Shown here: positions 1-64,000 of the stretch, in pieces
Position numbering within the stretch: the first letter of the stretch is position 1
Layout of the letters: the number at the start of each line of letters is the position of its first letter
Assembly: GCF_007954405.1 (NCBI RefSeq)
Contig: NZ_CP042344.1
Span: 2,976,001 to 3,040,000 of the forward strand
DNA: 64,000 nucleotides
Direction: 5' to 3'
From: Comamonas flocculans
GTDB taxonomy: Bacteria; Pseudomonadota; Gammaproteobacteria; Burkholderiales; Burkholderiaceae_C
Notes under the pieces: generated by a model
What the model was told of the DNA's origin: nothing
Seen by the model: the letters and a program-made list of their open reading frames with translations, nothing else
Database searches by the model: none
Program-made: the position numbers and the translations under genes

Positions 1-227
1 TTGCTCGGGAAGTAGCTGTAGAGCGCGCCCGGCGTATAGCCGGCGCGGCGGGCGATCTCGCGGATGCTGGTCTTTTCCATGCCCAGCTCGAAGAAGGCCG
101 AACGCGCCGCATCCAGCACCAGTTCCTGGCGCACGTCGGCCAGCCGGCGCCGGCGCTCGGCGCGCAGTTCGTGCGTCGAGGGCGGCCTGGGACTGGTTTT
201 CTTCCCGGTGAGCGGCATACCCCGCAT
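1..227 (-). CDS. TetR-family regulator, N-terminal part (cut by window edge)
   Basis: Partial gene running off the left edge; only about 75 N-terminal residues are visible. They form a TetR-type DNA-binding domain: a basic N-terminus, a helix reading RQELVLDAARSAFFELG, then the helix-turn-helix IREIARRAGYTPGALYSYF, which ends in the family-typical Y(S/H)YF. The ATG at 225-227 was chosen because it is the farthest upstream; a second ATG nine bases inside (216-218) is possible. The gene is divergent from the HpaB-like gene at 293, with a 65-bp shared region holding a palindrome, so control of that gene and of itself is the obvious inference. The ligand domain lies outside the window, so the inducer is unknown. 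Confidence 0.85.
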   Translation of the reverse strand, partial: MRGMPLTGKKTSPRPPSTHELRAERRRRLADVRQELVLDAARSAFFELGMEKTSIREIARRAGYTPGALYSYFPS

Positions 228-234
228 TGTAGGA

Positions 235-263
235 TTGACAATTTGATTGAACACCGTTCAAAT
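235..263 (+). promoter_or_regulatory. Promoter with overlapping TetR-type palindrome
   Basis: A TTGACA -35 box (235-240) is followed 17 bases later by TCAAAT (258-263) as a -10 candidate. Between and over them lies the perfect palindrome TTGAAC-ACC-GTTCAA (247-261). It sits midway between the divergent TetR gene and the HpaB-like gene, which is where a TetR repressor operator is expected. Binding is inferred, not shown. Confidence 0.5.
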
Positions 264-292
264 GTCGTCATCCACGTTTTCGAGCAAGCACC

Positions 293-1906
293 ATGACCGA
301 GTCCACCCAGGCGACCCTGCCCCGCGTAGAACTGATGACCGGCGAGGCCTATCGCGAATCGCTGCGGCGCCTCAAGCCGCGCGTCTTCGTCGATGGCCAG
401 CAGATCGACAGCGTGGCGGACGCGCCCCAGCTTGCGCCGGGCGTGAACGCGCTGGCCTACACCTACGACTTCGCCCTGCGCGAAGAATTGGCGCCGATAG
501 CCCTGGCCACCCAGACCAGCCGCGCCAGGGTGGTGCCGCGCATGCTGCACGTGAACGAGGCGGCGGGTGATCTGCTGAACAAGCTGGAAGCCGTGCGCGT
601 GCTTTGCCAGGAAACCGGCTGCGCCCAGCGCTACCTGGCGCACGACGCACTCAATGGCTTGGCGCAAGCCACCGCCGCCATTGACGATGCCAGCGGCACG
701 CGTGAGGCCGGTGACCGTTTTCGCGCCTACCTGGAGCATGTGCAGGACCATGATCTGGCCATCGGCATCGCCATGACCGACGCCAAGGGCGACCGCACCC
801 GGAAGCCGCACGAGCAGCCCGTGCAGGACGCCTACGTGCACGTGGTGCGCCAAGACGGCAGGGGCGTCTGGATCAGCGGCGCCAAGGCCATCGTCACCGG
901 CGCGCCCTACATGCACGAGTTGCTGGTCATGCCCAGCCGCAACATGGGCCCGCAGGACGCGGCCTTTGCCGTGTGCTGCGCGGTGGCGGTGGATGCGCCC
1001 GGTGTCACCATCGTCTCGCGCGTGGCCGGGCGTCCGGGCGAGAAGCTGGAACATGGCGATGCGCTCTTTTCGCGCAAATACGGCCAGTCCACCGCCGTGG
1101 TGCTGTTCGAGGAAGTCTTCGTGCCCTGGGAGCGGGTGTTCTACGCCGGCGACTGGGAGCACAGCCACATCCTTACCTACAGCTATGCCACGCACCACCG
1201 CCACAGCTGCATCGCGGCGCGCGCCGGCTTTGGCGACCTCTTGATCGGCGCGGGCGCGCTGATGTGCGAGGCCAACGGTTTTGACGACCCGGGCAAGGTC
1301 AGCAGCCTGCGCGAACCCATGGTGGAGCTGATCAAGATCGTCGAGGGCTTCTACGCCTGCGGCGTGGCCGCGAGCGTCTATGCCGCACCCGACAAATACA
1401 GCAAGACCTTCATGCCCGAGCCGGTCTTCGCCAACATCGGCAAGCTGTTGCTGGCCACGCAGATCTACGACATGCACCGCCTGGCGCATGAGGTGTCGGG
1501 CGGGCTGATCGTGGCGTTGCCCGGGCCGGATGAAGACCACAACCCGGCTACCAGCGCCAGCCTGTCCGAGGTGCTGCGCGCCAACCCGGCGGTGCCGTAC
1601 GACAAGCGCATCGAAGCCGCGCGCCTGATCGAGGACCTCACGGCTTCCTACCAGGGCGGCTGGTATTCGCTCATCAGCCTGCACGGCGGTGGCTCGCCCG
1701 CCGCGATGAAGCAGGAGATCTGGCGCAACTACCCCGTGGGCAGCAAGGTGGAACTGGTGGAGCGCCTGCTGGAGCGCGGCGTGGTGCATGACCCGAACCG
1801 TCCCATCACGCAAAACCGCGAACCCGGCAAGTGCTGCGACAGCGGCTGCACTGCCCCGGGACAGGCGATCATGGCGCCGCTGACGGTGCAGCGCAGCCGT
1901 CACTGA
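293..1906 (+). CDS. HpaB / 4-hydroxybutyryl-CoA dehydratase-fold flavoprotein
   Basis: A 537-residue protein of the 4-hydroxyphenylacetate 3-hydroxylase / 4-hydroxybutyryl-CoA dehydratase (AbfD) superfamily, which has an acyl-CoA-dehydrogenase-like flavin fold. Typical blocks are visible: LEAVRVLCQETGCAQRY near residues 98-114, HDLAIGIAMTDAKGDR near 153-168, and THHRHSC near 300-306. From remembered alignments, AbfD binds a [4Fe-4S] cluster through two Cys, a His and a third Cys. Here the first Cys (110) and the His (302) align, but the others appear to be Tyr114 and Ala309, so the cluster is probably absent and a monooxygenase-like or other flavin reaction is more likely. The C-terminus is Cys-rich (KCCDSGC). 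No flavin reductase partner is adjacent. Probably controlled by the divergent TetR protein. Substrate unknown. Confidence 0.75.
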   Translation: MTESTQATLPRVELMTGEAYRESLRRLKPRVFVDGQQIDSVADAPQLAPGVNALAYTYDFALREELAPIALATQTSRARVVPRMLHVNEAAGDLLNKLEAVRVLCQETGCAQRYLAHDALNGLAQATAAIDDASGTREAGDRFRAYLEHVQDHDLAIGIAMTDAKGDRTRKPHEQPVQDAYVHVVRQDGRGVWISGAKAIVTGAPYMHELLVMPSRNMGPQDAAFAVCCAVAVDAPGVTIVSRVAGRPGEKLEHGDALFSRKYGQSTAVVLFEEVFVPWERVFYAGDWEHSHILTYSYATHHRHSCIAARAGFGDLLIGAGALMCEANGFDDPGKVSSLREPMVELIKIVEGFYACGVAASVYAAPDKYSKTFMPEPVFANIGKLLLATQIYDMHRLAHEVSGGLIVALPGPDEDHNPATSASLSEVLRANPAVPYDKRIEAARLIEDLTASYQGGWYSLISLHGGGSPAAMKQEIWRNYPVGSKVELVERLLERGVVHDPNRPITQNREPGKCCDSGCTAPGQAIMAPLTVQRSRH

Positions 1907-2021
1907 TATCTGCTGGTTGTGGTTGTGGAAGCGGACAAGTGGCTCGCGTGCCGGAGCGGCGGAACACGCGACACTGAGTAAACTGACCGCGTATGGAAGT
2001 CATCCCTTGGAGGTGCCAGTC

Positions 2022-2246
2022 ATGTCACAGACTGTAGAAGCGCTGCAGGCGCAGGCTCTGAACCTGCCTGCTATTGAGCGTGCTCGCTTGATCGAGAAGC
2101 TGATTGCCAGCCTGGACACTGATCCCGATGTGGAGACCGCTTGGGCAGCGGAAGTCGAGCGACGCCATGCGGAGCTGGTCAGCGGTGCGACGTTGCCCCT
2201 TCCGGGGACGAAAACGCTGGCGCGCCTGAAAGCTGAGTTCCAGTGA
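2022..2246 (+). CDS. Antitoxin, addiction-module component
   Basis: A 74-residue protein starting at the ATG preceded by a strong GGAGG ribosome-binding site (about 2009-2013). The pattern LPAIERARLIEKLIASLD followed by an acidic stretch and W-x-x-E-V-E-R-R is typical of the small 'putative addiction module component' antitoxins (TIGR02574 type) paired with RelE/ParE toxins. Its stop overlaps the start of the next gene (GTGA), so the two are translationally coupled. It would bind and neutralise the toxin and repress its own promoter. An upstream in-frame start at 1917 has no ribosome-binding site and was rejected. Local base composition is lower in G+C than the surroundings, in keeping with acquisition. 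Confidence 0.85.
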   Translation: MSQTVEALQAQALNLPAIERARLIEKLIASLDTDPDVETAWAAEVERRHAELVSGATLPLPGTKTLARLKAEFQ

Positions 2247-2557
2247 CGTATTCGCTGCACCCGGAGGCAGCAACCGATCTGTGGGAAGCTGCCGAGTATT
2301 ACCGGGGGCGCGCTGGAGCCTTGCTGGCACGGGTCTTCCTCGGTGAATTTGAACGTGCCATGGCGCTGCTGGAGGAATACCCTTTGCTTGGGGCGCAATG
2401 GTTGCACGGCAAGCGGCGTTTGGTCATGCGGCGTTTCCCGTACTCCATCATCTACGTGACCATTGATCAGGAAGTCCTGGTGCTTGCCGTCGCTCATCAG
2501 AGCCGACGGCCCGGGTATTGGCGCGAGCGGGGCGAAATGTCATCGCCTTCACGGTGA
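2243..2557 (+). CDS. RelE/ParE-family toxin
   Basis: A 104-residue protein beginning with GTG that overlaps the antitoxin stop. It matches the RelE/ParE fold: YSLHPEAATDLWEAAEYY at the N-terminus, an Arg/Phe-rich middle, and the C-terminal strands RRFPYSIIYVTIDQEVLVLAV followed by AHQSRRPGYW. These are diagnostic for ParE/RelE toxins, which either cleave ribosome-bound mRNA or poison gyrase; which of the two cannot be told from sequence. The usual length is 90-105 residues, so the gene looks complete. It sits beside a helicase remnant and an IS element in a small scarred island. Confidence 0.85.
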   Translation: MTYSLHPEAATDLWEAAEYYRGRAGALLARVFLGEFERAMALLEEYPLLGAQWLHGKRRLVMRRFPYSIIYVTIDQEVLVLAVAHQSRRPGYWRERGEMSSPSR

Positions 2558-2561
2558 TGAG

Positions 2562-2912
2562 GGTCCAGGTACGTGCCTGCAGGCTCGGGGAGTACTGGCT
2601 CGGCCAAGTTATGAGGCACTGGATTGGGGTGGGCTGACGGACGATGAACAGAGTCAGTTGAGCCAGATCCCGGTGTGCGAGGGTTTGGATTTTGACCGCC
2701 TATTGGAGGCGATCAACCAGCGCTTGGCGGGTGACCAGCGCCGCAACGAACGGCTGCTGCAGTGCATTCAGAACAGTGCGGAGCGCTCCATTCTCTTTTT
2801 CGCGAATTCGAAAAACCATGCCGAGGAGATGGCAGCACGGTTGAATCTGGCCGGTGTGGCTGCAGCAGCGATCAGCGGTGAAACGCCAAGAACAGCCCGC
2901 CGTTGGTTTCTT
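2562..2912 (+). pseudogene. Remnant of a superfamily 2 (DEAD/DEAH) helicase, cut by an IS
   Basis: In the frame starting near 2562 the translation reads LQARGVLARPSYEALDW, then ERLLQCIQNSAERSILFFAN and AAAISGETPRTARRWF. This is the inter-domain region and the beginning of the C-terminal RecA-like domain of an SSL2-type (COG1061-like) helicase. The N-terminal domain with Walker A and DExx box is missing, and the reading frame is broken on the right by the inverted repeat of the IS256-family element at 2913. No matching helicase C-terminus is recognisable beyond the element. Such helicases often belong to defence or repair loci, but the remnant is too short to say which. Confidence 0.65.
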
Positions 2913-2942
2913 GAGGGCGTGTCCGAATTTTTGTGTAAACGG
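2913..2942 (+). repeat. IS256-family left terminal inverted repeat
   Basis: Matches the right end (4217-4246, opposite strand) over about 28 positions with two one- or two-base gaps. It lies just beyond the transposase stop and abuts the helicase remnant. Confidence 0.75.
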
Positions 2943-2950
2943 GTCGGACT

Positions 2951-4177
2951 TCAATTGACGGAGATGCGGTCTCCGAACTGAATGGTAAAGCGGGTCAGCG
3001 CGGCCTTCCAATCCCGGATGGGCATGGTCCACTTCTGGCTGATGTTGCGCAGCGCCAGGTAGAACAGCTTGGTCAGCGCCTCGTCGCTGGGGAACGAGCC
3101 CCGGTTCTTGGTCAGCTTCCTCAGGCTCATGTTCACCGACTCGATGGCATTGGTGGTGTAGATGACCTTGCGGATTTCCGGCGGGTAGTCAAAGAACGGG
3201 GTCAAGCGGCTCCAGTTCCTGCGCCAGGACTGGCCGATGGGCAGGTACTCGGCATCCTAGCGGGCCTCGAATTCACCGAGCATCAGCTCGGCCTCTTCGG
3301 CAGTGGTGGCCGTGTAGATGCGGCGCAGGTCGGCCGCCACCTCTTTGCGGCGCTTCCATGAGACGTAGTTCAGGCTGTGGCGCACCATGTGAACGATGCA
3401 CAGTTGCACAACCGCCTGGGGGAAGACGGCCTCGATGGCGTCAGGAAAGCCCTTGAGCCCATCGACGCAGGCGATGAAGATGTCCTGCACGCCCCGGTTG
3501 CGCAACTCGGTGACCACCTGCAGCCAGAACTTGGCGCCCTCGGTCTGGGCCAGCCACAGGCCCAGCACCTCCTTGTCGCCCGTCATGGTGATGCCGATGG
3601 CCAGGTACACCGCCTTGACCCGCACCGCGCCCTCGCGCACCTTCACATGGATGCAGTCCAGATAGACGATGGGATAAATCGGCTCCAGCGGTCGGGCCTG
3701 CCAGGCCTTGACCTCGTCGGCCACGGCATCGGTCACCGAGGAAATCAGGCTGGGCGAAACTTCGGTGCCGTACATCTCTTCGAGGTGGGCCTGTATCTCG
3801 CGCACCGTCATGCCACGGGCGTACAGCGAGATGATTTTGTCGTCGAAGCCGGCCCAGCGGGTCTGGTGCTTGGGGATGAGCTGAGGCTCGAAGCTGCCAT
3901 GGCGGTCGCGGGGCACCTCAATGGGCAACTCGCCGAAATCGCCCTTGAGGGTCTTCTTGCTCTTGCCGTTGCGGGTGTTCCCGCTGGGGTTGGCCACCGC
4001 CTCGTTGCGTTCATGGCCCAGGTGCTCAGTCAGCTCAGCGTCCAGGGCTCGCTCGACCAGCAGCTTGGTCAGTTGCTTGAGCAGACCGTTCTCGCCGATG
4101 AGGTCTTCGGGCTTCTTGTAGTTGGCCAGCAGGCCAGACAGCAGTTCTTCGGGTACGTCGTGTTTCTTGGTGTTCAT
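2951..4177 (-). pseudogene. IS256-family transposase interrupted by an amber codon
   Basis: Full-length reading gives 408 residues, the family's usual size, but codon 307 is TAG (3257-3259). The context is FEAR-stop-DAEYLPIG, where family members have a Trp, so a TGG-to-TAG change is the likely cause. The first two catalytic acids are upstream: Asp174 ([10 protein letters not shown]) and Asp239 (IACVDG). The third, Glu346 (TTNAIESVN, codon 3140-3142), is downstream. The shortened product therefore lacks a complete DDE site and should be inactive unless the amber is suppressed. The frame is otherwise intact on both sides. Confidence 0.85.
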
Positions 4178-4216
4178 TGTGCTTACGGACAGGCCGGCTT
4201 ACGCCGGCGGTGGATT

Positions 4217-4246
4217 GTCCGTTTACACAAAATTCTGCACACCCTC
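4217..4246 (-). repeat. IS256-family right terminal inverted repeat
   Basis: Read on the minus strand it begins GAGGGTGTGCAG and continues to GTGTAAACGG, mirroring the left end. It lies upstream of the transposase start at 4177. Confidence 0.75.
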
Positions 4247-4374
4247 CGTTTCCGGGATCGGCACCCTTACCACTATTGCCGCAATCTCTACAAGGCGGCC
4301 ACGTGACGATGATCCAAACGGACGTCGTTGCGCGTTATGCCGAACTTGAGTTCAGTAAGCCGTGCTGGCAGCAG
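4247..4374. other. Short flank between the IS and tex, nothing recognised
   Basis: 128 bases between the right end of the IS and the tex stop codon. All frames were read; none gives a continuation of the helicase remnant or another recognisable protein. It may be residual DNA from the disrupted gene. Confidence 0.4.
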
Positions 4375-6828
4375 TCAGCGCCCTTGTAGACCCTTGAGCT
4401 TCTCGAAGGCCGAAGCCATCGTGGTGGCTGGCGGTGCGTCGACACGGGTGCGCGCGCTGCGCCCCGCGGCTTCGTAGCGGTTTTCACGCGGGGCGTCGCG
4501 CCGCGTGGGGGCTGCGTCCAGCTTCATCGTCAGGCTGATGCGCTTGCGCGCCGCGTCCACTTCCAGCACCTTCACTTTCACGATCTGGCCGGTCTTGACG
4601 ATTTCGCGGGCATCTGCCACGAAGCGGTTGGCCAGCTGGCTCACGTGCACCAGACCGTCCTGGTGCACGCCCAGATCGACGAAGGCGCCAAAGGCGGCGA
4701 CGTTGCTCACCGTGCCTTCAAGCACCATGCCTTCCTTGAGGTCGGCGATGTCTTGCACGCCGTCGTTGAAGCGGGCCACGGCAAAGTCGGGGCGGGGGTC
4801 GCGGCCCGGTTTTTCCAGCTCCTGCAGGATGTCCTTGACGGTGATGGCACCAAACTGCGGCGTGGCAAATTGTTCGGGCTTCAGACTCTTGAGCACTTCG
4901 GTGCGGCCCATGAGCTGGTCTATGGGCTTGCCGGTCTGGGTGATGATCCGTTCGATGACCGGATAGGTTTCGGGGTGCACGCCGGTCACGTCCAACGGGT
5001 TTTCACCGCCGCGTATGCGCAAGAAGCCCGCAGATTGCTCGAAGGTTTTCGGCCCCAGGCCGGTAACCTTGAGCAGCTGCTGGCGGCTGGCAAAAGCGCC
5101 GTGCTGCTCGCGCCAGCGCACGATGGCCTTGGCGGTGGTCTGCGTCAGGCCCGAGACGCGCGCCAGCAGCGGGGCACTGGCGGTGTTCAAGTCCACCCCC
5201 ACGCCGTTCACGCAGTCTTCCACCACCGCGTCCAGGGTGTGCGCCAACTGGCTCTGGTTCACGTCGTGCTGGTACTGGCCCACGCCTATGCTCTTGGGGT
5301 CTATCTTCACCAGCTCGGCCAGCGGGTCTTGCAGGCGGCGCGCGATGCTGGCTGCACCGCGCAGGCTCACGTCCACGTCCGGCAGTTCCTGTGAGGCGTA
5401 TTCGCTGGCCGAATAGACCGAGGCTCCAGCCTCGCTGACAACTACTTTTTGAATAGCTGCTTGCGCTTGCCCAGTATGGGTTTGAGGCATATTTTGTATT
5501 AATTTCAGCAGCTCGCCAGCCAGCTTGTCCGTCTCGCGGCTGGCAGTACCGTTGCCGATGGCGATCAGCTGCACGCCGTGCTTTTGCACCAGGCGCCCCA
5601 GAGCAGTCAGGCTGCCGTCCCAGTCGCGCCGGGGTTCGTGCGGGTAGATGGTGGCGGTTTCCAGTAGCTTGCCGGTGGCGTCCACCACCGCCACCTTCAC
5701 GCCGGTGCGGATGCCGGGATCGAGCCCCATCACCACCTTCTGCCCGGCGGGCGCGGCCAGCAGCAGGTCGCGCAGGTTGTCGGCAAAGACCTTGATGGCC
5801 ACGGCTTCGGCGGCTTCGCGCAGGCGGGCGAACAGGTCGCGCTCCAGTGACAGGCCGAGCTTGACGCGCCAGGTCCAGGCGATGCATTTGCGCAGCAGGT
5901 CGTCGGCAGGGCGCCCTTGGTGGCTCCAGCCCAGGTGCAGCGCGATGCGGCCTTCGGCCAGGCTGGGGCTGTTGCTCTTTCCTACGCTGGGGGAAGGCGG
6001 GGATGAGGGCTGGCCTGCGTAAGGCACTGCCTTCGCTGGCCCCCACCCCGACCCTCCCCCAGCGGGGGAGGGAGGCAAAGCCTCAGGCAACACCAGTTTG
6101 GCATCCAGGATTTCCAGCTGCCGTCCGCGGAACACCGCCAGCGCCCGGTGGCTGGGCACGCGCGCCATGGGCTCGTCGTAGTCAAAGTAGTCGCGGAATT
6201 TGGCTACTTCGGGGTCGGCTTCGTTCTTGCCGGTGACGAGCTTGCTCTGCAGCAGGCCTTCAGCCCAGAGCCACTCGCGCAGGTTCTGCACCAGGGCGGC
6301 ATCTTCGGTCCAGCGCTCGCTCAGGATGTCGCGCACGCCGTCGAGCACCGCCTGCACGGTGGTGAAGTCTTCTCCCCCTTCGCCTTTTTCAGTTCTCACG
6401 TACGGCTGTGCGGCAGCTTGCGGGTCCAGTTGCGGGTCGGCCCACAGCGCGTCGGCCAGGGGCTCGATGCCGAATTCACGCGCAATTTGCCCCTTGGTGC
6501 GGCGCTTGGGCTTGTAGGGCAGGTAGAGGTCTTCCAGCTCCTGCTTGGTCGGCGCAGCTTCGATGGCGGCACGCAGCTCGGGTGTGAGCTTGCCTTGCTC
6601 CTCGATGCTCTTGAGCACGGCGGCGCGGCGGTCGACCAGCTCGCGCAGGTAGGTAAGGCGGGTTTGCAGCTCGCGCAGCTGCGCGTCGTCCAGGCCGCCC
6701 GTCGCCTCCTTGCGGTAGCGGGCGATGAAGGGGACGGTGGCCCCGCCGTCGAGCAGATCGACGGCGGCCTTGACCTGGGATTCGGTGGCGTGGATTTCAG
6801 CGGCGATCTGCCGCAGGATGGCTTGCAT
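4375..6828 (-). CDS. tex: Tex, S1-domain RNA-binding transcription accessory protein
   Basis: An 817-residue Tex protein starting at [19 protein letters not shown]; the ATG at 6826-6828 matches family N-termini, whereas the longer upstream frame overlaps the MFS gene. Visible domains are the N-terminal Tex region ([20 protein letters not shown]), a YqgF-like nuclease fold ([19 protein letters not shown]), the [15 protein letters not shown] block, helix-hairpin-helix motifs ([10 protein letters not shown] region and before) and a C-terminal S1 domain ([19 protein letters not shown]). Tex binds nucleic acid and affects transcription, stress tolerance and virulence in other bacteria. Two foreign-looking in-frame segments interrupt conserved regions: about residues 253-284 and 442-461, each encoded by a dispersed repeat described separately. 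The rest is colinear with the family. Confidence 0.92.
5446..5505 (+). repeat. Dispersed ~57-bp palindromic repeat, copy inside tex
   Basis: Reads GAATAGCTGCTTGCGCTTGC then a short loop and TTTGAGGC...TTTTGTATTAA. It is clearly related to copies at 15518, 29363, 33907, 51433 and 54946. It lies wholly inside the tex frame and adds the segment [18 protein letters not shown] just before the conserved [12 protein letters not shown] block without breaking the frame. Confidence 0.8.
5978..6073. repeat. Paired GC-rich inverted repeat (REPIN-like), copy inside tex
   Basis: Two arms in inverted orientation: left about 5978-6010 (CGCTGGGGGAAGGCGGGGAT) and right about 6039-6073 (CCCCACCCCGACCCTCCCCC), with a ~28-base loop. 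The frame of tex is kept and the peptide [14 protein letters not shown]...PSPSVGK is added between LVLPEA and [13 protein letters not shown]. Related pairs lie at 28105, 49670 and 50600. Confidence 0.8.
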
Positions 6829-6916
6829 GGGAGGGGCGGACACAACGCGAAAACCGGCAAGTTTGCCATGCGTGCGCCGCCCGGCAGCGCTGGGCGCGCT
6901 CGGGCACACTCGGAAC

Positions 6917-8329
6917 ATGCAAGAACAAGAACAGCCCCACGCCGGCGCCGCCGACGACGCCCAGACCCCGGTGCCGCGCGTGCGCATCTTCCTGGTGATC
7001 GCGCTGGCGCTCTTGATGATGTCCATCGACTCGACCATCGTCGCGACGGCCTTGCATGCGCTGCAACACGGCCTGGGCACCACCATCAACTGGGCAGGCT
7101 GGACGCTGACGGCGTATTCGCTGGGCTTCGTGGTGGCGGTGCCCATCACCGGCAAGCTCAGCGAGCGCTACGGGCGCCGGCGGGTGTTCATCGCCTCGGT
7201 GGTGGTGTTCACGCTGGCTTCGCTGCTGTGCGGGCTGGCGACCGACATCTACACGCTGATCGCGCTGCGCATCCTGCAGGCCGCGGGCGGAGCCGGTTTC
7301 ACGCCCTCGGCCACGGGCATCATCGTGGACCACTTCGGCAGCGCGCGCGACCGGGCGGTGAGCCTGTTCGGCAGCATCTTCCCCATCGGGGCGATGATCG
7401 GGCCGATCTTCGGCGGTTTGTTCGTCCACTACTGGGACTGGCGCGGGGTGTTTCTGGTGAACGTGCCCCTCGGCGCGGTGATCCTGTTCTTTGCCTGGCG
7501 CCTGATTCCGCACGACCGCAAGCACCACCAGAGCGCGGGCAGCCTGGACGTGACCGGCATGGTGCTGCTGGCCGCCTGCGTGCTTGGCGGCATGCTGGGC
7601 GTGAACTACCTGGGCGAGCGCGGCGTGTCCTTTCTCGCGCCGCTGGTGTGGGCGCCGCTGGCGGTGTCGGTGGTGGCGGGCTGGGCCTTCGTGCGCCATC
7701 TGGCGCGCACGTGCGAGCCCTTCATAGAGCCGCGACTGCTCCATGGCCCCGACTTCGGGGTGGTGAACCTGGTCAACGTGCTGCTGGGCGGGGTGCCGCT
7801 GGGGGCCATCGTGCTGGCGCCGCTGTACGCCACCAACCGCTACGGGATCGACGCGCTGGCTTCGGGCACGCTCTTGATCGCCCAGGGCCTGGCCTCGGTG
7901 GTCATGTCGGTGCTGGCGGTGCTGGCGCTCAGGCGTACCGGCTACCGCGCGCCGATTGCCGTGGGCGGCGCGATCACGGCGGCGGGCCTGCTGGTGCTGG
8001 CCATGGCGCCGCAACTGGGCGTCACGCCCTATGCCTGGCTGGCCGGCGGCGCGCTGCTGGCGGGCGTGGGCATGGGCATCATCAACCCGGCCAGCCGCAA
8101 CGCCGGCCTGCAACTGGCGCCGCAGCATTCCTCTTCGGTGGCGGCGATGCGCTCGATGTTCATGCAGGTGGGCACCATCGTCTTCATCTCGGTCAGCACG
8201 GCGGTGCTGGCGCCCGTGCGCGACCCCGGCGTTGCGCAGGCCTGGATCTATGCGGTGACCGCGCTGGCCGTGGTGGGCGCGCTGCTGGCGCTGGTGCACC
8301 AGGTGCCCGAGCACAAGGGGGCCTGGTAG
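6917..8329 (+). CDS. MFS multidrug transporter, DHA2 (EmrB/QacA) type
   Basis: A 470-residue major facilitator protein with about 14 hydrophobic segments, the count of the DHA2 drug:proton antiporters. Segment 1 contains the typical [14 protein letters not shown], loop 2-3 has [13 protein letters not shown] (motif A), and segment 5 has the antiporter motif C region [10 protein letters not shown]. It would export hydrophobic compounds using the proton gradient; the substrate is unknown. The start at 6917 gives a short polar N-terminus before the first membrane helix. Only 88 bases separate it from tex on the other strand. No regulator is adjacent except the LysR gene 800 bases away beyond wrbA. 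Confidence 0.9.
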
Positions 8330-8358
8330 CGCCGCCGGGGCGAGCGGGCGCAGGCATG

Positions 8359-8381
8359 AAAAACGCCACCCGGAGGTGGCG
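8359..8381 (-). terminator. Rho-independent terminator of wrbA
   Basis: Stem CGCCACC (8364-8370), loop CGGA and GGTGGCG (8375-8381). Read on the minus strand the hairpin is followed by five T (8359-8363). It lies 25 bases beyond the wrbA stop. The orientation of the T-run shows it serves wrbA, not the MFS gene. Confidence 0.75.
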
Positions 8382-8406
8382 TGCGTCACGGCCTTGCGGC
8401 AGGGGA

Positions 8407-9000
8407 TCAGGCGATCAGCTTGCCGGCGACCTGCAGCAGACGGCGCACCTGGTAGCGCACGATGTCCTGCACCTCGTCCTTGATTTCGCCCATCGTGCTG
8501 CTGGCGCCATAGGGGTTGCCCAGGCCCTTGAACATCGCAGGGTCGGTAAAGCCCGGCGGCACGATGACCGAACCCCAGTGCGCAAACGTGGTGTACATGC
8601 CCAGCAGCGTCGATTCCTGGCCGCCATGCAGGTTCTGCGCGCTGGTCATCACGCTCACCGCCTTGCCGGCGAGGTCGCCCTTCTGCCAGATCGGACCCAG
8701 CGTGTCGATGAAGGCGCGCATCTGGCTTGCCACGGTGCCAAAGCGCGTGGGCGCGCTGAACAGGAAGGCATTGGCCCATTGCAGGTCTTCCGGCTTGGCT
8801 TCGGCGACGTCGGCCGTCTTCTGCTGGAACTCCTTCCAGGCCTGCACCTTGTCGATGACCGCCTGCGGCGCAGTTTCGGCGGCCTTGCGCAGGCGCACCT
8901 GGGCGCCGGCTTCTTCGGCCGCCTTGACCGCAATTTCCGCCAGATGGTGGTTGGTGCCATAGCTGCTGTAGTAGATGACTGCGAGTTGGACCTTGCTCAT
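8407..9000 (-). CDS. wrbA: WrbA, NAD(P)H:quinone oxidoreductase
   Basis: A 197-residue flavodoxin-fold protein of the WrbA/type IV Nqo family. The FMN phosphate loop is YYSSYGTNHHLAE (residues 10-22), followed by SAPTRFGTVASQMRAFID and SVMTSAQNLHGGQESTL, which form the flavin-binding loops of the tetramer. It reduces quinones by two electrons with NAD(P)H and so limits redox cycling. The ATG at 8998-9000 has a good AAGGAGA site upstream. It is divergent from a LysR gene across 150 bases with nested dyads, so LysR control (typically by a quinone or electrophile) is likely. A terminator follows. Confidence 0.93.
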   Translation of the reverse strand: MSKVQLAVIYYSSYGTNHHLAEIAVKAAEEAGAQVRLRKAAETAPQAVIDKVQAWKEFQQKTADVAEAKPEDLQWANAFLFSAPTRFGTVASQMRAFIDTLGPIWQKGDLAGKAVSVMTSAQNLHGGQESTLLGMYTTFAHWGSVIVPPGFTDPAMFKGLGNPYGASSTMGEIKDEVQDIVRYQVRRLLQVAGKLIA

Positions 9001-9085
9001 GTTCTTCTCCTTGCGAGGTGGTGTGTGGGGACGGTAAAGATAGGCAATGCGCCGGCTTAGCCCGGAAACTTGCGCAAGCAGTATT

Positions 9086-9132
9086 ATCAAACACGCGCCT
9101 ATCCGGTATTGATAGGTGTTTCAGTGTTTGAT
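9086..9132. promoter_or_regulatory. Nested inverted repeats between wrbA and the LysR gene
   Basis: Outer perfect inverted repeat ATCAAACAC (9086-9094) / GTGTTTGAT (9124-9132); inner repeat CCTATC (9098-9103) / GATAGG (9111-9116) with a 7-base spacer. The inner element has the size and T-N11-A character of a LysR box. This AT-rich patch is the only one in the intergenic region and is placed to control both divergent genes. Confidence 0.6.
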
Positions 9133-9150
9133 TGTCCTGAAAATAGAACC

Positions 9151-10089
9151 ATGCATGATTTGAACGACATGCTCTACTTCGCCGAGGTGGTGGAGCGTGG
9201 CAGCTTTGCCGCTGCGGGACGGGCAATGGGCATACCCAAGTCCCGCCTGTCGCGGCGCATCTCCGAGCTGGAGGCGCAGCTGAGCGTGCGCCTGCTGCAG
9301 CGCACCACGCGCACGCTCTCGCTCACGGACGCGGGCCAGGCCTTTCTGGCGCATTGCGTGGCGGTGCGCGAATCGGCGCAGGCAGCGGCCGACGCCGTGG
9401 CCCAGGTGCAGGCCGAGCCGCGCGGCACGGTGCGCGTGACCTGCCCGGTGACGCTGGCGCAGACGGTGCTGGCGCGCCAGCTGCCGTTCTATCTGGACCG
9501 TTACCCCGAGGTGCGGCTGGACTTGCAGATCAGCAACCGCGTGGTGAATGTGGTGGAAGAGGGCGTGGACGTGGCGCTGCGCGTGCGCAGCTCGCTGGAA
9601 GACAGCGGCTCCATGGTGGTCAAGCGCCTGGACGAGGTCTGCCAGGTACTGGTGGCCAGCCCCGCGCAGCTGCGGCGCCAGGGCACGCCGCGCAGTCTGG
9701 ATGAGCTTGCGGGCATGGACGTGCTCATGCCCTCGGAGAGCGAGGGGCGCGCCAGTGTGCGCCTGATAGGCGCGCAGGGCCGGATGCAGACCGTGGAGCT
9801 GGTGCCGCGCTGCGTGATCGACGACCTGCTGTCGCTCAAGTTCGCCGCCATGGCCGGCACCGGCATGGGCTGGCTGCCGGACTACATGGTGGCCCGCGAG
9901 CTGGCCGAGGGCAGCCTGGTGCGGCTGCTGCCCGAATGGAGCCAGCCCAAGTCCATCGTGCATGCGGTGTTTGCCTCGCGCCGTGGCATGTCGCCCGCGG
10001 TGCGCAGTTTTCTCGACTTCCTGGGCGAGGTGTTTCCCACGCATGCGCCCGAATCCTGCGCCGGGCTGCCGGTCACGCCTGCGGCTTGA
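9151..10089 (+). CDS. LysR-family transcriptional regulator
   Basis: 312 residues: an N-terminal winged helix-turn-helix (LNDMLYFAEVVERGSFAAAG, then IPKSRLSRRISELEAQL) and a C-terminal periplasmic-binding-like effector domain (TVRVTCPVTLAQ..., LVASPAQLRRQG, MAGTGMGWLPDYM). This is the standard LTTR length. The ATG at 9151 was chosen because it opens directly on the HTH; upstream codons overlap the operator region. It faces wrbA and probably regulates it and itself, as LysR proteins next to quinone reductases commonly do. Confidence 0.9.
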   Translation: MHDLNDMLYFAEVVERGSFAAAGRAMGIPKSRLSRRISELEAQLSVRLLQRTTRTLSLTDAGQAFLAHCVAVRESAQAAADAVAQVQAEPRGTVRVTCPVTLAQTVLARQLPFYLDRYPEVRLDLQISNRVVNVVEEGVDVALRVRSSLEDSGSMVVKRLDEVCQVLVASPAQLRRQGTPRSLDELAGMDVLMPSESEGRASVRLIGAQGRMQTVELVPRCVIDDLLSLKFAAMAGTGMGWLPDYMVARELAEGSLVRLLPEWSQPKSIVHAVFASRRGMSPAVRSFLDFLGEVFPTHAPESCAGLPVTPAA

Positions 10090-10110
10090 GGCGGGGGTAG
10101 GGCGGGCGCT

Positions 10111-11652
10111 TCAATCCAGCCATTCCCGCGCGCGCCAGGCCTTGAAGAGGGCGCTGCGCAGCGCCTCGGCTGCGGGGCCGACGGCATGCACCTGGGTTTC
10201 GTCGAGCTCCAGGTTGTTCAGGTACTGCAGGCACAGCGTGGCCGGCCAGGGCATGAAGGGCGTGAGGCCGGCCGGAATGAAGCCCAGCGCCAGCGCGGCC
10301 GCGCACACCGCGGGAGCATGGACCTGGCCCGCATCCAGGTGCAGGTAGATCGCATCCATGCGCGCGCGGCACAGTGCGCGCAGTTGGCGCGCCAGGGCCG
10401 TGTGCAAGTCCGGGCCTGCGTGCTGCAGCGTGAGGAAGGCCGCGCCCATGTCTTGCACGACCTGGCTGCTCAGCTGTGTGTCGCCCTCCAGTGCCGGCGC
10501 CCCTTCCTGTTGCGGCAGCAGAGGCAGGCCGATGGCGCGCGCGCCCGGCTGCACGAGCTCGAGCAGCGCGGGTGGCAGCCACACCTGCAGCGGCTCGACC
10601 GGCTGCAGCAGCCTGCAGCTGTGAAAGGCGCTCACGCGCTCGCCCTGGCGGCGCCCCGCGATGCCGCGAAAGCTGGCACTGCCCGGAATCAGCCCGAGCA
10701 GCAGTGCCGTGGGGTGGTAGCAGAGGTGGTTGAAGGTTTTCTGCGTATACGGGTGCGCGGCCACCGCGTGCAGGAAGGCCACGCGTTCCGGCCTGCGGGG
10801 CAGCGCCTCCTGCACCGTGGTGACGAGACGGGTGAACAGCGCGCTGCCGCGCTCGCTCGGGGCGACGACGGCGGTGCCGATTTCCACCGCGGGGTCGTCG
10901 GCCTGTGGCTTGAGCAGCGCGATATGCCCGACGGGGACGCCTTGCTCGCCATGCACCGCCACCCAGGAGGTCAGACGCCCGTCGCTGAGCCTGCCCTGGA
11001 TGCCTTCGGCGGTATACATGTCGGGGTTGGTGTAGGAATAGCCGTAGGTGCGAAACATCAGCCGCGCCAGGTGAATGGCGTCTTCAGGCTGCATCGGCCG
11101 GATGGCGGCCGCCGCCCTGGCCTGGGCGGTGGCATCCGGCGGCTGCGTGGTGTCTGCGGGCGGCGGGTTCGCCGCGCCCGCTGCAGCCTGGGGCAGCATC
11201 CATTGCAGCAGCACGTGGTGGCCTTGCTGGCCCTGGTTGAGCACTTCGCAGTGGTCGGCCAGCCGCTGCATCAGGAAGGCGGCCAGGCCGGCGCCGTCTT
11301 CATCGGCGGCCTCGGGAGCCTGGGGGTCGTAGTGCGGCAGCAGGCTCAGGTCGTAGGGCAGACCGTTGTCCGACAGGCGCAGCTCCAGGGCCGGGCCTTG
11401 CAGCCGGATGCTGGCCTGCAGCTCGTTGCTGGCGTCGTCGCCGGCGTCGTGCCCCAGGTGCAGCACCGTGCCCAGGGCCTCGTCGCAGGCGGCGCAGATG
11501 CGCTGCACGCTGGCATGGTCGAAGCCGAGCAGCTGCGCCTGCTGCTGCAGCACGGCCTGCAGCGGCGCAAGGGCGGCAAGGCTGGCGGGCAGCTGCAGTT
11601 GCAGCCAGGGGCACACCAGCCCTGCGGCGGTGGTGGCCGGCGGCTCATCCAT
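10111..11652 (-). CDS. HATPase (RsbW-like)-GNAT acetyltransferase fusion
   Basis: 513 residues, last gene of a five-gene minus-strand cluster. The N-terminal ~150 residues resemble an anti-sigma-factor kinase domain: N-box-like CDEALGTVLHLG, G1 box LRLSDNGLPYD and G2 DGAGLAAFLMQRLADH. The N-box Asn that holds Mg-ATP is Thr here, so kinase activity is doubtful. After a Pro/Ala linker (about 170-195) comes a GNAT acyltransferase domain (AIRPMQPEDAIHLARLMFRTYGYSY, VGHIALL, VAPSERGSALFTRLV) and a further C-terminal region to the end. It overlaps the upstream ligase gene by 8 bases (ATGGATGA), so the two are coupled. Inference: an acyltransferase whose activity is set by binding a STAS partner; the acyl acceptor is unknown. 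Confidence 0.75.
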   Translation of the reverse strand: MDEPPATTAAGLVCPWLQLQLPASLAALAPLQAVLQQQAQLLGFDHASVQRICAACDEALGTVLHLGHDAGDDASNELQASIRLQGPALELRLSDNGLPYDLSLLPHYDPQAPEAADEDGAGLAAFLMQRLADHCEVLNQGQQGHHVLLQWMLPQAAAGAANPPPADTTQPPDATAQARAAAAIRPMQPEDAIHLARLMFRTYGYSYTNPDMYTAEGIQGRLSDGRLTSWVAVHGEQGVPVGHIALLKPQADDPAVEIGTAVVAPSERGSALFTRLVTTVQEALPRRPERVAFLHAVAAHPYTQKTFNHLCYHPTALLLGLIPGSASFRGIAGRRQGERVSAFHSCRLLQPVEPLQVWLPPALLELVQPGARAIGLPLLPQQEGAPALEGDTQLSSQVVQDMGAAFLTLQHAGPDLHTALARQLRALCRARMDAIYLHLDAGQVHAPAVCAAALALGFIPAGLTPFMPWPATLCLQYLNNLELDETQVHAVGPAAEALRSALFKAWRAREWLD

Positions 11653-12931
11653 GGCGCTGGTCCAGCACGCGCAGCAGCTTGCCGCTGCGGGCGTTGGTCT
11701 GCAGGCCATCGAGCGTCACCGCCTGCACGCGCAGCGGGTGCACCACGCCCTGCTCCAGCAGGTCGCTGAACATGGGGCGTGCGGCATAGAGGGCCCGGGC
11801 AATCTGCGCCGCGCCCAGCTCGCCCAGGCTGGCCGGCTCGGCCAGCGCCAGGCGCAGGCAGCATTCGTCGCGCTCGCCATGGTGCGAGATCAGCAGCTGG
11901 AAGTCCTTGAAGCCCTGCAGCACGCCTTGCGCCTGCAGCGTGGTGAGCGCCTGGCGGATGTCGTCTACGTACAGCGTCATCGGACCCACGCGCGCGCCTT
12001 CCTCGGTGCGCCCCAGCAGGCGAAAGCGCCGCTCGGGCGTGCCCGGCGGGTCCACCCACTCGCCGCGGTCACCCACCGGGTAGCGCACGATGGGCATGAG
12101 GCGGCGCAGCAGGTTGGTGACGACCAGGCGTCCGGGCACCCCCGTCGCGTCAATGGGCGCGCCGCTGCCCTCGTCGATGATCTCCAGCACCGTGCTTTCG
12201 TCGTAGCTGCGGTGCACGCCGGGCTCGGCGTCGGGCTCGGTCCAGCCCAGCTCGCCGTAGTCCACGCCGGCCACGCTGATGGAGCGCACCACGCAGTCCG
12301 GAAACAGGGCCTGCACGCGCGCGATCTGGTCGGCGAACATGGGCTCGCCGGCAAACAGGATGAGGCGCAGGGACAGCCGCTCGCGGTCTTCGGGCGTGAG
12401 CAGCTCCAGCAGCTTCATGAGGGTGGTGGGCACGCCGGCGAGCACGTTCAGGTCGAACTGGCGCCAGATGGCCAGTGCCTCGTGCAGGTCGTCGCCCGCG
12501 ATGGGATAGCCTACGCCCAGGCCCGCCGCCTCGATGACGCGCTGCGAGAACAGGAAGGACGCATAAAGCTTGCCGGCGTAAAACAGGTTGCCCACGCGGT
12601 CGCCGGCGCGCAGCAGCACACGCAGGCGCGCGCCACTTCTTTCGGTGAAGGCCTGCCATTCGGCGTTGGTGAAGACCGAATATTTGGGCTGGCCGGTGGT
12701 GCCGCCGCTCTTGAAGGTGATGCCGCTGTCAAGGGGTGCGGTGAGCACCTGGTTGCCCTGCACGGTGTTGGCGGCCCAGAAGCGCCGGCTGTCCAGCACC
12801 GGGTAGTCGCTCAGGCTGGCGCTGGCGGGCGGCACCTGGGCCCAATAGTCGCGGTAGAAGGGCGAGCGGGCGCGCACGAAGGCGAGCAGCTCGGGCAGCA
12901 GCGAGGGCGGAGGCGGTGAAATCGGGGGCAT
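11645..12931 (-). CDS. PaaK/LuxE-like AMP-forming ligase
   Basis: A 428-residue adenylate-forming enzyme of the phenylacetate-CoA ligase / LuxE superfamily. The N-terminal FVRARSPFYRDYW motif is typical, the phosphate loop is FKSGGTTGQPKYSVF (about residues 72-86), a substrate-adenylate region reads SVAGVDYGELGW, and the hinge motif region is VRYPVGDRGEWV followed by FRLLGRTEEG. It would activate a carboxylic acid as the acyl-AMP and pass it to CoA or a protein. The start at 12931 has AAGGAGA at the proper distance; the ATG 18 bases upstream would put that site inside the gene. Second of three ligase modules in this cluster, coupled to the GNAT fusion downstream. Confidence 0.8.
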   Translation of the reverse strand: MPPISPPPPSLLPELLAFVRARSPFYRDYWAQVPPASASLSDYPVLDSRRFWAANTVQGNQVLTAPLDSGITFKSGGTTGQPKYSVFTNAEWQAFTERSGARLRVLLRAGDRVGNLFYAGKLYASFLFSQRVIEAAGLGVGYPIAGDDLHEALAIWRQFDLNVLAGVPTTLMKLLELLTPEDRERLSLRLILFAGEPMFADQIARVQALFPDCVVRSISVAGVDYGELGWTEPDAEPGVHRSYDESTVLEIIDEGSGAPIDATGVPGRLVVTNLLRRLMPIVRYPVGDRGEWVDPPGTPERRFRLLGRTEEGARVGPMTLYVDDIRQALTTLQAQGVLQGFKDFQLLISHHGERDECCLRLALAEPASLGELGAAQIARALYAARPMFSDLLEQGVVHPLRVQAVTLDGLQTNARSGKLLRVLDQRHG

Positions 12932-12961
12932 GGGAGGCTCTCCTTGCACTGGCCGGCGCGT

Positions 12962-15478
12962 TCAGGCGCCGACGCGGTGGTCGCAGATGTGGATGATCTT
13001 GCCGCTCACGGGGTTGCGCGTGAAGCCGCTGTCCTCGTGCACGCTGATGCGCAGCGCCAGCGCGATGCCCAGGCTCTGGCAGTCCTGCAGCGGCGGATAG
13101 CTGGCCAGCAGGTGGGCTATGGCGGCCTGGTCGTCGGCGCTGTTCCACTGGTTGTCCAGGCGGATTTCCAGTTCGGTGTGCGTCTGGTGCGCATGCAGGT
13201 GCAGCTGCACCGGGCCGGGGTAGGCAAAGCGTTCGCCCAGCAGCTTGACAAAGCTGTCGTAGCGCATCAGCGGACCGGCCTTGAACACGTCGCCCAGGCG
13301 CCCCAGCAGTTCGAAGCGCGGCTCCTGGCGTCCGCAGGCGCAGGGGCCGGGCAGCCAGCGGCCCAGGTCGCCGATTTCGTAGCGCTCGATGCGCGGCAGG
13401 CCGCGCACCAGCGGGGTGAAGATCAGGCGCCCGACGGCCTCGCCCTGCACCGGGGTGTCGCTGTCCAGCTCGACGATCTCCAGCGTCTGCAGCCGCGTGT
13501 ACAGGTGGTGCACGCCGCCGCCGCCGTGCGCGCACTGGTAGCCCATGGGGCCGGCGTCGTTGGAGCCGTAGGCGGCCGAGCGCACCAGGGCCACGCCGCA
13601 GTCCTGGGTGAGAAAGCGCTGCTGGGCGCCGGAGAGCGCTTCACCGCCGTAGAAGATTTTCTGCACCCCGCCCCAGGCGCGCAGGCGCTGGCCCTGGGCC
13701 TTGAACAGGGCCAGCAGGTGCGGCGGCACGCCGATCAGGGTGTTGGCGCCGTGGGCGATGATCTGCTCGGCGATGAAGTCGTAGTCCGGCGACATGGCCA
13801 TGGGCAGCTGGCGCACCTTCAGCCGCTCCAGAATGCCCCAGAAGCTGATGAAGCCGCCGTAGAGGCTGCCCGCGGGCAGCAGGTTCATCACGCAGTCGCG
13901 CCCGGGCTCCAGCCCCGCGGCCACCAGGCCGTCGCCCGAAGTGGCCATCTGCACGTCGAAGTCGCTCCAGCGGTAGCCCGCGTAGGCGATCTTGCCGCTG
14001 GAGCCGCCGCTGCGCACGATGACGCCGGCCTTCGGGTCCACCCCTTCGAGTGCCTGAAAGCCCGCCTTGCTCAGGATGGGCGCGGCCGGCGGCGGCATGC
14101 GCTCGGGCGCTTCCAGCGCGTCGATCTGGCCATGCTCGCGCAGCAGCTCGGGGCCGTCGACCGAGACGCGCCGCGCCAGCTGCTGCAGCGCGTACATGCC
14201 GTCGTGCGGCGCGCCTAGGTAGCTGTCCACCATCTCGCCGGGACGGGTGATGCGCGTGACCCCGGCCGAGAGCAGCAGCCGCGCGAGCGGCGCGATGCTG
14301 GCCAGCCCCGCCGCCAGGCCGCAGGTCTGCAGCCAGGCGCGCATGGGGCGCAGCTGCGCCGCAAGCTGGCTGCGCTGCACCGGCTTGAGCCAGATGCTGC
14401 GAAAGAGTGGTGAGGGGCGCAGTCCCGGGCGGGTGTCCAGCAGGATGCGCCAGCCGCCCGCGGGGTCTTCGATCACCCGGGTCAGGCCCAGCGCCTGCTC
14501 GCTGCGCACCACGCTCACCACGCTGGTGATTTCGGCCTGCTCGGCGCTGTCCGGCTGTTGTGCGGCGATGGCGGGGGAGATGCGCGTCAGCAGCGCCGCC
14601 AGGCGCTGCGCCAGCGCGTGCAGCCCGGCCTCGTCGGTTTCAGCCATCAATGTTTGCGGGCTGGAGCAGGCCTGCTGGTCCAGGCGGCAGACGTCGCGCG
14701 CAAAGCCTTCCAGCGCCGCGTCGTCGTCCAGGCTGTCGGCCGCCAGGTAGGCAAACGACACCTTGTGCCCCCAGGCGATCAGGCGCGCGTGGCCGGGCAC
14801 CATGGAGCGCACCGCGGCCATGGCCTTTTCGCCGCCCCAGGCGGAGACCGCGTCGGCGCAGGCCATGAGCTGGCGCAGCGCCTGCTGCTCGCTGGAGGGC
14901 AGGGCGAGCACCGCGATGTAGTCGGCCAGGTGCCCGGACACGTCGGCCTGCACCAGCGCCTGGGCAAACAGCTGGGCCACGTGGCCGTCGCGCGCGCTGG
15001 TCTTGACCACGTTGACGTTGCCCGTGAGCAGTCCCTCCACCAGGCCGAGCGCGGCCACGGTGAAGACGTTGGATGGCGCGATGTGCACCACGCAGCCGCA
15101 GGCCGCCCAGGCCTCGAACTGGCGGCCGGGGTAGCGCCGCTGCAGCGTGCCGGGGTAGTGGCTGCCCAGCTCGCTGCGCAGTTTTTCGTGCAGTGCGTCC
15201 TGGTCCAGGATGGCGGCCATGGCCTGCAGCATGGCCAGCGCGTCGGCCTCGGTGCTGGTGCGCAGTGCCTCTCGCAGCAGGGCCGGGTAGCAGCCGGTGC
15301 GGTCGCTGATCTGCCGCGATACGCTGTGGCAGGCCGCGACCAGCGCCTGCAGCGGGAAGGGCCGGGGCAGGGTGGCGTCGATGTGTGCGGACAAGCCCTG
15401 CAGCGCGGCGGGCAATTCTTCAGCCTGCAGCCAGCGCCCGAACCAGTAGCAGGCGGTGGGGGCCAGGGGGGAGCTCAT
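12962..15478 (-). CDS. LuxC acyl-CoA reductase fused to PaaK/LuxE-like ligase
   Basis: An 838-residue two-domain protein. Residues ~1-435 match LuxC (fatty acyl-CoA/acyl-protein reductase, aldehyde-dehydrogenase fold): CGCVVHIAPSNVFT at 127-140, VVKTSARDG at 158-165 and the nucleophile motif DQQACSSPQTL with Cys271. Residues ~465-838 are a PaaK/LuxE-like adenylating domain with phosphate loop VRSGGSSGKIAYAGY (488-502) and a Cys-containing CACGRQEP segment near the C-terminal hinge. LuxC and LuxE are normally separate subunits of a fatty-acid reductase making aldehyde for luciferase; here activation and reduction are in one chain. The start MSSPLAPTACYWF (15476-15478) excludes an N-terminal extension lying in a dispersed repeat. 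No luciferase is present. Confidence 0.8.
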   Translation of the reverse strand: MSSPLAPTACYWFGRWLQAEELPAALQGLSAHIDATLPRPFPLQALVAACHSVSRQISDRTGCYPALLREALRTSTEADALAMLQAMAAILDQDALHEKLRSELGSHYPGTLQRRYPGRQFEAWAACGCVVHIAPSNVFTVAALGLVEGLLTGNVNVVKTSARDGHVAQLFAQALVQADVSGHLADYIAVLALPSSEQQALRQLMACADAVSAWGGEKAMAAVRSMVPGHARLIAWGHKVSFAYLAADSLDDDAALEGFARDVCRLDQQACSSPQTLMAETDEAGLHALAQRLAALLTRISPAIAAQQPDSAEQAEITSVVSVVRSEQALGLTRVIEDPAGGWRILLDTRPGLRPSPLFRSIWLKPVQRSQLAAQLRPMRAWLQTCGLAAGLASIAPLARLLLSAGVTRITRPGEMVDSYLGAPHDGMYALQQLARRVSVDGPELLREHGQIDALEAPERMPPPAAPILSKAGFQALEGVDPKAGVIVRSGGSSGKIAYAGYRWSDFDVQMATSGDGLVAAGLEPGRDCVMNLLPAGSLYGGFISFWGILERLKVRQLPMAMSPDYDFIAEQIIAHGANTLIGVPPHLLALFKAQGQRLRAWGGVQKIFYGGEALSGAQQRFLTQDCGVALVRSAAYGSNDAGPMGYQCAHGGGGVHHLYTRLQTLEIVELDSDTPVQGEAVGRLIFTPLVRGLPRIERYEIGDLGRWLPGPCACGRQEPRFELLGRLGDVFKAGPLMRYDSFVKLLGERFAYPGPVQLHLHAHQTHTELEIRLDNQWNSADDQAAIAHLLASYPPLQDCQSLGIALALRISVHEDSGFTRNPVSGKIIHICDHRVGA

Positions 15479-15517
15479 GGTGCGGTGTCCTTGCAATGGC
15501 GGGTTTGGTGTTTCTCG

Positions 15518-15576
15518 GTATTCATAGCTGCTGGCGCTTGACTGGCAAGCGTTTGAGCCGTTTTTCATTCATATTC
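15518..15576 (+). repeat. Dispersed ~57-bp palindromic repeat, intergenic copy
   Basis: Core CATAGCTGCTGGCGCTTG then ACTGG and CAAGCGTTTGAGCCGTTTTT. It lies in the 114-base gap between the LuxE-like gene and the LuxC fusion, in the same orientation as the copy in tex. The stem is formed by GCGCTTG/CAAGCGT. Confidence 0.8.
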
Positions 15577-15592
15577 TTGCGGCAGCCAGGCA

Positions 15593-16762
15593 TCAGCCCG
15601 CAGGCAGCAGCTCGGCCGCCGCGGCCGCGCAGCTCTTGTTCGAGGAGGTGCCCGCCCGGCCCAGGATCTCGAACCACGGGGTGGGCGTGCCGCAGCCGCA
15701 GCTGTGTGCGGGGTGCAGCACGCCGAGGTCGCCCATCACCACGCTGTGCGCCGGCACGCTGGTGATGTAGGGAGAGAGGAAGGACAGGAAGCCCGCCTGC
15801 CCGTGCGCCAGCGGCCCGAGCGTGGCCACGTCGCGCACCAGCACGCGCGACCAGGTGGGCTGGTGCAGGTGGTTGTGCTTGCAGCTGGTGTAGGGGATGC
15901 TGTGCTCCACCGAGCCGAAGGTCTCCACGATGCGCTCGCCGGCGATGCCCAGCTGGCGCGCGATGCTGGCGTGCATTGCCTCCTTGGCGATGGCCTGGTC
16001 GGCATGGCCCTTCCAGCCACCGCCCAGGATGACCGCGCTGCCCGGGGCCAGCTGCAGCGGCGGGACGCCCATTTTTTCCAGCCGCTGCAGCGTGAAGTGC
16101 AGGAAGGCCGGAAAGCCGATGATGCGCACCGGCGTGCTGCCCTCGGCCCAGCGCTGCAGCCTGGCCACCGCGCCAAAGGCGTCGAACTCGTGCTGCCCCT
16201 GGCCGAGCGCGCGCAGCGTCCAGAACACCTCGGCCGCGGGGGCGTAGCGCATCAGGTACTGGTTGGTGTTGGAGGTGCCCACGCGCAGGCCGTCGCAGGG
16301 CTCGTAGGCGTTCACCAGGTAGTGCGCGGGCTCGCTGCTGACCATGCCGCGCGCCTGCATGCAGTCGTCGGCCATGCGCCGCCCGTGTCCTATGGTGAAG
16401 GCGTCGAAGAACATCTGCGACTTCTGCCCCGTGGTGCCGGACGAAGTCAGGTGCAGCGTGATGGCGTCTTCGGGCACGCTCAGGATCTCATGCTGCTTGA
16501 AGAAATTGGCATGCACCGGCGGCAGCGCGATCAGGTCGTCGAGGGTGCGCAACGCATCCACGTCCACCTGGTGCTGCGCCAGCAGCCTGGCATACCAGGG
16601 CGAGCGCTGCTGGTGCCAGCGCGTGATGTCGCGCATGGCGGTGATGAAGGCCGCCTCGCTGTCCGCTTCGGGCAAATAGGGCGTGGTGATTGCGCAGAAC
16701 TGCTGCACGCTGGGCGGCGCGGCAAGCTCGGGCTGCGCGCCGGCGGCGCAATTGACTCGCAT
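15593..16762 (-). CDS. LuxE-like acyl-protein synthetase
   Basis: 389 residues, close to the ~370 of LuxE. Family signatures: FFKQHEILSV near residue 88, the phosphate loop LTSSGTTGQKSQMFFD, YEPCDGLRVGTSNTNQYLM, FPAFLHFTLQRLEKM, ILGGGWKGH and the C-terminal GDLGVLHPAHSCGCGTPTPWFEILGR. LuxE activates fatty acid as acyl-AMP and transfers it to a Cys before reduction by LuxC, so it should supply the LuxC fusion encoded next. The start at 16762 has GGAGA upstream and leaves 99 bases to the permease gene. Part of a minus-strand cluster with the permease, LuxC fusion, second ligase and GNAT fusion. No lux oxygenase exists in the window. Confidence 0.82.
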   Translation of the reverse strand: MRVNCAAGAQPELAAPPSVQQFCAITTPYLPEADSEAAFITAMRDITRWHQQRSPWYARLLAQHQVDVDALRTLDDLIALPPVHANFFKQHEILSVPEDAITLHLTSSGTTGQKSQMFFDAFTIGHGRRMADDCMQARGMVSSEPAHYLVNAYEPCDGLRVGTSNTNQYLMRYAPAAEVFWTLRALGQGQHEFDAFGAVARLQRWAEGSTPVRIIGFPAFLHFTLQRLEKMGVPPLQLAPGSAVILGGGWKGHADQAIAKEAMHASIARQLGIAGERIVETFGSVEHSIPYTSCKHNHLHQPTWSRVLVRDVATLGPLAHGQAGFLSFLSPYITSVPAHSVVMGDLGVLHPAHSCGCGTPTPWFEILGRAGTSSNKSCAAAAAELLPAG

Positions 16763-16861
16763 GGTGTCGTCTCCGTGGCAAGGCCTCTGGCGGGCTCTGA
16801 ATGGCTGCAGTCTAGCCTGCGCGGCGCGCGTGCCCGCGGCAGGCGGCGGGCGTCGGGCGTT

Positions 16862-18637
16862 TCAGTGCTCGAAATGCAGGCGCACGAAGGACTGTCCCGC
16901 GCTCGCGCCGGTGCTGACCCGGTCGGCCAGGTAGTGCAGCAGCTGCCCCGACAGGGGCGCCAGCGCGGCGTCGATGGCGCTGTCGTCCGCGCCGTCCAGC
17001 AGGGCCGCGGGATCGGGCAGCTGCGCCTGGCCGCCGCCCAGGCGCAGCGGCGCGCCACTGTGCAGCAGCTCGATGTCCAGATTGAATTCGTCGAACTGCC
17101 CGCGGATGGCACTGAGCCGGCGCGCGTCCGTGCCGGCGGGTGCGGGGCTGGCCAGGATGGCCTCGGCGGCCTCCAGCGCGGCCATGGCGGCGCGCTGGAC
17201 CACGTCGCGGCGCGCGCCCCAGGCGGCCCCGCGGGTCTCGACGAAGTTGGTGATCTCGCCGTGCAGCTCCTCAGCCGGCGCGTGCAGGGCCTGGCGCGCG
17301 CGCTGCGCCACGCCCAGGCGGAACAGCAGGTTCAGCGCGATCACCAGCACCCCTGCCACGACAAAACCGTTGCCCAGCAAAAAGCGCAGCCCCTCGGGCG
17401 CCTGCTGCGCCAGCTGCGGCATCTGCATCACCGCCAGCCCTGCGGACAGCGACAGGCCGACGGCGAACAGCACCCGGCTGTCGATCGCGCGCGAGACCGT
17501 CAGCTGCATGCCGGAGACCATCAGATAGCCCGCCGCGTACAGGCCCACCGCGCCGAGCACCGGCTCGGGCACCAGCGTGAGCGCCAGCGTCAGCTTGGGC
17601 AGGAAGGCCGCCAGCGCCAGCAGCGCCGCCACCGCCAGGCCGATGGCGCGGGCCGTGGAGCGCGTGGCATAGGCCAGCGCGATGTTGGCCGAACTGGTGG
17701 AGGTAGGCAGCGCGCCGAGCAGGCCCATGAGCAGGTTGCCCACGCCGTTGGCCTGTATGCCCCTGCCTATGGCCGCCATGTCGGCGCGACGCCAGTCGGC
17801 GTCTTCCATCTTGTCGAGCATGATCACGCTGCCCAGGGTGTCGAGCTGCGAGAGGATGGCCACCAGCGCCACGGCCAGCAGCACGTCGCCCTGCAGGTGC
17901 CAGCGCGGCGCGGCCAGCTCGGGCAGGGCCAGCAGCGCGGCGTCCGACAGGGCCTGCGTGCCCTCCAGCCTGCCGAGCAGCGCCGCCACCGCCACGCCGG
18001 CCGCCATGGCCAGCAGCAGGGCCATCAGGCGCAGGCGCCTGCCCCAGACCGACAGGCCGACAATGCCCGCCAGCGTGACGCCGGCCACCGCGGCGCTGGC
18101 GGCGTCGACGCTCCACTGCCCGGGCGTGAGCCCCAGCGCGCGCTGGATGGAGCCCGCCACCAGCGCCACACCCGCCATGCAGATCACCGTGCCGACGACG
18201 GGCGGCGGAAACAGCGGGCGGGTGCGGCGCACCAGCGGCACCATGGCCAGGGACACCAGCCCGTGCACCAGCGCGGCCGGCGCCATGGCGCCCAGGCCGT
18301 AGGCGCCCAGCAGACTGGCGGCCAGCGTGATCATCATGGCGCTGGGAATGTTCACCACCAGCACGCCCGCGCCCCAGCGCCCGCCCCAGGCCTGCATGGC
18401 GGTGGTCAATGCCATCGCCAGCAGGGTCAGCGCGACCATGGTCTGGGTGTCCGCGCGCGACAGGCCCGCCAGGCGCGCGGTCACCAGCACGTAGGCGATG
18501 AAGGCCATGGCGGTGGCCGCATGCTGCAGCGCCAGTACCCACAGGGCCGACACCGGCGGGCGCTCGTTGGCAGCGTAAGCGAGGTCGGGCACGCGACGGT
18601 GCGGGGCGGGGCGGGCAGGCAGGTGGAACAAGGGCAT
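16862..18637 (-). CDS. NCS2 (SLC23) permease with C-terminal HATPase-like domain
   Basis: 591 residues. The first ~440 form a nucleobase/ascorbate-type transporter with about 12-14 hydrophobic segments, the QH motif in segment 1 (WVLALQHAATAM) and the NCS2 signature region RGIQANGVGNLLMGLLGALP followed by SANIALAYATR. Residues ~463-591 are not part of the family: they resemble a degenerate HATPase domain (RRDVVQRAAMAALEAAEAI for the N-box helix, LDIELLHSGAPL where DxGxP is expected, then LLHYLADRV...FVRLHF). The N-box Asn and G1 Asp are both lost, so ATP binding is unlikely. The start at 18637 puts the chain shortly before the first membrane segment. Divergent from the STAS gene by 87 bases. 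Substrate unknown; a sensory or STAS-docking role for the tail is inference. Confidence 0.8.
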   Translation of the reverse strand: MPLFHLPARPAPHRRVPDLAYAANERPPVSALWVLALQHAATAMAFIAYVLVTARLAGLSRADTQTMVALTLLAMALTTAMQAWGGRWGAGVLVVNIPSAMMITLAASLLGAYGLGAMAPAALVHGLVSLAMVPLVRRTRPLFPPPVVGTVICMAGVALVAGSIQRALGLTPGQWSVDAASAAVAGVTLAGIVGLSVWGRRLRLMALLLAMAAGVAVAALLGRLEGTQALSDAALLALPELAAPRWHLQGDVLLAVALVAILSQLDTLGSVIMLDKMEDADWRRADMAAIGRGIQANGVGNLLMGLLGALPTSTSSANIALAYATRSTARAIGLAVAALLALAAFLPKLTLALTLVPEPVLGAVGLYAAGYLMVSGMQLTVSRAIDSRVLFAVGLSLSAGLAVMQMPQLAQQAPEGLRFLLGNGFVVAGVLVIALNLLFRLGVAQRARQALHAPAEELHGEITNFVETRGAAWGARRDVVQRAAMAALEAAEAILASPAPAGTDARRLSAIRGQFDEFNLDIELLHSGAPLRLGGGQAQLPDPAALLDGADDSAIDAALAPLSGQLLHYLADRVSTGASAGQSFVRLHFEH

Positions 18638-18724
18638 GCGCAGGCAGGGACTGGAGTGAACGCTATCATCCGCGATATCCGCATTGCGCCGGCCGAAGCT
18701 GCGCGTTCCGAGAGGCATTCACCC

Positions 18725-19057
18725 ATGGACATCGTTCCCGAGACCACCGCCACGGCCACCATCGTGCCGCTGCAGGGGCAGATCAACAGCGCCAATGCGG
18801 CGGAAGCGGAATCGCGGCTGCTGGCCTTAGTCGATGGCGGTGCGCGCAACCTGGTGCTGGATTTTTCCGGGCTCAACTACATCTCCAGCGCCGGCCTGCG
18901 CCTGGTGCTGGTGCTGGCCAAGCGCATGAAGCAGGAGGGCGGACGCCTGGTGCTGTGCGCGATGCAGCCGCACGTGCGCGAGGTGTTCGAGATCAGCGGC
19001 TTTCTCGCCATCCTGGACGTGCAGGCCACGCGCCAGGATGCGCTGGCCAGGTTCTAG
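18725..19057 (+). CDS. STAS-domain anti-sigma factor antagonist
   Basis: A 110-residue single STAS domain of the SpoIIAA/RsbV type: IVPLQGQINSANAAEAESRLLAL, NLVLDFSGLNYISSAGLRLVLVLAKRM, and LVLCAMQPHVREVFEISGFLAIL. The Ser of the ISSAG motif is the expected phosphorylation site. When unphosphorylated, such proteins capture a partner kinase and release its target. The kinase partner is encoded 42 bases downstream, and two more kinase-like domains are encoded on the opposite strand, fused to a GNAT protein and a permease. A much longer in-frame extension upstream is antisense to the permease and was rejected; the ATG at 18725 gives the normal STAS length. Confidence 0.9.
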   Translation: MDIVPETTATATIVPLQGQINSANAAEAESRLLALVDGGARNLVLDFSGLNYISSAGLRLVLVLAKRMKQEGGRLVLCAMQPHVREVFEISGFLAILDVQATRQDALARF

Positions 19058-19099
19058 CGCCCATCGCCTTGTTGCACACCCCCGCGCTGCGGCGTCCAC

Positions 19100-19570
19100 A
19101 TGACGGTTGGCACAACACCCGAGCCCTGGCCCGTCTGGCAGCAAGCTCCGCATGAGTTCGCCCCGGACAGCGGCGCCCAGGCGGTGGCCGCGTCGCTGGC
19201 CTGGCTGGAGGCATTGTGTGAACAACTGGACTTGCCGGCGCAGCTGGGCTTTGCCGTCGGTCTGTGCGCGGACGAGGCGCTGGCCAACGTCACCGCCAAT
19301 GCGCGCGCGCCGGGCGGCGCACCGGCGCAGGTGTGGCTGGCGTTTGGCCGGCTCGAAGGCGGGATGGGCCTGCTGGTGGCGGACGATGGAGCGCCCTTCG
19401 ATCCCACGCACAAGGCGAGCCCCGAGCTTGCAGCATCGCTCGAAGAGGCCGTGCCCGGCGGGCATGGACTGCGCCTGATGCGCCACTACACGCGCGCCAT
19501 GCACTACCGGCGCCTGCCGGAGCGCAACGAGCTGCTGCTGGTGTTTGCGCTCCAGGGCAGCGCCGATTAG
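19100..19570 (+). CDS. RsbW-type ATP-binding kinase / anti-sigma factor
   Basis: A 156-residue GHKL/HATPase_c_2 protein. The N-box is intact (CADEALANVTANA with Glu and Asn), as are the G1 box LLVADDGAPFDP and the G2 segment PGGHGLRLMRHY. This is the arrangement of RsbW/SpoIIAB serine kinases that phosphorylate a STAS antagonist. It follows the STAS gene on the same strand, presumably as an operon. Of the three HATPase-like domains in this locus it is the only one with all nucleotide-binding residues. No sigma factor is encoded nearby, so its target may be another protein; the acyl-chemistry cluster is the obvious candidate by position. Confidence 0.88.
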   Translation: MTVGTTPEPWPVWQQAPHEFAPDSGAQAVAASLAWLEALCEQLDLPAQLGFAVGLCADEALANVTANARAPGGAPAQVWLAFGRLEGGMGLLVADDGAPFDPTHKASPELAASLEEAVPGGHGLRLMRHYTRAMHYRRLPERNELLLVFALQGSAD

Positions 19571-19731
19571 GTCCATGCGGCGCAACGCCGTGGAGCCATG
19601 GCTGCGCCGTTGCTGCTTTAGCGGCGCAAGCCATGTAACATGCGCTGACGGGAGAAATTCTTTGGCTTGGTGATGCTGCGTGCGCCGCGGCCTGTCGCGC
19701 GGACGCGTGGCGGACTGTGGAGGAGTCACCC

Positions 19732-21222
19732 ATGCAGCTGCCCATACGGCTCGACGGCGCATCGGGCAAGAATCTGCAGACGCGTATTGCCGGGCAGATC
19801 CGTACCCTGATTCTGGATGGTCGGCTGGCGCCGGGCGCGCGCATGCCGGCCAGCCGTGAACTGGCCGCCGACCTCAAGGTGTCGCGCAACACCGTGATGG
19901 GCGCGTATGCGCGGCTGGTGGCCGAGGGCCTGATCGAGGCGCGCGAGCCGGCCGGCACCTTCGTGACCGCACGCCCGCTGCACGAAGGGCCGTCGGTCCT
20001 GCCCCTGGCGCCCAGCCACTTCGCCGCGCCAGAGCCGCGGCGTCAGGGACGCCATCTGGCGCTGCGCGTGCAGTCCCATCAGGTGCTGCCGCCGCACGCC
20101 AGCGAACTGCCGTTCGACTTCTGGGTGGGACGCCCCGACGCGCGGCTCTTTCCGCTGCGGCTCTGGCAGTCGCTGCTCATGCGCATGCTGCGCGGCAACG
20201 CCCGGCACCTGTGCGACTACGGTGACCCGCAAGGCCTGCATGCCCTGCGCGTGGCCATCGCAACGCATGTGGGTGCGACGCGCGGCATTGCCACCGAACC
20301 CGGGCGCATCGTCATCACCAACGGCATACAGGAGGGGCTGAACCTGCTGGCTTGCCTGTTGATCAAGCCCGGCGTGCAGGTGGCGGTCGAAAACCCCTGT
20401 TACCGTGGTGCGGCCAATGTCTTCATCAACCATGGCGCGACGCTGCTGCCGGTGCGCGTGGACCGCGACGGCATAGACCCGGCGCGCCTGCCCGAGGCCG
20501 CTGCGCTCGTCTACACCACCCCCTCGCACCAATACCCGCTCGGGGCCACGCTCTCGTTGCCCCGGCGCCAGGCCTTGCTGGACTGGGCGCGTGCCAGCGG
20601 CGGAATCATCGTCGAGGACGACTACGACAGCGACTTCTTCTATGACGGCACGCCGCTGCCGGCGCTCAAGAGCCTGGACCGGGACGACGTGGTGATCTAC
20701 CTGGGCACTTTCTCCAAGAGCCTGGGCGCGGGTCTGCGCATAGGCTACATGGTCCTGCCGGCCGATCTGGTCGAGCCCAGCTGCCATGCCAAGGCCCTGC
20801 TCAACAATTGCCAGCCTTGGCTGGAACAGGCGGCGCTTGCGGCCTTCATTGCCGAAGGCGGCTATGCACAGCACCTGCGGCGCATGCGCCAGTCCTATGC
20901 CGCCCGGCGCAACCACCTGTGCGCCGGGCTCGCGCACTTTCTGCCGCAATGGTGGGTCGATGGCCGGGAGGGCGGCATGCACGTGGTGGTGCATCTGCCA
21001 GCCCACGAGGGCAGTGCGGGTGAGGTGGAGACGCTGGCGCGCGCCCGGGGAGTGGGCGTCTACGGTATCGACAAGGGCAATGCCTTGATGCTCGACGTAG
21101 CGGCCGACGACCCCTTGCGGCGCGTGCTTCTGCTGGGCTATGCCGCGCTCGACGAGACTGAAATCAGCGAGGCGCTGCTGCGCATGCGCCGCGCACTGGC
21201 GGCGACGCCGGCGCTTGCATAG
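19732..21222 (+). CDS. MocR/PdxR-type regulator (GntR HTH plus aminotransferase domain)
   Basis: 496 residues. The N-terminal ~75 form a GntR winged helix-turn-helix (LQTRIAGQIRTLILDGRLAPG, SRELAADLKVSRNTVMGAY), then a class I aminotransferase-like domain with the PLP-binding Lys in TFSKSLGAGLRIGYM and YTTPSHQYPLG. MocR proteins sense PLP or amino compounds and control vitamin B6, GABA or taurine genes. No such gene is adjacent, so the target is unknown. GGAGGA precedes the ATG at 19732; the ATG 15 bases upstream would bury that site. The downstream neighbour ccmI is convergent. Confidence 0.9.
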   Translation: MQLPIRLDGASGKNLQTRIAGQIRTLILDGRLAPGARMPASRELAADLKVSRNTVMGAYARLVAEGLIEAREPAGTFVTARPLHEGPSVLPLAPSHFAAPEPRRQGRHLALRVQSHQVLPPHASELPFDFWVGRPDARLFPLRLWQSLLMRMLRGNARHLCDYGDPQGLHALRVAIATHVGATRGIATEPGRIVITNGIQEGLNLLACLLIKPGVQVAVENPCYRGAANVFINHGATLLPVRVDRDGIDPARLPEAAALVYTTPSHQYPLGATLSLPRRQALLDWARASGGIIVEDDYDSDFFYDGTPLPALKSLDRDDVVIYLGTFSKSLGAGLRIGYMVLPADLVEPSCHAKALLNNCQPWLEQAALAAFIAEGGYAQHLRRMRQSYAARRNHLCAGLAHFLPQWWVDGREGGMHVVVHLPAHEGSAGEVETLARARGVGVYGIDKGNALMLDVAADDPLRRVLLLGYAALDETEISEALLRMRRALAATPALA

Positions 21223-21265
21223 GAGCACCGGCAGCCGGCGCCCGCGACGTGGCCCGCGCGCGGCC

Positions 21266-22495
21266 TCAGCGGCCGACGACGCGGTCGAGCACGATGCGCA
21301 CCTCCTTGCTGCCCACTGCGACCTGCTCGACGCTGCCTTCGATGTCGCCCGGCTGCGGCGCCGGCGTGCCGAGCCGCGAGATGCGCGCCACCACGCTCAC
21401 CTGGGCGAACCTGGACAGGCGCATGTCCGGCGCCATGGCGCTGCTGTCGTCGAGCGTGAACGAGACCGGCCAGCCGCTGGCGCGGGTACGCACGGCGGCC
21501 AGCGGCATGGGTGGTCCATCGCCCGCGCGCGCGAAGATGAACAGCGTGTCGGCCGCCGCCACCTGGCCGCGCAGGCGCTCGTCGAGCGTGACCGTGCCGT
21601 GGATGCTGGCGTCGCCGGTCTGCCCGGGTGCCTGCGGCGTGGCTGCCTGCGGCGTGGCCGGCGCTTGGCCGCGGGCGCGGGCAATGAGGTCGTCGATGCG
21701 CTTGGCGTCCCCGGTGTCGGCAGGCAGCAGGGCCTTGAGCCTTTGCCAGTGGGCCAGCGCCGCCGCCCGGTCGTCCTGCTGGAACGCCGCCAGGCCCGCG
21801 AACGCCAGCGCGTTGAGATTGTTCGGGTCGATCTCAAGGGCCCGCTGCACCATCCGGGCGGGTTCGCCCGAGAGGTCGCGCTGGTGCGCGATCGCCAGGG
21901 TGTTGGCGTACTCGACCCAGAGATCGGCGTTGTCGCCGCTCAGCTTCGTCGCCTTGCCGTAGGCCGTCAGCGCGTCGCTGATGCGGCCCATCTGGTAGTA
22001 GGAGCGCGCCAGCAGCACCCAGCCGTCGGCGTCACCACCGTCGCGCTCCAGGCGTGCCTGCAGCGCGGCCACCGCGGCGTCGTCCTGGGCGTGCGGCGCG
22101 CCCCCCGCGCTGGCGCTGCGTGCGGCTGCCGCAGGCGGATGGAGCGCCCCAGGCTGTCCCACCGTCAAGTAGACGCCCACCGCCAGCAGCGGCAGTACCA
22201 CGGCGGTGGCCAGGGCGATGGCCCAGTTGGCCTGCTGGCTCGACTGGGCCCGAGCGTGCGCCGCCTGGTCGGCCTGCAGCGCCTGGCGCTGCAGCTCCAG
22301 GCGCGCCCTCTCGTGCTCGGCTGCGCCCACATCGCCCGCAGCCAGCGCCGCATCGAGCTCGCGCAGGCCGTCGGCGAGCACCGCCAGATCCTCGCCGCGC
22401 TGCAGCGGGCGCTGGCTGCGGCGCAGCAGGGGGAACAGCACCGCCAGCAGTGCAGTGAGCACCATGGCCGCGGTCAGCGCTACAAAACCGAGCAT
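21266..22495 (-). CDS. ccmI: CcmI, cytochrome c maturation TPR protein
   Basis: 409 residues with the CcmI plan: an N-terminal membrane helix ending in LFPLLRR, a cytoplasmic coiled-coil region (ELDAALAAGD...HERARLELQRQAL), a second helix (WAIALATAVVLPLLAVGVYLTV), TPR repeats in the middle (WVLLARSYYQMGRISDALTAY and following) and the C-terminal beta domain (DTLFIFARAGDGPPMPLAAV, FTLDDSSAMAPDMRLS). CcmI presents apocytochrome c to the haem ligation complex. The other ccm genes are not in the window; instead it follows haoB and haoA on the same strand, suggesting a role in assembling the eight-haem HaoA. The 154-base gap before it could hold its own promoter. Confidence 0.88.
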   Translation of the reverse strand: MLGFVALTAAMVLTALLAVLFPLLRRSQRPLQRGEDLAVLADGLRELDAALAAGDVGAAEHERARLELQRQALQADQAAHARAQSSQQANWAIALATAVVLPLLAVGVYLTVGQPGALHPPAAAARSASAGGAPHAQDDAAVAALQARLERDGGDADGWVLLARSYYQMGRISDALTAYGKATKLSGDNADLWVEYANTLAIAHQRDLSGEPARMVQRALEIDPNNLNALAFAGLAAFQQDDRAAALAHWQRLKALLPADTGDAKRIDDLIARARGQAPATPQAATPQAPGQTGDASIHGTVTLDERLRGQVAAADTLFIFARAGDGPPMPLAAVRTRASGWPVSFTLDDSSAMAPDMRLSRFAQVSVVARISRLGTPAPQPGDIEGSVEQVAVGSKEVRIVLDRVVGR

Positions 22496-22649
22496 CGGTC
22501 GTTCTCCTTGGCAAGGCCGAGCCGCTGATCACCGCAAGCGCGTGCCCCGAATTTCGCTTCTGCCGCGCCGCAAGGCGGGCCGGCATGCCGGCGCGGCGCG
22601 CAGCGGAGGTGCTGCGCCGCGCCCGGTGGAGCCGAGGCCGCGGCGCTGG

Positions 22650-23687
22650 TCAACCTTCTTGGGCCTGCCGCACGGCCGCGTCCGCGTCGCCCGCAGGCGC
22701 AATTTCATACACCGAGAAGCCCCCCGTCTGATAGACCAGGGTTGCGCCCTGCACGTCGTGCTGGGCGTTTCCCATGAACGGCAGCAGCCGGGCGGCCAGG
22801 GTGTTGCCCGAGGGCTCATCCGTCAGCGCGATGGCGCGCAGGGGCTGGCCACCGCCTTGCAGCACGCCGTAGGCGGTGTATTTGTGCTCCTGCAGCCAGG
22901 CGTGCACGCGGCGCACCATGCCGTGCACGTCGTTGGTCGCGCCGAAATCCTGGAAGGCGACGCCGAGCTTGTCGGGGAACATCTGGCCGAGCAGGATCAC
23001 GTCGCGCCAGTGCAGCACGAGCACCACGCGCTTGCCTTCGCCGGCCAGGGCGCGCAGCGCCGCGATGCCTTCGGCTTCAGGTGACACCAGAGCCTCGCCG
23101 AAGCGCCGGAAGCGTTCGCGCTCGCCGGCGGCGGCAGCCGCGTCGCCGCTGCTCCAGAACGAGCGCTCGATGGCTTCCACGCTCGCGCGGCTGCCGCTCC
23201 AGTGCGCCGGCACGAAGAGCGGCAGGCCCAGGTGGCTCGCAAAGTTGACGTCGACACCCGCGAGCGTCTTGAACTGGCGCGAGCTGTCCCACCAGGCGAG
23301 CACCGTGGCATCCCCGGAGACATGGCGCTTGAGCACCTGCGCGAGCGCCGCCACGTCTTCCGGCGGTACCGCGAGGGTGAGGAAGGGGTCATCGACGCGC
23401 GCCTGCCAGTTCACCAGCAGCGGCCCCGCGCTGGTCTCGGCGATGTCCAGGGTGGCAAGCGGCGTGTCCCGTTCCGGTGCCTGCACGCTGGCGCGGCGCA
23501 GGGTGTAGCCGGCCTCGGCGTAGGCGGACAGCGCCCCCGCGTCGGACGCGGGCAGGGTCTCGCCGACCACATAGTGGTAGATCGGCGGGGCGCTCGCGTG
23601 CCGCCAGAGCAGCAGCGCGGCTGCCGCGATCAGCACCAGGCCGCCGACGATGGCGAGCCGGGCGACAAGGGGGCGCTGGCGTGTCAA
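22650..23687 (-). CDS. haoB: HaoB, hydroxylamine oxidation protein
   Basis: 345 residues starting with TTG (23685-23687), which has GAGGAG eight bases upstream. One N-terminal membrane anchor (LAIVGGLVLIAAAALLLW) is followed by a periplasmic domain. I recognise it as HaoB from the pattern YHYVVGETLPASDAGAL, TLAVPPEDVAALAQVLKRH, VLAWWDSSRQ, HLGLPLFVPAHW, VLVLHWRDVILLGQMFPDKLG and YTAYGVLQGG, and from its position directly after haoA. HaoB accompanies haoA in ammonia oxidisers and some heterotrophs; its biochemical role is not settled. The 54-base gap to haoA and shared strand suggest one transcript. Confidence 0.85.
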   Translation of the reverse strand: MTRQRPLVARLAIVGGLVLIAAAALLLWRHASAPPIYHYVVGETLPASDAGALSAYAEAGYTLRRASVQAPERDTPLATLDIAETSAGPLLVNWQARVDDPFLTLAVPPEDVAALAQVLKRHVSGDATVLAWWDSSRQFKTLAGVDVNFASHLGLPLFVPAHWSGSRASVEAIERSFWSSGDAAAAAGERERFRRFGEALVSPEAEGIAALRALAGEGKRVVLVLHWRDVILLGQMFPDKLGVAFQDFGATNDVHGMVRRVHAWLQEHKYTAYGVLQGGGQPLRAIALTDEPSGNTLAARLLPFMGNAQHDVQGATLVYQTGGFSVYEIAPAGDADAAVRQAQEG

Positions 23688-23741
23688 TTTGCGCTCCTCA
23701 AGGGTGGATGGCCCAGGGTTGCTCCATGTGCGGGCGCGGCC

Positions 23742-25490
23742 TCATTGCGGGGTGTCGCCAGTGTCGCCACGCCTGTTACGGCGGCGCCCGGCAAGGCCGC
23801 CCAGCAGCAGGCCGCCGCCCAGGAAGGCCAGCGTGCCACCGGCGTACAAGGGGTCCGCCCCGAGGCTGACCAGCAGGTTCTGCGGCTTGCGGTTGTCCAG
23901 CGAGGACAGCTTGGCGCTGGCGCCGGCCTTGCCCTCAAGCTTTTGCACCCGCTGCTCCAGTTGCGCCTTTTCGCGCAGCAGGGTGTCCTGCTCGTTGATG
24001 ATGGCCTGGTCCTTGATCAGATCGCTCCAGCCGTGCGAATAGGTCCAGCCGCCGGGGTTGACGTGCTCCAGGCCCTTCATGTAGCGCGCCACGTGCTGCT
24101 CCCACATCTCGGCGAAGGTGCGGTCCACCAGAGTGGTCTGGTTCTTCTGGGCGAAGAACAGCGAGAAGAAGCCGCCGGGTTCGTCCTGCTCCGGTGCCGG
24201 CAGGGCCGGGCGGTTGGTCTTCTGGCCCACGAGCAGCTTGTCGTCGTAGAGCTTCTGCACCACCTTGCGGGTTTCCTCGACGAGCTTGGTGCCCTCCTTG
24301 ATGCCGTTGTCCATCATGGTCAGATAGGTTTCGGCAAAGCGCGGCGAGTGGCACTGCGAGCAGGTGCCTATCCAGGCGGTCTTGCGGTCCTGGAACCAGG
24401 GGTCGTCCAGGTTGTCGGCAATGTTCTGGAACGGCAGGAAGCCCCAGCGCACCTTGCGCACGGTGTTGTGCGTGAACTGGCCGTTGAACTCGAAGTGGCA
24501 ACCCTGGCAGGTGGGACCGGTGAAGCCGCCCTTGGTGTTCTGGTCGGCAAGGCGTGCATTCCAGTCCCAGGAGTCGCCGCGCGTCTGGTACTTGGTGCCG
24601 TGCTTGGAGAGCATGAATTGCTCGAACTCGTTGTGGTCCACGCCGTTGTGGCAGGTTGCGCAGGCTTCGGGCTTGCGCGCCTCGACGGTGGAGAACTCAT
24701 GCCGGGTGTGGCAGTTGTCGCACTTGGTCTGGTTGGTGTGGCACATGGTGCAGCTGGCGGCCACCTCGCGCTGCTGCAGCGCGGCCCAGGTGGCGGTCTC
24801 GACGTTGGCCATGTAGTCCACGGTATGCGAGGGGTGGCCCTTGTCCCATTGCTTCTGCGGCCAGGTGAGGGTGTCGCGTTCGGACTCGGCTTCGGCGAAC
24901 TGGCGCAGGTGGCAGCTGCCGCAGACCGTGCGGTCGGGCAGATGCAGGTCCTTGTGGTTGCCGGCCTTGGCCCCTATGCCCAGGTGGCAGTCGGCGCAGC
25001 CCACGTCCTTGAGCTGGGCGCCTTGCTCGAGCAGGCCCTGCGAGTGCAAGTTGGCTTCCACCTCGGTGATGATGTCCTTCTTGTACGCGCGCACGTCGTC
25101 TGCGGGCAGCGCGCGGATCTTGTCAAGGTTGGCGTGCACGCTCTTTTCCCAGGAGGCCACCCAGCCATGGGTGACGCTCTCGTGGCAGCTGGCGCACTGT
25201 TCGCGCGTGACCTGCATGTCCAGATCCGGCGCCTTGTAGAACAGCGTCGGCGCCAGGTACATGTCCATCGGGATGGGCTCCCAGAACTTGGCATGCTTGC
25301 CCTTGGTCAGCTCCGCGCGGTAACGCTTGGAGAGGCTGTCGAAGAGTTCCTTGGGCGTTGCGTCCCGGCTGAGTTCGAGCGCCTTGAGCTGCTCGTCAGG
25401 GACGGAATCCCAGATCGTTGCCGAGGCAGGAAGGTGTGCTGCCATGAGGCAGAACGCCAGTACGACGAAGCTGAGCAGACGTGACCACAT
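23742..25490 (-). CDS. haoA: HaoA, octahaem hydroxylamine oxidoreductase
   Basis: 582 residues with a Sec signal peptide (cleavage near ASA-TIWD), exactly eight CxxCH haem motifs (CASCH, CADCH, CGSCH, CTMCH, CDNCH, CATCH, CQGCH, CSQCH) and a C-terminal membrane helix before a basic tail. The segment after the eighth motif, RFAETYLTMMDNG, aligns with the Nitrosomonas segment containing Tyr467, the cross-link to haem P460; Tyr389 here (codon 24324-24326) is therefore conserved. That favours genuine hydroxylamine oxidation in the periplasm rather than the reductive epsilon-proteobacterial type. A GGAGGG site precedes the ATG. haoB follows. Electron acceptors of the cycA/cycB kind are not in the window. 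Confidence 0.93.
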   Translation of the reverse strand: MWSRLLSFVVLAFCLMAAHLPASATIWDSVPDEQLKALELSRDATPKELFDSLSKRYRAELTKGKHAKFWEPIPMDMYLAPTLFYKAPDLDMQVTREQCASCHESVTHGWVASWEKSVHANLDKIRALPADDVRAYKKDIITEVEANLHSQGLLEQGAQLKDVGCADCHLGIGAKAGNHKDLHLPDRTVCGSCHLRQFAEAESERDTLTWPQKQWDKGHPSHTVDYMANVETATWAALQQREVAASCTMCHTNQTKCDNCHTRHEFSTVEARKPEACATCHNGVDHNEFEQFMLSKHGTKYQTRGDSWDWNARLADQNTKGGFTGPTCQGCHFEFNGQFTHNTVRKVRWGFLPFQNIADNLDDPWFQDRKTAWIGTCSQCHSPRFAETYLTMMDNGIKEGTKLVEETRKVVQKLYDDKLLVGQKTNRPALPAPEQDEPGGFFSLFFAQKNQTTLVDRTFAEMWEQHVARYMKGLEHVNPGGWTYSHGWSDLIKDQAIINEQDTLLREKAQLEQRVQKLEGKAGASAKLSSLDNRKPQNLLVSLGADPLYAGGTLAFLGGGLLLGGLAGRRRNRRGDTGDTPQ

Positions 25491-25675
25491 GATTCCCTCC
25501 TGGCAGATTGGGCCTCTTCCCATCATGGTCATTTGCCGTCTTGCTGCTAGTACCAGCCGCGTCCTGCGCCATGGTGCCATCGGAATGCGGGAAAACCCTT
25601 GATTTCACGGGGGTCCGGCCCCGGGCGCGTCGGCCGCGGACGTGGCCAGAGCGCCCGCGCCCAGGGCGCAGCGCT

Positions 25676-28600
25676 TCAGGCGGCAAGCACTTCGCGCTGC
25701 GGTTCGCCCAGGCTGCGCAGCAGGTCACGCACCAGCTGCGCGCGCTGATCGGGCCCGGGCAGCTCGCGCTCGATGCGCAGTTTCTCGTTGCCCGCGAGCT
25801 TGATGTCACGGTTCTTCTGCACCAGCCGGATGATGGCCATGGGGTCCACCGGCGGCTCGGGCACGAAGCTGATGTGGATCACGCCGGGCGCAGCGTCCAC
25901 CTTGGTGATGCCGTAGGGCTCGCACAGCACGCGCAGGCGGTGTGTGTCGATCAGGGTCTGGGTTTGCGGCGGCAGCTTGCCGAAGCGGTCCACGATTTCT
26001 TCCAGCAGGGTGTCGATCTGGTCCGTGCTGCGTGCGGTGGCCAGCTTCTTGTACAGTGACAGGCGCGTCTGCACGTCGGCGCAATAGTCGCTGGGCAGCA
26101 GTGCCGGGGCGTGCAGGTTGATGTCGGTGGTGGCCTGCATGGGCGCGAGCAGGTCGGGCTCCTTGCCGGCCTTCAGGCTCCTCACCGCCTCGGCCAGCAT
26201 CTCGTTGTAGAGCTGAAAGCCCACCTCGATCATGTTGCCCGACTGGTTCTCGCCCAGCACCTCGCCCGCGCCGCGGATTTCCAGGTCGTGCATGGCCAGG
26301 TAAAAGCCGCTGCCCAGCTCCTCCATCTGCTGGATGGCTTCCAGACGCTGCGCCGCGTGGCCCTTCAGGCCCTGAACATCGGGCACCATCAGGTAGGCGT
26401 AGGCTTGGTGGTGGCTGCGCCCCACCCGGCCGCGCAGCTGGTGCAGCTGCGCCAGGCCGAACTTGTCGGCGCGCGAGATCAGGATGGTGTTGGCCGTGGG
26501 CACGTCGATGCCGGTTTCGATGATGGTGGAGCACAGCAGTACATTGCTGCGCTGGGCGATGAAGTCGCGCATCACGTGCTCGAGCTGGCGCTCGGGCATC
26601 TGGCCGTGGGCCACGGCGATGCGTGCCTCGGGCAGGATGTCTTGCAGGCGGGCGCGGCGCTCCTCGATGGTTTCCACCTCGTTGTGCAGGAAGTACACCT
26701 GCCCGCCGCGCTTCAATTCACGCAGCACGGCCTCGCGGATCACGCCCGGGTTTTCCTCGCGCAGGAAGGTCTTGATCGCCAGGCGCCGCTGCGGCGCGGT
26801 GGCGATCACCGAGAGGTCGCGCAGGCCTTCGAGTGCCATGCCCATGGTGCGGGGAATCGGCGTGGCGGTCAGCGTCAGCACGTCCACCTCGGCGCGCATG
26901 GCCTTCATCGCCTCCTTGTGGCGCACGCCGAAGCGGTGTTCCTCGTCGATGATGAGCAGGCCCAGGTTCTTGAACTTCGTCGAGGCCGAGAGCAGCTTGT
27001 GCGTGCCGACGACGATGTCCACCGTGCCCTCGGCCAGGCCCTTGAGCGCGGTGGTGGTTTCCTTGCCCGAGGCAAAGCGGCTCACCTGCGCGACCTTGAC
27101 CGGCCAGCGCGCAAAACGGTCCACCAACGTCTGGTAGTGCTGCTCCGCGAGCAGTGTGGTGGGCGCGAGCAGCGCCACCTGCTTGCCGCCGGTCACTGCG
27201 ATGAAGGCGGCGCGCAGCGCCACCTCGGTCTTGCCGAAGCCCACGTCGCCGCAGACGAGGCGATCCATGGGGCGGGGGCTGATCATGTCCTGGATGACCG
27301 CGTGGATCGCGGCGTTCTGGTCGGCGGTTTCCTCAAAACCAAAATCGCTCACGAACTGTTCGTAATCCTGCGGCGAGAAGCGGAAGGCAAAGCCCTCGCG
27401 CGCCGCGCGGCGGGCGTAGATGTTGAGCAGCTCGGCGGCGGTGTCGCGCACCTGCTCGGCCGCCTTGCGCCTGGCCTTTTCCCACTGGTGGCCGCCGAGC
27501 TTGTGCAGCGGCGCGTCGCCCTCCGCGATGCCGCTGTAGCGGCTGATCTGCTGCAGCTGGCTCACCGGCACGTAGAGCACCGCCTTGTCGGCGTATTCCA
27601 GATGCAGGAACTCCTGCAGCGCGGGCGTGCCGTCGGGGTTTTTTTGCCCCATGTCCATGTTGATGAGACCCCGGTAGCGGCCGATGCCGTGCTGGGCATG
27701 GACGACCGGGTCGCCGATTTGCAGCTCGGCGAGGTCCTTGATCATGGATTCCAGATCGCTGGTCTGCTCCTGCTTCCTGCGCCTGCGCCCGCCACCGGTG
27801 GCGGCAAAGAGTTCGGTTTCGGTGACGAGGTCGATGCCTTCCCCCTGCCAGGCGAAGCCCGCGGCCAGCATGGAGGTGGCAATGCCCACGCGCTCGCCGC
27901 TGGCGCCGAGAAATTCCTCCAGCGACTCGAACCTCGGCGGGTGCAGGTGGCTGGCGCGCAGGAAGTCGAGCAGGCTTTCGCGGCGGCCGTCGCTTTCGGC
28001 CAGCAGCAGCACGCGGTGCGGCGTGCGGGCGATGTGGGCGTGCAGCTTGGCGATCGGGTCCTCCGCGCCGCGCACGGCGGTCAGATCGGGCAGGGCGGTG
28101 AATTCCTCCCTCCCCTCCTGGGGGAGGGCAGGGGTGGGGGTCGGTTCAGGTGCGGTTTGTCCTGCTGCACCCCTCACCCCGGCCCTCTCCCCGGAGGGGT
28201 GAGGGAGTAAAGGCTCGCCCCCTTCCGCGGAGGGGCGAGGGAGCACGGCGGCGGGGCGCAGCGCCAGTTGCGCATGCGCCTTGGCCTGGCCGTAGAACTG
28301 CTCGGCGGTCAGGAACAAGGCCTCGGGCGGCAACGCCGGGTGTTCCGGGTCGCCCGCCAGCAGCCGGTGGCGCTCGCGCGTGTCCTGCCAGAAGCGCTGG
28401 AACGCCCCTTCCAGGTCGCCGTGCAACACCAGCGTGGCACCGTCGCCGACATAGTCGAAAACCGTCGCGGTTGCTTCGAAGAACAGCGGCAGGTAGTACT
28501 CGATGCCGGCGGTGGCCAGGCCCGCGCCCATGTCCTTGTAGATGCGGCTCTTGGTCGGATCGCCCTCCAGCAGCTCGCGCCAGCGGTTCCTGAAGCGCGT

Positions 28601-29269
28601 GCGCGCCTCCTCGTCCATGGGGAATTCGCGCCCCGGCAGCAGGCGCACCTCGGGTACGGGGTAGAGGCTGCGCTGGGTGTCGGGGTCGAAGGTGCGGATG
28701 GAGTCGATCTCGTCGTCGAACAGATCCACCCGCAGCGGCTGGGGAGCGCCCATGGGGTAGAGGTCGATCAAGCCGCCACGCACCGCATATTCGCCGTGGC
28801 CCACGACCTGCGCGACGTGCTGGTAGCCGGCGAGCGTGAGCTGGGCACGCAGCCGGGCTTCGTTCAACTTCTGCCCCGTCTTGAAATGAAAGGTATAGCC
28901 CGCGAGGAAGGAGGGAGGCGCCAGACGGTAGAGCGCAGTGGTGGCGGGCACCAGCACCACGTCCAGCTCGCCCTGGTTGATGCGCCACAGCGTGGACAGG
29001 CGCTCGCTGATCAGGTCCTGGTGGGGCGAGAAGTTGTCGTAGGGCAGGGTCTCCCAGTCGGGGAAGAGGGCGCAGCGCAGCTCAGGCGCGAAGAAGTTGA
29101 TCTCATCGATCAGGCGGCGCGCGTCGGCCGCGTCGGCGCAGACGATGGTGGTGAGTCGCCCCTCGGCGCACACGCCCTGTGCCAGCCGCGCCAGCAAGAG
29201 TGCGTCGCTGGAACCTGGGGGGCGGGGCAGCGCGTGGCGCTTGCCGGGGATGAGCTTGGGTAATTGCAT
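25676..29269 (-). CDS. mfd: Mfd, transcription-repair coupling factor
   Basis: 1197 residues. UvrB-homology modules are at the N-terminus (VYADAADARRLIDEINFF region, YDNFSPHQDLISERLSTL), then the RNA-polymerase-interaction domain (DPVVHAQHGIGRYRGL), RecG-like translocase motifs (GDVGFGKTEVALRAAF, IDEEHRFGV, LTATPIPRTM, STIIETGIDVPTANTI) and the C-terminal TRCF domain. Mfd removes stalled polymerase and recruits UvrA. It is slightly longer than the usual ~1150 residues because residues ~343-389 are encoded by GC-rich palindromic repeats (28105-28242), described separately. The neighbourhood with ispD/ispF is common in this group. Confidence 0.95.
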   Translation of the reverse strand: MQLPKLIPGKRHALPRPPGSSDALLLARLAQGVCAEGRLTTIVCADAADARRLIDEINFFAPELRCALFPDWETLPYDNFSPHQDLISERLSTLWRINQGELDVVLVPATTALYRLAPPSFLAGYTFHFKTGQKLNEARLRAQLTLAGYQHVAQVVGHGEYAVRGGLIDLYPMGAPQPLRVDLFDDEIDSIRTFDPDTQRSLYPVPEVRLLPGREFPMDEEARTRFRNRWRELLEGDPTKSRIYKDMGAGLATAGIEYYLPLFFEATATVFDYVGDGATLVLHGDLEGAFQRFWQDTRERHRLLAGDPEHPALPPEALFLTAEQFYGQAKAHAQLALRPAAVLPRPSAEGGEPLLPHPSGERAGVRGAAGQTAPEPTPTPALPQEGREEFTALPDLTAVRGAEDPIAKLHAHIARTPHRVLLLAESDGRRESLLDFLRASHLHPPRFESLEEFLGASGERVGIATSMLAAGFAWQGEGIDLVTETELFAATGGGRRRRKQEQTSDLESMIKDLAELQIGDPVVHAQHGIGRYRGLINMDMGQKNPDGTPALQEFLHLEYADKAVLYVPVSQLQQISRYSGIAEGDAPLHKLGGHQWEKARRKAAEQVRDTAAELLNIYARRAAREGFAFRFSPQDYEQFVSDFGFEETADQNAAIHAVIQDMISPRPMDRLVCGDVGFGKTEVALRAAFIAVTGGKQVALLAPTTLLAEQHYQTLVDRFARWPVKVAQVSRFASGKETTTALKGLAEGTVDIVVGTHKLLSASTKFKNLGLLIIDEEHRFGVRHKEAMKAMRAEVDVLTLTATPIPRTMGMALEGLRDLSVIATAPQRRLAIKTFLREENPGVIREAVLRELKRGGQVYFLHNEVETIEERRARLQDILPEARIAVAHGQMPERQLEHVMRDFIAQRSNVLLCSTIIETGIDVPTANTILISRADKFGLAQLHQLRGRVGRSHHQAYAYLMVPDVQGLKGHAAQRLEAIQQMEELGSGFYLAMHDLEIRGAGEVLGENQSGNMIEVGFQLYNEMLAEAVRSLKAGKEPDLLAPMQATTDINLHAPALLPSDYCADVQTRLSLYKKLATARSTDQIDTLLEEIVDRFGKLPPQTQTLIDTHRLRVLCEPYGITKVDAAPGVIHISFVPEPPVDPMAIIRLVQKNRDIKLAGNEKLRIERELPGPDQRAQLVRDLLRSLGEPQREVLAA
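28105..28242. repeat. Cluster of GC-rich inverted repeats (REPIN-like) inside mfd
   Basis: Three arms: CTCCCCTCCTGGGGGAGGGC (from about 28108), an inverted CCCTCACCCCGGCCCTCTCC...GTGAGGGAG (about 28171-28206) and a third GCCCCCTTCCGCGGAGGGGC (about 28217-28237). Read in the mfd frame they give PRPSAEGG, PHPSGERAGVRGA and TPTPALPQEGREE, low-complexity peptide with no counterpart in Mfd of other bacteria that I know. The frame is preserved. Confidence 0.78.
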
Positions 29270-29721
29270 GGGGACGGCGTGCAGCGGAAACGACCAAAAC
29301 CCCCGGCCGGTTTGGACGGGGGTGCGTGGCGGCTATTTTAGGGCGCTATGGGAATTCACAAATTTTGAGACAAATACGGCTGAAACGCTTTGCTGACAAG
29401 CGCTTGCAGCTATTCAACAAGTAGCAAATGTCGGGATGCTCCCCGCTCGCCTCGCTTGCCATGGCCCAGGCTTGCGGGAGCGCGCCTCGGCGCGCAACGC
29501 GAGCCTGCTGGTTTCATGCGTGGGCAAGCCGGTGCACGCGCGGCCCTGCCTGCGTCTGCCTGCAAGCCCCGTGCCTGAGCGGCCTTGACGTCACCGGTGC
29601 CCCGCGCGATGCGAGCCGGCGAGCCCGCAGGCAGCACAAGCGCCTGTGCGAGCGCCGCGACGGGCCTGGCGCAGCCCAGGCTCTATAGTCCGTGCGTCCT
29701 GCCTGTTTCCCCAGACCATCG
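29270..29721. other. Intergenic region between mfd and the dehydrogenase gene
   Basis: 452 bases between divergent genes. It contains one dispersed palindromic repeat (29363-29420). The rest, about 29425-29720, is GC-rich and holds no frame with recognisable protein similarity or ribosome-binding site. It presumably contains both promoters, though no clear -35/-10 pair was found. Confidence 0.5.
29363..29420 (-). repeat. Dispersed ~57-bp palindromic repeat, mfd upstream copy
   Basis: On the minus strand it reads GAATAGCTGCAAGCGCTTGT then CAGCAAAGCGTTTCAGCCGTATTTGTCTC. Same family as the copies at 5446, 15518, 33907, 51433 and 54946. Confidence 0.8.
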
Positions 29722-32049
29722 ATGACCGAAGCTTCAGATTCCGTGGCCACCCGCTTTGGCAGTGGCCGCGCCGTCCAACGCATGGAAGACGCCGCCCTGC
29801 TGAAAGGCCGGGGCCGCTATGTACAGAACCTGTGCGAGCCGGGCGATGCCTGGGCGGTGTTCGTGCGCTCGCCCCACGCCCACGCCCGCATCCGGAGCGT
29901 GGACCTGTCCGCGGCGCGCGCCATGCCCGGCGTGGTGGCGGTCTATGGCGGCGCCGATCTGCAGGCGGCCGGGGTGCCGGCGATGAAGGCCGGCGTCGGC
30001 TTCAGGCGCGCCGACGGCTCGGCCTGCGCTGCGCCGGCGCGCCAGCTGCTTGCGGCCGAGCGCGTGCATTACGTCGGCGAAGCGGTGGCGCTGGTGCTGG
30101 CCGACAGCCTGCAGCAGGCGCAAGACGCCGCCGAGGCGGTGCAGGTGGACTACGAGGCGCTGCCCTGCGTGCCCAGCCTGGCGGCGGCGCTGGCGCGCGA
30201 GGCGCTGGTCACGCCCGAGGCGCCGGACAACATCGCCTGCGAAGCCCGCCATGGCGACGCCGCCGCGACGGCCGCGGCCTTTGCCCGCGCGGCGCATGTG
30301 GTGCAACTCACGCTGGTGCATCAGCGCGTGGTGGCGCTGACGCTGGAGCCGCGCAGCGTGCGTGCGCTCTGGGATGCGCACGGCGGGCGGCTGCTGATGC
30401 AGATTTCCTCGCAGATGCCGACCTCGGTGCGCAAGAACGTCGCGCTCGCCCTGGGTCTAGCGCCCGAGGCGGTGCGCGTGCAGGTGGGCGACGTGGGCGG
30501 GGGCTTTGGCATGAAGGTCGGCTCCTACCCCGAAGAGGCGGCGCTGGCCTGGGCCGCGCGTGCCTCGGGGCGGCCGCTGCGCTGGATGGGCGAGCGCAGC
30601 GAGGAGTTTCTCTCCACCACCCACGGGCGCGACGTGCAGTCGCATGCCGCCCTGGCGCTCGACGACGAGGGGCGCATCCTGGCGCTGCGCGTGCATTCGG
30701 ATGCCAATGTCGGCGCCTTTCCCACCGCCACCAACACCGCCATCCAGCTGCTTGTCGGCCCCTGGGTGCAGACCAGCGTCTACGACATCCCGCTGATCGA
30801 CTTTCATTTCCGCGCCGTGCTCACCCACCAGGCGCCCACCGGCGCCTACCGCGGCGCGGGCCGGCCCGAAGCCATCTTCAACATCGAGCGCCTGATGGAC
30901 GAGGCCGCGCGCCAGATCGGCATGGACCGCGTCGCCCTGCGCCGGCGCAACTTCATCCGGCCAGAGCAGATGCCCTACACCAACCCCATGGGCCAGGTCT
31001 ACGACGTGGGGCGGTTCGAGCATGTGCTGGACCAGGCGCTGCGGCTTGCCGACGCGCAGGGCTTTGCGGCGCGCGCCGAGGCATCGGGCCAGCGCGGCCT
31101 GTGGCGCGGCCTGGGGCTCGCCACCTTTCTGGAATGGACCGGCGGCAATGCGTTTGAAGAGCGCGTCACGCTTCAGGTGCAGGCAGACGGTGTGATCGAG
31201 GTCTTTTCCGCCGTCAACCAGATGGGGCAAGGCATAGCCACCTCGCTCGCGCAGCTGGTGGTGGACGTGTTTGGCGTGCCGCTGTCCCGGGTGCGCGTGG
31301 TGCTGGGCGATACCGACCGTGGCAATGGCTATGGCTCGGCGGGCTCGCGCTCGCTGTTTACCGGCGGCTCGGCCATGGCCACGGGCGCGCAGGAAACCCT
31401 GCGGCGCGCCCGCCGCCTGGCCGCCAGCGAGCTGGAAGTGGCCGAGCCCGACATCCGCTACGCGCAAGGGCGCTTCACCGTCGCGGGCACGGACCGCAGC
31501 ATCGGCCTCTTCGACCTGGCCGCCCGCCAGCCCGAAGGGCATATCCATGTGGAGCACACGCACACCGTGGCCGGCCCCACCTGGCCCAATGGCGCGCACC
31601 TGTGCGAGGTGGAGATCGATCCGCAGACCGGCGTGGTGCGCCTCGTGGCCTACGCCGGGGTGAACGACATCGGCCGCGTGGTCAACCCCTTGATCGTGCG
31701 CGGCCAGCTCGTGGGTGGCGCGGTGCAGGGCGCGGGGCAGGCGCTGATGGAGCGCGTGGTCTATGACGATGCCAGCGGCCAGCTGCTCACCGGCAGCCTG
31801 ATGGACTATTGCGCGCCGCGCGCCCAGGATTTCGCCTGCGAGTTCCGCATGGACATGGACGAATCCACGCCCTGCAGCAACAACCTGCTGGGCGTCAAGG
31901 GCGTGGGCGAGCTCGGCACCATCGGCGCCGCACCCTGCGTGGTCAACGCCGTGGCCGATGCGCTGGCACGCGCGGGGCGTGGCGATGCGGCCCCGCGGCT
32001 GCAGATGCCCGTGACCGCCGCGCGCCTGTGGAGCCTGCTGCATGGGTGA
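29722..32049 (+). CDS. Xanthine dehydrogenase-family molybdopterin-binding subunit
   Basis: 775 residues, the full length of a large (MoCo) subunit of the xanthine oxidase / aldehyde dehydrogenase family. It has RVEDxxLLKG-like GSGRAVQRMEDAALLKGRGR, GGGFGMKVGSYPEEAALA, the AYRGAGRPEA substrate/cofactor loop, the cofactor motif GQGIATSLAQLV and the catalytic-Glu segment GVGELGTIGAAP. It would hydroxylate an aldehyde or heterocycle. The partner [2Fe-2S] and FAD subunits are not adjacent: upstream is mfd (divergent) and downstream ispD overlaps it by 8 bases. They must be elsewhere or the protein is orphaned. The start at 29722 opens directly on the conserved N-terminus. Confidence 0.88.
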   Translation: MTEASDSVATRFGSGRAVQRMEDAALLKGRGRYVQNLCEPGDAWAVFVRSPHAHARIRSVDLSAARAMPGVVAVYGGADLQAAGVPAMKAGVGFRRADGSACAAPARQLLAAERVHYVGEAVALVLADSLQQAQDAAEAVQVDYEALPCVPSLAAALAREALVTPEAPDNIACEARHGDAAATAAAFARAAHVVQLTLVHQRVVALTLEPRSVRALWDAHGGRLLMQISSQMPTSVRKNVALALGLAPEAVRVQVGDVGGGFGMKVGSYPEEAALAWAARASGRPLRWMGERSEEFLSTTHGRDVQSHAALALDDEGRILALRVHSDANVGAFPTATNTAIQLLVGPWVQTSVYDIPLIDFHFRAVLTHQAPTGAYRGAGRPEAIFNIERLMDEAARQIGMDRVALRRRNFIRPEQMPYTNPMGQVYDVGRFEHVLDQALRLADAQGFAARAEASGQRGLWRGLGLATFLEWTGGNAFEERVTLQVQADGVIEVFSAVNQMGQGIATSLAQLVVDVFGVPLSRVRVVLGDTDRGNGYGSAGSRSLFTGGSAMATGAQETLRRARRLAASELEVAEPDIRYAQGRFTVAGTDRSIGLFDLAARQPEGHIHVEHTHTVAGPTWPNGAHLCEVEIDPQTGVVRLVAYAGVNDIGRVVNPLIVRGQLVGGAVQGAGQALMERVVYDDASGQLLTGSLMDYCAPRAQDFACEFRMDMDESTPCSNNLLGVKGVGELGTIGAAPCVVNAVADALARAGRGDAAPRLQMPVTAARLWSLLHG

Positions 32050-32737
32050 AACGGGCCGCCTCATCGCCCTCGTGCCCTGCGCCGGTACGGGCTCGCGCGC
32101 CGGCGCGGTCCAGCCCAAGCAATACCAGAGCGTGGCGGGCCGCCCGCTGGTGGAGCACACGCTGGCCGCGCTGGCGGCGGTGCAGCGCATCGGCCGCGTG
32201 CTGGTGGTGGTGGCGCCGCAGGATGCGCAGCTGTCTGCCACTGCCCACTGGGAGGTGGCCCGCTGCGGCGGCACCACGCGTGCCGAGAGCGTGTGCAACG
32301 GCCTGCAGCACCTGCTGGCGCACGGTGCCCATGCCAGCGACTGGGTGCTGGTGCACGACGCCGCGCGCTGCCTTGTCACGCCTGCGCTGGTCAATGCCCT
32401 GATCGACGCCTGCCTGCCCGACGCCGTGGGCGGCCTGCTGGCGCTGCCCCTGCCGGATACGCTCAAGGTCGCGCGCGCGGGCCGGGCCGTGCAAACCCTG
32501 GAGCGCAGCGACAAGTGGCTGGCGCAAACGCCGCAGATGTTTCGCCTTGGCCCCCTGCTGTCAGCCCTTGAGCCGCACCGGGCCGCGGGCTTTGCCGGCA
32601 TGACCGACGAGGCCGGCGCCATGGAGCTGGCAGGCCATGCTCCGCTGCTGGTGCCGGGGAGTCTGCTCAATCTGAAGGTCACCTGGCCGCAGGACTTTGC
32701 CTTGGCCGAGGCCATATTGAAAGGTCAAGCCACATGA
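32042..32737 (+). CDS. ispD: IspD, MEP cytidylyltransferase
   Basis: 231 residues. Makes CDP-methylerythritol from MEP and CTP in the non-mevalonate isoprenoid pathway. The CTP-binding N-terminus is [20 protein letters not shown], a variant of the usual PAAGxGxRMGxxxPKQY; further motifs are [32 protein letters not shown] and AQTPQMFRL. Its start overlaps the dehydrogenase gene and its stop overlaps ispF (ATGA), so all three appear to be one transcription unit. Confidence 0.95.
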
Positions 32738-33225
32738 CGGATTTGCCCAAACTGCGCGTGGGCGAGGGCTGGGACATCCATGCCCTGGTGCCTGGCCGCC
32801 CTCTGGTGCTGGGCGGCGTGCAGGTGGCCCACACCCAGGGGCTGCTCGGTCATTCGGATGCCGACGTGCTGCTGCACGCCATCACCGACGCGCTGCTGGG
32901 CGCGGCGGCGCTGGGCGATATCGGCAGCTACTTTCCCGATACCGACCCGCGCTGGGGCGGGGCCGATTCGCGCGTGCTGCTGGCCGAGACCGTCCGCGTG
33001 GTGCGCGCCGCAGGCTGGCAGATCGTGAACGTGGACAGCACCGTCGTCGCCCAGGCCCCGCGCCTGGCAGCGCACATTCCCGCCATGCGCGCAGGCATTG
33101 CGCAGGTGCTGGGGCTGGACGCGCAGCAGGTGAGCGTGAAGGCCAAGACCGCCGAGCGCCTGGGCCCCGTGGGCCAGGGCCTGGCGATGGAGGCGCGCGC
33201 CGTCGTGCTGCTGTGCGGCGCGTAG
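32734..33225 (+). CDS. ispF: IspF, MEcPP synthase
   Basis: 163 residues. Cyclises CDP-ME 2-phosphate to 2-C-methylerythritol 2,4-cyclodiphosphate. Zinc ligands are visible in GEGWDIHAL (Asp-x-His) and the second His in [21 protein letters not shown]; the [10 protein letters not shown] loop and the C-terminal [15 protein letters not shown] segment are family hallmarks. Four-base overlap with ispD ensures coupled translation. Complete. Confidence 0.96.
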
Positions 33226-33250
33226 TCCGCCCTGCGGCTACATTGGCTGC

Positions 33251-33751
33251 ATGAACTGCTTTTCCAAACACCTTCAACGCGCAGCATGGCCGTGCCTGGC
33301 GGTACTGCTCACCGCCTGCGCGGCCCAGCCCATGCCTGCATCCACCGATCTCGCCAAGGAGCTCAAGGCCTTCCCGGCGGCCTTGCCCGGCCACCAGCGC
33401 CATGTGATCGAGCTGCCCGCGCTGGCCGACGAGAGCACGCGCAAGCTGGAGCTGATCGGCGGCAAGGCCATGACGCTGGACTGCAACGCGCGCGGCATGG
33501 ACGGCGGCTTCGAGGCGCAGGACGTGCCCGGCTGGGGCTATACCTACTGGGTGCTCAAGAGCCAGGGCCAGGTGCGCTCCACCATGATGATGTGCCCGCC
33601 GGGCACTGAAAAACCGGGCTTCGTGCAGGCCGAACCGCTGCTGCTGCGCTACAACAGCAAGCTGCCGGTGGTGGTCTTCGTGCCCCAGGGCATGCAGCTG
33701 CGCTGGCGCGTGTGGCAGGCGGGCGAGCTGCAGCAGGCGCCGGTGCGCTGA
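33251..33751 (+). CDS. eco: Ecotin-family serine protease inhibitor, predicted lipoprotein
   Basis: 166 residues. The mature part matches ecotin: HVIELPALADESTRKLELIGG, LDCNARG, WGYTYWVL, the reactive loop STMMMCPPG with Met at the P1 position, LRYNSKLPVVVFVPQ and the final WRVWQAGE. Both Cys of the ecotin disulfide (LDC and MMC) are present. Ecotin inhibits trypsin-like and elastase-type proteases of the gut and immune system. Unlike the periplasmic E. coli protein, the signal peptide ends in the lipobox LLTAC, so membrane anchoring is predicted. 25 bases after ispF on the same strand; it may share that transcript or have its own promoter. Confidence 0.92.
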   Translation: MNCFSKHLQRAAWPCLAVLLTACAAQPMPASTDLAKELKAFPAALPGHQRHVIELPALADESTRKLELIGGKAMTLDCNARGMDGGFEAQDVPGWGYTYWVLKSQGQVRSTMMMCPPGTEKPGFVQAEPLLLRYNSKLPVVVFVPQGMQLRWRVWQAGELQQAPVR

Positions 33752-33906
33752 ATCGGCGCGCGGCGCGGTTACGGCGGCTTGCGCGCGGTGGCGCTCATCC
33801 GCCGGATGTCAGGGGCGTGGCTGCGCCTGGGTTCGCCGGCCAGCTCGATGGCAGCCTGCCCGCTGGCACCCGGAATGGCCTGCATGGGCAATCCCGGAAA
33901 TTTCAT

Positions 33907-33963
33907 GTTTTGATAGCTTGCAGCGCTTGCTGGACAAGCTTTTCAAGCCGTTTTGTCTTCAAA
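33907..33963 (+). repeat. Dispersed ~57-bp palindromic repeat, copy after ecotin
   Basis: Reads TTTTGATAGCTTGCAGCGCT then TGCTGGACAAGC and TTTTCAAGCCGTTTTGTCTT. The GCTTG-TGGA-CAAGC type of stem-loop is clear here. Same family as the other five copies. Confidence 0.8.
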
Positions 33964-34022
33964 CCAGCTGAACTGTCGCAAGCTGTTCCGTTCAATGCCC
34001 GCAACCTCACCAAAAGGGCGAC

Positions 34023-34259
34023 ATGCTTGAGGCCGCTGAAGACACTGCCCTTGGGCGTGTGCAGGTGAGCGCCGCCCGGGGCCAGCCCCTGGCCTGGCTC
34101 GACGCCGTCCACCGCATCGCCAGCGCCGCCCTGACGCCGGCTCGCTGCGTGCTGCACATGACCGCCACGCCTGGGGCGCCCGACGAGGGCGTGCCGTGGT
34201 TCATCCGTTACGCCGCCCGCAGCGCCAAAGTCGCCGGGGCTTCGGTGGGCTTCGCCTGA
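34023..34259 (+). CDS. Small hypothetical frame, doubtful
   Basis: 78 residues, ATG at 34023, preceded by AAAAGGGCGAC (a weak site). The sequence (LGRVQVSAARGQPLAWLDAV, then CVLHMTATPGAPDEGVPWF) has no family I recognise, no signal peptide and no membrane helix. It is the only frame in this gap that has both an ATG and a plausible site. It may be real or a chance frame in GC-rich DNA. Confidence 0.25.
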   Translation: MLEAAEDTALGRVQVSAARGQPLAWLDAVHRIASAALTPARCVLHMTATPGAPDEGVPWFIRYAARSAKVAGASVGFA

Positions 34260-34503
34260 GGTGCAGCGGGAATCGAGGGGGGAAGGCTTGCCTTGTCTCC
34301 CTCGGACAAATGCCAGTGACCGCCGGTTCGCGGCGCGCCTGCCGGGAGCGGGGCCGCGGCGGATCTTCGAGAAATAATGGTCAAATTGCCTTGTAACGCC
34401 CGCCGGCAAAGCGGGAGTAGCTATTCTTCCAGTAGTTTCTGCCGGCCGCCGAACGGTGCCGCGGGCTGCCAGCGCGCGGAATGCGGCGGGGCGTGGGGGC
34501 CGT

Positions 34504-35202
34504 TCAATAGCCCTCGAACTCCTCGGTGCGGATGTGGTCCTCGTCCGCGCCGGCTTCCACGAGGAGCGCGCGCATGTCCTTGACCATGCCCATGGGGCCG
34601 GACAGATAGCAGATCGAACGCGCGATGTCGCCGCCGTGCTCGCGCAGCGTCTGCGCACTCACGTGGCCCTGGCTGGCGGTGAATACCGGCAGGTAATGAA
34701 AGCGCGGGTGCTCGCGGCTGAGCTGCTGCAGCTCGGCGTGGTAGGCCGCCTGCTCGGGGCTGCGGTTGGAGTAGATCAGCGAGATCTCATGCCCGCTGTC
34801 TTCGTGCAAGGCCTGGCAGATGATGCTGCGTACCGGCGTGATGCCTATGCCGCCGGTCAGAAACAGCGCCGGGGTGCGGGTGTTCTTGTGCAGGGTGAAG
34901 CTGCCCCACAGCGCAAGCAGCGCCACCCTGCTGCCCTCGGGCAGCCTGGCTGCCGCCTGCTTGAAGGCGCTGCTCTCGCGCATGCGCGTGGCCATGCGCA
35001 GCGTGTCCTCGAACGGCGCGCTCACGAAGGAAAAGCCGTGCTTGGCGTGGCTCTCGTCCAGCCCGCTGCCCGCGGGCAGCACCAGGTCGCCAAACTGCCC
35101 GGCGCGGTACTCGAAGCCCCCGGGTTTTTCCAGCGTGAATTCCATCGTGTGTTCGGCCACCTGCCGCCTGTGCAGCAGCTTCACCTCGTAGCGGGTCACC
35201 AT
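34504..35202 (-). CDS. Ferredoxin-NADP reductase-like FAD oxidoreductase
   Basis: 232 residues of the ferredoxin reductase superfamily. An FAD-binding barrel (EFTLEKPGGFEYRAGQFGDL, HGFSFVSAPFEDTLRMATRM) is followed by an NAD(P)-binding half (LFLTGGIGITPVRSII, ISLIYSNRSPEQAAYHAEL, CYLSGPMGMVKDMRALL). There is no [2Fe-2S] or globin domain, so electrons go to a separate partner that is not identified. Eighteen bases downstream of the ADP-ribosylglycohydrolase gene on the same strand, so probably co-transcribed. Full length for a stand-alone reductase. Confidence 0.88.
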   Translation of the reverse strand: MVTRYEVKLLHRRQVAEHTMEFTLEKPGGFEYRAGQFGDLVLPAGSGLDESHAKHGFSFVSAPFEDTLRMATRMRESSAFKQAAARLPEGSRVALLALWGSFTLHKNTRTPALFLTGGIGITPVRSIICQALHEDSGHEISLIYSNRSPEQAAYHAELQQLSREHPRFHYLPVFTASQGHVSAQTLREHGGDIARSICYLSGPMGMVKDMRALLVEAGADEDHIRTEEFEGY

Positions 35203-35220
35203 GTCTTGCTCCCTGTCGTC

Positions 35221-36303
35221 TCAGGCCGCTTCGGACTGCGCCGCGATGCGCCGCGCCAGCTGCAGGCGCTCTTCGTGGCGGTCCAGCCCGCTGATGAAGC
35301 GCTCGGGTATCCCCTGCACGCCCACCATGGCGCCGACCAGCGCGCCGGTCAGCATCGCGCGGGCCTGGTTCTGCCCGCCGCCGTTGACCGCATGCAGCAC
35401 CGCGCTTTCAAAATCGTCGGCAAAGCGCGCGGCCAGGTGGTAGACCGCCGGGAACTGGTGGTAGACCGCGCAGGGCATGCCATAGACCTGCGAGACCTTC
35501 CAGGCCGGCTCGATGCGCACGCCCGCATCCAGCGCCGCGCCGGCGATGTAGCCCATGCCTATGAGGGCGTCCGGCGAGGGGAACTGCCCCGCCTGGCGCG
35601 GGCGCTCCGGGCCGTCCGGCACGCCATCCCCGTCCGGGCGGGTGACGCTGTGAAACGGCAGCTTGCCATCGCGCACCAGCGCCATCAGCCGCTCGCTGAT
35701 CTGGCTGTCGAAGCGAGCGCCCTGCACCAGCTGCCCCAGCGCGAGCGCATAGGCGGTGGTCATGGCAGCGACGCTTGCGTCCTGCTGCGTGAGTGCGGTG
35801 TTGCTGCTTGCGTCGCGCGCCAGGGCCAGCGGGTCGCGGGCGTTGCGCACCGCGATGGCCAGCACGCGCTCGGCCGCTTCCGTGGTGTCCGCCCAACCGG
35901 CCACCTGGCCCCAGGGTTTGCCCAGGCCTACGCGCAGGCGCCAGGTTTCGCGCATGGACTGGCTGGTGTAGCCGCCCGGCCCGTGGTTGGGGGTGCCGTC
36001 GATCAGCGGGAAGAAATCGCGGTCCAGGCGCTGGCAGAAATCGGCCTCGTCGTAGCGGCCGCAGTCGGCCAGCGAGCGCATGGTCAGCTCCAGCAGCAGC
36101 CCGGCTTGCGAGGACTCGCCCGCCTTGAGCCCGTGGTGGTAGTGCCCGGGCTTGGGCGCGGCGTAGTCGCTGATCCAGGGTCCGAAGGCCGCGCGCAGCG
36201 CATCCAGGTCGTAATACCAATGCGGCCCCACCGCCAGCGCTTCGCCGACGAGCGCGCCCATCAATGCGCCCGCGGCGCGCTCCTGCCATTGTGTCCGTGC
36301 CAT
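35221..36303 (-). CDS. ADP-ribosylglycohydrolase family protein
   Basis: 360 residues of the DraG/ARH fold. The N-terminal GALMGALVGEALAVGPHWYY is the family opening; inner helices carry TALTQQDASVAAMTTAYALA, PDALIGMGYIAGAALDAG and the C-terminal AVNGGGQNQARAMLTGALVGAMVG block, where Asp residues that bind Mg pairs usually sit. The canonical (G)GDxDTxA motif is altered to NGGGQNQARA here, so catalytic competence is uncertain. Such enzymes remove ADP-ribose from Arg or Ser. The pairing with the adjacent reductase gene is not explained by a known pathway. Confidence 0.78.
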   Translation of the reverse strand: MARTQWQERAAGALMGALVGEALAVGPHWYYDLDALRAAFGPWISDYAAPKPGHYHHGLKAGESSQAGLLLELTMRSLADCGRYDEADFCQRLDRDFFPLIDGTPNHGPGGYTSQSMRETWRLRVGLGKPWGQVAGWADTTEAAERVLAIAVRNARDPLALARDASSNTALTQQDASVAAMTTAYALALGQLVQGARFDSQISERLMALVRDGKLPFHSVTRPDGDGVPDGPERPRQAGQFPSPDALIGMGYIAGAALDAGVRIEPAWKVSQVYGMPCAVYHQFPAVYHLAARFADDFESAVLHAVNGGGQNQARAMLTGALVGAMVGVQGIPERFISGLDRHEERLQLARRIAAQSEAA

Positions 36304-36380
36304 GCCTGTACTCCTTTGTCAGGCAAGGGTACTGCCCGCGCGCGCTGTCTGCAGGCGGGTGGCGCGATGGCAGCGTTGCC

Positions 36381-37415
36381 TCAGGGGTAGACCACGACGC
36401 GGTCGCCCACCCTGACCTGTTCGTAGAGCCACTTGGCCGCCTGGTAGTCGCGCATCTGGGTGCAGCCGTGCGAGCCGCTGGCGTAGCCGTTGTCGGCGAA
36501 ATCGTCGGAAAAATGGATGGCCACGTTGCCGTCGTAGAAGATGGCGTAGGGCATGGGCGTGCGCTCGCCGAAGATCGACGAGACCGTGTCGCGGTTCATG
36601 TACCAGATGCGAAATTCACCTTCGGGGCTGTCCCAGCCGGGGCGGGAAAAGCGCGCCTCGCGGGTGAACCTGATCTGTCCGTCGACCACGTAGGAGAGCT
36701 TCTTCTGCCCCTTGGATATGCACACCACCTTGCCGCTGGTGCAGCGCGGATCGAGCTGCTGGTCCGCATTGCCCTGGGGCGGGGCATCAAAAAGCTGCTT
36801 GTAGCCGGGGTTGCGCGTGAGCGGCAGCAGCCGCGCCCAGGTGCGCTCGTCCATGACCTCGGCAGCGGGCAGGCCCACCTTCATCCTGAACGCGGCGATG
36901 GCGTCGAGCGTGGCGCGGTCGAGCTCGCCGCTGATCGGTCCGCGGTAGCTGCCTGCCTGTTTCAGGCGCGACTGCAGCTCCATGACGAAGGCCGCATGGC
37001 GCGGGCCGGTGAACCAGGGGCCGACGTCGGTGTTGCTGAGCTCGGCCGCCGTCGGCTCGTGCGACTTCTGGCGCAGCAGCTCCCAGGTGGCCTGGTTGAC
37101 GACGCCGGTGGGGCGCAGGCCGTGCTCGCGCTGGAAATTCTCCACCGCGGCGCGCGTCCTGCCGTCGAACTTGTCGTGGGCGTCGTAGGTGGCAAGGTAC
37201 CTGGCGTGGCGCAGGCGGATTTGCAGTTCGCGCACTTCGGGGCCTGTCGCCTTGAGGCGCAGCTCGCGCGCCAGCGGCGCGGCAGCGCTGTGGGGGCGCA
37301 GCATCGCCGCCGAAGGCGGCTGCGTGCCGGCCCGCGCGCCGCCCGCCGTGCCGGCGGCGCAAACAAGCAGCGCCAGAGCACTCGCCAGGCCAGGGCAAAA
37401 CGGAAGGCGCCGCAT
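36381..37415 (-). CDS. L,D-transpeptidase (YkuD) with peptidoglycan-binding domain
   Basis: 344 residues with a signal peptide (SALALLVCAAGTAGG). There are two peptidoglycan-binding-like repeats (VRELQIRLRHARYL...FDGRTRAAVENFQREHGL and FVMELQSRLKQAG...ATLDAIAAFRMKVGL) and a C-terminal YkuD domain with the catalytic signature HFSDDFADNGYASGSHGCTQM (His, then SHGC nucleophile). It would form 3-3 crosslinks in peptidoglycan or attach proteins in the periplasm. It is 34 bases from ovoA, which lies upstream on the same strand. Confidence 0.9.
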   Translation of the reverse strand: MRRLPFCPGLASALALLVCAAGTAGGARAGTQPPSAAMLRPHSAAAPLARELRLKATGPEVRELQIRLRHARYLATYDAHDKFDGRTRAAVENFQREHGLRPTGVVNQATWELLRQKSHEPTAAELSNTDVGPWFTGPRHAAFVMELQSRLKQAGSYRGPISGELDRATLDAIAAFRMKVGLPAAEVMDERTWARLLPLTRNPGYKQLFDAPPQGNADQQLDPRCTSGKVVCISKGQKKLSYVVDGQIRFTREARFSRPGWDSPEGEFRIWYMNRDTVSSIFGERTPMPYAIFYDGNVAIHFSDDFADNGYASGSHGCTQMRDYQAAKWLYEQVRVGDRVVVYP

Positions 37416-37449
37416 GGACAGGGAAAGGCGTGCAGTGCTTTGCCGCGCC

Positions 37450-39594
37450 TCAGCGCACGCGCTTCCAGAGCGTCACTTCGGACAGCGAATGCTGGAATTT
37501 GTGCCGCGTTTCGCGTATCACGAAGGGCACCTCGCGTGGCGCGCCGGCCATTTCGAAATGGGCGCCCAGCAGTGCCTTGAGCGCATCGAGCGTGCGCCAG
37601 CTCTCGCCGTCCTTCTTGAAGCCGCCCAGCCATTTGTCGCGCGGCGTGTGCTCGGCAAGCCAGGTGTAGGGCGAAGCCAGCACGAGCAGGCCACCGGCGT
37701 TCAGACGCTCGTGCACCATGTGCAGGAAGCGCGCCGGGTCGTACAGCCGGTCGATCAGGTTGGCCGCGAGGATCAGGTCGTAGCCGGTGAACCGGGGCTG
37801 GAGGTTGCAGGCGTCGCCCTGCCAGAACTGCACGCGCGCGGCGGTGTCCGCCAGGCCCAGGTCGGCAAGCTTCGCTGCCTTGTACTCCACCAGCTCGCCC
37901 TCGTCGGTGACGGTGTAGCGCACCGTGTCGCCGCGCGCCAGCGCCACGCCCTGGTCGATGAAGCGTGCGGAAAAGTCTACGCCCACCACCTGCTCGAAGT
38001 GGCGCGCCAGCTCGAACACGCTGCGCCCCACGGCGCAGCCCAGGTCCATGGCGCTGCGCCGCGGGCCTTCGCCCATGGCCGCTATCGCAAGCCGTGCCAG
38101 CGCCTTGGGAAAGTTGGCCGTGTCCCAGTATTCGGCGCCGTAATGGAACTCCATGTACTGGGTGACGAGCTCGTCGGTCTCGTAGTGCGAAGCCTCCGAG
38201 ACGATGGGCGCATCGCTCACCACGTAGCGCAGGCCCGCGTGCTGGAAGAAGTGGCGCCGGAAGGCGTAGCGCGAATCGGGCTCGGCCTCGTTGCCGGTCG
38301 ACACCCAGGAGCCGCCCTTGATGAGGTTGTGGCGCTCGTCGAAGGTGGGCGTGGTGAAGTCGTCGTAGATCGGGTGGGTCTTGAAACCCTCGAAGGGGTA
38401 GGTGGGCGTTTCCGTCCACTGCCAGACATTGCCGACCACGTCGCAGAAAGCGCCCTGTTCGAAGCGATCGACCGGGCAGGGCGAGGCCCAGTGCTCCAGA
38501 TAGAGATTGGCGTTGGCCGGCAGCTCCTCGTTGAGCTGCCAGTCGCTGGTGGCGAGGATGCGCTGCCATTCGTCTTCCGTCGGCAGGCGCACGGTGAGCC
38601 CGCTTTCCTGGGACTTCCAGCGGCAGAAGGCGCGCGCCTCCAGGCAGTTGACCTCGGCCGGCCAGTTCCAGGGCATGGGCACTTCCTGCGTCATCAGGCG
38701 CAGGTGCCACTGCGCGCCCTTGCGTACCCAGAAGCTGGGGTGCTCGGCCTGGGCGAAGTCGCGCCAGCGCAGGCCTTCCTCGTCCCAGAAGGCGTCGTTG
38801 CCATAGCCGCCGGCCTTGACGAAATCGAGGAACTCTCCATTGCTCACCAGCAGGCGGGCGGCCTCGAAGGCGGGGATGTCGGCTTCGTGGTGGCCGTATT
38901 CGTTGTCCCAGCCGTAGCGCGGGCTGTCAAAGGGCTTGCCCAGGCGCACATGGCCTGCAGGCACTTCGACCAGCGAATTCTGCGGTGCCGGGCTGCTGTC
39001 GGGGCAGGCCGGCCATTCGGGTCGCGAGCGCACCCACTCAAGGCGCTGCTGGCGGATCAGCACCGAAGAGGTCTCGATGTGAATGCGCTCGTGCTCCACG
39101 CCCATGACGATGGCCCACCAGGGGTTTTCCCAGTCCATCGGCAGGGCTAGCGGCGCGTGGTCGATCAGCTCGAGCACCAGAGAGCGCACCCGGTCGCGGT
39201 AGTGCTGCACCCGCTCAACGGCTGGCCAGTCGTAGTGCGCGTCGTCCAGATCGTCCCAGCTCATCTCGTCCACGCCGACGGCGAAGATCGACTCCAGGTG
39301 CGGGTCCAGGCGCTCGCCGATCATGCGCGTGAGCATGAGCTTGTTGACGAAGAAGGTCGCGACGTGCCCGTAGTAGAAGATCAGCGGGTGGCGCAGCGTG
39401 ATCGGGCGCTGGTACCAGGCCTCGTCGCAGTCCAGGGTGCGAAACAGCGACTCGGTGCAGTCGAAGGTTTCGCTGAAATAGCTGCGCAGCGCCCGGCGAA
39501 ACGCCTGCGGGTCGCCCGCGTCCAGCGCCAGCCGCCGTGGCAGGGAAACAGGGCGGGGCGGTGTTTGGAGCACGGCGGTGTCGGTGCGGTTCAT
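37450..39594 (-). CDS. ovoA: OvoA, 5-histidylcysteine sulfoxide synthase/methyltransferase
   Basis: 714 residues, the usual OvoA length, with three domains in order: a DinB-like domain containing the iron triad H168-x3-H172-x-E174 (GVEHERIHIET), a formylglycine-generating-enzyme-like domain (VEVPAGHVRLGKPFDSPRYGWDNE region, NVWQWTETP, NLIKGGSW) and a C-terminal SAM methyltransferase (AMDLGCAVGRSVFELA, GVDFSARFIDQG). OvoA joins cysteine to histidine C5 with oxygen, and the methyltransferase domain methylates the imidazole of ovothiol. The extra C-terminal methyltransferase separates it from EgtB of ergothioneine synthesis. The lyase OvoB is not in the window. Ovothiol is an antioxidant thiol; bfr and ahpCF nearby fit an oxidative-stress theme. 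Confidence 0.93.
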   Translation of the reverse strand: MNRTDTAVLQTPPRPVSLPRRLALDAGDPQAFRRALRSYFSETFDCTESLFRTLDCDEAWYQRPITLRHPLIFYYGHVATFFVNKLMLTRMIGERLDPHLESIFAVGVDEMSWDDLDDAHYDWPAVERVQHYRDRVRSLVLELIDHAPLALPMDWENPWWAIVMGVEHERIHIETSSVLIRQQRLEWVRSRPEWPACPDSSPAPQNSLVEVPAGHVRLGKPFDSPRYGWDNEYGHHEADIPAFEAARLLVSNGEFLDFVKAGGYGNDAFWDEEGLRWRDFAQAEHPSFWVRKGAQWHLRLMTQEVPMPWNWPAEVNCLEARAFCRWKSQESGLTVRLPTEDEWQRILATSDWQLNEELPANANLYLEHWASPCPVDRFEQGAFCDVVGNVWQWTETPTYPFEGFKTHPIYDDFTTPTFDERHNLIKGGSWVSTGNEAEPDSRYAFRRHFFQHAGLRYVVSDAPIVSEASHYETDELVTQYMEFHYGAEYWDTANFPKALARLAIAAMGEGPRRSAMDLGCAVGRSVFELARHFEQVVGVDFSARFIDQGVALARGDTVRYTVTDEGELVEYKAAKLADLGLADTAARVQFWQGDACNLQPRFTGYDLILAANLIDRLYDPARFLHMVHERLNAGGLLVLASPYTWLAEHTPRDKWLGGFKKDGESWRTLDALKALLGAHFEMAGAPREVPFVIRETRHKFQHSLSEVTLWKRVR

Positions 39595-39687
39595 GGCGGT
39601 GCGCTGGGTGGGTTCGAACGGGCAAAAAGCGTAACACCAAGCAATTTCCGCAGTGCCAGTCGGCTCTTTGCCGCCTCCGGCCCGCGC

Positions 39688-40233
39688 TCAGCGCTTCTTG
39701 ATGCCGAAGGCGCCCAGCATCTGCTCGGTCTGCTTGTTCATCTGCTCCTGCATGTGCTGGAACACGTTGTGTGACTGCTCGATGTAGCTGCCCATGAGGT
39801 TTTGCATCATCGGGGACTGCAGGTTCATGAACTGGCTCCACATCTCCGGCGTGATGGTCTTGGCCTGCTCGGCCAGACGGGCCTGTACCTCGGTGAACAT
39901 CTGCACGTTCTTTTCCAGATAGGCACCCATGAAGCCCTGCATGGCGTGGCCGTAGAAGCGGATGATGTTGGCCAGCACGGCTTCGGTGAACATCGGCGTG
40001 CCGCCCGCTTCCTCTTCGAGGATGATCTGCAGCAGGATGGAGCGCGTGAGGTCTTCGCCCGACTTGGCATCGCGCACCTGCACCTGCACGCCGTCGATCA
40101 CGAGCTGGCGCACCTCGGCCAGCGTGATGTAGGTAGAGGTGGAGGTGTCGTAGAGGCGCCGGTTGGGGTACTTCTTGATGGTGCGCGGCTCGCCGGCTGG
40201 CGGCGTCTGCTGCTCGGTGGTCTTGTCTGGCAC
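39688..40233 (-). CDS. phaR: PhaR, polyhydroxyalkanoate synthesis repressor
   Basis: 181 residues. The N-terminal TIKKYPNRRLYDTSTSTYITL is the PHA accumulation regulator DNA-binding domain, followed by PHB_acc repeats (ILLQIILEEEAGGTPMFTEAVL, IIRFYGHAMQGFMGAYLEKN) and a Gln/Met-rich C-terminus (QHMQEQMNKQTEQMLGAF). PhaR binds PHA granules and represses phasin and its own gene. No pha synthesis genes are adjacent. It implies the organism stores PHB. Confidence 0.95.
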   Translation of the reverse strand: MPDKTTEQQTPPAGEPRTIKKYPNRRLYDTSTSTYITLAEVRQLVIDGVQVQVRDAKSGEDLTRSILLQIILEEEAGGTPMFTEAVLANIIRFYGHAMQGFMGAYLEKNVQMFTEVQARLAEQAKTITPEMWSQFMNLQSPMMQNLMGSYIEQSHNVFQHMQEQMNKQTEQMLGAFGIKKR

Positions 40234-40374
40234 TGGCGTCTCCTTCGTGCGGGTGCGTTGCGGAGCGGCGCGGGCCGCCGGTATTTGTGCGCTGCAACAC
40301 CAACCGATTCTAGAGCGTCGCGCCGCCGGCGCTGCACCGGCATCGGCACAGGCAGCGACGCAGGCGCGCCGGCC

Positions 40375-40851
40375 TCAATCCACGCTGCCCATCTGCGACT
40401 GCAGGTAGTTCTGCACGCCCACCCTGGCCAGCACCTCGATCTGGGTTTCCAGAAAGTCGATGTGCTCTTCGGTGTCGCGCAGGATGTCGCCGAGCAGATC
40501 GCGCGAGGCGTAGTCGCGCACGCTCTCGCAATGGGCCATGCCCTGCTTGACCGTGTCCTGCGCGGCGCGCTCCAGGCGCAGGTCGCACTGCAGGATCTCG
40601 GGCACGTCTTCACCGATCTGCAGCTTGCCCAGGTCCTGCAGATTGGGCAGGCCGTCGAGCATCAGGATGCGGTCCATCAGCCGGTCGGCGTGCTTCATCT
40701 CGCCTATCGACTCTTCACGTTCCTTCTTGGCCAGGCGATCGAACCCCCAGTGCTTGAGCAGGCGGTAGTGCATGAAGTACTGGTTGGTGGCAGTGAGTTC
40801 GTTCTTGAGCTGCGCCTGCAGCCAGTGGATGACTTGAGGGTCCCCTTGCAT
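40375..40851 (-). CDS. bfr: Bacterioferritin
   Basis: 158 residues, exact bacterioferritin size. Starts MQGDPQVIHWLQAQLKNEL; the di-iron ligands fall in NELTATNQYF, REESIGEMKHADRLMDRI (where the Met of GEMKHAD region binds inter-subunit haem) and RDTEEHIDFLETQIE. It stores iron as ferric oxide in 24-mers and uses peroxide or oxygen. The ATG at 40849-40851 is chosen over an upstream in-frame start because it gives the family N-terminus and has AAGGAGCC upstream. Divergent from ahpC, with a shared 209-base region. Confidence 0.95.
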   Translation of the reverse strand: MQGDPQVIHWLQAQLKNELTATNQYFMHYRLLKHWGFDRLAKKEREESIGEMKHADRLMDRILMLDGLPNLQDLGKLQIGEDVPEILQCDLRLERAAQDTVKQGMAHCESVRDYASRDLLGDILRDTEEHIDFLETQIEVLARVGVQNYLQSQMGSVD

Positions 40852-40968
40852 GATGGCTCCTTGGTTTCGGTCCGGTGGGCACACGCGATTGTGGGTGTGC
40901 GGTGATGTGATGACAAGCGCGCCGACCAAGGTGAAATGGCGGCTGGCGCGCCGCGAAAATTGAACAAA

Positions 40969-41023
40969 CCAATCATGAGAATTGGCTATATCAAATTGAC
41001 AAATCGAGCTTCGGCCTTATTCT
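40969..41023 (+). promoter_or_regulatory. ahpC promoter with possible OxyR site
   Basis: TTGACA (40996-41001), 16 bases, TATTCT (41018-41023): a good sigma70 promoter ending 38 bases before ahpC. Just upstream, overlapping the -35 side, is an AT-rich stretch with CCAAT (40969-40973)/ATTGG (40981-40985) and CTATATCAAATTG, placed where OxyR binds on ahpC promoters of relatives. The match to the OxyR consensus is only partial. Confidence 0.5.
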
Positions 41024-41060
41024 AGGGTTTGTACTTAGCCCATTTCACAAGGAGTAATGC

Positions 41061-41636
41061 ATGTCTCTCATCAACACCCAGGTTCAGCCCTTCAAGGTCA
41101 ACGCCTACGTCAACCGTGGCGGCAAGGGCGAGTTCATCGAAGTGACCGATGAAACGCTCAAGGGCAAATGGTCGGTGCTGATCTTCATGCCGGCAGCCTT
41201 CACCTTCAACTGCCCGACCGAGATCGAGGATGCGGCCGAGCACTACGCCGAATTCCAGAAGGCCGGCGCCGAAGTCTATGCGGTGACCACCGACACGCAC
41301 TTCTCGCACAAGGTCTGGCACGAGACGTCGGACGCCGTGGGCAAGGCCAAGTTCCCGCTGGTGGGCGACCCCACGCACCAGCTGACCAACGCCTTTGGCG
41401 TGCACATCCCCGAAGAAGGCCTGGCGCTGCGCGGCACCTTCGTGATCAACCCCGATGGCGTGATCAAGACCATGGAAGTGCATTCCAACGAAATCGCGCG
41501 CGACGTGACCGAGACGCTGCGCAAGCTCAAGGCCGCCCAGTTCACCGCCGCCCACCCCGACCAGGTGTGCCCGGCCAAGTGGAAGGAAGGCGAGAAGACG
41601 CTGACGCCCTCGCTGGATCTGGTCGGCAAGATCTGA
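41061..41636 (+). CDS. ahpC: AhpC, alkyl hydroperoxide reductase peroxiredoxin
   Basis: 191-residue typical 2-Cys peroxiredoxin. Peroxidatic Cys in FMPAAFTFNCPTEIEDAAE, resolving Cys in HPDQVCPAKWKEG, with the GGLG-like loop and C-terminal extension of the AhpC subfamily (VWHETSDAVGKAKFPLVGDP). It reduces H2O2 and organic peroxides and is recycled by AhpF encoded 96 bases downstream. An AAGGAG site precedes the ATG. A strong terminator hairpin lies between the two genes, which should make ahpC more abundant than ahpF. Confidence 0.97.
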   Translation: MSLINTQVQPFKVNAYVNRGGKGEFIEVTDETLKGKWSVLIFMPAAFTFNCPTEIEDAAEHYAEFQKAGAEVYAVTTDTHFSHKVWHETSDAVGKAKFPLVGDPTHQLTNAFGVHIPEEGLALRGTFVINPDGVIKTMEVHSNEIARDVTETLRKLKAAQFTAAHPDQVCPAKWKEGEKTLTPSLDLVGKI

Positions 41637-41652
41637 TCGACACCCGCCGCCT

Positions 41653-41698
41653 GCCGGACGGATGCAGGGCGCGCGTGCGCCTTGCCGTCCGGCTTTTT
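41653..41698 (+). terminator. Terminator/attenuator between ahpC and ahpF
   Basis: Perfect stem GCCGGACGG (41653-41661) / CCGTCCGGC (41685-41693) followed by TTTTT (41694-41698). The loop contains a further small GGCGCGCGTGCGCC-type hairpin. Partial termination here would explain differential expression of the two subunits. Confidence 0.85.
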
Positions 41699-41732
41699 CA
41701 TGCCCAGAACCACCCCGTGAAGGAGAAGAAAC

Positions 41733-43295
41733 ATGTTTGATGACCAACTGAAAACCCAGCTCGCCGCCTATCTGCAGCGCGTGGTGCGTCCGTTCACGCT
41801 GGTGGCCTCGCTGGGCGACGACGCCACCTCGACCGAGATGCGCGAGATGCTGCAGACCATTGCCGGCATGCGCCCCGACATGATCACGCTGCGCGAGGAC
41901 GGGCAGGACGCGCGCAAGCCTTCGTTCACGCTGGTGCGCGAGGGCGACGAGGGGCGGCTGCGCTTTGCCGGATTGCCGCTGGGGCATGAATTCACCTCGC
42001 TGGTGCTGGCCCTGCTGTGGTCGGGCGGACACCCGCCCAAGGAAGAGGCCGATCTGCTGGAGCAGGTCAGGCAGCTCGACGGCGAGCTGAACTTCGAGGT
42101 CTACATGAGCCTCACCTGCCACAGCTGTCCCGACGTGGTGCAGGCGCTCTCGCTCATGGCCATCCTGAACCCGAAGATCAGGACCACGGTGATCGAGGGC
42201 GGTGCCTTCCAGAAGGAAGTGAGCGAGCGCGAGATCATGGCCGTACCCACGGTCTACCTCAATGGCGAGATGTTTTCCGCGGGGCACATGGAGCTGGCGC
42301 AGTTCGTCGCCAAGCTCGATACCGGCGCGGCCCGGCGCGATGCCGAAAAGCTTTCGGCCAGGGAGGCGTTCGACATGCTCATCGTCGGCGGCGGCCCGGC
42401 AGGTGCGGCAGCGGCGGTGTACGCGGCGCGCAAGGGCATACGCACCGGCCTGGTGGCCGAGCGTTTTGGCGGGCAGGTGAACGACACGCTCGATATCGAC
42501 AACTACATTTCGGTGCCGCACACCGAGGGGCCGCAGTTCTCCTCGGCGCTGCTGCAGCACGTGCGCGAGTACGAGGTGGACGTGATGAACCTGCAGCGCG
42601 CCAGGGCGCTGCGACCCGCGGCGGCACCCGGCGGTCTGATCGAGGTCGAGCTGGAAAACGGCGGCGTGCTCAAGGCGAGGTCCGTGGTGCTGTCCACCGG
42701 TGCGCGCTGGCGCAACATGGGCGTGCCCGGCGAAGACGAATACCGCACCAAGGGCGTGGCCTACTGCCCGAGCTGCGACGGCCCGCTGTACAAGGGCAAG
42801 CGCGTGGCGGTGATCGGTGGCGGCAATTCCGGCATCGAGGCGGCGATCGACCTGGCCGGGGTGGTGGCGCATGTGACGGTGCTGGAGTTCATGCCCGAGC
42901 TCAAGGCCGACGCGGTGCTGCAGAAGAAGCTCAAGAGCCTGCCCAACGTCGACGTGATCCTGAACGCCCAGACCACCGAGGTGCTGGGCGAGGGCGGCAA
43001 GGTCAATGCCCTGGCCTGGAAGGACCGCATCAGCGGCGTGCAGCAGCGTCTGGAGGTGGAGGGTGTTTTCGTGCAGATCGGGCTGCTGCCCAACACCGAC
43101 TGGCTCAAGGGCACGGTGGAGCTGTCCCATACCGGCGAGATCATGGTTGATGCGCGCGGCCAGACCAATGTGCCGGGCGTGTTCGCCGCGGGCGACTGCA
43201 CCACGGTGGCGTTCAAGCAGATCGTGATCGCTGCGGGGGCGGGCGCGACGGCGGCGCTGGCGGCGTTTGACCATCTGATCCGCGCGGGGGCCTGA
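41733..43295 (+). CDS. ahpF: AhpF, alkyl hydroperoxide reductase flavoprotein
   Basis: 520 residues. An N-terminal tandem thioredoxin-fold domain has the redox pair CHSC ([14 protein letters not shown]), then a thioredoxin-reductase-like half with FAD motif [19 protein letters not shown], the second redox pair CPSC ([14 protein letters not shown]), the NADH-binding [19 protein letters not shown] and the C-terminal [16 protein letters not shown]. It passes electrons from NADH to AhpC. A GGAGAAG site precedes the ATG; complete. Confidence 0.97.
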
Positions 43296-43348
43296 CAGCC
43301 CTCTGGCGGTGGCGCGGGGCGGCGGGCCAGGGCAGCCGGCTCCGCGCT

Positions 43349-44311
43349 TCAGGGCGTGAAGACGATGCGGCCAGCAGGGGCGTCATCGTCGCTCCACGCG
43401 CGCTCCACTTCGCTCAGCGGCAGGGCGCGCACCTCGGTCTTGAAGGTGCCGCGGGCAATCGTGCGCACCAGTTCCGGCAATTCGGCGAGCATTTCGCGGC
43501 CTGAAATCGCCCCCAGCCCGCTGCCCATGACCTGCAGCCTGGCCGAGCGCAGGAAAGCGCCGGGAATCGGCGCGACGTCGCCGGCCATCGAGCCCACATG
43601 CAGCCAGTCCAGGGGCTGGCTGCGGTTGCTGCGTTGCCGGAGTATGGCTTCCATCGTCCGCACGCAGCACTCGCCCCAGACGAAATCGAGCACGACGTCC
43701 ACCTCGCTGGCCAGGTGTCCCAGCTCGGCTGCGCCGAGCGTCACCGTGCCCGTCGCACCCAGCGCGGGAAGCGCCGCGAGCCTGGCCGCATTGCGCCCCG
43801 CGGCAAGCACCTGTGATGCGCCCAGATGCCGGGCGATCTGCACCGCCAGGCGGCCGGAGCAGCCGGTTGCGCCCAGGATGAGCACGCGCTTGCCCCTTTG
43901 CAGCGGCAGGCGCGCCCGGAAGGAGGGCAGGCGGCAGCGCAAGGCCATCCACGATGCCATCGCGGGGTTCATGGTGCCCGCGATGAGGACCGGGTCGCAG
44001 TCGTCGGGCAGCGTGATGCTGTGGTGGAGCTCGATGACCGTGCGCTCGGCCATGGTGCCGGGCTGTCCCGGCCCCTGGACGAAGTAGCGCAGTTTGCCGT
44101 CGCTGCCGCGCCCCACGCCGTCCATGCCGGCGACGAGCGGCGCGTGGCCGCGGCTGGAATAGTGCGCGCCAGCGGCCATGCCGCGCGTCAGGTGGTGCAG
44201 CCCGGCGGCGAGAACCTGTATCTGCATTTCCCCGGGCTTGACGGCGAGGGGCTCGTCGATGTCCCGGTAATGCGGGGCCTGGCCAGAGCTGGAGATGACG
44301 GCGGCTTTCAT
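43349..44311 (-). CDS. MDR-family quinone oxidoreductase-like protein
   Basis: 320 residues of the medium-chain dehydrogenase/reductase superfamily without zinc ligands. An N-terminal GroES-like domain (PGEMQIQVLAAGLHHLTRG, APLVAGMDGVGRG) precedes a Rossmann half with RVLILGATGCSGRLAVQIA, ASQVLAAGRNAARL and a C-terminal LSEVERAWSDDDAPAGRIV. It probably reduces a quinone or enone with NADPH. It is divergent from a MarR gene over an 88-base region holding a near-perfect palindrome, so MarR-controlled response to electrophiles is likely. Confidence 0.85.
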   Translation of the reverse strand: MKAAVISSSGQAPHYRDIDEPLAVKPGEMQIQVLAAGLHHLTRGMAAGAHYSSRGHAPLVAGMDGVGRGSDGKLRYFVQGPGQPGTMAERTVIELHHSITLPDDCDPVLIAGTMNPAMASWMALRCRLPSFRARLPLQRGKRVLILGATGCSGRLAVQIARHLGASQVLAAGRNAARLAALPALGATGTVTLGAAELGHLASEVDVVLDFVWGECCVRTMEAILRQRSNRSQPLDWLHVGSMAGDVAPIPGAFLRSARLQVMGSGLGAISGREMLAELPELVRTIARGTFKTEVRALPLSEVERAWSDDDAPAGRIVFTP

Positions 44312-44351
44312 CGGTTTTTCCTTCAGAATGGTGGAATAGAAAGTACTTGTT

Positions 44352-44372
44352 ACGAACCAATTATTGATTCGT
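44352..44372. promoter_or_regulatory. MarR operator candidate
   Basis: Arms ACGAACCAAT (44352-44361) and ATTGATTCGT (44363-44372) around one central base match at nine of ten positions. A further half-site TACGAACCAT follows (44375-44384). It lies between the divergent quinone-oxidoreductase-like gene and the MarR gene, in the only AT-rich patch there. Confidence 0.65.
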
Positions 44373-44399
44373 CATACGAACCATGTCAAGATCGATGCG

Positions 44400-44864
44400 A
44401 TGAAAAGACAAGTCCCGAGAAGCCAGTCCCCGGATTCCCGCTCTTCGTCCGCCGATGAGGGCGTCGTCGACGCGCTGGTGACGGCCTCCTTCGTCACCAT
44501 GGCTGCCATCAACCGGATCGGTGCCGAGCACGATCTGTCTCTCTCGCTGGTGCGCGTCCTGGGCATCCTCTGGGACCGACGCCCGCGCATGAGCGAGCTC
44601 GCCGAGCACTTGGGCCTGGAGAAGCAGACGATGTCGGGCCTGATCGCCCGGGCGCAGAAGCGGGGCCTGGTGGCGCGCGCGCCCAACGCCGACGACCGCC
44701 GCGCCATGGAGGTGTTTCTGACCAGCGAGGGAGCCGAACTCGTCCAGCGGCTGCGCAAGCAGGCGCACCAGGCCCTGCTGCCGCGCATTCAGAAGCTGTG
44801 CGCCGAGGACCAGCAGCAGCTGCAGGCCTTGCTCGAGTGCATGCTCGCAGACCACGGGCATTGA
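44400..44864 (+). CDS. MarR-family regulator
   Basis: 154 residues from the ATG at 44400; a longer version from TTG 44364 would start inside the palindrome. A winged helix-turn-helix is visible: LVRVLGILWDRRPRMSELAEHL, LEKQTMSGLIARAQKRGLVARAPNADDRRAMEVFLTSEG, with the DDRR wing typical of MarR. The C-terminal helices dimerise. It is predicted to repress itself and the divergent oxidoreductase gene and to be released by a small electrophile or phenolic compound. Confidence 0.9.
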   Translation: MKRQVPRSQSPDSRSSSADEGVVDALVTASFVTMAAINRIGAEHDLSLSLVRVLGILWDRRPRMSELAEHLGLEKQTMSGLIARAQKRGLVARAPNADDRRAMEVFLTSEGAELVQRLRKQAHQALLPRIQKLCAEDQQQLQALLECMLADHGH

Positions 44865-45031
44865 CGGCACGGGCCGGCTGCCAGCGTAAGCCACCACCCC
44901 GCACACCGCCCCGACGAATTGCCCGGGCGCCAGGCGGTGCTGCGGAGCGCGCCACGCGCCGGGCAGGGCTTCGGTGCGCGCATGTTTTGGCGCATGATCC
45001 GGGGCGTCAAGGTTGATTGTGAGAGGAAGAG

Positions 45032-46588
45032 ATGCCCCAGCAGCATGCCGTGTCGCCCGTGGATTTCGAACTTGCGCGCCAGGCCTCGGGCTTGACGCTG
45101 GGTGCGCTCTTTGCCCTGAGCGTGCGCCTGGGCCCCGGACGCATCGCGCTGCAGCAGGGCGAGCGCCAGCTGAGCTATGCCGAGTTGGACGAGCGCAGCA
45201 ACCGCCTGTGCCGCTACTGGATGTCGCGCGGCATAGCGCGGGGCGACCGGGTGGCGGTGCTGGCGGAAAACTGCATGGAGTACGTGGAGGTGCTGGTGGC
45301 GGCGGCCAAGCTCGGGGTGATTGCCGCTTGCCAGAACTGGCGCCTGGCCGAGCGCGAGCTGTACCACTGCCTGAGCCTGGTGACGCCCAAGTTGATCCAC
45401 GCCTCGGCGCGCCACGCCGACATTGCCGCGCGCTACGCCGGGCTGGCGCCCGGCTTGAGCTTCGGCGCTGACTACGAGGCTGCGCTGGCCGGGCAGAGCG
45501 CCGCCGCGGTGCCCGATGCGTGCGAACCCGAGGATGGCGTGGTCATCCTCTACACCAGCGGCACCACCGGCATGCCCAAGGGGGCGCTGATCAGCCAGCG
45601 CGCCGAGATCGCGCGGGCGCAGAACCAGATGATCGACCTGCCGAGCACGCCCGACGAGCACTTCGTTGCCTGGGCGCCGCTGTTTCACATGGTCTCCACC
45701 GACACGGTGTTCATGACGCTGATCCAAGGCGCGAAGGTGATCGTCACCGACGGTTTTGACGCACCCGCGCTGGCGCGGATCGCGGTGCGCGAGCGCCTGG
45801 CGCGCTTCACGCTCATGCCCGGCATGATCACGCCCTTTCTGGACGCCCTGCGCGCCACTGGCCAGCCGGTGGCCGGCATGCGCTGGGTGGGCGTGATGGC
45901 CGACCTGGTGCCGCGCGAGCAGATCGCCGAGGTCACGCGCCTCGTGGGCGCGCCCTATCTGAACACCTTTGGCTCGACCGAGACCGGGCTGCCGCCGGCC
46001 ACGCGCCACACCATCGCGGTGGGCCAGGTGCCCGCCAGCCTGAACAAGGTCCAGAGCAGCTTTTGCCGCATCAAGCTGGTGGACGCCGACGACCGCGAGG
46101 TGGCCGACGGCGAGCCGGGCGAGCTGGCAATGCGCGGGCCGACGCTGTTTTCAGGCTACTGGAACAACCCCGAGGCGAATGCCGAGGACTTTCGCGGCGG
46201 CTGGTTTCACATGGGCGACGTGTTCGTGCGCAACCCGGACGGCACGCTCTCCTTCGTGGACCGGTGCAAGTACCTGATCAAGTCCGGCGGCGAGAACATC
46301 TACCCGGCCGAGATCGAGCGCGTGCTGCTCACCGAGCCGCGCGTGGCCGACGCGGTGGTGATCCGCCGCCCCGACGCCAGGTGGGGCGAGGTGCCGGTCG
46401 CCTACGTGGTGCGCAAGGATGCGACGCTCAGCGGGCAGGCGCTGATCGAGCTGTGCCGCGCCCACATCGCCGGCTACAAGCTGCCCAAGGAGGTGCACTT
46501 CGTGCAGGATGATTTCCTGCCGCGCAGCACTACCGGCAAGATCATGCGCCACGAACTCGAAAAGCGCATGCGCGAGGGCGCCGCTTAG
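45032..46588 (+). CDS. AMP-dependent acyl-CoA synthetase
   Basis: 518 residues of the ANL superfamily. Phosphate loop ILYTSGTTGMPKGALIS, substrate/adenine motif LNTFGSTETGLPP, hinge GGWFHMGDVFVRNPDGTLSFVDRCKYLIKSGGENIYPAEIE and the catalytic Lys near the end in PRSTTGKIMRHEL. It activates a carboxylic acid, likely fatty or aromatic, to its CoA ester. No clear partner: the MarR gene is 167 bases upstream, same strand, and the GH-like gene is convergent. A GAGAGGAAGAG site precedes the ATG. Confidence 0.92.
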   Translation: MPQQHAVSPVDFELARQASGLTLGALFALSVRLGPGRIALQQGERQLSYAELDERSNRLCRYWMSRGIARGDRVAVLAENCMEYVEVLVAAAKLGVIAACQNWRLAERELYHCLSLVTPKLIHASARHADIAARYAGLAPGLSFGADYEAALAGQSAAAVPDACEPEDGVVILYTSGTTGMPKGALISQRAEIARAQNQMIDLPSTPDEHFVAWAPLFHMVSTDTVFMTLIQGAKVIVTDGFDAPALARIAVRERLARFTLMPGMITPFLDALRATGQPVAGMRWVGVMADLVPREQIAEVTRLVGAPYLNTFGSTETGLPPATRHTIAVGQVPASLNKVQSSFCRIKLVDADDREVADGEPGELAMRGPTLFSGYWNNPEANAEDFRGGWFHMGDVFVRNPDGTLSFVDRCKYLIKSGGENIYPAEIERVLLTEPRVADAVVIRRPDARWGEVPVAYVVRKDATLSGQALIELCRAHIAGYKLPKEVHFVQDDFLPRSTTGKIMRHELEKRMREGAA

Positions 46589-46780
46589 GACGACGCTGAC
46601 CAAGTCACACGTGCGCGGCGTATTCCTGGCTCGGGCGGTACGCGTCGTTGCAGATGCTCGCCATGGCTGCGACCATGTCCGCGCGCTGCGTCTCGCGGCC
46701 CGCCCGAAAAGAGCACAGCCCTTTGGTTTGGGGCGCCAAACAATTGACGGACAAGTTCGTGTTCGGCGTTGCCCTGGCCC
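46589..46780. other. Gap between convergent genes, nothing recognised
   Basis: 192 bases. A minus-strand frame ending at 46605 (ADMVAAMASICNDAYRPSQE) looks protein-like but has no start of its own outside the neighbouring gene and no recognised family; it could be a remnant of a deleted gene. Confidence 0.3.
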
Positions 46781-48115
46781 CTACTGCGGCGCGGTCCACA
46801 GCTTGGTCAGTTCGGCCACGGCGGCGCGGGGCGTCAGGATGTCCGGGTAGTAGCTCCCGCCCGGATTGACCGGATTTGCAGGGTCGCGGCGTGGGTCTGG
46901 CTCGATGGAGTAAATGCCAAACCACTCCTCATCCCAATAATGCCCCGGGAATTGGTCTATTCTGTCCGCGCCGGGCCTGACGTTGTGCACCGTCCGATCG
47001 TCGGCCTTCCACCATTCATCGGACCATGCAAACACATAGCCGCCCGATGCCACTGCCTTGTTCTTCACGATGTCCTGCCAATGCACGCTGATGTAATCCG
47101 CCTGCTCCTGGGCATGGTTTGGCAGTTCCACCGCGACCGTGCCATTGCGCGTGGAAGCGGGGCATCCGAATTCGGTGATCAGCAAGGCATGCGGGTGGGC
47201 GCGGGTCGATTCTTCAAAGCGGGAAAACAGGTTGTCGAACCCATTGGTGACATTGCCGCGGTAAGAATTGATGCCGATGACGTCGATGTGGGGAAGCCCG
47301 CCGAACTGCATCGCGTAGTCCACGCTTTCCATGGAATCGTCGATCAGGCAGGTCATCGTCAACTTCTCCGGCGCCTGTTGTTTCGTCACTTCTCCCAGCT
47401 TGTCTATCCATGCCCAGAAACCGGGTGCGCTCTTGATGGGAACCTGCCGGCCCTCGGCGGCTGAAAAGCCGCTGGACAAATTGGCCTCGTTGCCCATGAC
47501 GAACCCCATCACCGCGGGGTGCGACCCTATCTGCCGCGCAATCTCCTTCACCCCTGTTTCCACTCTGGCCTTGACCTGCGGATTGAGATAAACCCCGCCA
47601 TCGATGGGGTAGCCCACCCAGGCGCAAATTCCGTTGTCCAGGCAGGCGTCGAGGAATTTCTTGTGGCTTTGCGCCGCACCCGACACGGCGTTGATGTCGC
47701 TGAATGGCAGCGTCGAATAGAGTCTGACGGTGTTGATGCCCATTTTTTTCATCATGGGCAGGTCGCGCATGAAGAGTTGGTCCCAGAAATCGATAAAGAA
47801 ATCACCCCAGGGCAGGGAAGCGAAACTCGCACCCACGGGTTGCGGTGCGTAGCACACGCCCTGCGCAAAGAAGGGCACGCCATCCTTGAGGATTTGCCGA
47901 CCCTCCACCGAGAAATACCCTGGTGCCGGCTCGCCGCTGCCGTGCGAGCAGGTATCGCTGACCCACTGGCCGGTCTCATCGTAAAGCGGCTGGCAATCGG
48001 GCAAAGCGTCGTCGCCACCGCCGCAGCCAGCCAGCAAATGGGTGCCCAGTGCCGCCGCGCCGTATTTCAGCAGCTGGCGGCGCTCCAGCCGGTGGGGTAG
48101 TGTGTTGGCGCCCAT
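46781..48115 (-). CDS. Glycoside hydrolase-like (clan A TIM-barrel) lipoprotein
   Basis: 444 residues starting at MGANTLPHRLERRQLLKYG, with AGGAG before the ATG. The N-terminus has RRQLLKY, then a hydrophobic stretch and lipobox LLAGC followed by Gly/Asp, so export and lipidation are predicted. The body is a GH2/GH5/GH72-like barrel: FFAQGVCYAPQPVG, MMKKMGINTVRLYSTLPFSD, the acid/base region GFVMGNEANLSSGF and the nucleophile region LLITEFGCPASTR. The arrangement recalls beta-1,3-glucanosyltransferase (GH72)-type proteins, but the family is uncertain. Base composition is visibly less GC-rich than its neighbours, suggesting transfer. Confidence 0.7.
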   Translation of the reverse strand: MGANTLPHRLERRQLLKYGAAALGTHLLAGCGGGDDALPDCQPLYDETGQWVSDTCSHGSGEPAPGYFSVEGRQILKDGVPFFAQGVCYAPQPVGASFASLPWGDFFIDFWDQLFMRDLPMMKKMGINTVRLYSTLPFSDINAVSGAAQSHKKFLDACLDNGICAWVGYPIDGGVYLNPQVKARVETGVKEIARQIGSHPAVMGFVMGNEANLSSGFSAAEGRQVPIKSAPGFWAWIDKLGEVTKQQAPEKLTMTCLIDDSMESVDYAMQFGGLPHIDVIGINSYRGNVTNGFDNLFSRFEESTRAHPHALLITEFGCPASTRNGTVAVELPNHAQEQADYISVHWQDIVKNKAVASGGYVFAWSDEWWKADDRTVHNVRPGADRIDQFPGHYWDEEWFGIYSIEPDPRRDPANPVNPGGSYYPDILTPRAAVAELTKLWTAPQ

Positions 48116-48323
48116 GGAATGCTCCTGTTCTTGTGGTCCGTCGCTCAGTGTAGGTGGGGGCTGGGCTGGCGTCTGGCCTGTCTTTTGACGCAGCGTCCCA
48201 ACTGTGCTCGTGGCGTCCCGGCGCCTCGTGTCCATCGCCATAGGCCCGGCAAAACTCTGCGCCACGAAGGTGAAAACGCAGAGGCGGGACGGTAGTCCGG
48301 CCAAGCCGGGATGGGGCACGAGG

Positions 48324-48348
48324 ATTGTCTTTTTAAAAGACAATTGTC
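48324..48348. promoter_or_regulatory. Overlapping perfect palindromes upstream of livK-like gene
   Basis: ATTGTCTTTT-T-AAAAGACAAT (48324-48344) is a perfect inverted repeat with 10-base arms. It overlaps a second one, GACAATTGTC (48339-48348), so the half-site ATTGTC/GACAAT occurs three times. This looks like an operator for a dimeric regulator. The regulator is not evident in the window. Confidence 0.6.
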
Positions 48349-48422
48349 TGATTATTGGGCAATAAACGTCTGTTTTCAAGGCATTTTGTGCTGGAACTGT
48401 CGTTATTGCGGCGCTTCGGGCT

Positions 48423-48439
48423 TGGCATGGCTTGTGCAT
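48423..48439 (+). promoter_or_regulatory. Sigma54-type promoter candidate
   Basis: TTGGCATGGCTTGTGCAT: GG (48424-48425) and GC (48436-48437) are exactly ten bases apart, with TGGCA at -24 and one mismatch at -12 (GTGC for TTGC). It predicts a start near 48450, 22 bases before the gene. Nitrogen-regulated amino-acid transporters often use sigma54. Confidence 0.4.
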
Positions 48440-48471
48440 GCACATGGGCATTCCATACAGGAGGCTCCCTC

Positions 48472-49662
48472 ATGCAACGTCGTACCCTGGTCGCCCTGGC
48501 CGCACTTGCCACCGCCGTCGGTCTGCCGGCATTCAGCCAGTCCAAGGACATCCGCATAGCGCATGTCTACAGCAAGACCGGCCCGCTGGAGGCCTATGGC
48601 AAGCAGACGCAAACCGGGTTGATGATGGGCTTGAACTACGCCACGCAGGGCAGCATGAGCATAGACGGGCGCAAGATCGTGGTCATCGAGAAGGACGACC
48701 AGGGCAAGCCTGACGTGGGCAAGAGTCTGCTGGCCGCGGCCTACGCCGATGACAAGGTGGACCTGGCCGTGGGCCCGACGAGCTCGGGCGTGGCGCTGGC
48801 CATGCTGCCGGTGGCCGAGGAATACAAGAAGATCCTGCTGGTCGAGCCCGCCGTGGCCGACGCCATCACCGGCGACAAGTGGAACAAGTACATCTTCCGC
48901 ACCGGGCGCAACTCCAGCCAGGACGCGATCAGCAACGCGGTGGCGATGGACAAGGACGGCGTGTCGGTGGCCACGCTGGCGCAGGACTACGCCTTTGGGC
49001 GCGACGGCGTGAAGGCCTTCAAGGACGCGCTCAAGCACGCAAAAATAGTGCATGAGGAATACCTGCCGCAGACCACCACCGACTTCACCGCCGGCATCCA
49101 GCGCCTGGTGGACGTGCTCAAGGACAAGCCGGGGCGCAAGGCCATCGAGGTGATCTGGGCCGGCGGCACGCCGCCCTTCAACGCCCTGGCCGCGCAGGAC
49201 CTGAAGAAGCGCTACGGCATCGAGGTGTTCACCGGCGGCAACATCCTGCCGGCCATGGCCGCCTACAAGAACTTCCCGGGCATGGAGGGTGCGACCTACT
49301 ACTACTTCGGCATCCCGAAGAACCCGGTGAACGACGCCATGGTCGCCATGCACTACAAGGAATTCAAGAGCCCGCCGGACTTCTTCACCGCCGGCGGTTT
49401 CTCGGCCGCCATGGCCATCGTCACCGCGCTGAAGAAGACCGGCGGCGACACCGCTACCAACAAGCTCATCAAGACCATGGAAGGCATGAGCTTCGAGACG
49501 CCCAAGGGCACCATGACCTTCCGGCGCGAAGACCACCAGGCCATGCAGAGCATGTACCACTTCCGCATCAAGGACGACCCGGCCTTCGCCTGGGGCGTGC
49601 CCGAGCTGGTGCGCGAGATCAAGCCTGAAGAGATGCAGGTGCCCATCCGCAACAAGCGCTGA
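48472..49662 (+). CDS. Branched-chain amino acid-type ABC transporter, binding protein
   Basis: 396 residues with a signal peptide (RRTLVALAALATAVGLPAFS, cleavage before QSKD) and a type I periplasmic binding protein fold: IRIAHVYSKTGPLEAYGKQT, LAVGPTSSGVALAMLPVAEE, TTDFTAGIQRLVDVLKDK, IEVIWAGGTPPF. It delivers a substrate to the permeases encoded downstream. The ligand is not certain: this subfamily also binds amides, urea and aromatic acids. GGAGGCT precedes the ATG. A sigma54-like promoter and palindromes lie upstream. Confidence 0.92.
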   Translation: MQRRTLVALAALATAVGLPAFSQSKDIRIAHVYSKTGPLEAYGKQTQTGLMMGLNYATQGSMSIDGRKIVVIEKDDQGKPDVGKSLLAAAYADDKVDLAVGPTSSGVALAMLPVAEEYKKILLVEPAVADAITGDKWNKYIFRTGRNSSQDAISNAVAMDKDGVSVATLAQDYAFGRDGVKAFKDALKHAKIVHEEYLPQTTTDFTAGIQRLVDVLKDKPGRKAIEVIWAGGTPPFNALAAQDLKKRYGIEVFTGGNILPAMAAYKNFPGMEGATYYYFGIPKNPVNDAMVAMHYKEFKSPPDFFTAGGFSAAMAIVTALKKTGGDTATNKLIKTMEGMSFETPKGTMTFRREDHQAMQSMYHFRIKDDPAFAWGVPELVREIKPEEMQVPIRNKR

Positions 49663-49669
49663 TGCCTTG

Positions 49670-49791
49670 CTCTCTCCCCCTTCGGGGGGAGGGCCGGGGT
49701 GGGGGCAGCCGCGCCTCTCTGCATCCCGCCACGTCACCGCGCCGACCGGCCGAACGCCCCCATCCCAACCTTCCCCCAGCGGGGGAAGGAG
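49670..49791. repeat. Paired GC-rich inverted repeat (REPIN-like) between livK- and livG-like genes
   Basis: Left arm 49670-49707 (CTCCCCCTTCGGGGGGAGGG CCGGGGTGGGGG) and right arm about 49755-49791 (CCCCATCCCAACCTTCCCCC AGCGGGGGAAGG), inverted, with a ~47-base loop. Each arm also has a small internal hairpin. Occupies nearly the whole gap in the operon. Confidence 0.85.
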
Positions 49792-49812
49792 TCCACTGTC
49801 CTGCTGCCTTTC

Positions 49813-50586
49813 ATGCTCGAAACCCAAGACCTCACCATCCGCTTTGGCGGCCATGTGGCCGTCAACGCGGTGAGCTGCGCGTTCGCGCCGGGCACGCTTA
49901 CGGCCATCGTCGGACCCAATGGCGCGGGCAAGACGACCTATTTCAACCTGATCTCGGGCCAGCTCAAGGCCAGCAGCGGCAGCGTGCACCTGAACGGGCG
50001 CGAGCTCGGCGGCCTGCCCGCTGCCGAGCGCGCCCGCGCCGGCCTGGGCCGCGCCTTCCAGCTGACCAACTTGTTTCCCAAGCTGCCGGTGCTGGAGAAC
50101 GTGCGCCTGGCGGTGCAGGCCATGCGCCCCGGGGCGCACCGCCGCGGGCTGAACCTGTGGAGCATCTGGAGCGACCACCGCCAGCTCACCGCGCGCGCCG
50201 AAGACATCCTGCGCACCGTGGCGCTGTGGGAGCGGCGCGACGATGCCGCCGCCAGCCTGCCGCACGGCGACCAGCGCAAGCTGGAGGTGGCGCTGCTGAT
50301 GGCGCTGGAGCCGCAGGTCTACATGTTCGACGAACCCACGGCCGGCATGGGCCACGACGAGGCGCCGGTGATCCTGAACCTGATCCGCGAGCTGAAAAAG
50401 GACAAGAGCAAGACCATCCTGCTGGTGGAGCACAAGATGGACGTGGTGCGCGAGCTGGCCGACCGCATCATCGTGCTGACCAATGGCCAGCTCGTGGCCG
50501 ACGGCGAGCCGGCCGAGGTGATTGCCTCGCCCGTGGTGCAGCAGGCCTACCTGGGCGTGGGCGCCGACGGGGAGGAGGCTGCATGA
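49813..50586 (+). CDS. ABC transporter ATP-binding protein, LivG-like
   Basis: 257 residues: Walker A AIVGPNGAGKTTYFNL, LivG-type ARAGLGRAFQLTNLFPKLPV, signature region ASLPHGDQRKLEVALLMAL and Walker B VYMFDEPTAGMG, ending with the H-loop ILLVEHKMDVVRELADRI. The signature is LPHGDQRK where LSYGxQR is usual, within the LivG range. It powers import together with the LivF-like subunit encoded next. The ATG at 49813 is used; the upstream open frame runs into the repeat. Confidence 0.93.
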   Translation: MLETQDLTIRFGGHVAVNAVSCAFAPGTLTAIVGPNGAGKTTYFNLISGQLKASSGSVHLNGRELGGLPAAERARAGLGRAFQLTNLFPKLPVLENVRLAVQAMRPGAHRRGLNLWSIWSDHRQLTARAEDILRTVALWERRDDAAASLPHGDQRKLEVALLMALEPQVYMFDEPTAGMGHDEAPVILNLIRELKKDKSKTILLVEHKMDVVRELADRIIVLTNGQLVADGEPAEVIASPVVQQAYLGVGADGEEAA

Positions 50587-50599
50587 GCGCAGATATCGG

Positions 50600-50697
50600 C
50601 TCCTTCCCCCTTTGGGGGAAGGCAGGGATGGGGGCCGGCGCGGCGTCCACGGCCCCGCTGGCCCCCACCCCGGCCCTCCCCCAGCGGGGGAGGGAGG
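50600..50697. repeat. Paired GC-rich inverted repeat (REPIN-like) between livG- and livF-like genes
   Basis: Left arm 50600-50636 (TTCCCCCTTTGGGGGAAGGC AGGGATGGGGGCC) and right arm 50659-50697 (GGCCCCCACCCCGGCCCTCC CCCAGCGGGGGAGGG), inverted, ~23-base loop. It starts 13 bases after the livG-like stop and ends 7 bases before the livF-like ATG, so it supplies that gene's GGAGG-like ribosome-binding site. Confidence 0.85.
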
Positions 50698-50704
50698 AGC
50701 AGCC

Positions 50705-51430
50705 ATGAGCGACGCGCTGCTGGAACTCTCGGGCGTGCACACGCACATCGGGGCCTACCACATCCTGCACGGCGTGGACCTGGTGGTGCCACGCGGGCAG
50801 GTCACGCTGCTGCTCGGGCGCAACGGCGCGGGCAAGACGACGACGCTGCGCACCATCATGGGCCTGTGGCATGCGTCGCAGGGCAGCATCCGCCTGGGCG
50901 GGGAGGACATCACGCGGCTCGACACCCCGCGCATCGCGCAGCGCAGCATCGCCTACGTACCCGAGAACATGGGCATTTTCGCGGACCTCACCGTCAAGGA
51001 AAACCTGTTGCTGGCCGCGCGCAGCGCGGCGAACGCGGCGCAGATGGACGGCGAGCGCCTGCAGTGGATCTTCGGCCTGTTCCCGGCGGTGCAAAAGTTC
51101 TGGAACCAGGCCGCGGGCAAGCTCTCGGGCGGGCAAAAGCAGATGGTGGCGGTGGCGCGCGCCATCGTCGAGCCGCGCGATCTGCTCATCGTGGACGAGC
51201 CCAGCAAGGGCCTGGCGCCGGCCATCGTCAACAACATGATCGCCGCCTTCGAGCAGCTCAAGCGCGGCGGCGTGACCATCCTGCTGGTGGAGCAGAACAT
51301 CCGCTTCGCGCAGCGGCTGGGCGACGGCGTGGCGGTGATGGACAACGGCCGCGTGGTGCATGCGGGGCCGATGGCCCAGCTCGCGCAGGACGAGGCGCTG
51401 CAGCGTTCGCTGCTGGGGCTGTCGCTATGA
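50705..51430 (+). CDS. ABC transporter ATP-binding protein, LivF-like
   Basis: 241 residues: Walker A LLLGRNGAGKTTTLRTIMG, Q-loop region ITRLDTPRIAQRSIAYVPENMGIF, signature KLSGGQKQMVAVARAI, Walker B LLIVDEPSKGLAPAIV and VTILLVEQNIRFAQRLGD. This is the second ATPase of a LivKHMGF-type importer. Its ribosome-binding site (GGGAGGGAGGAGCAGCC) comes from the end of the upstream repeat. Confidence 0.93.
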   Translation: MSDALLELSGVHTHIGAYHILHGVDLVVPRGQVTLLLGRNGAGKTTTLRTIMGLWHASQGSIRLGGEDITRLDTPRIAQRSIAYVPENMGIFADLTVKENLLLAARSAANAAQMDGERLQWIFGLFPAVQKFWNQAAGKLSGGQKQMVAVARAIVEPRDLLIVDEPSKGLAPAIVNNMIAAFEQLKRGGVTILLVEQNIRFAQRLGDGVAVMDNGRVVHAGPMAQLAQDEALQRSLLGLSL

Positions 51431-51432
51431 AA

Positions 51433-51489
51433 TATGAGTCAAATACGGCTCCAGCCCTTGTGCAGCAAGCGCTGACAGCTATCAATACC
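51433..51489 (-). repeat. Dispersed ~57-bp palindromic repeat inside the liv-type operon
   Basis: On the minus strand: TATTGATAGCTGTCAGCGCT then TGCTGCACAAGGGCTGGAGCCGTATTTGACTC. It begins two bases after the livF-like stop and ends before the GGAGGG site of the livH-like gene. Confidence 0.8.
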
Positions 51490-51500
51490 GGAGGGTGCGC

Positions 51501-52484
51501 ATGAAGCTGGGCGACCTGGACTGGAAGCCGCTCGCGCTGGTGCCGCTGCTGGCGCTCGGGGTGCTGCCGCTGATAGCCTCGCCTTCCACCTGGCTGACGC
51601 TCACGGTGGCGGGCCTGGCCATGGGGATGATCATCTTCATCATCGCCTCCGGCCTGACGCTGATCTTCGGCCTGATGGACGTGCTCAACTTCGGCCACGG
51701 CGTGTTCATCGCGCTCGGGGCCTTCGTGGCCACCAGCGTGCTCGGGCTGATGGGCGACTGGACCGGCTCGGGCGAGCTCTGGCGCAACCTGCTGGCGGTG
51801 CTGCCCGCAATGGTCGTGGCCATGCTGGTGGCGGGGGCCGTGGGCATCGCCTTCGAGCGCTTTCTGGTGCGCCCGGTGTATGGCGACCACCTCAAGCAGA
51901 TTCTCATCACCATGGGCGGCATGATCATCGGCGAGGAGCTGATCAAGGTCATCTGGGGGCCGCAGCAGATTCCGTTGCCGCTGCCCATGGGCATGCGCGG
52001 CTCCATCCTCATTGGCGATGCGGCGATAGAGAAGTACCGGCTGGTGGCGGTGGTGGTGGGCCTCGTCGTCTTTGCCGCGCTGGTCTGGGTGCTGGCGCGC
52101 ACCAAGGTGGGCCTGCTGATACGCGCCGGGGTGCAGGACGGCGAGATGGTGGAGGCGCTGGGCTACCGCATCCGCCGCCTGTTCGTCGGCGTGTTCGTCG
52201 CGGGCAGCGCGCTGGCCGGCCTGGGCGGCGTGATGTGGGGCCTGTACCAGCAGAGCGTGGTGCCGCAGATGGGCAACGAGGTGACGATATTGATCTTCAT
52301 CGTGCTCATCATCGGTGGCCTGGGCTCTACCTCGGGGGCGCTGATCGGGGCGCTGCTGGTGGGGCTGATGGCCAACTACACCGGCTTTCTGCTGCCGAAG
52401 GTGGCGCTGTTTTCCAACATCGCGCTGATGGTCGCCATCCTGCTGTGGCGCCCGCGCGGCGTCTACCCGCTGACCGAGCGCTGA
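51501..52484 (+). CDS. ABC transporter permease, LivH-like
   Basis: 327 residues with about eight membrane segments. LivH features: GLTLIFGLMDVLNFGHGVFIALGAF near the N-terminus, FERFLVRPVYG, LKQILITMGGMIIGEELIKVIWG, the EAA-like ALGYRIRRLFVGVFVAGSALAGLGG and FIVLIIGGLGSTSGALIGALLVG. ATG at 51501 chosen over GTG at 51495 because GGAGGG lies six bases before it. Pairs with the LivM-like permease. Confidence 0.93.
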   Translation: MKLGDLDWKPLALVPLLALGVLPLIASPSTWLTLTVAGLAMGMIIFIIASGLTLIFGLMDVLNFGHGVFIALGAFVATSVLGLMGDWTGSGELWRNLLAVLPAMVVAMLVAGAVGIAFERFLVRPVYGDHLKQILITMGGMIIGEELIKVIWGPQQIPLPLPMGMRGSILIGDAAIEKYRLVAVVVGLVVFAALVWVLARTKVGLLIRAGVQDGEMVEALGYRIRRLFVGVFVAGSALAGLGGVMWGLYQQSVVPQMGNEVTILIFIVLIIGGLGSTSGALIGALLVGLMANYTGFLLPKVALFSNIALMVAILLWRPRGVYPLTER

Positions 52485-52501
52485 GGAAGGAGCAGAGGGC
52501 C

Positions 52502-53593
52502 ATGTTGCAACGCATCCTCTCGGGCGACCTGCCGCGCAGCCGCGTGCTGGCGGTGATTCTGGCGGTGGTGCTGGTCGGGCTGCTGCTTGCGCCCTTCCTG
52601 TTTCCGGGCGTGAAGGCGCTCAACGTCGCGGCCAAGGTGCTGGTGTTTGCCGTGCTGGTGGCAAGTTTTGACCTGCTGCTGGGCTACACCGGCATCGTGA
52701 GTTTTGCCCACACCATGTTCTTCGGCATCGGCGCCTACGGCATCGCGATCGCCACCACGCGCCTGGGGCCCACCTGGGGGGCGCTGGCCGTGGGCACGCT
52801 GGCGGCGCTGGCGGTGTCGCTGGTGCTGTCGCTGCTGATCGGGCTGTTTTCGCTGCGCGTGCGGGCGATCTTCTTCGCCATGATCACGCTGGCGGTGGCG
52901 GCGGCCTTCCAGACGCTGGCCTCGCAGCTGTCGGATTTCACCGGGGGCGAGGACGGATTGAGCTTCAAGGTCCCCGAGGTGCTCTCGCCGAGCTTCGAGC
53001 CGCTCGAGAACCCCTTCCTCGGCGTGGACATCGACGGCAAGATCTTCTGCTACTACCTGCTCTTCGTCTGCGCGGTGGTACTGATCCTGGCGATGCTGCG
53101 CGTGGTCAATTCGCCCTTCGGGCGCGTGCTGCAGGCGATACGCGAAAACGAATTCCGCGCCGAAGCCATAGGCTACCGCGTGGTGGTCTATCGCACGCTC
53201 TCCAGCGTCATCTCGGCGCTGTTCGCGACGCTGGCGGGCTGCATGCTGGCGCTCTGGCTGCGCTACAACGGGCCGGAGACTTCACTGTCCTTCGAGATCA
53301 TGATGGACGTGCTGCTCATCGTCGTGATCGGCGGCATGGGCACGGTCTACGGCGCGGCCATCGGCGCGGTGCTCTTCATGGTGGCGCAAAGCTATCTGCA
53401 GGACCTGCTGCGCCTGGCGAGCGAGGCGGTGGGCGCGCTGCCCTGGCTCTCGGCGCTGCTCTCGCCCGACCGCTGGCTGCTCTGGCTGGGGCTGCTCTTC
53501 GTGCTCTCCGTCTATTACTTTCCCACGGGCGTGGTGGGCAGGCTGCGCGCGGCGCGGCGCGCGCCGCGTCCCCTTGCCGAGGCCTCGCGATGA
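52502..53593 (+). CDS. ABC transporter permease, LivM-like
   Basis: 363 residues, about ten membrane segments. LivM marks: DLLLGYTGIVSFAHTMFFGIGAYG, LFSLRVRAIFFAMITLAVA, GEDGLSFKVPEV, the EAA loop VLQAIRENEFRAEAIGYRVVVYRTL and IVVIGGMGTVYGAAIGAVLF. AAGGAGCAGAGG precedes the ATG. Its stop overlaps the hydrolase start by four bases, tying the hydrolase to the transporter operon. Confidence 0.93.
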   Translation: MLQRILSGDLPRSRVLAVILAVVLVGLLLAPFLFPGVKALNVAAKVLVFAVLVASFDLLLGYTGIVSFAHTMFFGIGAYGIAIATTRLGPTWGALAVGTLAALAVSLVLSLLIGLFSLRVRAIFFAMITLAVAAAFQTLASQLSDFTGGEDGLSFKVPEVLSPSFEPLENPFLGVDIDGKIFCYYLLFVCAVVLILAMLRVVNSPFGRVLQAIRENEFRAEAIGYRVVVYRTLSSVISALFATLAGCMLALWLRYNGPETSLSFEIMMDVLLIVVIGGMGTVYGAAIGAVLFMVAQSYLQDLLRLASEAVGALPWLSALLSPDRWLLWLGLLFVLSVYYFPTGVVGRLRAARRAPRPLAEASR

Positions 53594-54444
53594 TTGCATG
53601 CGCTTCCCGTTACGCCCGCCTGGCGGGCTACGAGATCCACTTCATGGACTGGGGCGAACCCGAGGCCCCCGTGGTGCTGGCCTGGCACGGCCTGGCGCGT
53701 ACCGGGCGCGACATGGACGAGCTCGCCGGGCACCTGGCGCGCTGCGGCTACCGCGTGCTCTGCCCGGACACCCTGGGCCGCGGCCTGAGCCAGTGGAGCC
53801 GCGCGCCGGACGAGGAATACTGCCTGGCCTTCTACACCCGTCTGGCCACGCAACTGCTGGACCAGCTTGGCGTCGCGCAGGTGCGCTGGATAGGCACCTC
53901 GATGGGCGGCGCCATCGGCATGGCGGCGGCCGGCGGCGTGCTGGCCGGGCGCATCACGCACCTGGCGCTCAACGACATCGCACCCGAGCTGGCCGGCGCC
54001 GCCGTGCAGCGCATCAAGGCCTATGCCGGCCAGCCGCCCGCCTTCGATACCGTGACCGAGCTCGAAGCCTTCTTCCGCCAGGTCTATGCGCCCTACGGCT
54101 GGCTGAGCGATGCGCAGTGGCGTCGCCTGACCGAGACCAGCACCCGGCGCCTGCCCGACGGGCGCGTGACGCCGCACTACGACCCGGCCATGGTGCGCCA
54201 GTTCACCGTGCACCCGCGCGACTACGACCAGTGGGCCGTCTACGACGGGCTGGACGTTCCCGTGCTCTGCCTGCATGGCGTGGAGTCCGACCTGGTGCTG
54301 CCCGGGACGATCGCGCGGATGAAGCAGCGCGGCCCCGGTGCGCGTGGCCGGCTGCAGGTCATCGAGGTGCCCGATTGCGGCCACGCGCCGGCGCTCAATG
54401 TGCCCGATCAGCTGGGCTGGGTCGAGCGCTTCTTCGCGCGCTGA
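53590..54444 (+). CDS. Alpha/beta hydrolase
   Basis: 284 residues of the alpha/beta-hydrolase fold. Oxyanion segment VVLAWHGLARTG, nucleophile elbow WIGTSMGGAIGMAA (Ser), a late acid (VLCLHGVESDLVL, Asp) and catalytic His in VPDCGHAPALN. Translationally coupled to the last transporter gene (ATGA), so it probably hydrolyses the imported compound, an ester, amide or lactone. It lacks a signal peptide and should act in the cytoplasm. Confidence 0.88.
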   Translation: MIACASRYARLAGYEIHFMDWGEPEAPVVLAWHGLARTGRDMDELAGHLARCGYRVLCPDTLGRGLSQWSRAPDEEYCLAFYTRLATQLLDQLGVAQVRWIGTSMGGAIGMAAAGGVLAGRITHLALNDIAPELAGAAVQRIKAYAGQPPAFDTVTELEAFFRQVYAPYGWLSDAQWRRLTETSTRRLPDGRVTPHYDPAMVRQFTVHPRDYDQWAVYDGLDVPVLCLHGVESDLVLPGTIARMKQRGPGARGRLQVIEVPDCGHAPALNVPDQLGWVERFFAR

Positions 54445-54501
54445 ACGCCGGCGGCGCCGGCCATCGTCGGGGTCAGGGTCTGCGCAGAGCTCGAGCAGCG
54501 C

Positions 54502-54933
54502 CTATTCGTCGTCCAGCGACGCGCTCCAGCGCTCGCCCCAGCCGCGCCGGCGGGTGTCGTCGAGCGTGCGCCGGTCGCGCTTGGTGGGGCGGCCCTGGCG
54601 CAGCGTGTCGGCCGGCTCGGGCGCCAGGCGCCGGGCCTCGGCAGCGCGCGTGCGCGCAAGCAGGCTCTCGGCGGTTTCCTCGTACAACAGCTGCGCCACC
54701 GGCGCGGGCCCGCGCATCGCGCTGAGCGCGCGCACTACCACGGTGCGCGCCACCGGCCCCTGGCGCAGGGCCACGGTGTCGCCCGGGCGCAGCTCACGCG
54801 CGGGCTTGGCGTTGGCACCGTTGACCTGCACGCGGCCCTTGTCTATCTCCTGCACCGCCAGGGCGCGGGTCTTGCAGAAGCGGGCGCACCACAGCCATTT
54901 GTCCAGGCGCATGGTTTCGGGTGGGACGGCCAT
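54502..54933 (-). CDS. hslR: Hsp15-like S4-domain RNA-binding protein
   Basis: 143 residues. The N-terminal S4 domain is MRLDKWLWCARFCKTRALAVQEIDKGRVQVNG...PARELRPGDTVAL, as in E. coli Hsp15, followed by a basic C-terminal tail (RRLAPEPADTLRQGRPTKRDRR). Hsp15 binds stalled 50S-nascent-chain complexes for recycling. It is downstream of hemH on the same strand, separated by a 42-base gap occupied by a dispersed repeat. Confidence 0.9.
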   Translation of the reverse strand: MAVPPETMRLDKWLWCARFCKTRALAVQEIDKGRVQVNGANAKPARELRPGDTVALRQGPVARTVVVRALSAMRGPAPVAQLLYEETAESLLARTRAAEARRLAPEPADTLRQGRPTKRDRRTLDDTRRRGWGERWSASLDDE

Positions 54934-54945
54934 GGTCTATGAAAA

Positions 54946-55000
54946 GAAGAGCTGCTGGCGCTTGCTGGGCAAGGGCTAGGCGGCGATTTGACTGGTATTC
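54946..55000 (+). repeat. Dispersed ~57-bp palindromic repeat overlapping the hemH 3' end
   Basis: AGAGCTGCTGGCGCTTGCTG then GGCAAGGGCTAGGCGGCGATTTGACTGGTATT. It covers the gap between hslR and hemH and extends 25 bases into hemH, whose last seven codons and stop (TAG at 54976-54978) are inside the repeat. Confidence 0.8.
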
Positions 55001-56004
55001 TTGTCTGCCACCGGCCAGCCCGCCAGGTGCTGCTGGGCGATGCGCGAGAGCGCGGTGATCCAGGCGTGGCTGTCGTTCAGGCAGGGGATGTAGCGAAAGC
55101 TCTGGCCACCGGCCTTCAGGAAGGCGTCGCGCACTTCCTGGTTGATTTCTTCCAGCGTCTCCAGGCAGTCGCTGGTGAAGCCGGGGCAGATCACGTCCAG
55201 GCTGCGCGTGCCGCCCTGGGCCAGGGCGATTGCCGTGGGCTCGGTGTAGGGCTGCAGCCATTCGGCGCGGCCAAAGCGCGACTGGAAGCTGAGCTGGTAT
55301 TCGCCGCTGTTGAGCTGCAGCTCGCGGGCCAGCAGTTCGGTGGTGGCGTGGCATTGCTCGGCATAGGGGTCGCCCAGGCGCACGTTGCGCTGCGGGATGC
55401 CGTGAAAGCTGATCAGCAGCTTCTCGGCGCGTCCGCCCTCGCGCTGCCAGTGCTGGCGCACGCTCTGCGCCAGCGCGGCGATGTAGTCGCTCTGGTCGTG
55501 GTAGCCGTTGACGAAGCGCAGCTCGGGCAGGGCGCGCACGCCGGTGCTCCACTGGTTGACGGCGTCGTTCACGCTGGCAATGGTGGTGGCCGAATACTGC
55601 GGGTACAGCGGCAGCACCAGCACGCGCTGCACGCCCTGGGCCATCAGCGCCTGCAGCTGCGCGGCGATGGCGGGCTGGCCGTAGCGCATGGCGGGCAGCA
55701 CGGTGGTGGGCAGGCCCGCCTGGGCCAGCCAGCCCTGCAGCATCAGTGCCTGCTTTTGCGTCCACAGCAGCAGGGGTGAGCCTTCGGCCGTCCAGATGCT
55801 GCGGTATTTGGCAGCGGACCTGGCCGGGCGGGTGCGCAGGATGATGCCGTGCAGGATGGGCCACCAGGCGGCGCGCGGGATTTCCACCACGCGCGGGTCG
55901 CTCAGGAATTCGGCCAGGTAGCTGCGCAGCGCGGCGGTAGTGGGTGCCTGCGGCGTGCCCAGATTGCACAGCAGGACGGCGGTAGTGGGAGCGTTGTCGG
56001 CCAT
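54976..56004 (-). CDS. hemH: Ferrochelatase
   Basis: 342 residues. Inserts Fe(II) into protoporphyrin IX, last step of haem synthesis. N-terminal AVLLCNLGTPQAPTTAALRSYLAEFLSD, catalytic His in KLLISFHGIPQRN, and conserved Glu region VICPGFTSDCLETLEEI. The C-terminus WPVADKNTSQIAA ends inside a dispersed repeat (NTSQIAA and the stop), so the original tail was replaced. Haem supply fits the demand of the octahaem HaoA and bacterioferritin. Confidence 0.95.
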   Translation of the reverse strand: MADNAPTTAVLLCNLGTPQAPTTAALRSYLAEFLSDPRVVEIPRAAWWPILHGIILRTRPARSAAKYRSIWTAEGSPLLLWTQKQALMLQGWLAQAGLPTTVLPAMRYGQPAIAAQLQALMAQGVQRVLVLPLYPQYSATTIASVNDAVNQWSTGVRALPELRFVNGYHDQSDYIAALAQSVRQHWQREGGRAEKLLISFHGIPQRNVRLGDPYAEQCHATTELLARELQLNSGEYQLSFQSRFGRAEWLQPYTEPTAIALAQGGTRSLDVICPGFTSDCLETLEEINQEVRDAFLKAGGQSFRYIPCLNDSHAWITALSRIAQQHLAGWPVADKNTSQIAA

Positions 56005-56048
56005 GCGGCGATTGTCTCAGGCTGCCGCGCGCTCTGGCTGCATGTGGC

Positions 56049-56696
56049 TCAGTCTCTGGGGGCGTCCGGCTGGTTGGCAGGGGCGGCTTGCTCGAAGGCG
56101 GGCAGCCTGGCGCAAGCGGCGTCGATGGCGCTGATCAAGGGCCAGCGCCCCATGTCCACGTTGAAGCGCCGGGCGCTGGCCACCTGCGGAATCAGGTAGC
56201 AGTCCGCCAGCGTCGGGCGCCCGCCCCAGCTGAAGTCGCCCCGCTCGCCGTCGGCCCCCAGGAGTTTTTCGTAGGCGTCAAAGCCGGTGCTGATCCATTC
56301 GCCGCACCAGCGCTCGATGGCGGCCTTGTCGGCGCCGAACTGGTGCTTGAGGTATTGCAGGATGCGCCGGTTGTTGATCGGATGGATGTCGCAGCCGATG
56401 AGGGCGGCCAGCGCCCGCACATGGGCGCGGGCCCGGGGCTCGGCGGGCAGCAGCGGCGGCTCGGGATGGGTCTCTTCCAGCCATTCGAGGATGGCGGGCG
56501 ACTGGGTGAGCACCGTGCCGTCATCGAGCACCAGCGCGGGCACCAGCGCCTGCGGGTTCAGCTCGTGGAAATCGCCGTGCAGGTGCGCCTCGTGCAGCAA
56601 ATCGACCGCCACGTACTGTGCCTGCACGCCCTTGAGCGCCATGGCAATGCGCGTGCGGTGCGAGGTGCCGCTGCGAAAGTAGTTGTAGAGCTTCAT
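56049..56696 (-). CDS. maiA: Maleylacetoacetate isomerase
   Basis: 215-residue zeta-class glutathione transferase. The active-site motif SGTSHRTRIAMALKG corresponds to SSCSxRVRIAL of MaiA; LNPQALVPALVLDDGTVLTQSPAILEWLEE is the glutathione-binding part, and ADCYLIPQVASARRFNVDM the C-terminal domain. It isomerises maleylacetoacetate to fumarylacetoacetate in tyrosine/homogentisate breakdown. The next enzyme, FahA, is encoded 11 bases upstream in the same operon. Confidence 0.93.
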   Translation of the reverse strand: MKLYNYFRSGTSHRTRIAMALKGVQAQYVAVDLLHEAHLHGDFHELNPQALVPALVLDDGTVLTQSPAILEWLEETHPEPPLLPAEPRARAHVRALAALIGCDIHPINNRRILQYLKHQFGADKAAIERWCGEWISTGFDAYEKLLGADGERGDFSWGGRPTLADCYLIPQVASARRFNVDMGRWPLISAIDAACARLPAFEQAAPANQPDAPRD

Positions 56697-56707
56697 CGCG
56701 CGCGCTC

Positions 56708-58030
56708 TCACAGGCTGCGCGCGGGCAGCACCTGGCCGCGGCATTCGCCAAAGCCGATGCGGGCCTGGCCGGGTTTGTCGCACCAGGCACGAAACACCAC
56801 CGTGTCGCCGTCTTCCAGGAAGGCGCGCTGCTCGCCATTGGGCAGCTTGATGGGGTTCTTGCCACCGGCCGTGAGCTCCAGCAGCGCACCCGCCTGGTCC
56901 AGCGTGGGGCCGGAGAGCGTGCCCGTGCCCAGCAGGTCGCCCGGTTGCAGATTGCAGCCGTTGACGCTGTGGTGCGCCACCATTTGCGCCAGCGTCCAGT
57001 AGGCGTGGCGGTAGCTGGTGGTGCAAATGACGGCGCCGCTGGCCGGGTCTTGCGCGCGCATGGCCGGGGTTTGCAGCGTGACCTGCATCTGCACGTCCAG
57101 TGCGCCGGCGCTTCGGTTGTGCTCGCTGTCCAGGTAGGGCAGGGGCTGGGGGTCACCCGCCGGGCGCTCGGGCGCGGTGCGAAAGGGTGCGAGCGCCTCC
57201 AGGGTCACCACCCAGGGCGAGATGCTGGTGGCGAAGTTCTTGGCCAGGAAGGGCCCCAGCGGCTGGTATTCCCAGGCCTGGATGTCGCGCGCGGACCAGT
57301 CGTTGAGCAGGCACAGGCCGAACACGTGGTCTTCCGCCTCGGTGATCGGCACGGCTTCGCCCAGGGCATTGGCCTGGCCGAGGAACACGCCGAGTTCCAG
57401 CTCGATGTCCAGGCGCTGGCTTGCACCCAGGACCGGGGCGCTGCTCTCTGGCGCCTTGAGCTGGCCGCAGGGGCGGGCAAAGTTCTGGCCCGAGACGACC
57501 ACGCTGGAGGCGCGCCCGTGGTAGCCGATGGGCACCCACTTGTAGTTGGGCATCAGGGGGTTGTCCGGGCGGAACAGGCGCCCGACGTTGGTGGCGTGAT
57601 GGATCGAGGTGTAGAAGTCGGTGTAGTCGCCAATGCGCGCGGGCAGCAGGTATTCCACCTGGGCCTGGGGCACCAGGCAGATTTGCACTACGGCCTGCTC
57701 GTGCGCGCCTTCGCGCAGCGCACGCGAGAGCGCCAGGCGCAGCGCGCTCCAGTGCGCGGGGGTGAGCGCCATCAGCGCGTTGAGCGTGCTCTGGCTGCCG
57801 GCGGCGAGCGCCTCGGCGGCGCGGCCGCTGAAGGGCTTGGCCTGGTGCAGTTCGGCCAGGTCGATGATCTGGTCGCCTATGGCCACGCCGCCGCGCGCGG
57901 GCTCGGTGCTGCCCCTGCGGCGAAACACCGCGAACGGCAGGTTCTGGATGGGGAAGTCCGTGCCTTCGGCATGGGCGGATGCAAGCCAGCTGCGCAGCGC
58001 GGGGTCGTGGGTTTCGTTCAAGGTGCTCAT
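56708..58030 (-). CDS. fahA: Fumarylacetoacetase
   Basis: 440 residues from MSTLNETHDPALRSW, the family length. The N-terminal SH3-like domain has DFPIQNLPFAVFRRRG; the catalytic domain has DYTDFYTSIHHATNVGRLFRP (metal Asp and catalytic His), PIGYHGRASSVVVSG, LDIELELGVFLG and LLNDWSARDIQAWEYQPLGPF. It splits fumarylacetoacetate to fumarate and acetoacetate. Its ribosome-binding site is weak (CAGGG), and no stop codon separates it in frame from the permease upstream, so it may be made by internal initiation or as part of a fusion. Confidence 0.93.
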   Translation of the reverse strand: MSTLNETHDPALRSWLASAHAEGTDFPIQNLPFAVFRRRGSTEPARGGVAIGDQIIDLAELHQAKPFSGRAAEALAAGSQSTLNALMALTPAHWSALRLALSRALREGAHEQAVVQICLVPQAQVEYLLPARIGDYTDFYTSIHHATNVGRLFRPDNPLMPNYKWVPIGYHGRASSVVVSGQNFARPCGQLKAPESSAPVLGASQRLDIELELGVFLGQANALGEAVPITEAEDHVFGLCLLNDWSARDIQAWEYQPLGPFLAKNFATSISPWVVTLEALAPFRTAPERPAGDPQPLPYLDSEHNRSAGALDVQMQVTLQTPAMRAQDPASGAVICTTSYRHAYWTLAQMVAHHSVNGCNLQPGDLLGTGTLSGPTLDQAGALLELTAGGKNPIKLPNGEQRAFLEDGDTVVFRAWCDKPGQARIGFGECRGQVLPARSL

Positions 58031-60427
58031 GGTGGTGCCCTGTAGTGGCGGCCTGGCGAGAGGCTGCGAATGGGAATGATTGCCGAGCTTATCAGCCGCC
58101 TGCGCTGGCCGCGGCGCGGGCGTGCAAAGCCGCTTGGCGGGTGCGGTTGCCCGCACGCGCCGCGGCCGGGTCAGGCGCAGCCAGGCTGCGGCGCCGTACA
58201 GCAGCGCCAACGCGGCCAGGGTCGCCAGCCTGGGGGCGATCTCCGCCAGCGTTGCGCCCATGGCGTTGAGCTGCACGAACATCAGCACCGCCGTGGTGGA
58301 GGGAATCAGTTTGGCCAGCGCCACCATCAGCGCCGGCATGGCCAGAAAGGGCCAGGACAGACCCGAGAGGAAGAACACCGGAATGGACGTGCCCGCCAGG
58401 ATCTGCATGCTGCGCTCGTGGCGTTCGAACAGCGAGCCCACCAGCAGGCCGAGCGCCGAGACGCTGGCGGCAAACAGCGGCACGGCCAGCAGCAGGCCGA
58501 CGAGGTTGCCCCCGCGCGGGTAGTCCTGCCACCAGAAGATGAAGCCGAAGAAGAACCAGCCCATCAGGCTGCCCAGCAGGGTGAAGGCGCTCCAGGTGCC
58601 GAGGAAGCCCCGGTGGCCCATGCGCCAGTCGCCGCTTTCGCGCTTCAGGCCCATGAACATGGCCACGGCAAACAGCAGCGTGGCCTGCAGGATGATGGAG
58701 GCCACGCCCGGCACCACGTAGCTGCCGTAGCCGTTGTCCGGGTTGAACAGCGCGCGCTGCTGCACCCCCACGTGGCCGGGGGGCAGCAGCGCGGCCAGCG
58801 GGTGGATGCTTTCCTGCACCGCCGCGCCGATGGCGCCGCGCAGCGCCTCGCCGATGAAGCGCGCGCGCACCAGGTAGGCCCCTTTCAGGTACACGCTCAC
58901 GCCGCCGGGTGCGCCCTTGAGCACGCCGGCCTGCAGGTCGCCGGTGAGCACGATCAGGCCGTCCACCTTGTCTGCCTGCAGCAGCGCCTGGCCTTCGGCG
59001 ATGGAGTCGGGCTGGGCCGCCAGGCGTACCTCGCGCGTGGCGTCCAGCTTGCGCAGCAGGCTGCGGCTGAGCGGACTGCGGTCCAGGTCCACCACGGCCA
59101 CCGGTACCTTGATCACCGTCTGCATGGTGTAGGCCGAGGGGTAGTAGAAGCCGTAGAGCACCACCGCCGCCACCGCGGTGAGCACGATGGGGCGGTTCAG
59201 TGCCGCGGTGCGCAGCGTGTGGGTGGCCGCCGCCAGCCAGCCGCCGGGTGTGGGCGGCGCATGCAGGCGGGGCTGGCGCGCGCCCGGTTGCGCCATGCGC
59301 GCCAGCAGGGGCAAGGCCAGCGCCAGAGGCAGCACGATGAAGGCCAGCAGCACGGCCAGCGGCATGGCGCTGCTGGCCAGGGGCGAGCCCATCACCCATT
59401 GCTGCTCCTGGATTTGCACGTAGCTGGTGCTGGGCAGCACCGCCGACCAGGCACGCACGAACCAGGAGCCGCCGTTGAGCGTGAGCGTGGCACCGGCAAA
59501 GGACAGGCCCGAACCCAGATAGAAGGCCGACACCGACAGCGCCGTGTCCAGGTCGCGCAGCAGCGCCACGAGCAGGGCGGAAACCGCCCCCACCCCGGCG
59601 TAGAAGAGCAGTTGCGCCAGCAGCAGCAGCGGCAGCGAGCCCGCTACCTGCCAGCCGCGCGCGCCGGCCAGGTAGAGCGTGAAGACCACGCTCCAGAGCC
59701 AGAACACCAGCACATAGGGCGCGAGCTTGCCCAGCAGCGCGGCCAGCAGGCGCCCGTCGCTGTGCGCCAGCCAGTCGGCCAGGCTGGCGTCGGCCCATTC
59801 GCGGCCCACGGCATACACCGCCGCGCAGCCCAGCAGCATGGCCAGCACCAGGGGCGTGGCCAGGCTTTGCAGGAAGAGCTCGAAACTGGCCTGCGGGTTG
59901 CCGACGATGTTGACCTGGATGCGCGGCGGCTGGATGTGCGCGAGCTGCGCCACCTCGGCGACCAGGCTGGGGCGCAGCGCCTGGCCCAGCGCCGCCTGGG
60001 CGGCATCCGCCGCCTGCGTGGCCACGGTCTGGAAGGCGGCGTTGAAGTAGATGATGGCGCGCTCGTCCTCGCGCCGCGCGTGGCGCTCCTGCAGGCCGGG
60101 CGGCAGATAGACTACCGCATACACCCGGTCCGCGCGCATCAGCCCCATGGCTTGGGGCAGGTCCACGGGGCTGGCGGCCACCTGCAGCTTGGGCGTGGCC
60201 TGCAGGTGGCGCACGGCGGCGCGGCTCAGGGCGGAGTGGTCGGCGTCCACCACCGCGATCGGTACCTGGTTGAAGCTGCCGGGCAGGAACATCACCGCCA
60301 GCGTGACGACGGCCAGCAGCGGCAGGCCGAGCAGCAGAAACTGGTCCCACCGGCTGCCTGCCAGCAGCCCCAGCTCGCGGCGCAGCGCGGCGGCGGCCTG
60401 CAGCCAGCTCAGTCTGCCTGCGGCCAC
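58031..60427 (-). CDS. Tandem ABC-2 permease, reading in frame into fahA
   Basis: About 770-790 residues from MAAGRLSWLQAAAALRREL. Two repeats of an ABC-2 (ABC2_membrane_3) permease: each starts with one helix followed by a large periplasmic part (VPIAVVDADHSALSRAAVRHL; VPVAVVDLDRSPLSRSLLRKL) and then five helices. The two halves of a YbhS/YbhR-like exporter are thus on one chain. No ATPase gene is in the operon. The start overlaps the membrane-fusion gene by 19 bases. The frame has no stop before fahA, giving a possible 1239-residue fusion. Export substrate unknown. Confidence 0.8.
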
Positions 60428-61476
60428 GCGAACAGCACGCTCATGCCCGGGCGCAGACCCTCCACGGGCTGCACCGGCACCGCGCGCACTTCAAAGCTCT
60501 TGACGTCGTAGCCGCTGGACTGGCGCGTGGCGCGCCAGGTGGCAAAGTCGCCCTGGGAGCGGATGTGGCTGACCTTGAAGGCCACGTCCTGCAGGCCCAG
60601 CGCCGGGATGCTGGCGCGCAGCTGCCGCCCCATGGCGATGCCGGCAAACTGGTCTTCGCGCACGTTCAAGGCCACCCACAGTTTGCTCAGGTCCACCAGG
60701 GTGATGACGGGCACGCCGGGCAGGGCGATTTCGCCGGGGTGGGCAAAGATCTTGTCCACCTCGCCGCTGGCGGGGGCCAGCAGCTGCATCTCGGCGCTGA
60801 TGGCCTGGGCACCGCGCAGCCGGGCCTGGGCTCCGGCCACCTGGCTGGCGGCCACTTTTTTGTCTTCGGCGCGCGTGCCTTCCAGGGCCTTGAGGTATTG
60901 CAGATGGGCGGCGCGGGCCATTTCCTCGCTGGCCTTCTGCGCGGCCACGGCGTCGTCGCGCCGCTGCGCGGAGATGACCTGCTCGGCAAACAGGGTCTGC
61001 ATGCGCCGGGCCGTGACGGCCGCCAGGTCGGCCTGGGCCTGGGCGCTTTGCCAGGTGGCCTTGAGCGAGGCCACGTCCTCCTCGCGTCGGCCGGTGTCGG
61101 TGCGCTCGCGCAAGGCCTCGGCGCTGGCCAGGGACGCCTGGGCCTGGTCTTCCTGGGCGCGGATTTCCGGGTTTTCCAGGCGCGCCAGCAGCTGGCCGGC
61201 GGTGACCGCTTCGCCCTCGTGCACCAGTACCTCCAGCACCCGCCCGGTCATGCGCGTGGCGGCGTTGATCTGGCTGGTGTCCACCATGCCCTGCAGTTGC
61301 TGGGGCGCGGGGCGGCTGGCCTGCCACAGGCCCCAGGCGATGAAGATGACGAAGCCCAGCAGCACCAGTGCGGTGGCCAGGGTGCGCAGCTTGCCGGCCT
61401 TGGGGGCGGCGGACGCCGGTGCCGGTGCAGGGGGCGATACGGGGGTTGCCGGAGCGGGGGCGGTGTGTGTGTTCAT
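60409..61476 (-). CDS. HlyD/EmrA-type membrane fusion protein
   Basis: 355 residues. One N-terminal membrane helix (LATALVLLGFVIFIAWGLW), the biotinyl-lipoyl-like strand ATRMTGRVLEVLVHEGEAVTAGQLLARLENPE, a long alpha-hairpin coiled coil (about residues 95-195, Ala/Gln/Glu-rich) and a second lipoyl half LLAPASGEVDKIFAHPGEIALPG with barrel domain. It links the inner-membrane permease to the TolC channel. It overlaps both neighbours (4 and 19 bases), so tolC-like, fusion and permease genes form one tight operon. Confidence 0.9.
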   Translation of the reverse strand: MNTHTAPAPATPVSPPAPAPASAAPKAGKLRTLATALVLLGFVIFIAWGLWQASRPAPQQLQGMVDTSQINAATRMTGRVLEVLVHEGEAVTAGQLLARLENPEIRAQEDQAQASLASAEALRERTDTGRREEDVASLKATWQSAQAQADLAAVTARRMQTLFAEQVISAQRRDDAVAAQKASEEMARAAHLQYLKALEGTRAEDKKVAASQVAGAQARLRGAQAISAEMQLLAPASGEVDKIFAHPGEIALPGVPVITLVDLSKLWVALNVREDQFAGIAMGRQLRASIPALGLQDVAFKVSHIRSQGDFATWRATRQSSGYDVKSFEVRAVPVQPVEGLRPGMSVLFAWPQAD

Positions 61477-62990
61477 GGGGTGCTCAGATGCTCATCGGCG
61501 CGCAGCAGGTAGTCCTGGAACTGCTCACCTTGGCCGCTGGCCAGCAGCAGCGAGGCCAGGGCCAGATCGTATTTGTACGCCGCGGCGGCGCGTTCGGTGC
61601 GGGCCTGGGCCAGGGCGTTGCGCGCGTCGATCAGCTCGCTCATGGTGCCCACGCCTTCGCGAAACGAGACCTCCTGCACGCGCAGCGATTCGGTGGCCGA
61701 GGCGATGCTGGAAGCCAGCGACAGGTATTCGCGTCGCGCCGCCTCCGTTACCTGCCAGCTCTGGTGTATGGCCATCTGGATCTGCGTCCAGGCTTCGCGC
61801 GTGGCGGCCTGGGCGGCTTCCTCGCGGGCTTGCGCGGCGGCTTCGTTGCTGCTGCGGTCCACCTGCGGCCACAGGGTGTAGCGCAGGCCCACGCCAACGA
61901 TCCAGTCCGGCTCGGTCAGCAAGGCGTTGCGCCGGTTCAGGTTCACGCTGCCAAAGGCATAGACCGTGGGGTATCTGGCTGCCTGGGCCAGTGCCGTGCC
62001 CTGGTGGGCCACCTGCTGGGCGGCGCGGGCCTGGCGCAGGCCGGGGTGGCCGTCCTGCGCGGCAGCCAGGAAGGTGTCCACCGCAGGCAGTGGCCGGGTT
62101 TGCAGGAAGAGCGCATTGGTGGGTGCCACCGGCTGTTCGCTGCGCAGCAGCTGCTGCAGGGTCTGCACGGCGGCGGCGTGTTCGCCCTGGGCGCGCTGCA
62201 TGCCGCGTTCGGCGCTGTCGCGCGCCACTTGCACCTGCAGCACGCGGGCCTGGCTCAGCACGCCCTGGGCCTGCATCTTGCGGGCGTTGCCCAGATGCTC
62301 GTCAAAACCCGCCAGGGTGTCGCGCGTTACGACCAGCACCTGCTCGGCCAGCACCTGGCCGAAGTAGGCCTTGGCCAGGGCAAAGCGCTGGGCCTCGTGC
62401 AGGCCGTCGCCCGCGGCCTGGGCCACGTCCACGCCCGAGCGCGCGGCGGCCCTGGCGGCGGTGATGGCGCCGCCGGTGTACAGCGGCACGACGGTGGACA
62501 GCGTGGGGTGCCACAGGCTCTGGCGGCTGCGCGCGCTGATCTCGTCCGGGATGGGGCGGAACATGCTCGGCAAGGCTGCCTGCACCTGATCAATGACCTG
62601 GCTGACCGCCCCCGGGTCGATGCTCGGCAGGCCGCGGTCGGCCATCTGGCCCAGAACGGTTCCGGCAGCGCCCTGGGCGCGCTCGCGCAGATCACCCAGC
62701 GACACGGTCACCGTCTTCTGGTAGTACAGGCCCTGCATGTCGAAGTGGATGCGCGGCATGGCCAGCGCCTTGAGCGCCTCGGCCTGCTGGCGCGCGGCCT
62801 CGGTGCTGCGGCTGGCGCCCAGCAGGGCGTCGGAGCGCTCGGTCAGCAGCAGGGCGGACTGTTCGTAGCTCAGCGGCAATGCGGGCGTGCCGGCCTGGCT
62901 CTGCCAGGCGTGGCCTGCAAGGCCCAGGGGCAGCAGGGTTGCGCACAGCAGTGCCTGGCGCAGCCGACGGGATGACGGGGCGGCTTTCAT
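61473..62990 (-). CDS. TolC-family outer membrane efflux protein
   Basis: 505 residues with a signal peptide (LLCATLLPLGLAGHAWQSQA). Two OEP repeats of long coiled helices and short strands: LLTERSDALLGASRSTEAARQQAEALKAL in the first half, and SLASSIASATESLRVQEVSFREGVGTMSELIDARNALAQARTE in the second. The motif FREGVGTMSELIDAR is a TolC hallmark. It forms the outer channel of the exporter. ATG at 62990 gives a normal signal peptide; an in-frame GTG at 63014 is possible. First gene of the operon, divergent from the SMUG1 gene. Confidence 0.9.
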   Translation of the reverse strand: MKAAPSSRRLRQALLCATLLPLGLAGHAWQSQAGTPALPLSYEQSALLLTERSDALLGASRSTEAARQQAEALKALAMPRIHFDMQGLYYQKTVTVSLGDLRERAQGAAGTVLGQMADRGLPSIDPGAVSQVIDQVQAALPSMFRPIPDEISARSRQSLWHPTLSTVVPLYTGGAITAARAAARSGVDVAQAAGDGLHEAQRFALAKAYFGQVLAEQVLVVTRDTLAGFDEHLGNARKMQAQGVLSQARVLQVQVARDSAERGMQRAQGEHAAAVQTLQQLLRSEQPVAPTNALFLQTRPLPAVDTFLAAAQDGHPGLRQARAAQQVAHQGTALAQAARYPTVYAFGSVNLNRRNALLTEPDWIVGVGLRYTLWPQVDRSSNEAAAQAREEAAQAATREAWTQIQMAIHQSWQVTEAARREYLSLASSIASATESLRVQEVSFREGVGTMSELIDARNALAQARTERAAAAYKYDLALASLLLASGQGEQFQDYLLRADEHLSTP

Positions 62991-63147
62991 GGGTGCGAAG
63001 TGTAGAAGCGCCACTGCGAGCCGGCATGCGGGCTCCGGCTGTCGGTGCCGGCGGGGTTTGGGGTGCGCAACTGCATCCAGGCGGCCCGCTTGCGCACGCC
63101 GGATACATTCGCGGTGTCGGGGTCGGGCTTCGCCTTAACATGGGGCC

Positions 63148-63879
63148 ATGGCTTCTGGCGCTTCCCTTGAACGTGTGGCGCGCACCCTGGCGCGCGACCT
63201 GGATCATCTGAGCTGGCACACGCCCAGCCACGTCTACAACCCGCTGATCTACGCCTGGGACGGCCACCGCCAATACCTGCAGCGCTTTAGCGCGGGCAGC
63301 GGGCGCGTGCTGCTGGTGGGCATGAACCCCGGCCCCTGGGGCATGGCCCAGACCGGCGTGCCCTTTGGCAGCGTGGGCGCGGTGCGCGACTGGTTTGGCA
63401 TGCAGCCGCGACTGGCGCGTGTCTTGCCGCCGCAGCACCCTCGCTACCCGCTGCTGGGCATGCAGTGCCAGCGCGACGAAGGCAGCGGCAAACGCCTGTG
63501 GGGTTGGGCGGCGCAGCGCGTGGGCACGCCCGAGGCATTCTTCGCGCGCTTCTTCGTCTGGAACTACTGCCCGCTGCTCTTCCTGGGCCAGGGGCACAAC
63601 CTGATTCCGTCCCAACTCAAGTCGCCGGAGCAGCGCGCGCTGGAAGCGCCGTGCAATGCCGCGCTGGTGCAGGTGGTACGCCGGCTGCAGCCGCAGGCGG
63701 TGGTCGCCTTCGGGCGCTATGCCCAAAAGCAGCTGCAGACCGTGCTGGGGGACGCGGTGCCGGTGCACTACCTGCTGCACCCCAGCCCCGCCAACCCGGT
63801 AGCCAACCGCAGTTGGGCGCAGCATGCCGAACAGGTGTTGGCACCCTGGCTCCCGGCCCTGCCCGCCGTGCCGGGCTGA
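63148..63879 (+). CDS. SMUG1-type uracil-DNA glycosylase (family 3)
   Basis: 243 residues. The two SMUG1 active-site motifs are clear: GMNPGPWGMAQTGVPFG (residues ~59-75) with the catalytic Asn, and HPSPANP (~211-217) with the catalytic His. A bacterial SMUG1 removes uracil and oxidised pyrimidines such as 5-hydroxymethyluracil from DNA. Bacterial versions are patchy in distribution but known in betaproteobacteria. Complete; no operon partner visible. Confidence 0.92.
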   Translation: MASGASLERVARTLARDLDHLSWHTPSHVYNPLIYAWDGHRQYLQRFSAGSGRVLLVGMNPGPWGMAQTGVPFGSVGAVRDWFGMQPRLARVLPPQHPRYPLLGMQCQRDEGSGKRLWGWAAQRVGTPEAFFARFFVWNYCPLLFLGQGHNLIPSQLKSPEQRALEAPCNAALVQVVRRLQPQAVVAFGRYAQKQLQTVLGDAVPVHYLLHPSPANPVANRSWAQHAEQVLAPWLPALPAVPG

Positions 63880-63940
63880 AGCGTGCCTGCGCTTGCGTGG
63901 ATGCATGGGCGGCACGGCGAAGAGGGAAATTTTCCAATTA

Positions 63941-63955
63941 TGGGTAAAATACCCA
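63941..63955. promoter_or_regulatory. Palindrome upstream of the last, partial gene
   Basis: TGGGTA-AAA-TACCCA, perfect, in an AT-rich patch 27 bases before the start at 63982. TAAAAT within it could be a -10 box, so a repressor bound here would block transcription. An alternative is a small leader hairpin. Confidence 0.4.
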
Positions 63956-63981
63956 GAATGCCTTTTGCAAGGAGATGGGCC

Positions 63982-64000
63982 ATGTCCGCTGCTGCCGCTG
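63982..64000 (+). CDS. Start of an unidentified gene (cut by window edge)
   Basis: ATG at 63982 with a perfect AAGGAG at 63969-63974. Only MSAAAA is visible, too little to assign a family. Confidence 0.6.

Follow-up and report, generated by a model that had tools for sequence, protein, structure and literature searches.

A SpoIIE/STAS/RsbW partner switch and a set of lux-like biosynthetic genes belong together in Comamonas flocculans and its relatives, since all nine genomes found with the lux-like cassette encode STAS and a free-standing RsbW, all nine have a SpoIIE match (E ≤ 2e-51), and STAS/RsbW lie beside the cassette in at least four genomes of two genera, in differing arrangements. The association that an earlier sequence-only reading of this DNA had put forward is thus not confined to one genome. 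As an explanation of the whole, which we regard as evenly balanced between right and wrong, the switch would act on proteins that carry RsbW-like domains and on a leupeptin-type cassette.

Gene content and active-site residues

The locus occupies positions 10111..19570 of the window, the whole 64,000-nucleotide stretch analysed. All seven reading frames were confirmed and six of the seven genes gave their expected Pfam domains above the curated cut-off, so the genes listed in the sequence-only reading are real, although that list lacked the SpoIIE phosphatase. The spacings given there are also correct: an overlap of 8 bases at 11645-11652, gaps of 30 bases (ATG at 12931) and 114 bases (ATG at 15478), and 99 bases between the LuxE and permease genes. 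The features are as follows.

10111..11652, minus strand: HATPase_c_2 domain (about 11188-11619; E 3.5e-12) fused to a GNAT acetyltransferase (about 10114-11115; Acetyltransf_1 E 8.7e-6)
11645..12949, minus strand: PaaK-like AMP-forming ligase (AMP-binding E 1.2e-7; PaaK structures E 2.2e-10)
12962..15478, minus strand: LuxC reductase (about 14168-15259; LuxC E 1.4e-88) fused to a PaaK-like ligase (about 12962-14131)
15593..16762, minus strand: LuxE-like acyl-protein synthetase (LuxE E 8.7e-32; predicted acyl-accepting Cys378)
16862..18637, minus strand: NCS2-family permease (Xan_ur_permease E 1.5e-38) with a putative C-terminal degenerate HATPase-like domain (about 16862-17275)
18638..18724, no strand: divergent intergenic region between the STAS and permease genes, from the sequence
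18725..19057, plus strand: STAS antagonist of the SpoIIAA/RsbV type (STAS E 7.1e-23; predicted phosphoserine Ser55, the second S of ISSAGL)
19100..19570, plus strand: free-standing RsbW-type serine kinase (HATPase_c_2 E 3.9e-15; N-box ExxxN intact, E59 and N63)

The LuxE, LuxC-PaaK, PaaK and HATPase-GNAT genes form a four-gene cassette, whose order and strand are fixed in all nine genomes found with it. LuxE and LuxC align with their counterparts in the LuxC-LuxE complex (PDB 7xc6), and both the predicted acyl-accepting cysteine of LuxE and Cys301 of LuxC (868-aa numbering) are cysteines in 13 of 13 relatives. The ligase half fused to LuxC scores below the AMP-binding cut-off (E 1.6e-4), yet it aligns with PaaK structures and keeps its C-terminal SGK lysine in 13/13 relatives, as the separate ligase (11645-12949) keeps its C-terminal GK lysine (13/13).

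The active sites of the switch proteins are likewise conserved. STAS aligns with SpoIIAA of 1th8 and 1tid at the DSSGL site, and the predicted phosphoserine occurs in all 21 rows of the alignment. The free RsbW, which by itself matched no solved structure at E < 0.1, retains the N-box ExxxN in 21/21 rows of an alignment that covers the N-box and the G1 and G2 regions; one gene fills two rows of each set. The free RsbW of genome G283, which stands outside the 21 rows owing to a length filter, also has ExxxN. The SpoIIE phosphatase of this genome is encoded far from the locus (G000:C1:1851948-1852517) and has the SpoIIE domain as its only Pfam domain, and several SpoIIE proteins of the cassette genomes carry HAMP and Cache domains. 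In three genomes (C. badia, P. caeni and G283) SpoIIE lies directly upstream of LuxE.

The system resembles RsbU/RsbV/RsbW and SpoIIE/SpoIIAA/SpoIIAB in its PP2C phosphatase, its STAS protein with a serine motif and its RsbW with an intact N-box. By comparison, no sigma factor is encoded here among the ten window genes examined (9070-22495), and the proteins on which the switch may act are a GNAT with a degenerate HATPase domain and a permease with a putative one. A simple scan found no sigma-70-like site in the intergenic region 18638..18724.

Association of the switch with the cassette

Among 299 genomes of the family, a close RsbW homologue (E ≤ 1e-40, a cut-off chosen post hoc from the gap between 4e-46 and 7e-19) occurs in 5/5 cassette genomes and in 1/294 others (Fisher 3e-10). 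At E ≤ 1e-6 the counts are 5/5 and 24/294 (Fisher 6e-6); both tests ignore kinship, the five cassette genomes representing two genera. SpoIIE is widespread in the family (66 of the 299 genomes at 1e-20) and was rejected as a marker of the system for that reason, which makes RsbW, whose homologues track the cassette more closely, the better one. In G095, a cassette-free genome of the same genus, nothing matches RsbW at 1e-6 and none of the SpoIIE matches is better than 9.5e-6.

It is unlikely, in our estimate, that the HATPase domain fused to the GNAT is a mere relic of its history and that cassette and switch are simply co-inherited with no direct control. In favour of such a history, the switch genes are not adjacent to the cassette in three of the nine genomes, namely G687, G688 (about 97 kb apart) and G689, within the available stretches. 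In addition, the domain has lost its N-box Asn in all 30 rows that have a residue at this site (27 T, 2 I, 1 M), its G1 Asp95 is replaced by Asn in 4/30 rows, so that decay is possible, and the wider family of HATPase-GNAT proteins has no known link to the cassette. Decay would, however, be expected to spread further, yet E58, G97, D101 and L123 are invariant (30 to 32 of 32 rows having a residue there). Linkage is kept in two genera despite the different arrangements, and the closer tracking of the cassette by RsbW than by SpoIIE also speaks for a functional connection.

The likely product of the cassette

Making leupeptin, N-acetyl-Leu-Leu-argininal, calls for an acetyltransferase, two ligation steps and a single reduction, and the make-up of the cassette fits N-acetylation, two ligations and reduction of a carboxyl group to an aldehyde. 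Judged by this step logic, the cassette probably builds a small leupeptin-type protease inhibitor, an N-acetylated peptide aldehyde. Related cassettes occur in other lineages. The three cassette enzymes are found with a plain GNAT devoid of a HATPase domain in an Enterobacterales-like genome where no free RsbW exceeded the cut-off and on a Salmonella plasmid, which encodes them as QKT20723-QKT20726, the GNAT gene being last in both as in the window, and Streptomyces has the same enzyme set with another GNAT, so that the cassettes of three lineages carry different GNATs. None of the E. coli genomes searched matched the DNA of the Salmonella plasmid cassette.

The leupABCD genes of Photorhabdus, Xenorhabdus and Klebsiella michiganensis, with the locus tags AB185_06775-06790 in CP011636.1, probably encode the equivalent of these enzymes and resemble the cassette in their four genes and step count. 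This putative link is one of size and logic rather than of sequence comparison. The Salmonella cassette measures 5,759 bp and the distance from the leupA primer start to the cluster end is 5,781 bp, and two published leup primers have no match in the Enterobacterales or Salmonella relatives; the window cassette, with its HATPase domain, measures 6,652 bp. In contrast to leupABCD, the acetyltransferase here is fused to a HATPase domain, and SpoIIE, STAS and RsbW are found in the same genome. The view of the sequence-only reading that no system with this gene set has been described is probably wrong for the enzyme half, given leupABCD, while for the regulated form, cassette plus partner switch, no description was found in the open-access literature searched.

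In the literature, leupABCD is described as four clustered genes that span 5.8 kb and adjoin a transporter in Klebsiella (PMC8283571). Sialic acid induces the Klebsiella leup operon according to a transcriptional reporter (PMC11480411), and a 'Leupeptin' region is entered in a table on a Photorhabdus genome (PMC12542766). In a term look-up the word was absent from the antiSMASH 7 and 8 papers; within the text available, it occurs in PMC9177418 and PMC10676414 in the reference lists only, and PMC11547657 does not mention it. Among the NCBIfam matches shown, no model names these proteins as leupeptin enzymes.

A fatty aldehyde, acyl signal or lipid, made by LuxE and LuxC from an acyl chain in the manner of luminous bacteria, is a quite improbable product. 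The best solved matches of both enzymes are those of 7xc6, with the same cysteines, and LuxC/LuxE also appear in flagellin modification papers (PMC7874193 and PMC4875605, accessible parts); the likeness to luxCDABE is one of sequence, acyl-carrying cysteines included. The NCBIfam LuxE and LuxC equivalog scores are, however, far below cut-off, and LuxC is here fused to a ligase and accompanied by a further ligase and a GNAT. Genes for LuxA, LuxB and LuxD are absent from the ten genes between 9070 and 22495, which agrees with the earlier remark that no luciferase is present and leads us to reject bioluminescence. Furthermore, two PaaK-type ligases and a GNAT accompany LuxE/LuxC in Burkholderiales, Enterobacterales and Streptomyces, which fits N-acylation and amide ligation better than plain reduction of a fatty acid. 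Because of this cross-phylum make-up, we prefer an N-acetylated peptide aldehyde to the lipid product suggested earlier.

It is also very doubtful that the GNAT is purely regulatory, acetylating the catalytic lysines of the ligases so that the switch would act through protein acetylation. Pat and AcuA acetylate acyl-CoA synthetases, the C-terminal GK lysine is kept in both ligases, and the variety of cassette GNATs among the three lineages would suit such a role. By contrast, a plain GNAT in the same last position of both Enterobacterales cassettes, one of them in the genome with no free RsbW above the cut-off, is expected of a pathway enzyme, and leupeptin itself needs an N-acetyl cap.

RsbW-like domains as candidate outputs of the switch

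The sequence-only reading had described two fused HATPase-like domains, and the fusion to the GNAT is confirmed by Pfam. Its profile of 32 rows matches RsbW of 6m36 (E 1.9e-8), and loss of the N-box Asn suggests that the domain may be a docking pseudokinase. In the wider family of HATPase-GNAT proteins, from Syntrophorhabdaceae, Desulfobacteraceae and others, 399 proteins match P0035, the best 120 of which were listed. These share the two-domain architecture, and in a tree with long branches the cassette GNAT falls within this wider family, with the Enterobacterales cassette GNAT more distant from it; the relatives mostly keep the N-box Asn (16 of 18 picked), whereas the cassette copies have lost it. 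No HATPase-GNAT protein was found on plasmids, and a Syntrophorhabdaceae relative matched nothing on viral contigs.

The second domain, at the permease C-terminus, has no Pfam match, Xan_ur_permease being the only one in the whole protein, and has as its only support a profile comparison and, on visual inspection, the order of its motifs. When compared with a broad HATPase profile it gave P 1.2e-4 over 124 columns (seven negative controls, P 0.075-0.79), and an earlier comparison with HATPases, made without controls, gave P 0.0064 and 0.0026; there was no match to a profile limited to the HATPase domains of GNAT proteins from the wider family (P 0.39). From this modest profile match, it looks like a degenerate HATPase-like domain. 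It was found in 586 proteins, the 120 listed ones of which all have the permease domain, and in 4/300 genomes of an order-wide sample, our own included, with at most 12 candidates scored per genome.

The permease had been proposed to import the precursor, a role that we reject because the gene occurs without the cassette and has been deleted beside it. It is present in 5 of 13 SpoIIE neighbourhoods, with STAS and RsbW, from family genomes that lack the full-length cassette (picked among the best SpoIIE scores, not at random), and most of it is deleted in the sister genome G270, which keeps the cassette and the rest and has no ATG at the expected place. The permease thus appears to be an output of the switch in its own right.

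In the mechanism that we propose, RsbW would phosphorylate STAS on Ser55, and a signal would lead the SpoIIE phosphatase, encoded elsewhere in the genome, to strip the phosphate. The outputs would not be, or not only be, a sigma factor, but proteins with RsbW-like domains of their own. Dephosphorylated STAS would bind the degenerate HATPase of the GNAT and switch its activity, up or down, and probably also the HATPase-like domain of the NCS2 permease, switching transport. The GNAT would cap an amino acid, the two PaaK-like ligases would form amide bonds, and LuxE would load the product on its own cysteine and pass it to LuxC for reduction of the carboxyl end to the aldehyde. A built-in domain resembling a docking site suggests that the switch controls the enzyme directly and not gene expression.

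Partner switching is known mainly for sigma factor control. In HsbR/HsbA/HsbD and SiaABCD the middle protein acts on an enzyme, a diguanylate cyclase; this c-di-GMP synthase is not known to have an RsbW-like domain, whereas the enzyme of the present cassette has one fused to it. SLC26 carriers, for their part, carry a STAS domain themselves, of which a gated permease would be the mirror image. Two papers deal with the Hsb and Sia switches of Pseudomonas aeruginosa (PMC5085249, PMC8457831).

Partner switching that acts on an enzyme, and perhaps on a permease, is likely a new variant. Somewhat short of an even chance, in our view, is a sigma-factor-free network in which one STAS protein directly gates an enzyme and a permease through fused pseudokinase copies of its kinase, one branch being a peptide-aldehyde protease inhibitor switched post-translationally and the other a nucleobase-type permease. 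If so, partner switching would also control enzymes and transporters through domain grafting, with the pseudokinase tag as the mark of a client, and RsbW-like domains on enzymes would be a marker for further clients. The locus would then be a simple case in which the control of a natural-product pathway after translation can be tested, and leupeptin-type cassettes would extend to environmental Burkholderiales.

The seven-gene locus and its partner-switch genes

All seven genes that the sequence-only reading had claimed were recovered by reading frames and domain search. The locus is flanked by a LysR regulator, a MocR/PdxR-type regulator and CcmI, and STAS and RsbW run opposite to the five minus-strand genes.

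16862–18637, minus strand: NCS2 permease, first in transcription order
15593–16762, minus strand: LuxE, second
12962–15478, minus strand: LuxC–PaaK, third
11645–12949, minus strand: PaaK, fourth
10111–11652, minus strand: HATPase–GNAT, last
18725–19057, plus strand: STAS
19100–19570, plus strand: RsbW

The HATPase–GNAT had 35 matches at E ≤ 1e-3, itself counted, among the 7,999 scored candidates sharing most words with it in a large protein database. Its alignment located at least six loci in 84,980 genomes (one per species), a lower bound from two narrow peptide patterns: Paenacidovorax caeni, Comamonas badia, a Giesbergeria MAG, Ottowia thiooxydans, Simplicispira metamorpha and Verticiella sediminum. 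Together with the window's genome, its sister genome G270 and genome G283, these give nine cassette genomes, and in all nine LuxE, LuxC–PaaK, PaaK and HATPase–GNAT (the cassette) are consecutive on one strand. The full-length LuxC–PaaK fusion occurs in 5 of the 299 genomes of the family sample, the remaining 23 genomes with a match having the LuxC part only. Across 399 genomes of the order, the full HATPase–GNAT was found in the window's own genome only, and five further weak matches all lack the HATPase part.

STAS and free RsbW are encoded in 9/9 cassette genomes, as is a SpoIIE match at E ≤ 2e-51; the SpoIIE gene directly precedes LuxE in C. badia (G196), P. caeni (G213) and G283. The pair lies about 10 kb or less from the cassette in the window's genome, G270, G196 and G283. 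In G213 the pair is on a separate contig, whose end, compared with G283, is consistent with adjacency; in G686 cassette and pair are both on short contigs, and in G687, G688 and G689 the pair is located away from the cassette. The permease adjoins STAS/RsbW in six of the nine.

In the family sample, six genomes, namely the five with the cassette and G256, have a close homologue of RsbW (E ≤ 1e-40, a cut chosen post hoc from the gap between 4e-46 and 7e-19), and 29 genomes have an RsbW match at E ≤ 1e-6. Fisher tests of the association with the cassette, which ignore kinship and whose five cassette genomes represent two genera, gave 3e-10 and 6e-6, respectively. A genome of the same genus without the cassette (G095) had no RsbW at 1e-6 in the family-sample search, and its best SpoIIE match is at E 9.5e-6.

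HATPase domains of RsbW and the GNAT, and the possibly HATPase-like permease C-terminus

The N-box Glu and Asn of free RsbW and the STAS serine are each conserved in 21/21 rows (in each set two rows are one gene), and the N-box is also present in the G283 RsbW, which a length filter had excluded. In SpoIIAA, the residue aligned with Ser55 of STAS is a serine in structure 1th8 and an alanine in 1tid. The GNAT-bound HATPase was aligned in 32 rows, mostly metagenome proteins, omitting three truncated or shifted hits and a copy of the window's own protein. At its N-box Asn position, the 30 rows with a residue have T (27), I (2) or M (1). E58 (30/30), G97 (31/31), D101 (32/32) and L123 (32/32) are retained, but the G1 residue Asp95 is Asn in 4/30. 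This pattern, though not proof, suggests that the domain may be a docking pseudokinase.

In the wider HATPase–GNAT family, 16 of 18 picked members retain the N-box Asn. In the GNAT-part tree, which has long branches for the Enterobacterales cassette and Streptomyces GNATs and several open forks, the cassette proteins form one clade (100/100) adjoining one wider-family HATPase–GNAT (98/98), and the Enterobacterales cassette GNATs lie apart. The cassette may thus, on a reasonable reading, have recruited a pre-existing HATPase–GNAT. The wide HATPase_c_2–GNAT family has 399 matches (the best 120 of 399 in the range P0156–P0274), those listed including Syntrophorhabdaceae, Desulfobacteraceae and Phycisphaerae; P0215 has an extra C-terminal domain. 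In a distant proteobacterium (L213 9042–10529), a GNAT protein of the same family lies, by eye, among exopolysaccharide-synthesis-like genes, and no lux-like gene was matched in its surroundings.

Pfam gave no match for the C-terminus of the permease. As a profile built from 127 sequences, this region aligned over 124 columns with a broad HATPase profile (P 1.2e-4), with the profile of free RsbW (P 3.4e-4) and with that of the cassette GNAT's HATPase (P 0.0015), as compared with P 0.075–0.79 over 10–33 columns for seven unrelated control profiles; wider-family GNAT HATPases taken alone gave no match (P 0.39). We read 13 SpoIIE neighbourhoods in family genomes without the full-length cassette, chosen from the best SpoIIE scores, and in five (G256, G182, G180, G228 and G013) the permease with its C-terminal domain occurs with STAS; free RsbW is also found in these genomes. 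In G308, from another family, permease, STAS, RsbW and SpoIIE stand together. In G270 (L046 6980–7285), the permease gene is reduced to its two ends by a 1,662-base deletion whose flanking alignment blocks have 13 bases in common; the stub has no ATG at the expected place. The four cassette genes, STAS and RsbW are complete there. The permease had been proposed as the importer of a precursor; since it is present without the cassette in 5/13 neighbourhoods and lost in G270 with the cassette kept, it seems instead to be an output or partner in its own right.

Other permease arrangements were also observed. In G398 and G473 the permease bears a GAF domain and the nearby SpoIIE match is weak. Same-family permeases in L145 (8584–11661) and L146 (7530–10106) carry GAF in front and a degenerate HATPase-like domain behind, possibly a sensor–permease–switch fusion. 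In L045 (433–5213), L166 (5089–10025) and L168 (3154–7424), and likewise in L147, G213, the permease has next to it, around RsbW, a second, diverged copy that bears a C-terminal domain of its own.

Enzyme chemistry and proposed control

Alignments of LuxE and LuxC with the LuxC–LuxE structure 7xc6 cover both cysteines, and both ligases align with PaaK structures. All 13 relatives compared keep these cysteines and the C-terminal lysines of the ligases; the P-loop letters vary, and the PaaK of L215 has a divergent P-loop. An Enterobacterales-like genome (G966) encodes the same four functions, as does Salmonella enterica plasmid CP054717 (annotated as acyl-protein synthase, AMP-binding protein, phenylacetate-CoA ligase family protein and GNAT). 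Streptomyces NBC_00158 has them in a different order and with an MFS transporter, and all four are also present on two further actinomycete plasmids. The GNATs of G966 and the Salmonella cassette have no Pfam HATPase; the single HATPase_c_2 match in the G966 genome is below cut-off, and pckA (named from other hits' annotation) beside its cassette is ~79% identical to that of E. coli. Conjugative S. enterica IncF plasmids CP054717.1 (L218 7830–13588) and CP053580.1 (L222 4866–10620) carry the enzyme cassette near recombinases; the GNAT of the latter is unannotated, its matches split over two reading frames.

Synthesis of N-acetyl-Leu-Leu-argininal calls for just such a set: one acetyltransferase, a pair of ligases and a carboxyl-to-aldehyde reductase made of two proteins. 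The leupeptin operon leupABCD reportedly comprises separate ligases of such kind plus accessory enzymes (Li et al. 2020, Angew. Chem.). According to PMC8283571, the leupeptin cluster consists of four genes, located at CP011636.1 315,353–321,183, with a transporter adjacent; PMC11480411 gives leupeptin as the product of the Klebsiella operon, undetectable in usual culture, with sialic acid a strong and mucin a weak elicitor. The Salmonella cassette measures 5,759 bp, and the distance between the leupA primer and the end of the cluster is 5,781 bp. Two published leup primers matched neither the Enterobacterales nor the Salmonella relatives, and the support for a leupABCD-like cassette comes from size and logic only.

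The locus is real and conserved, and its coherence goes beyond what the sequence-only reading could know; its chemistry and the permease take on a different meaning from the one proposed there. Searches of the open-access literature, as far as titles and abstract openings show, found no description of the cassette/partner-switch combination. That partner switching might control an enzyme directly is the step of interest here.
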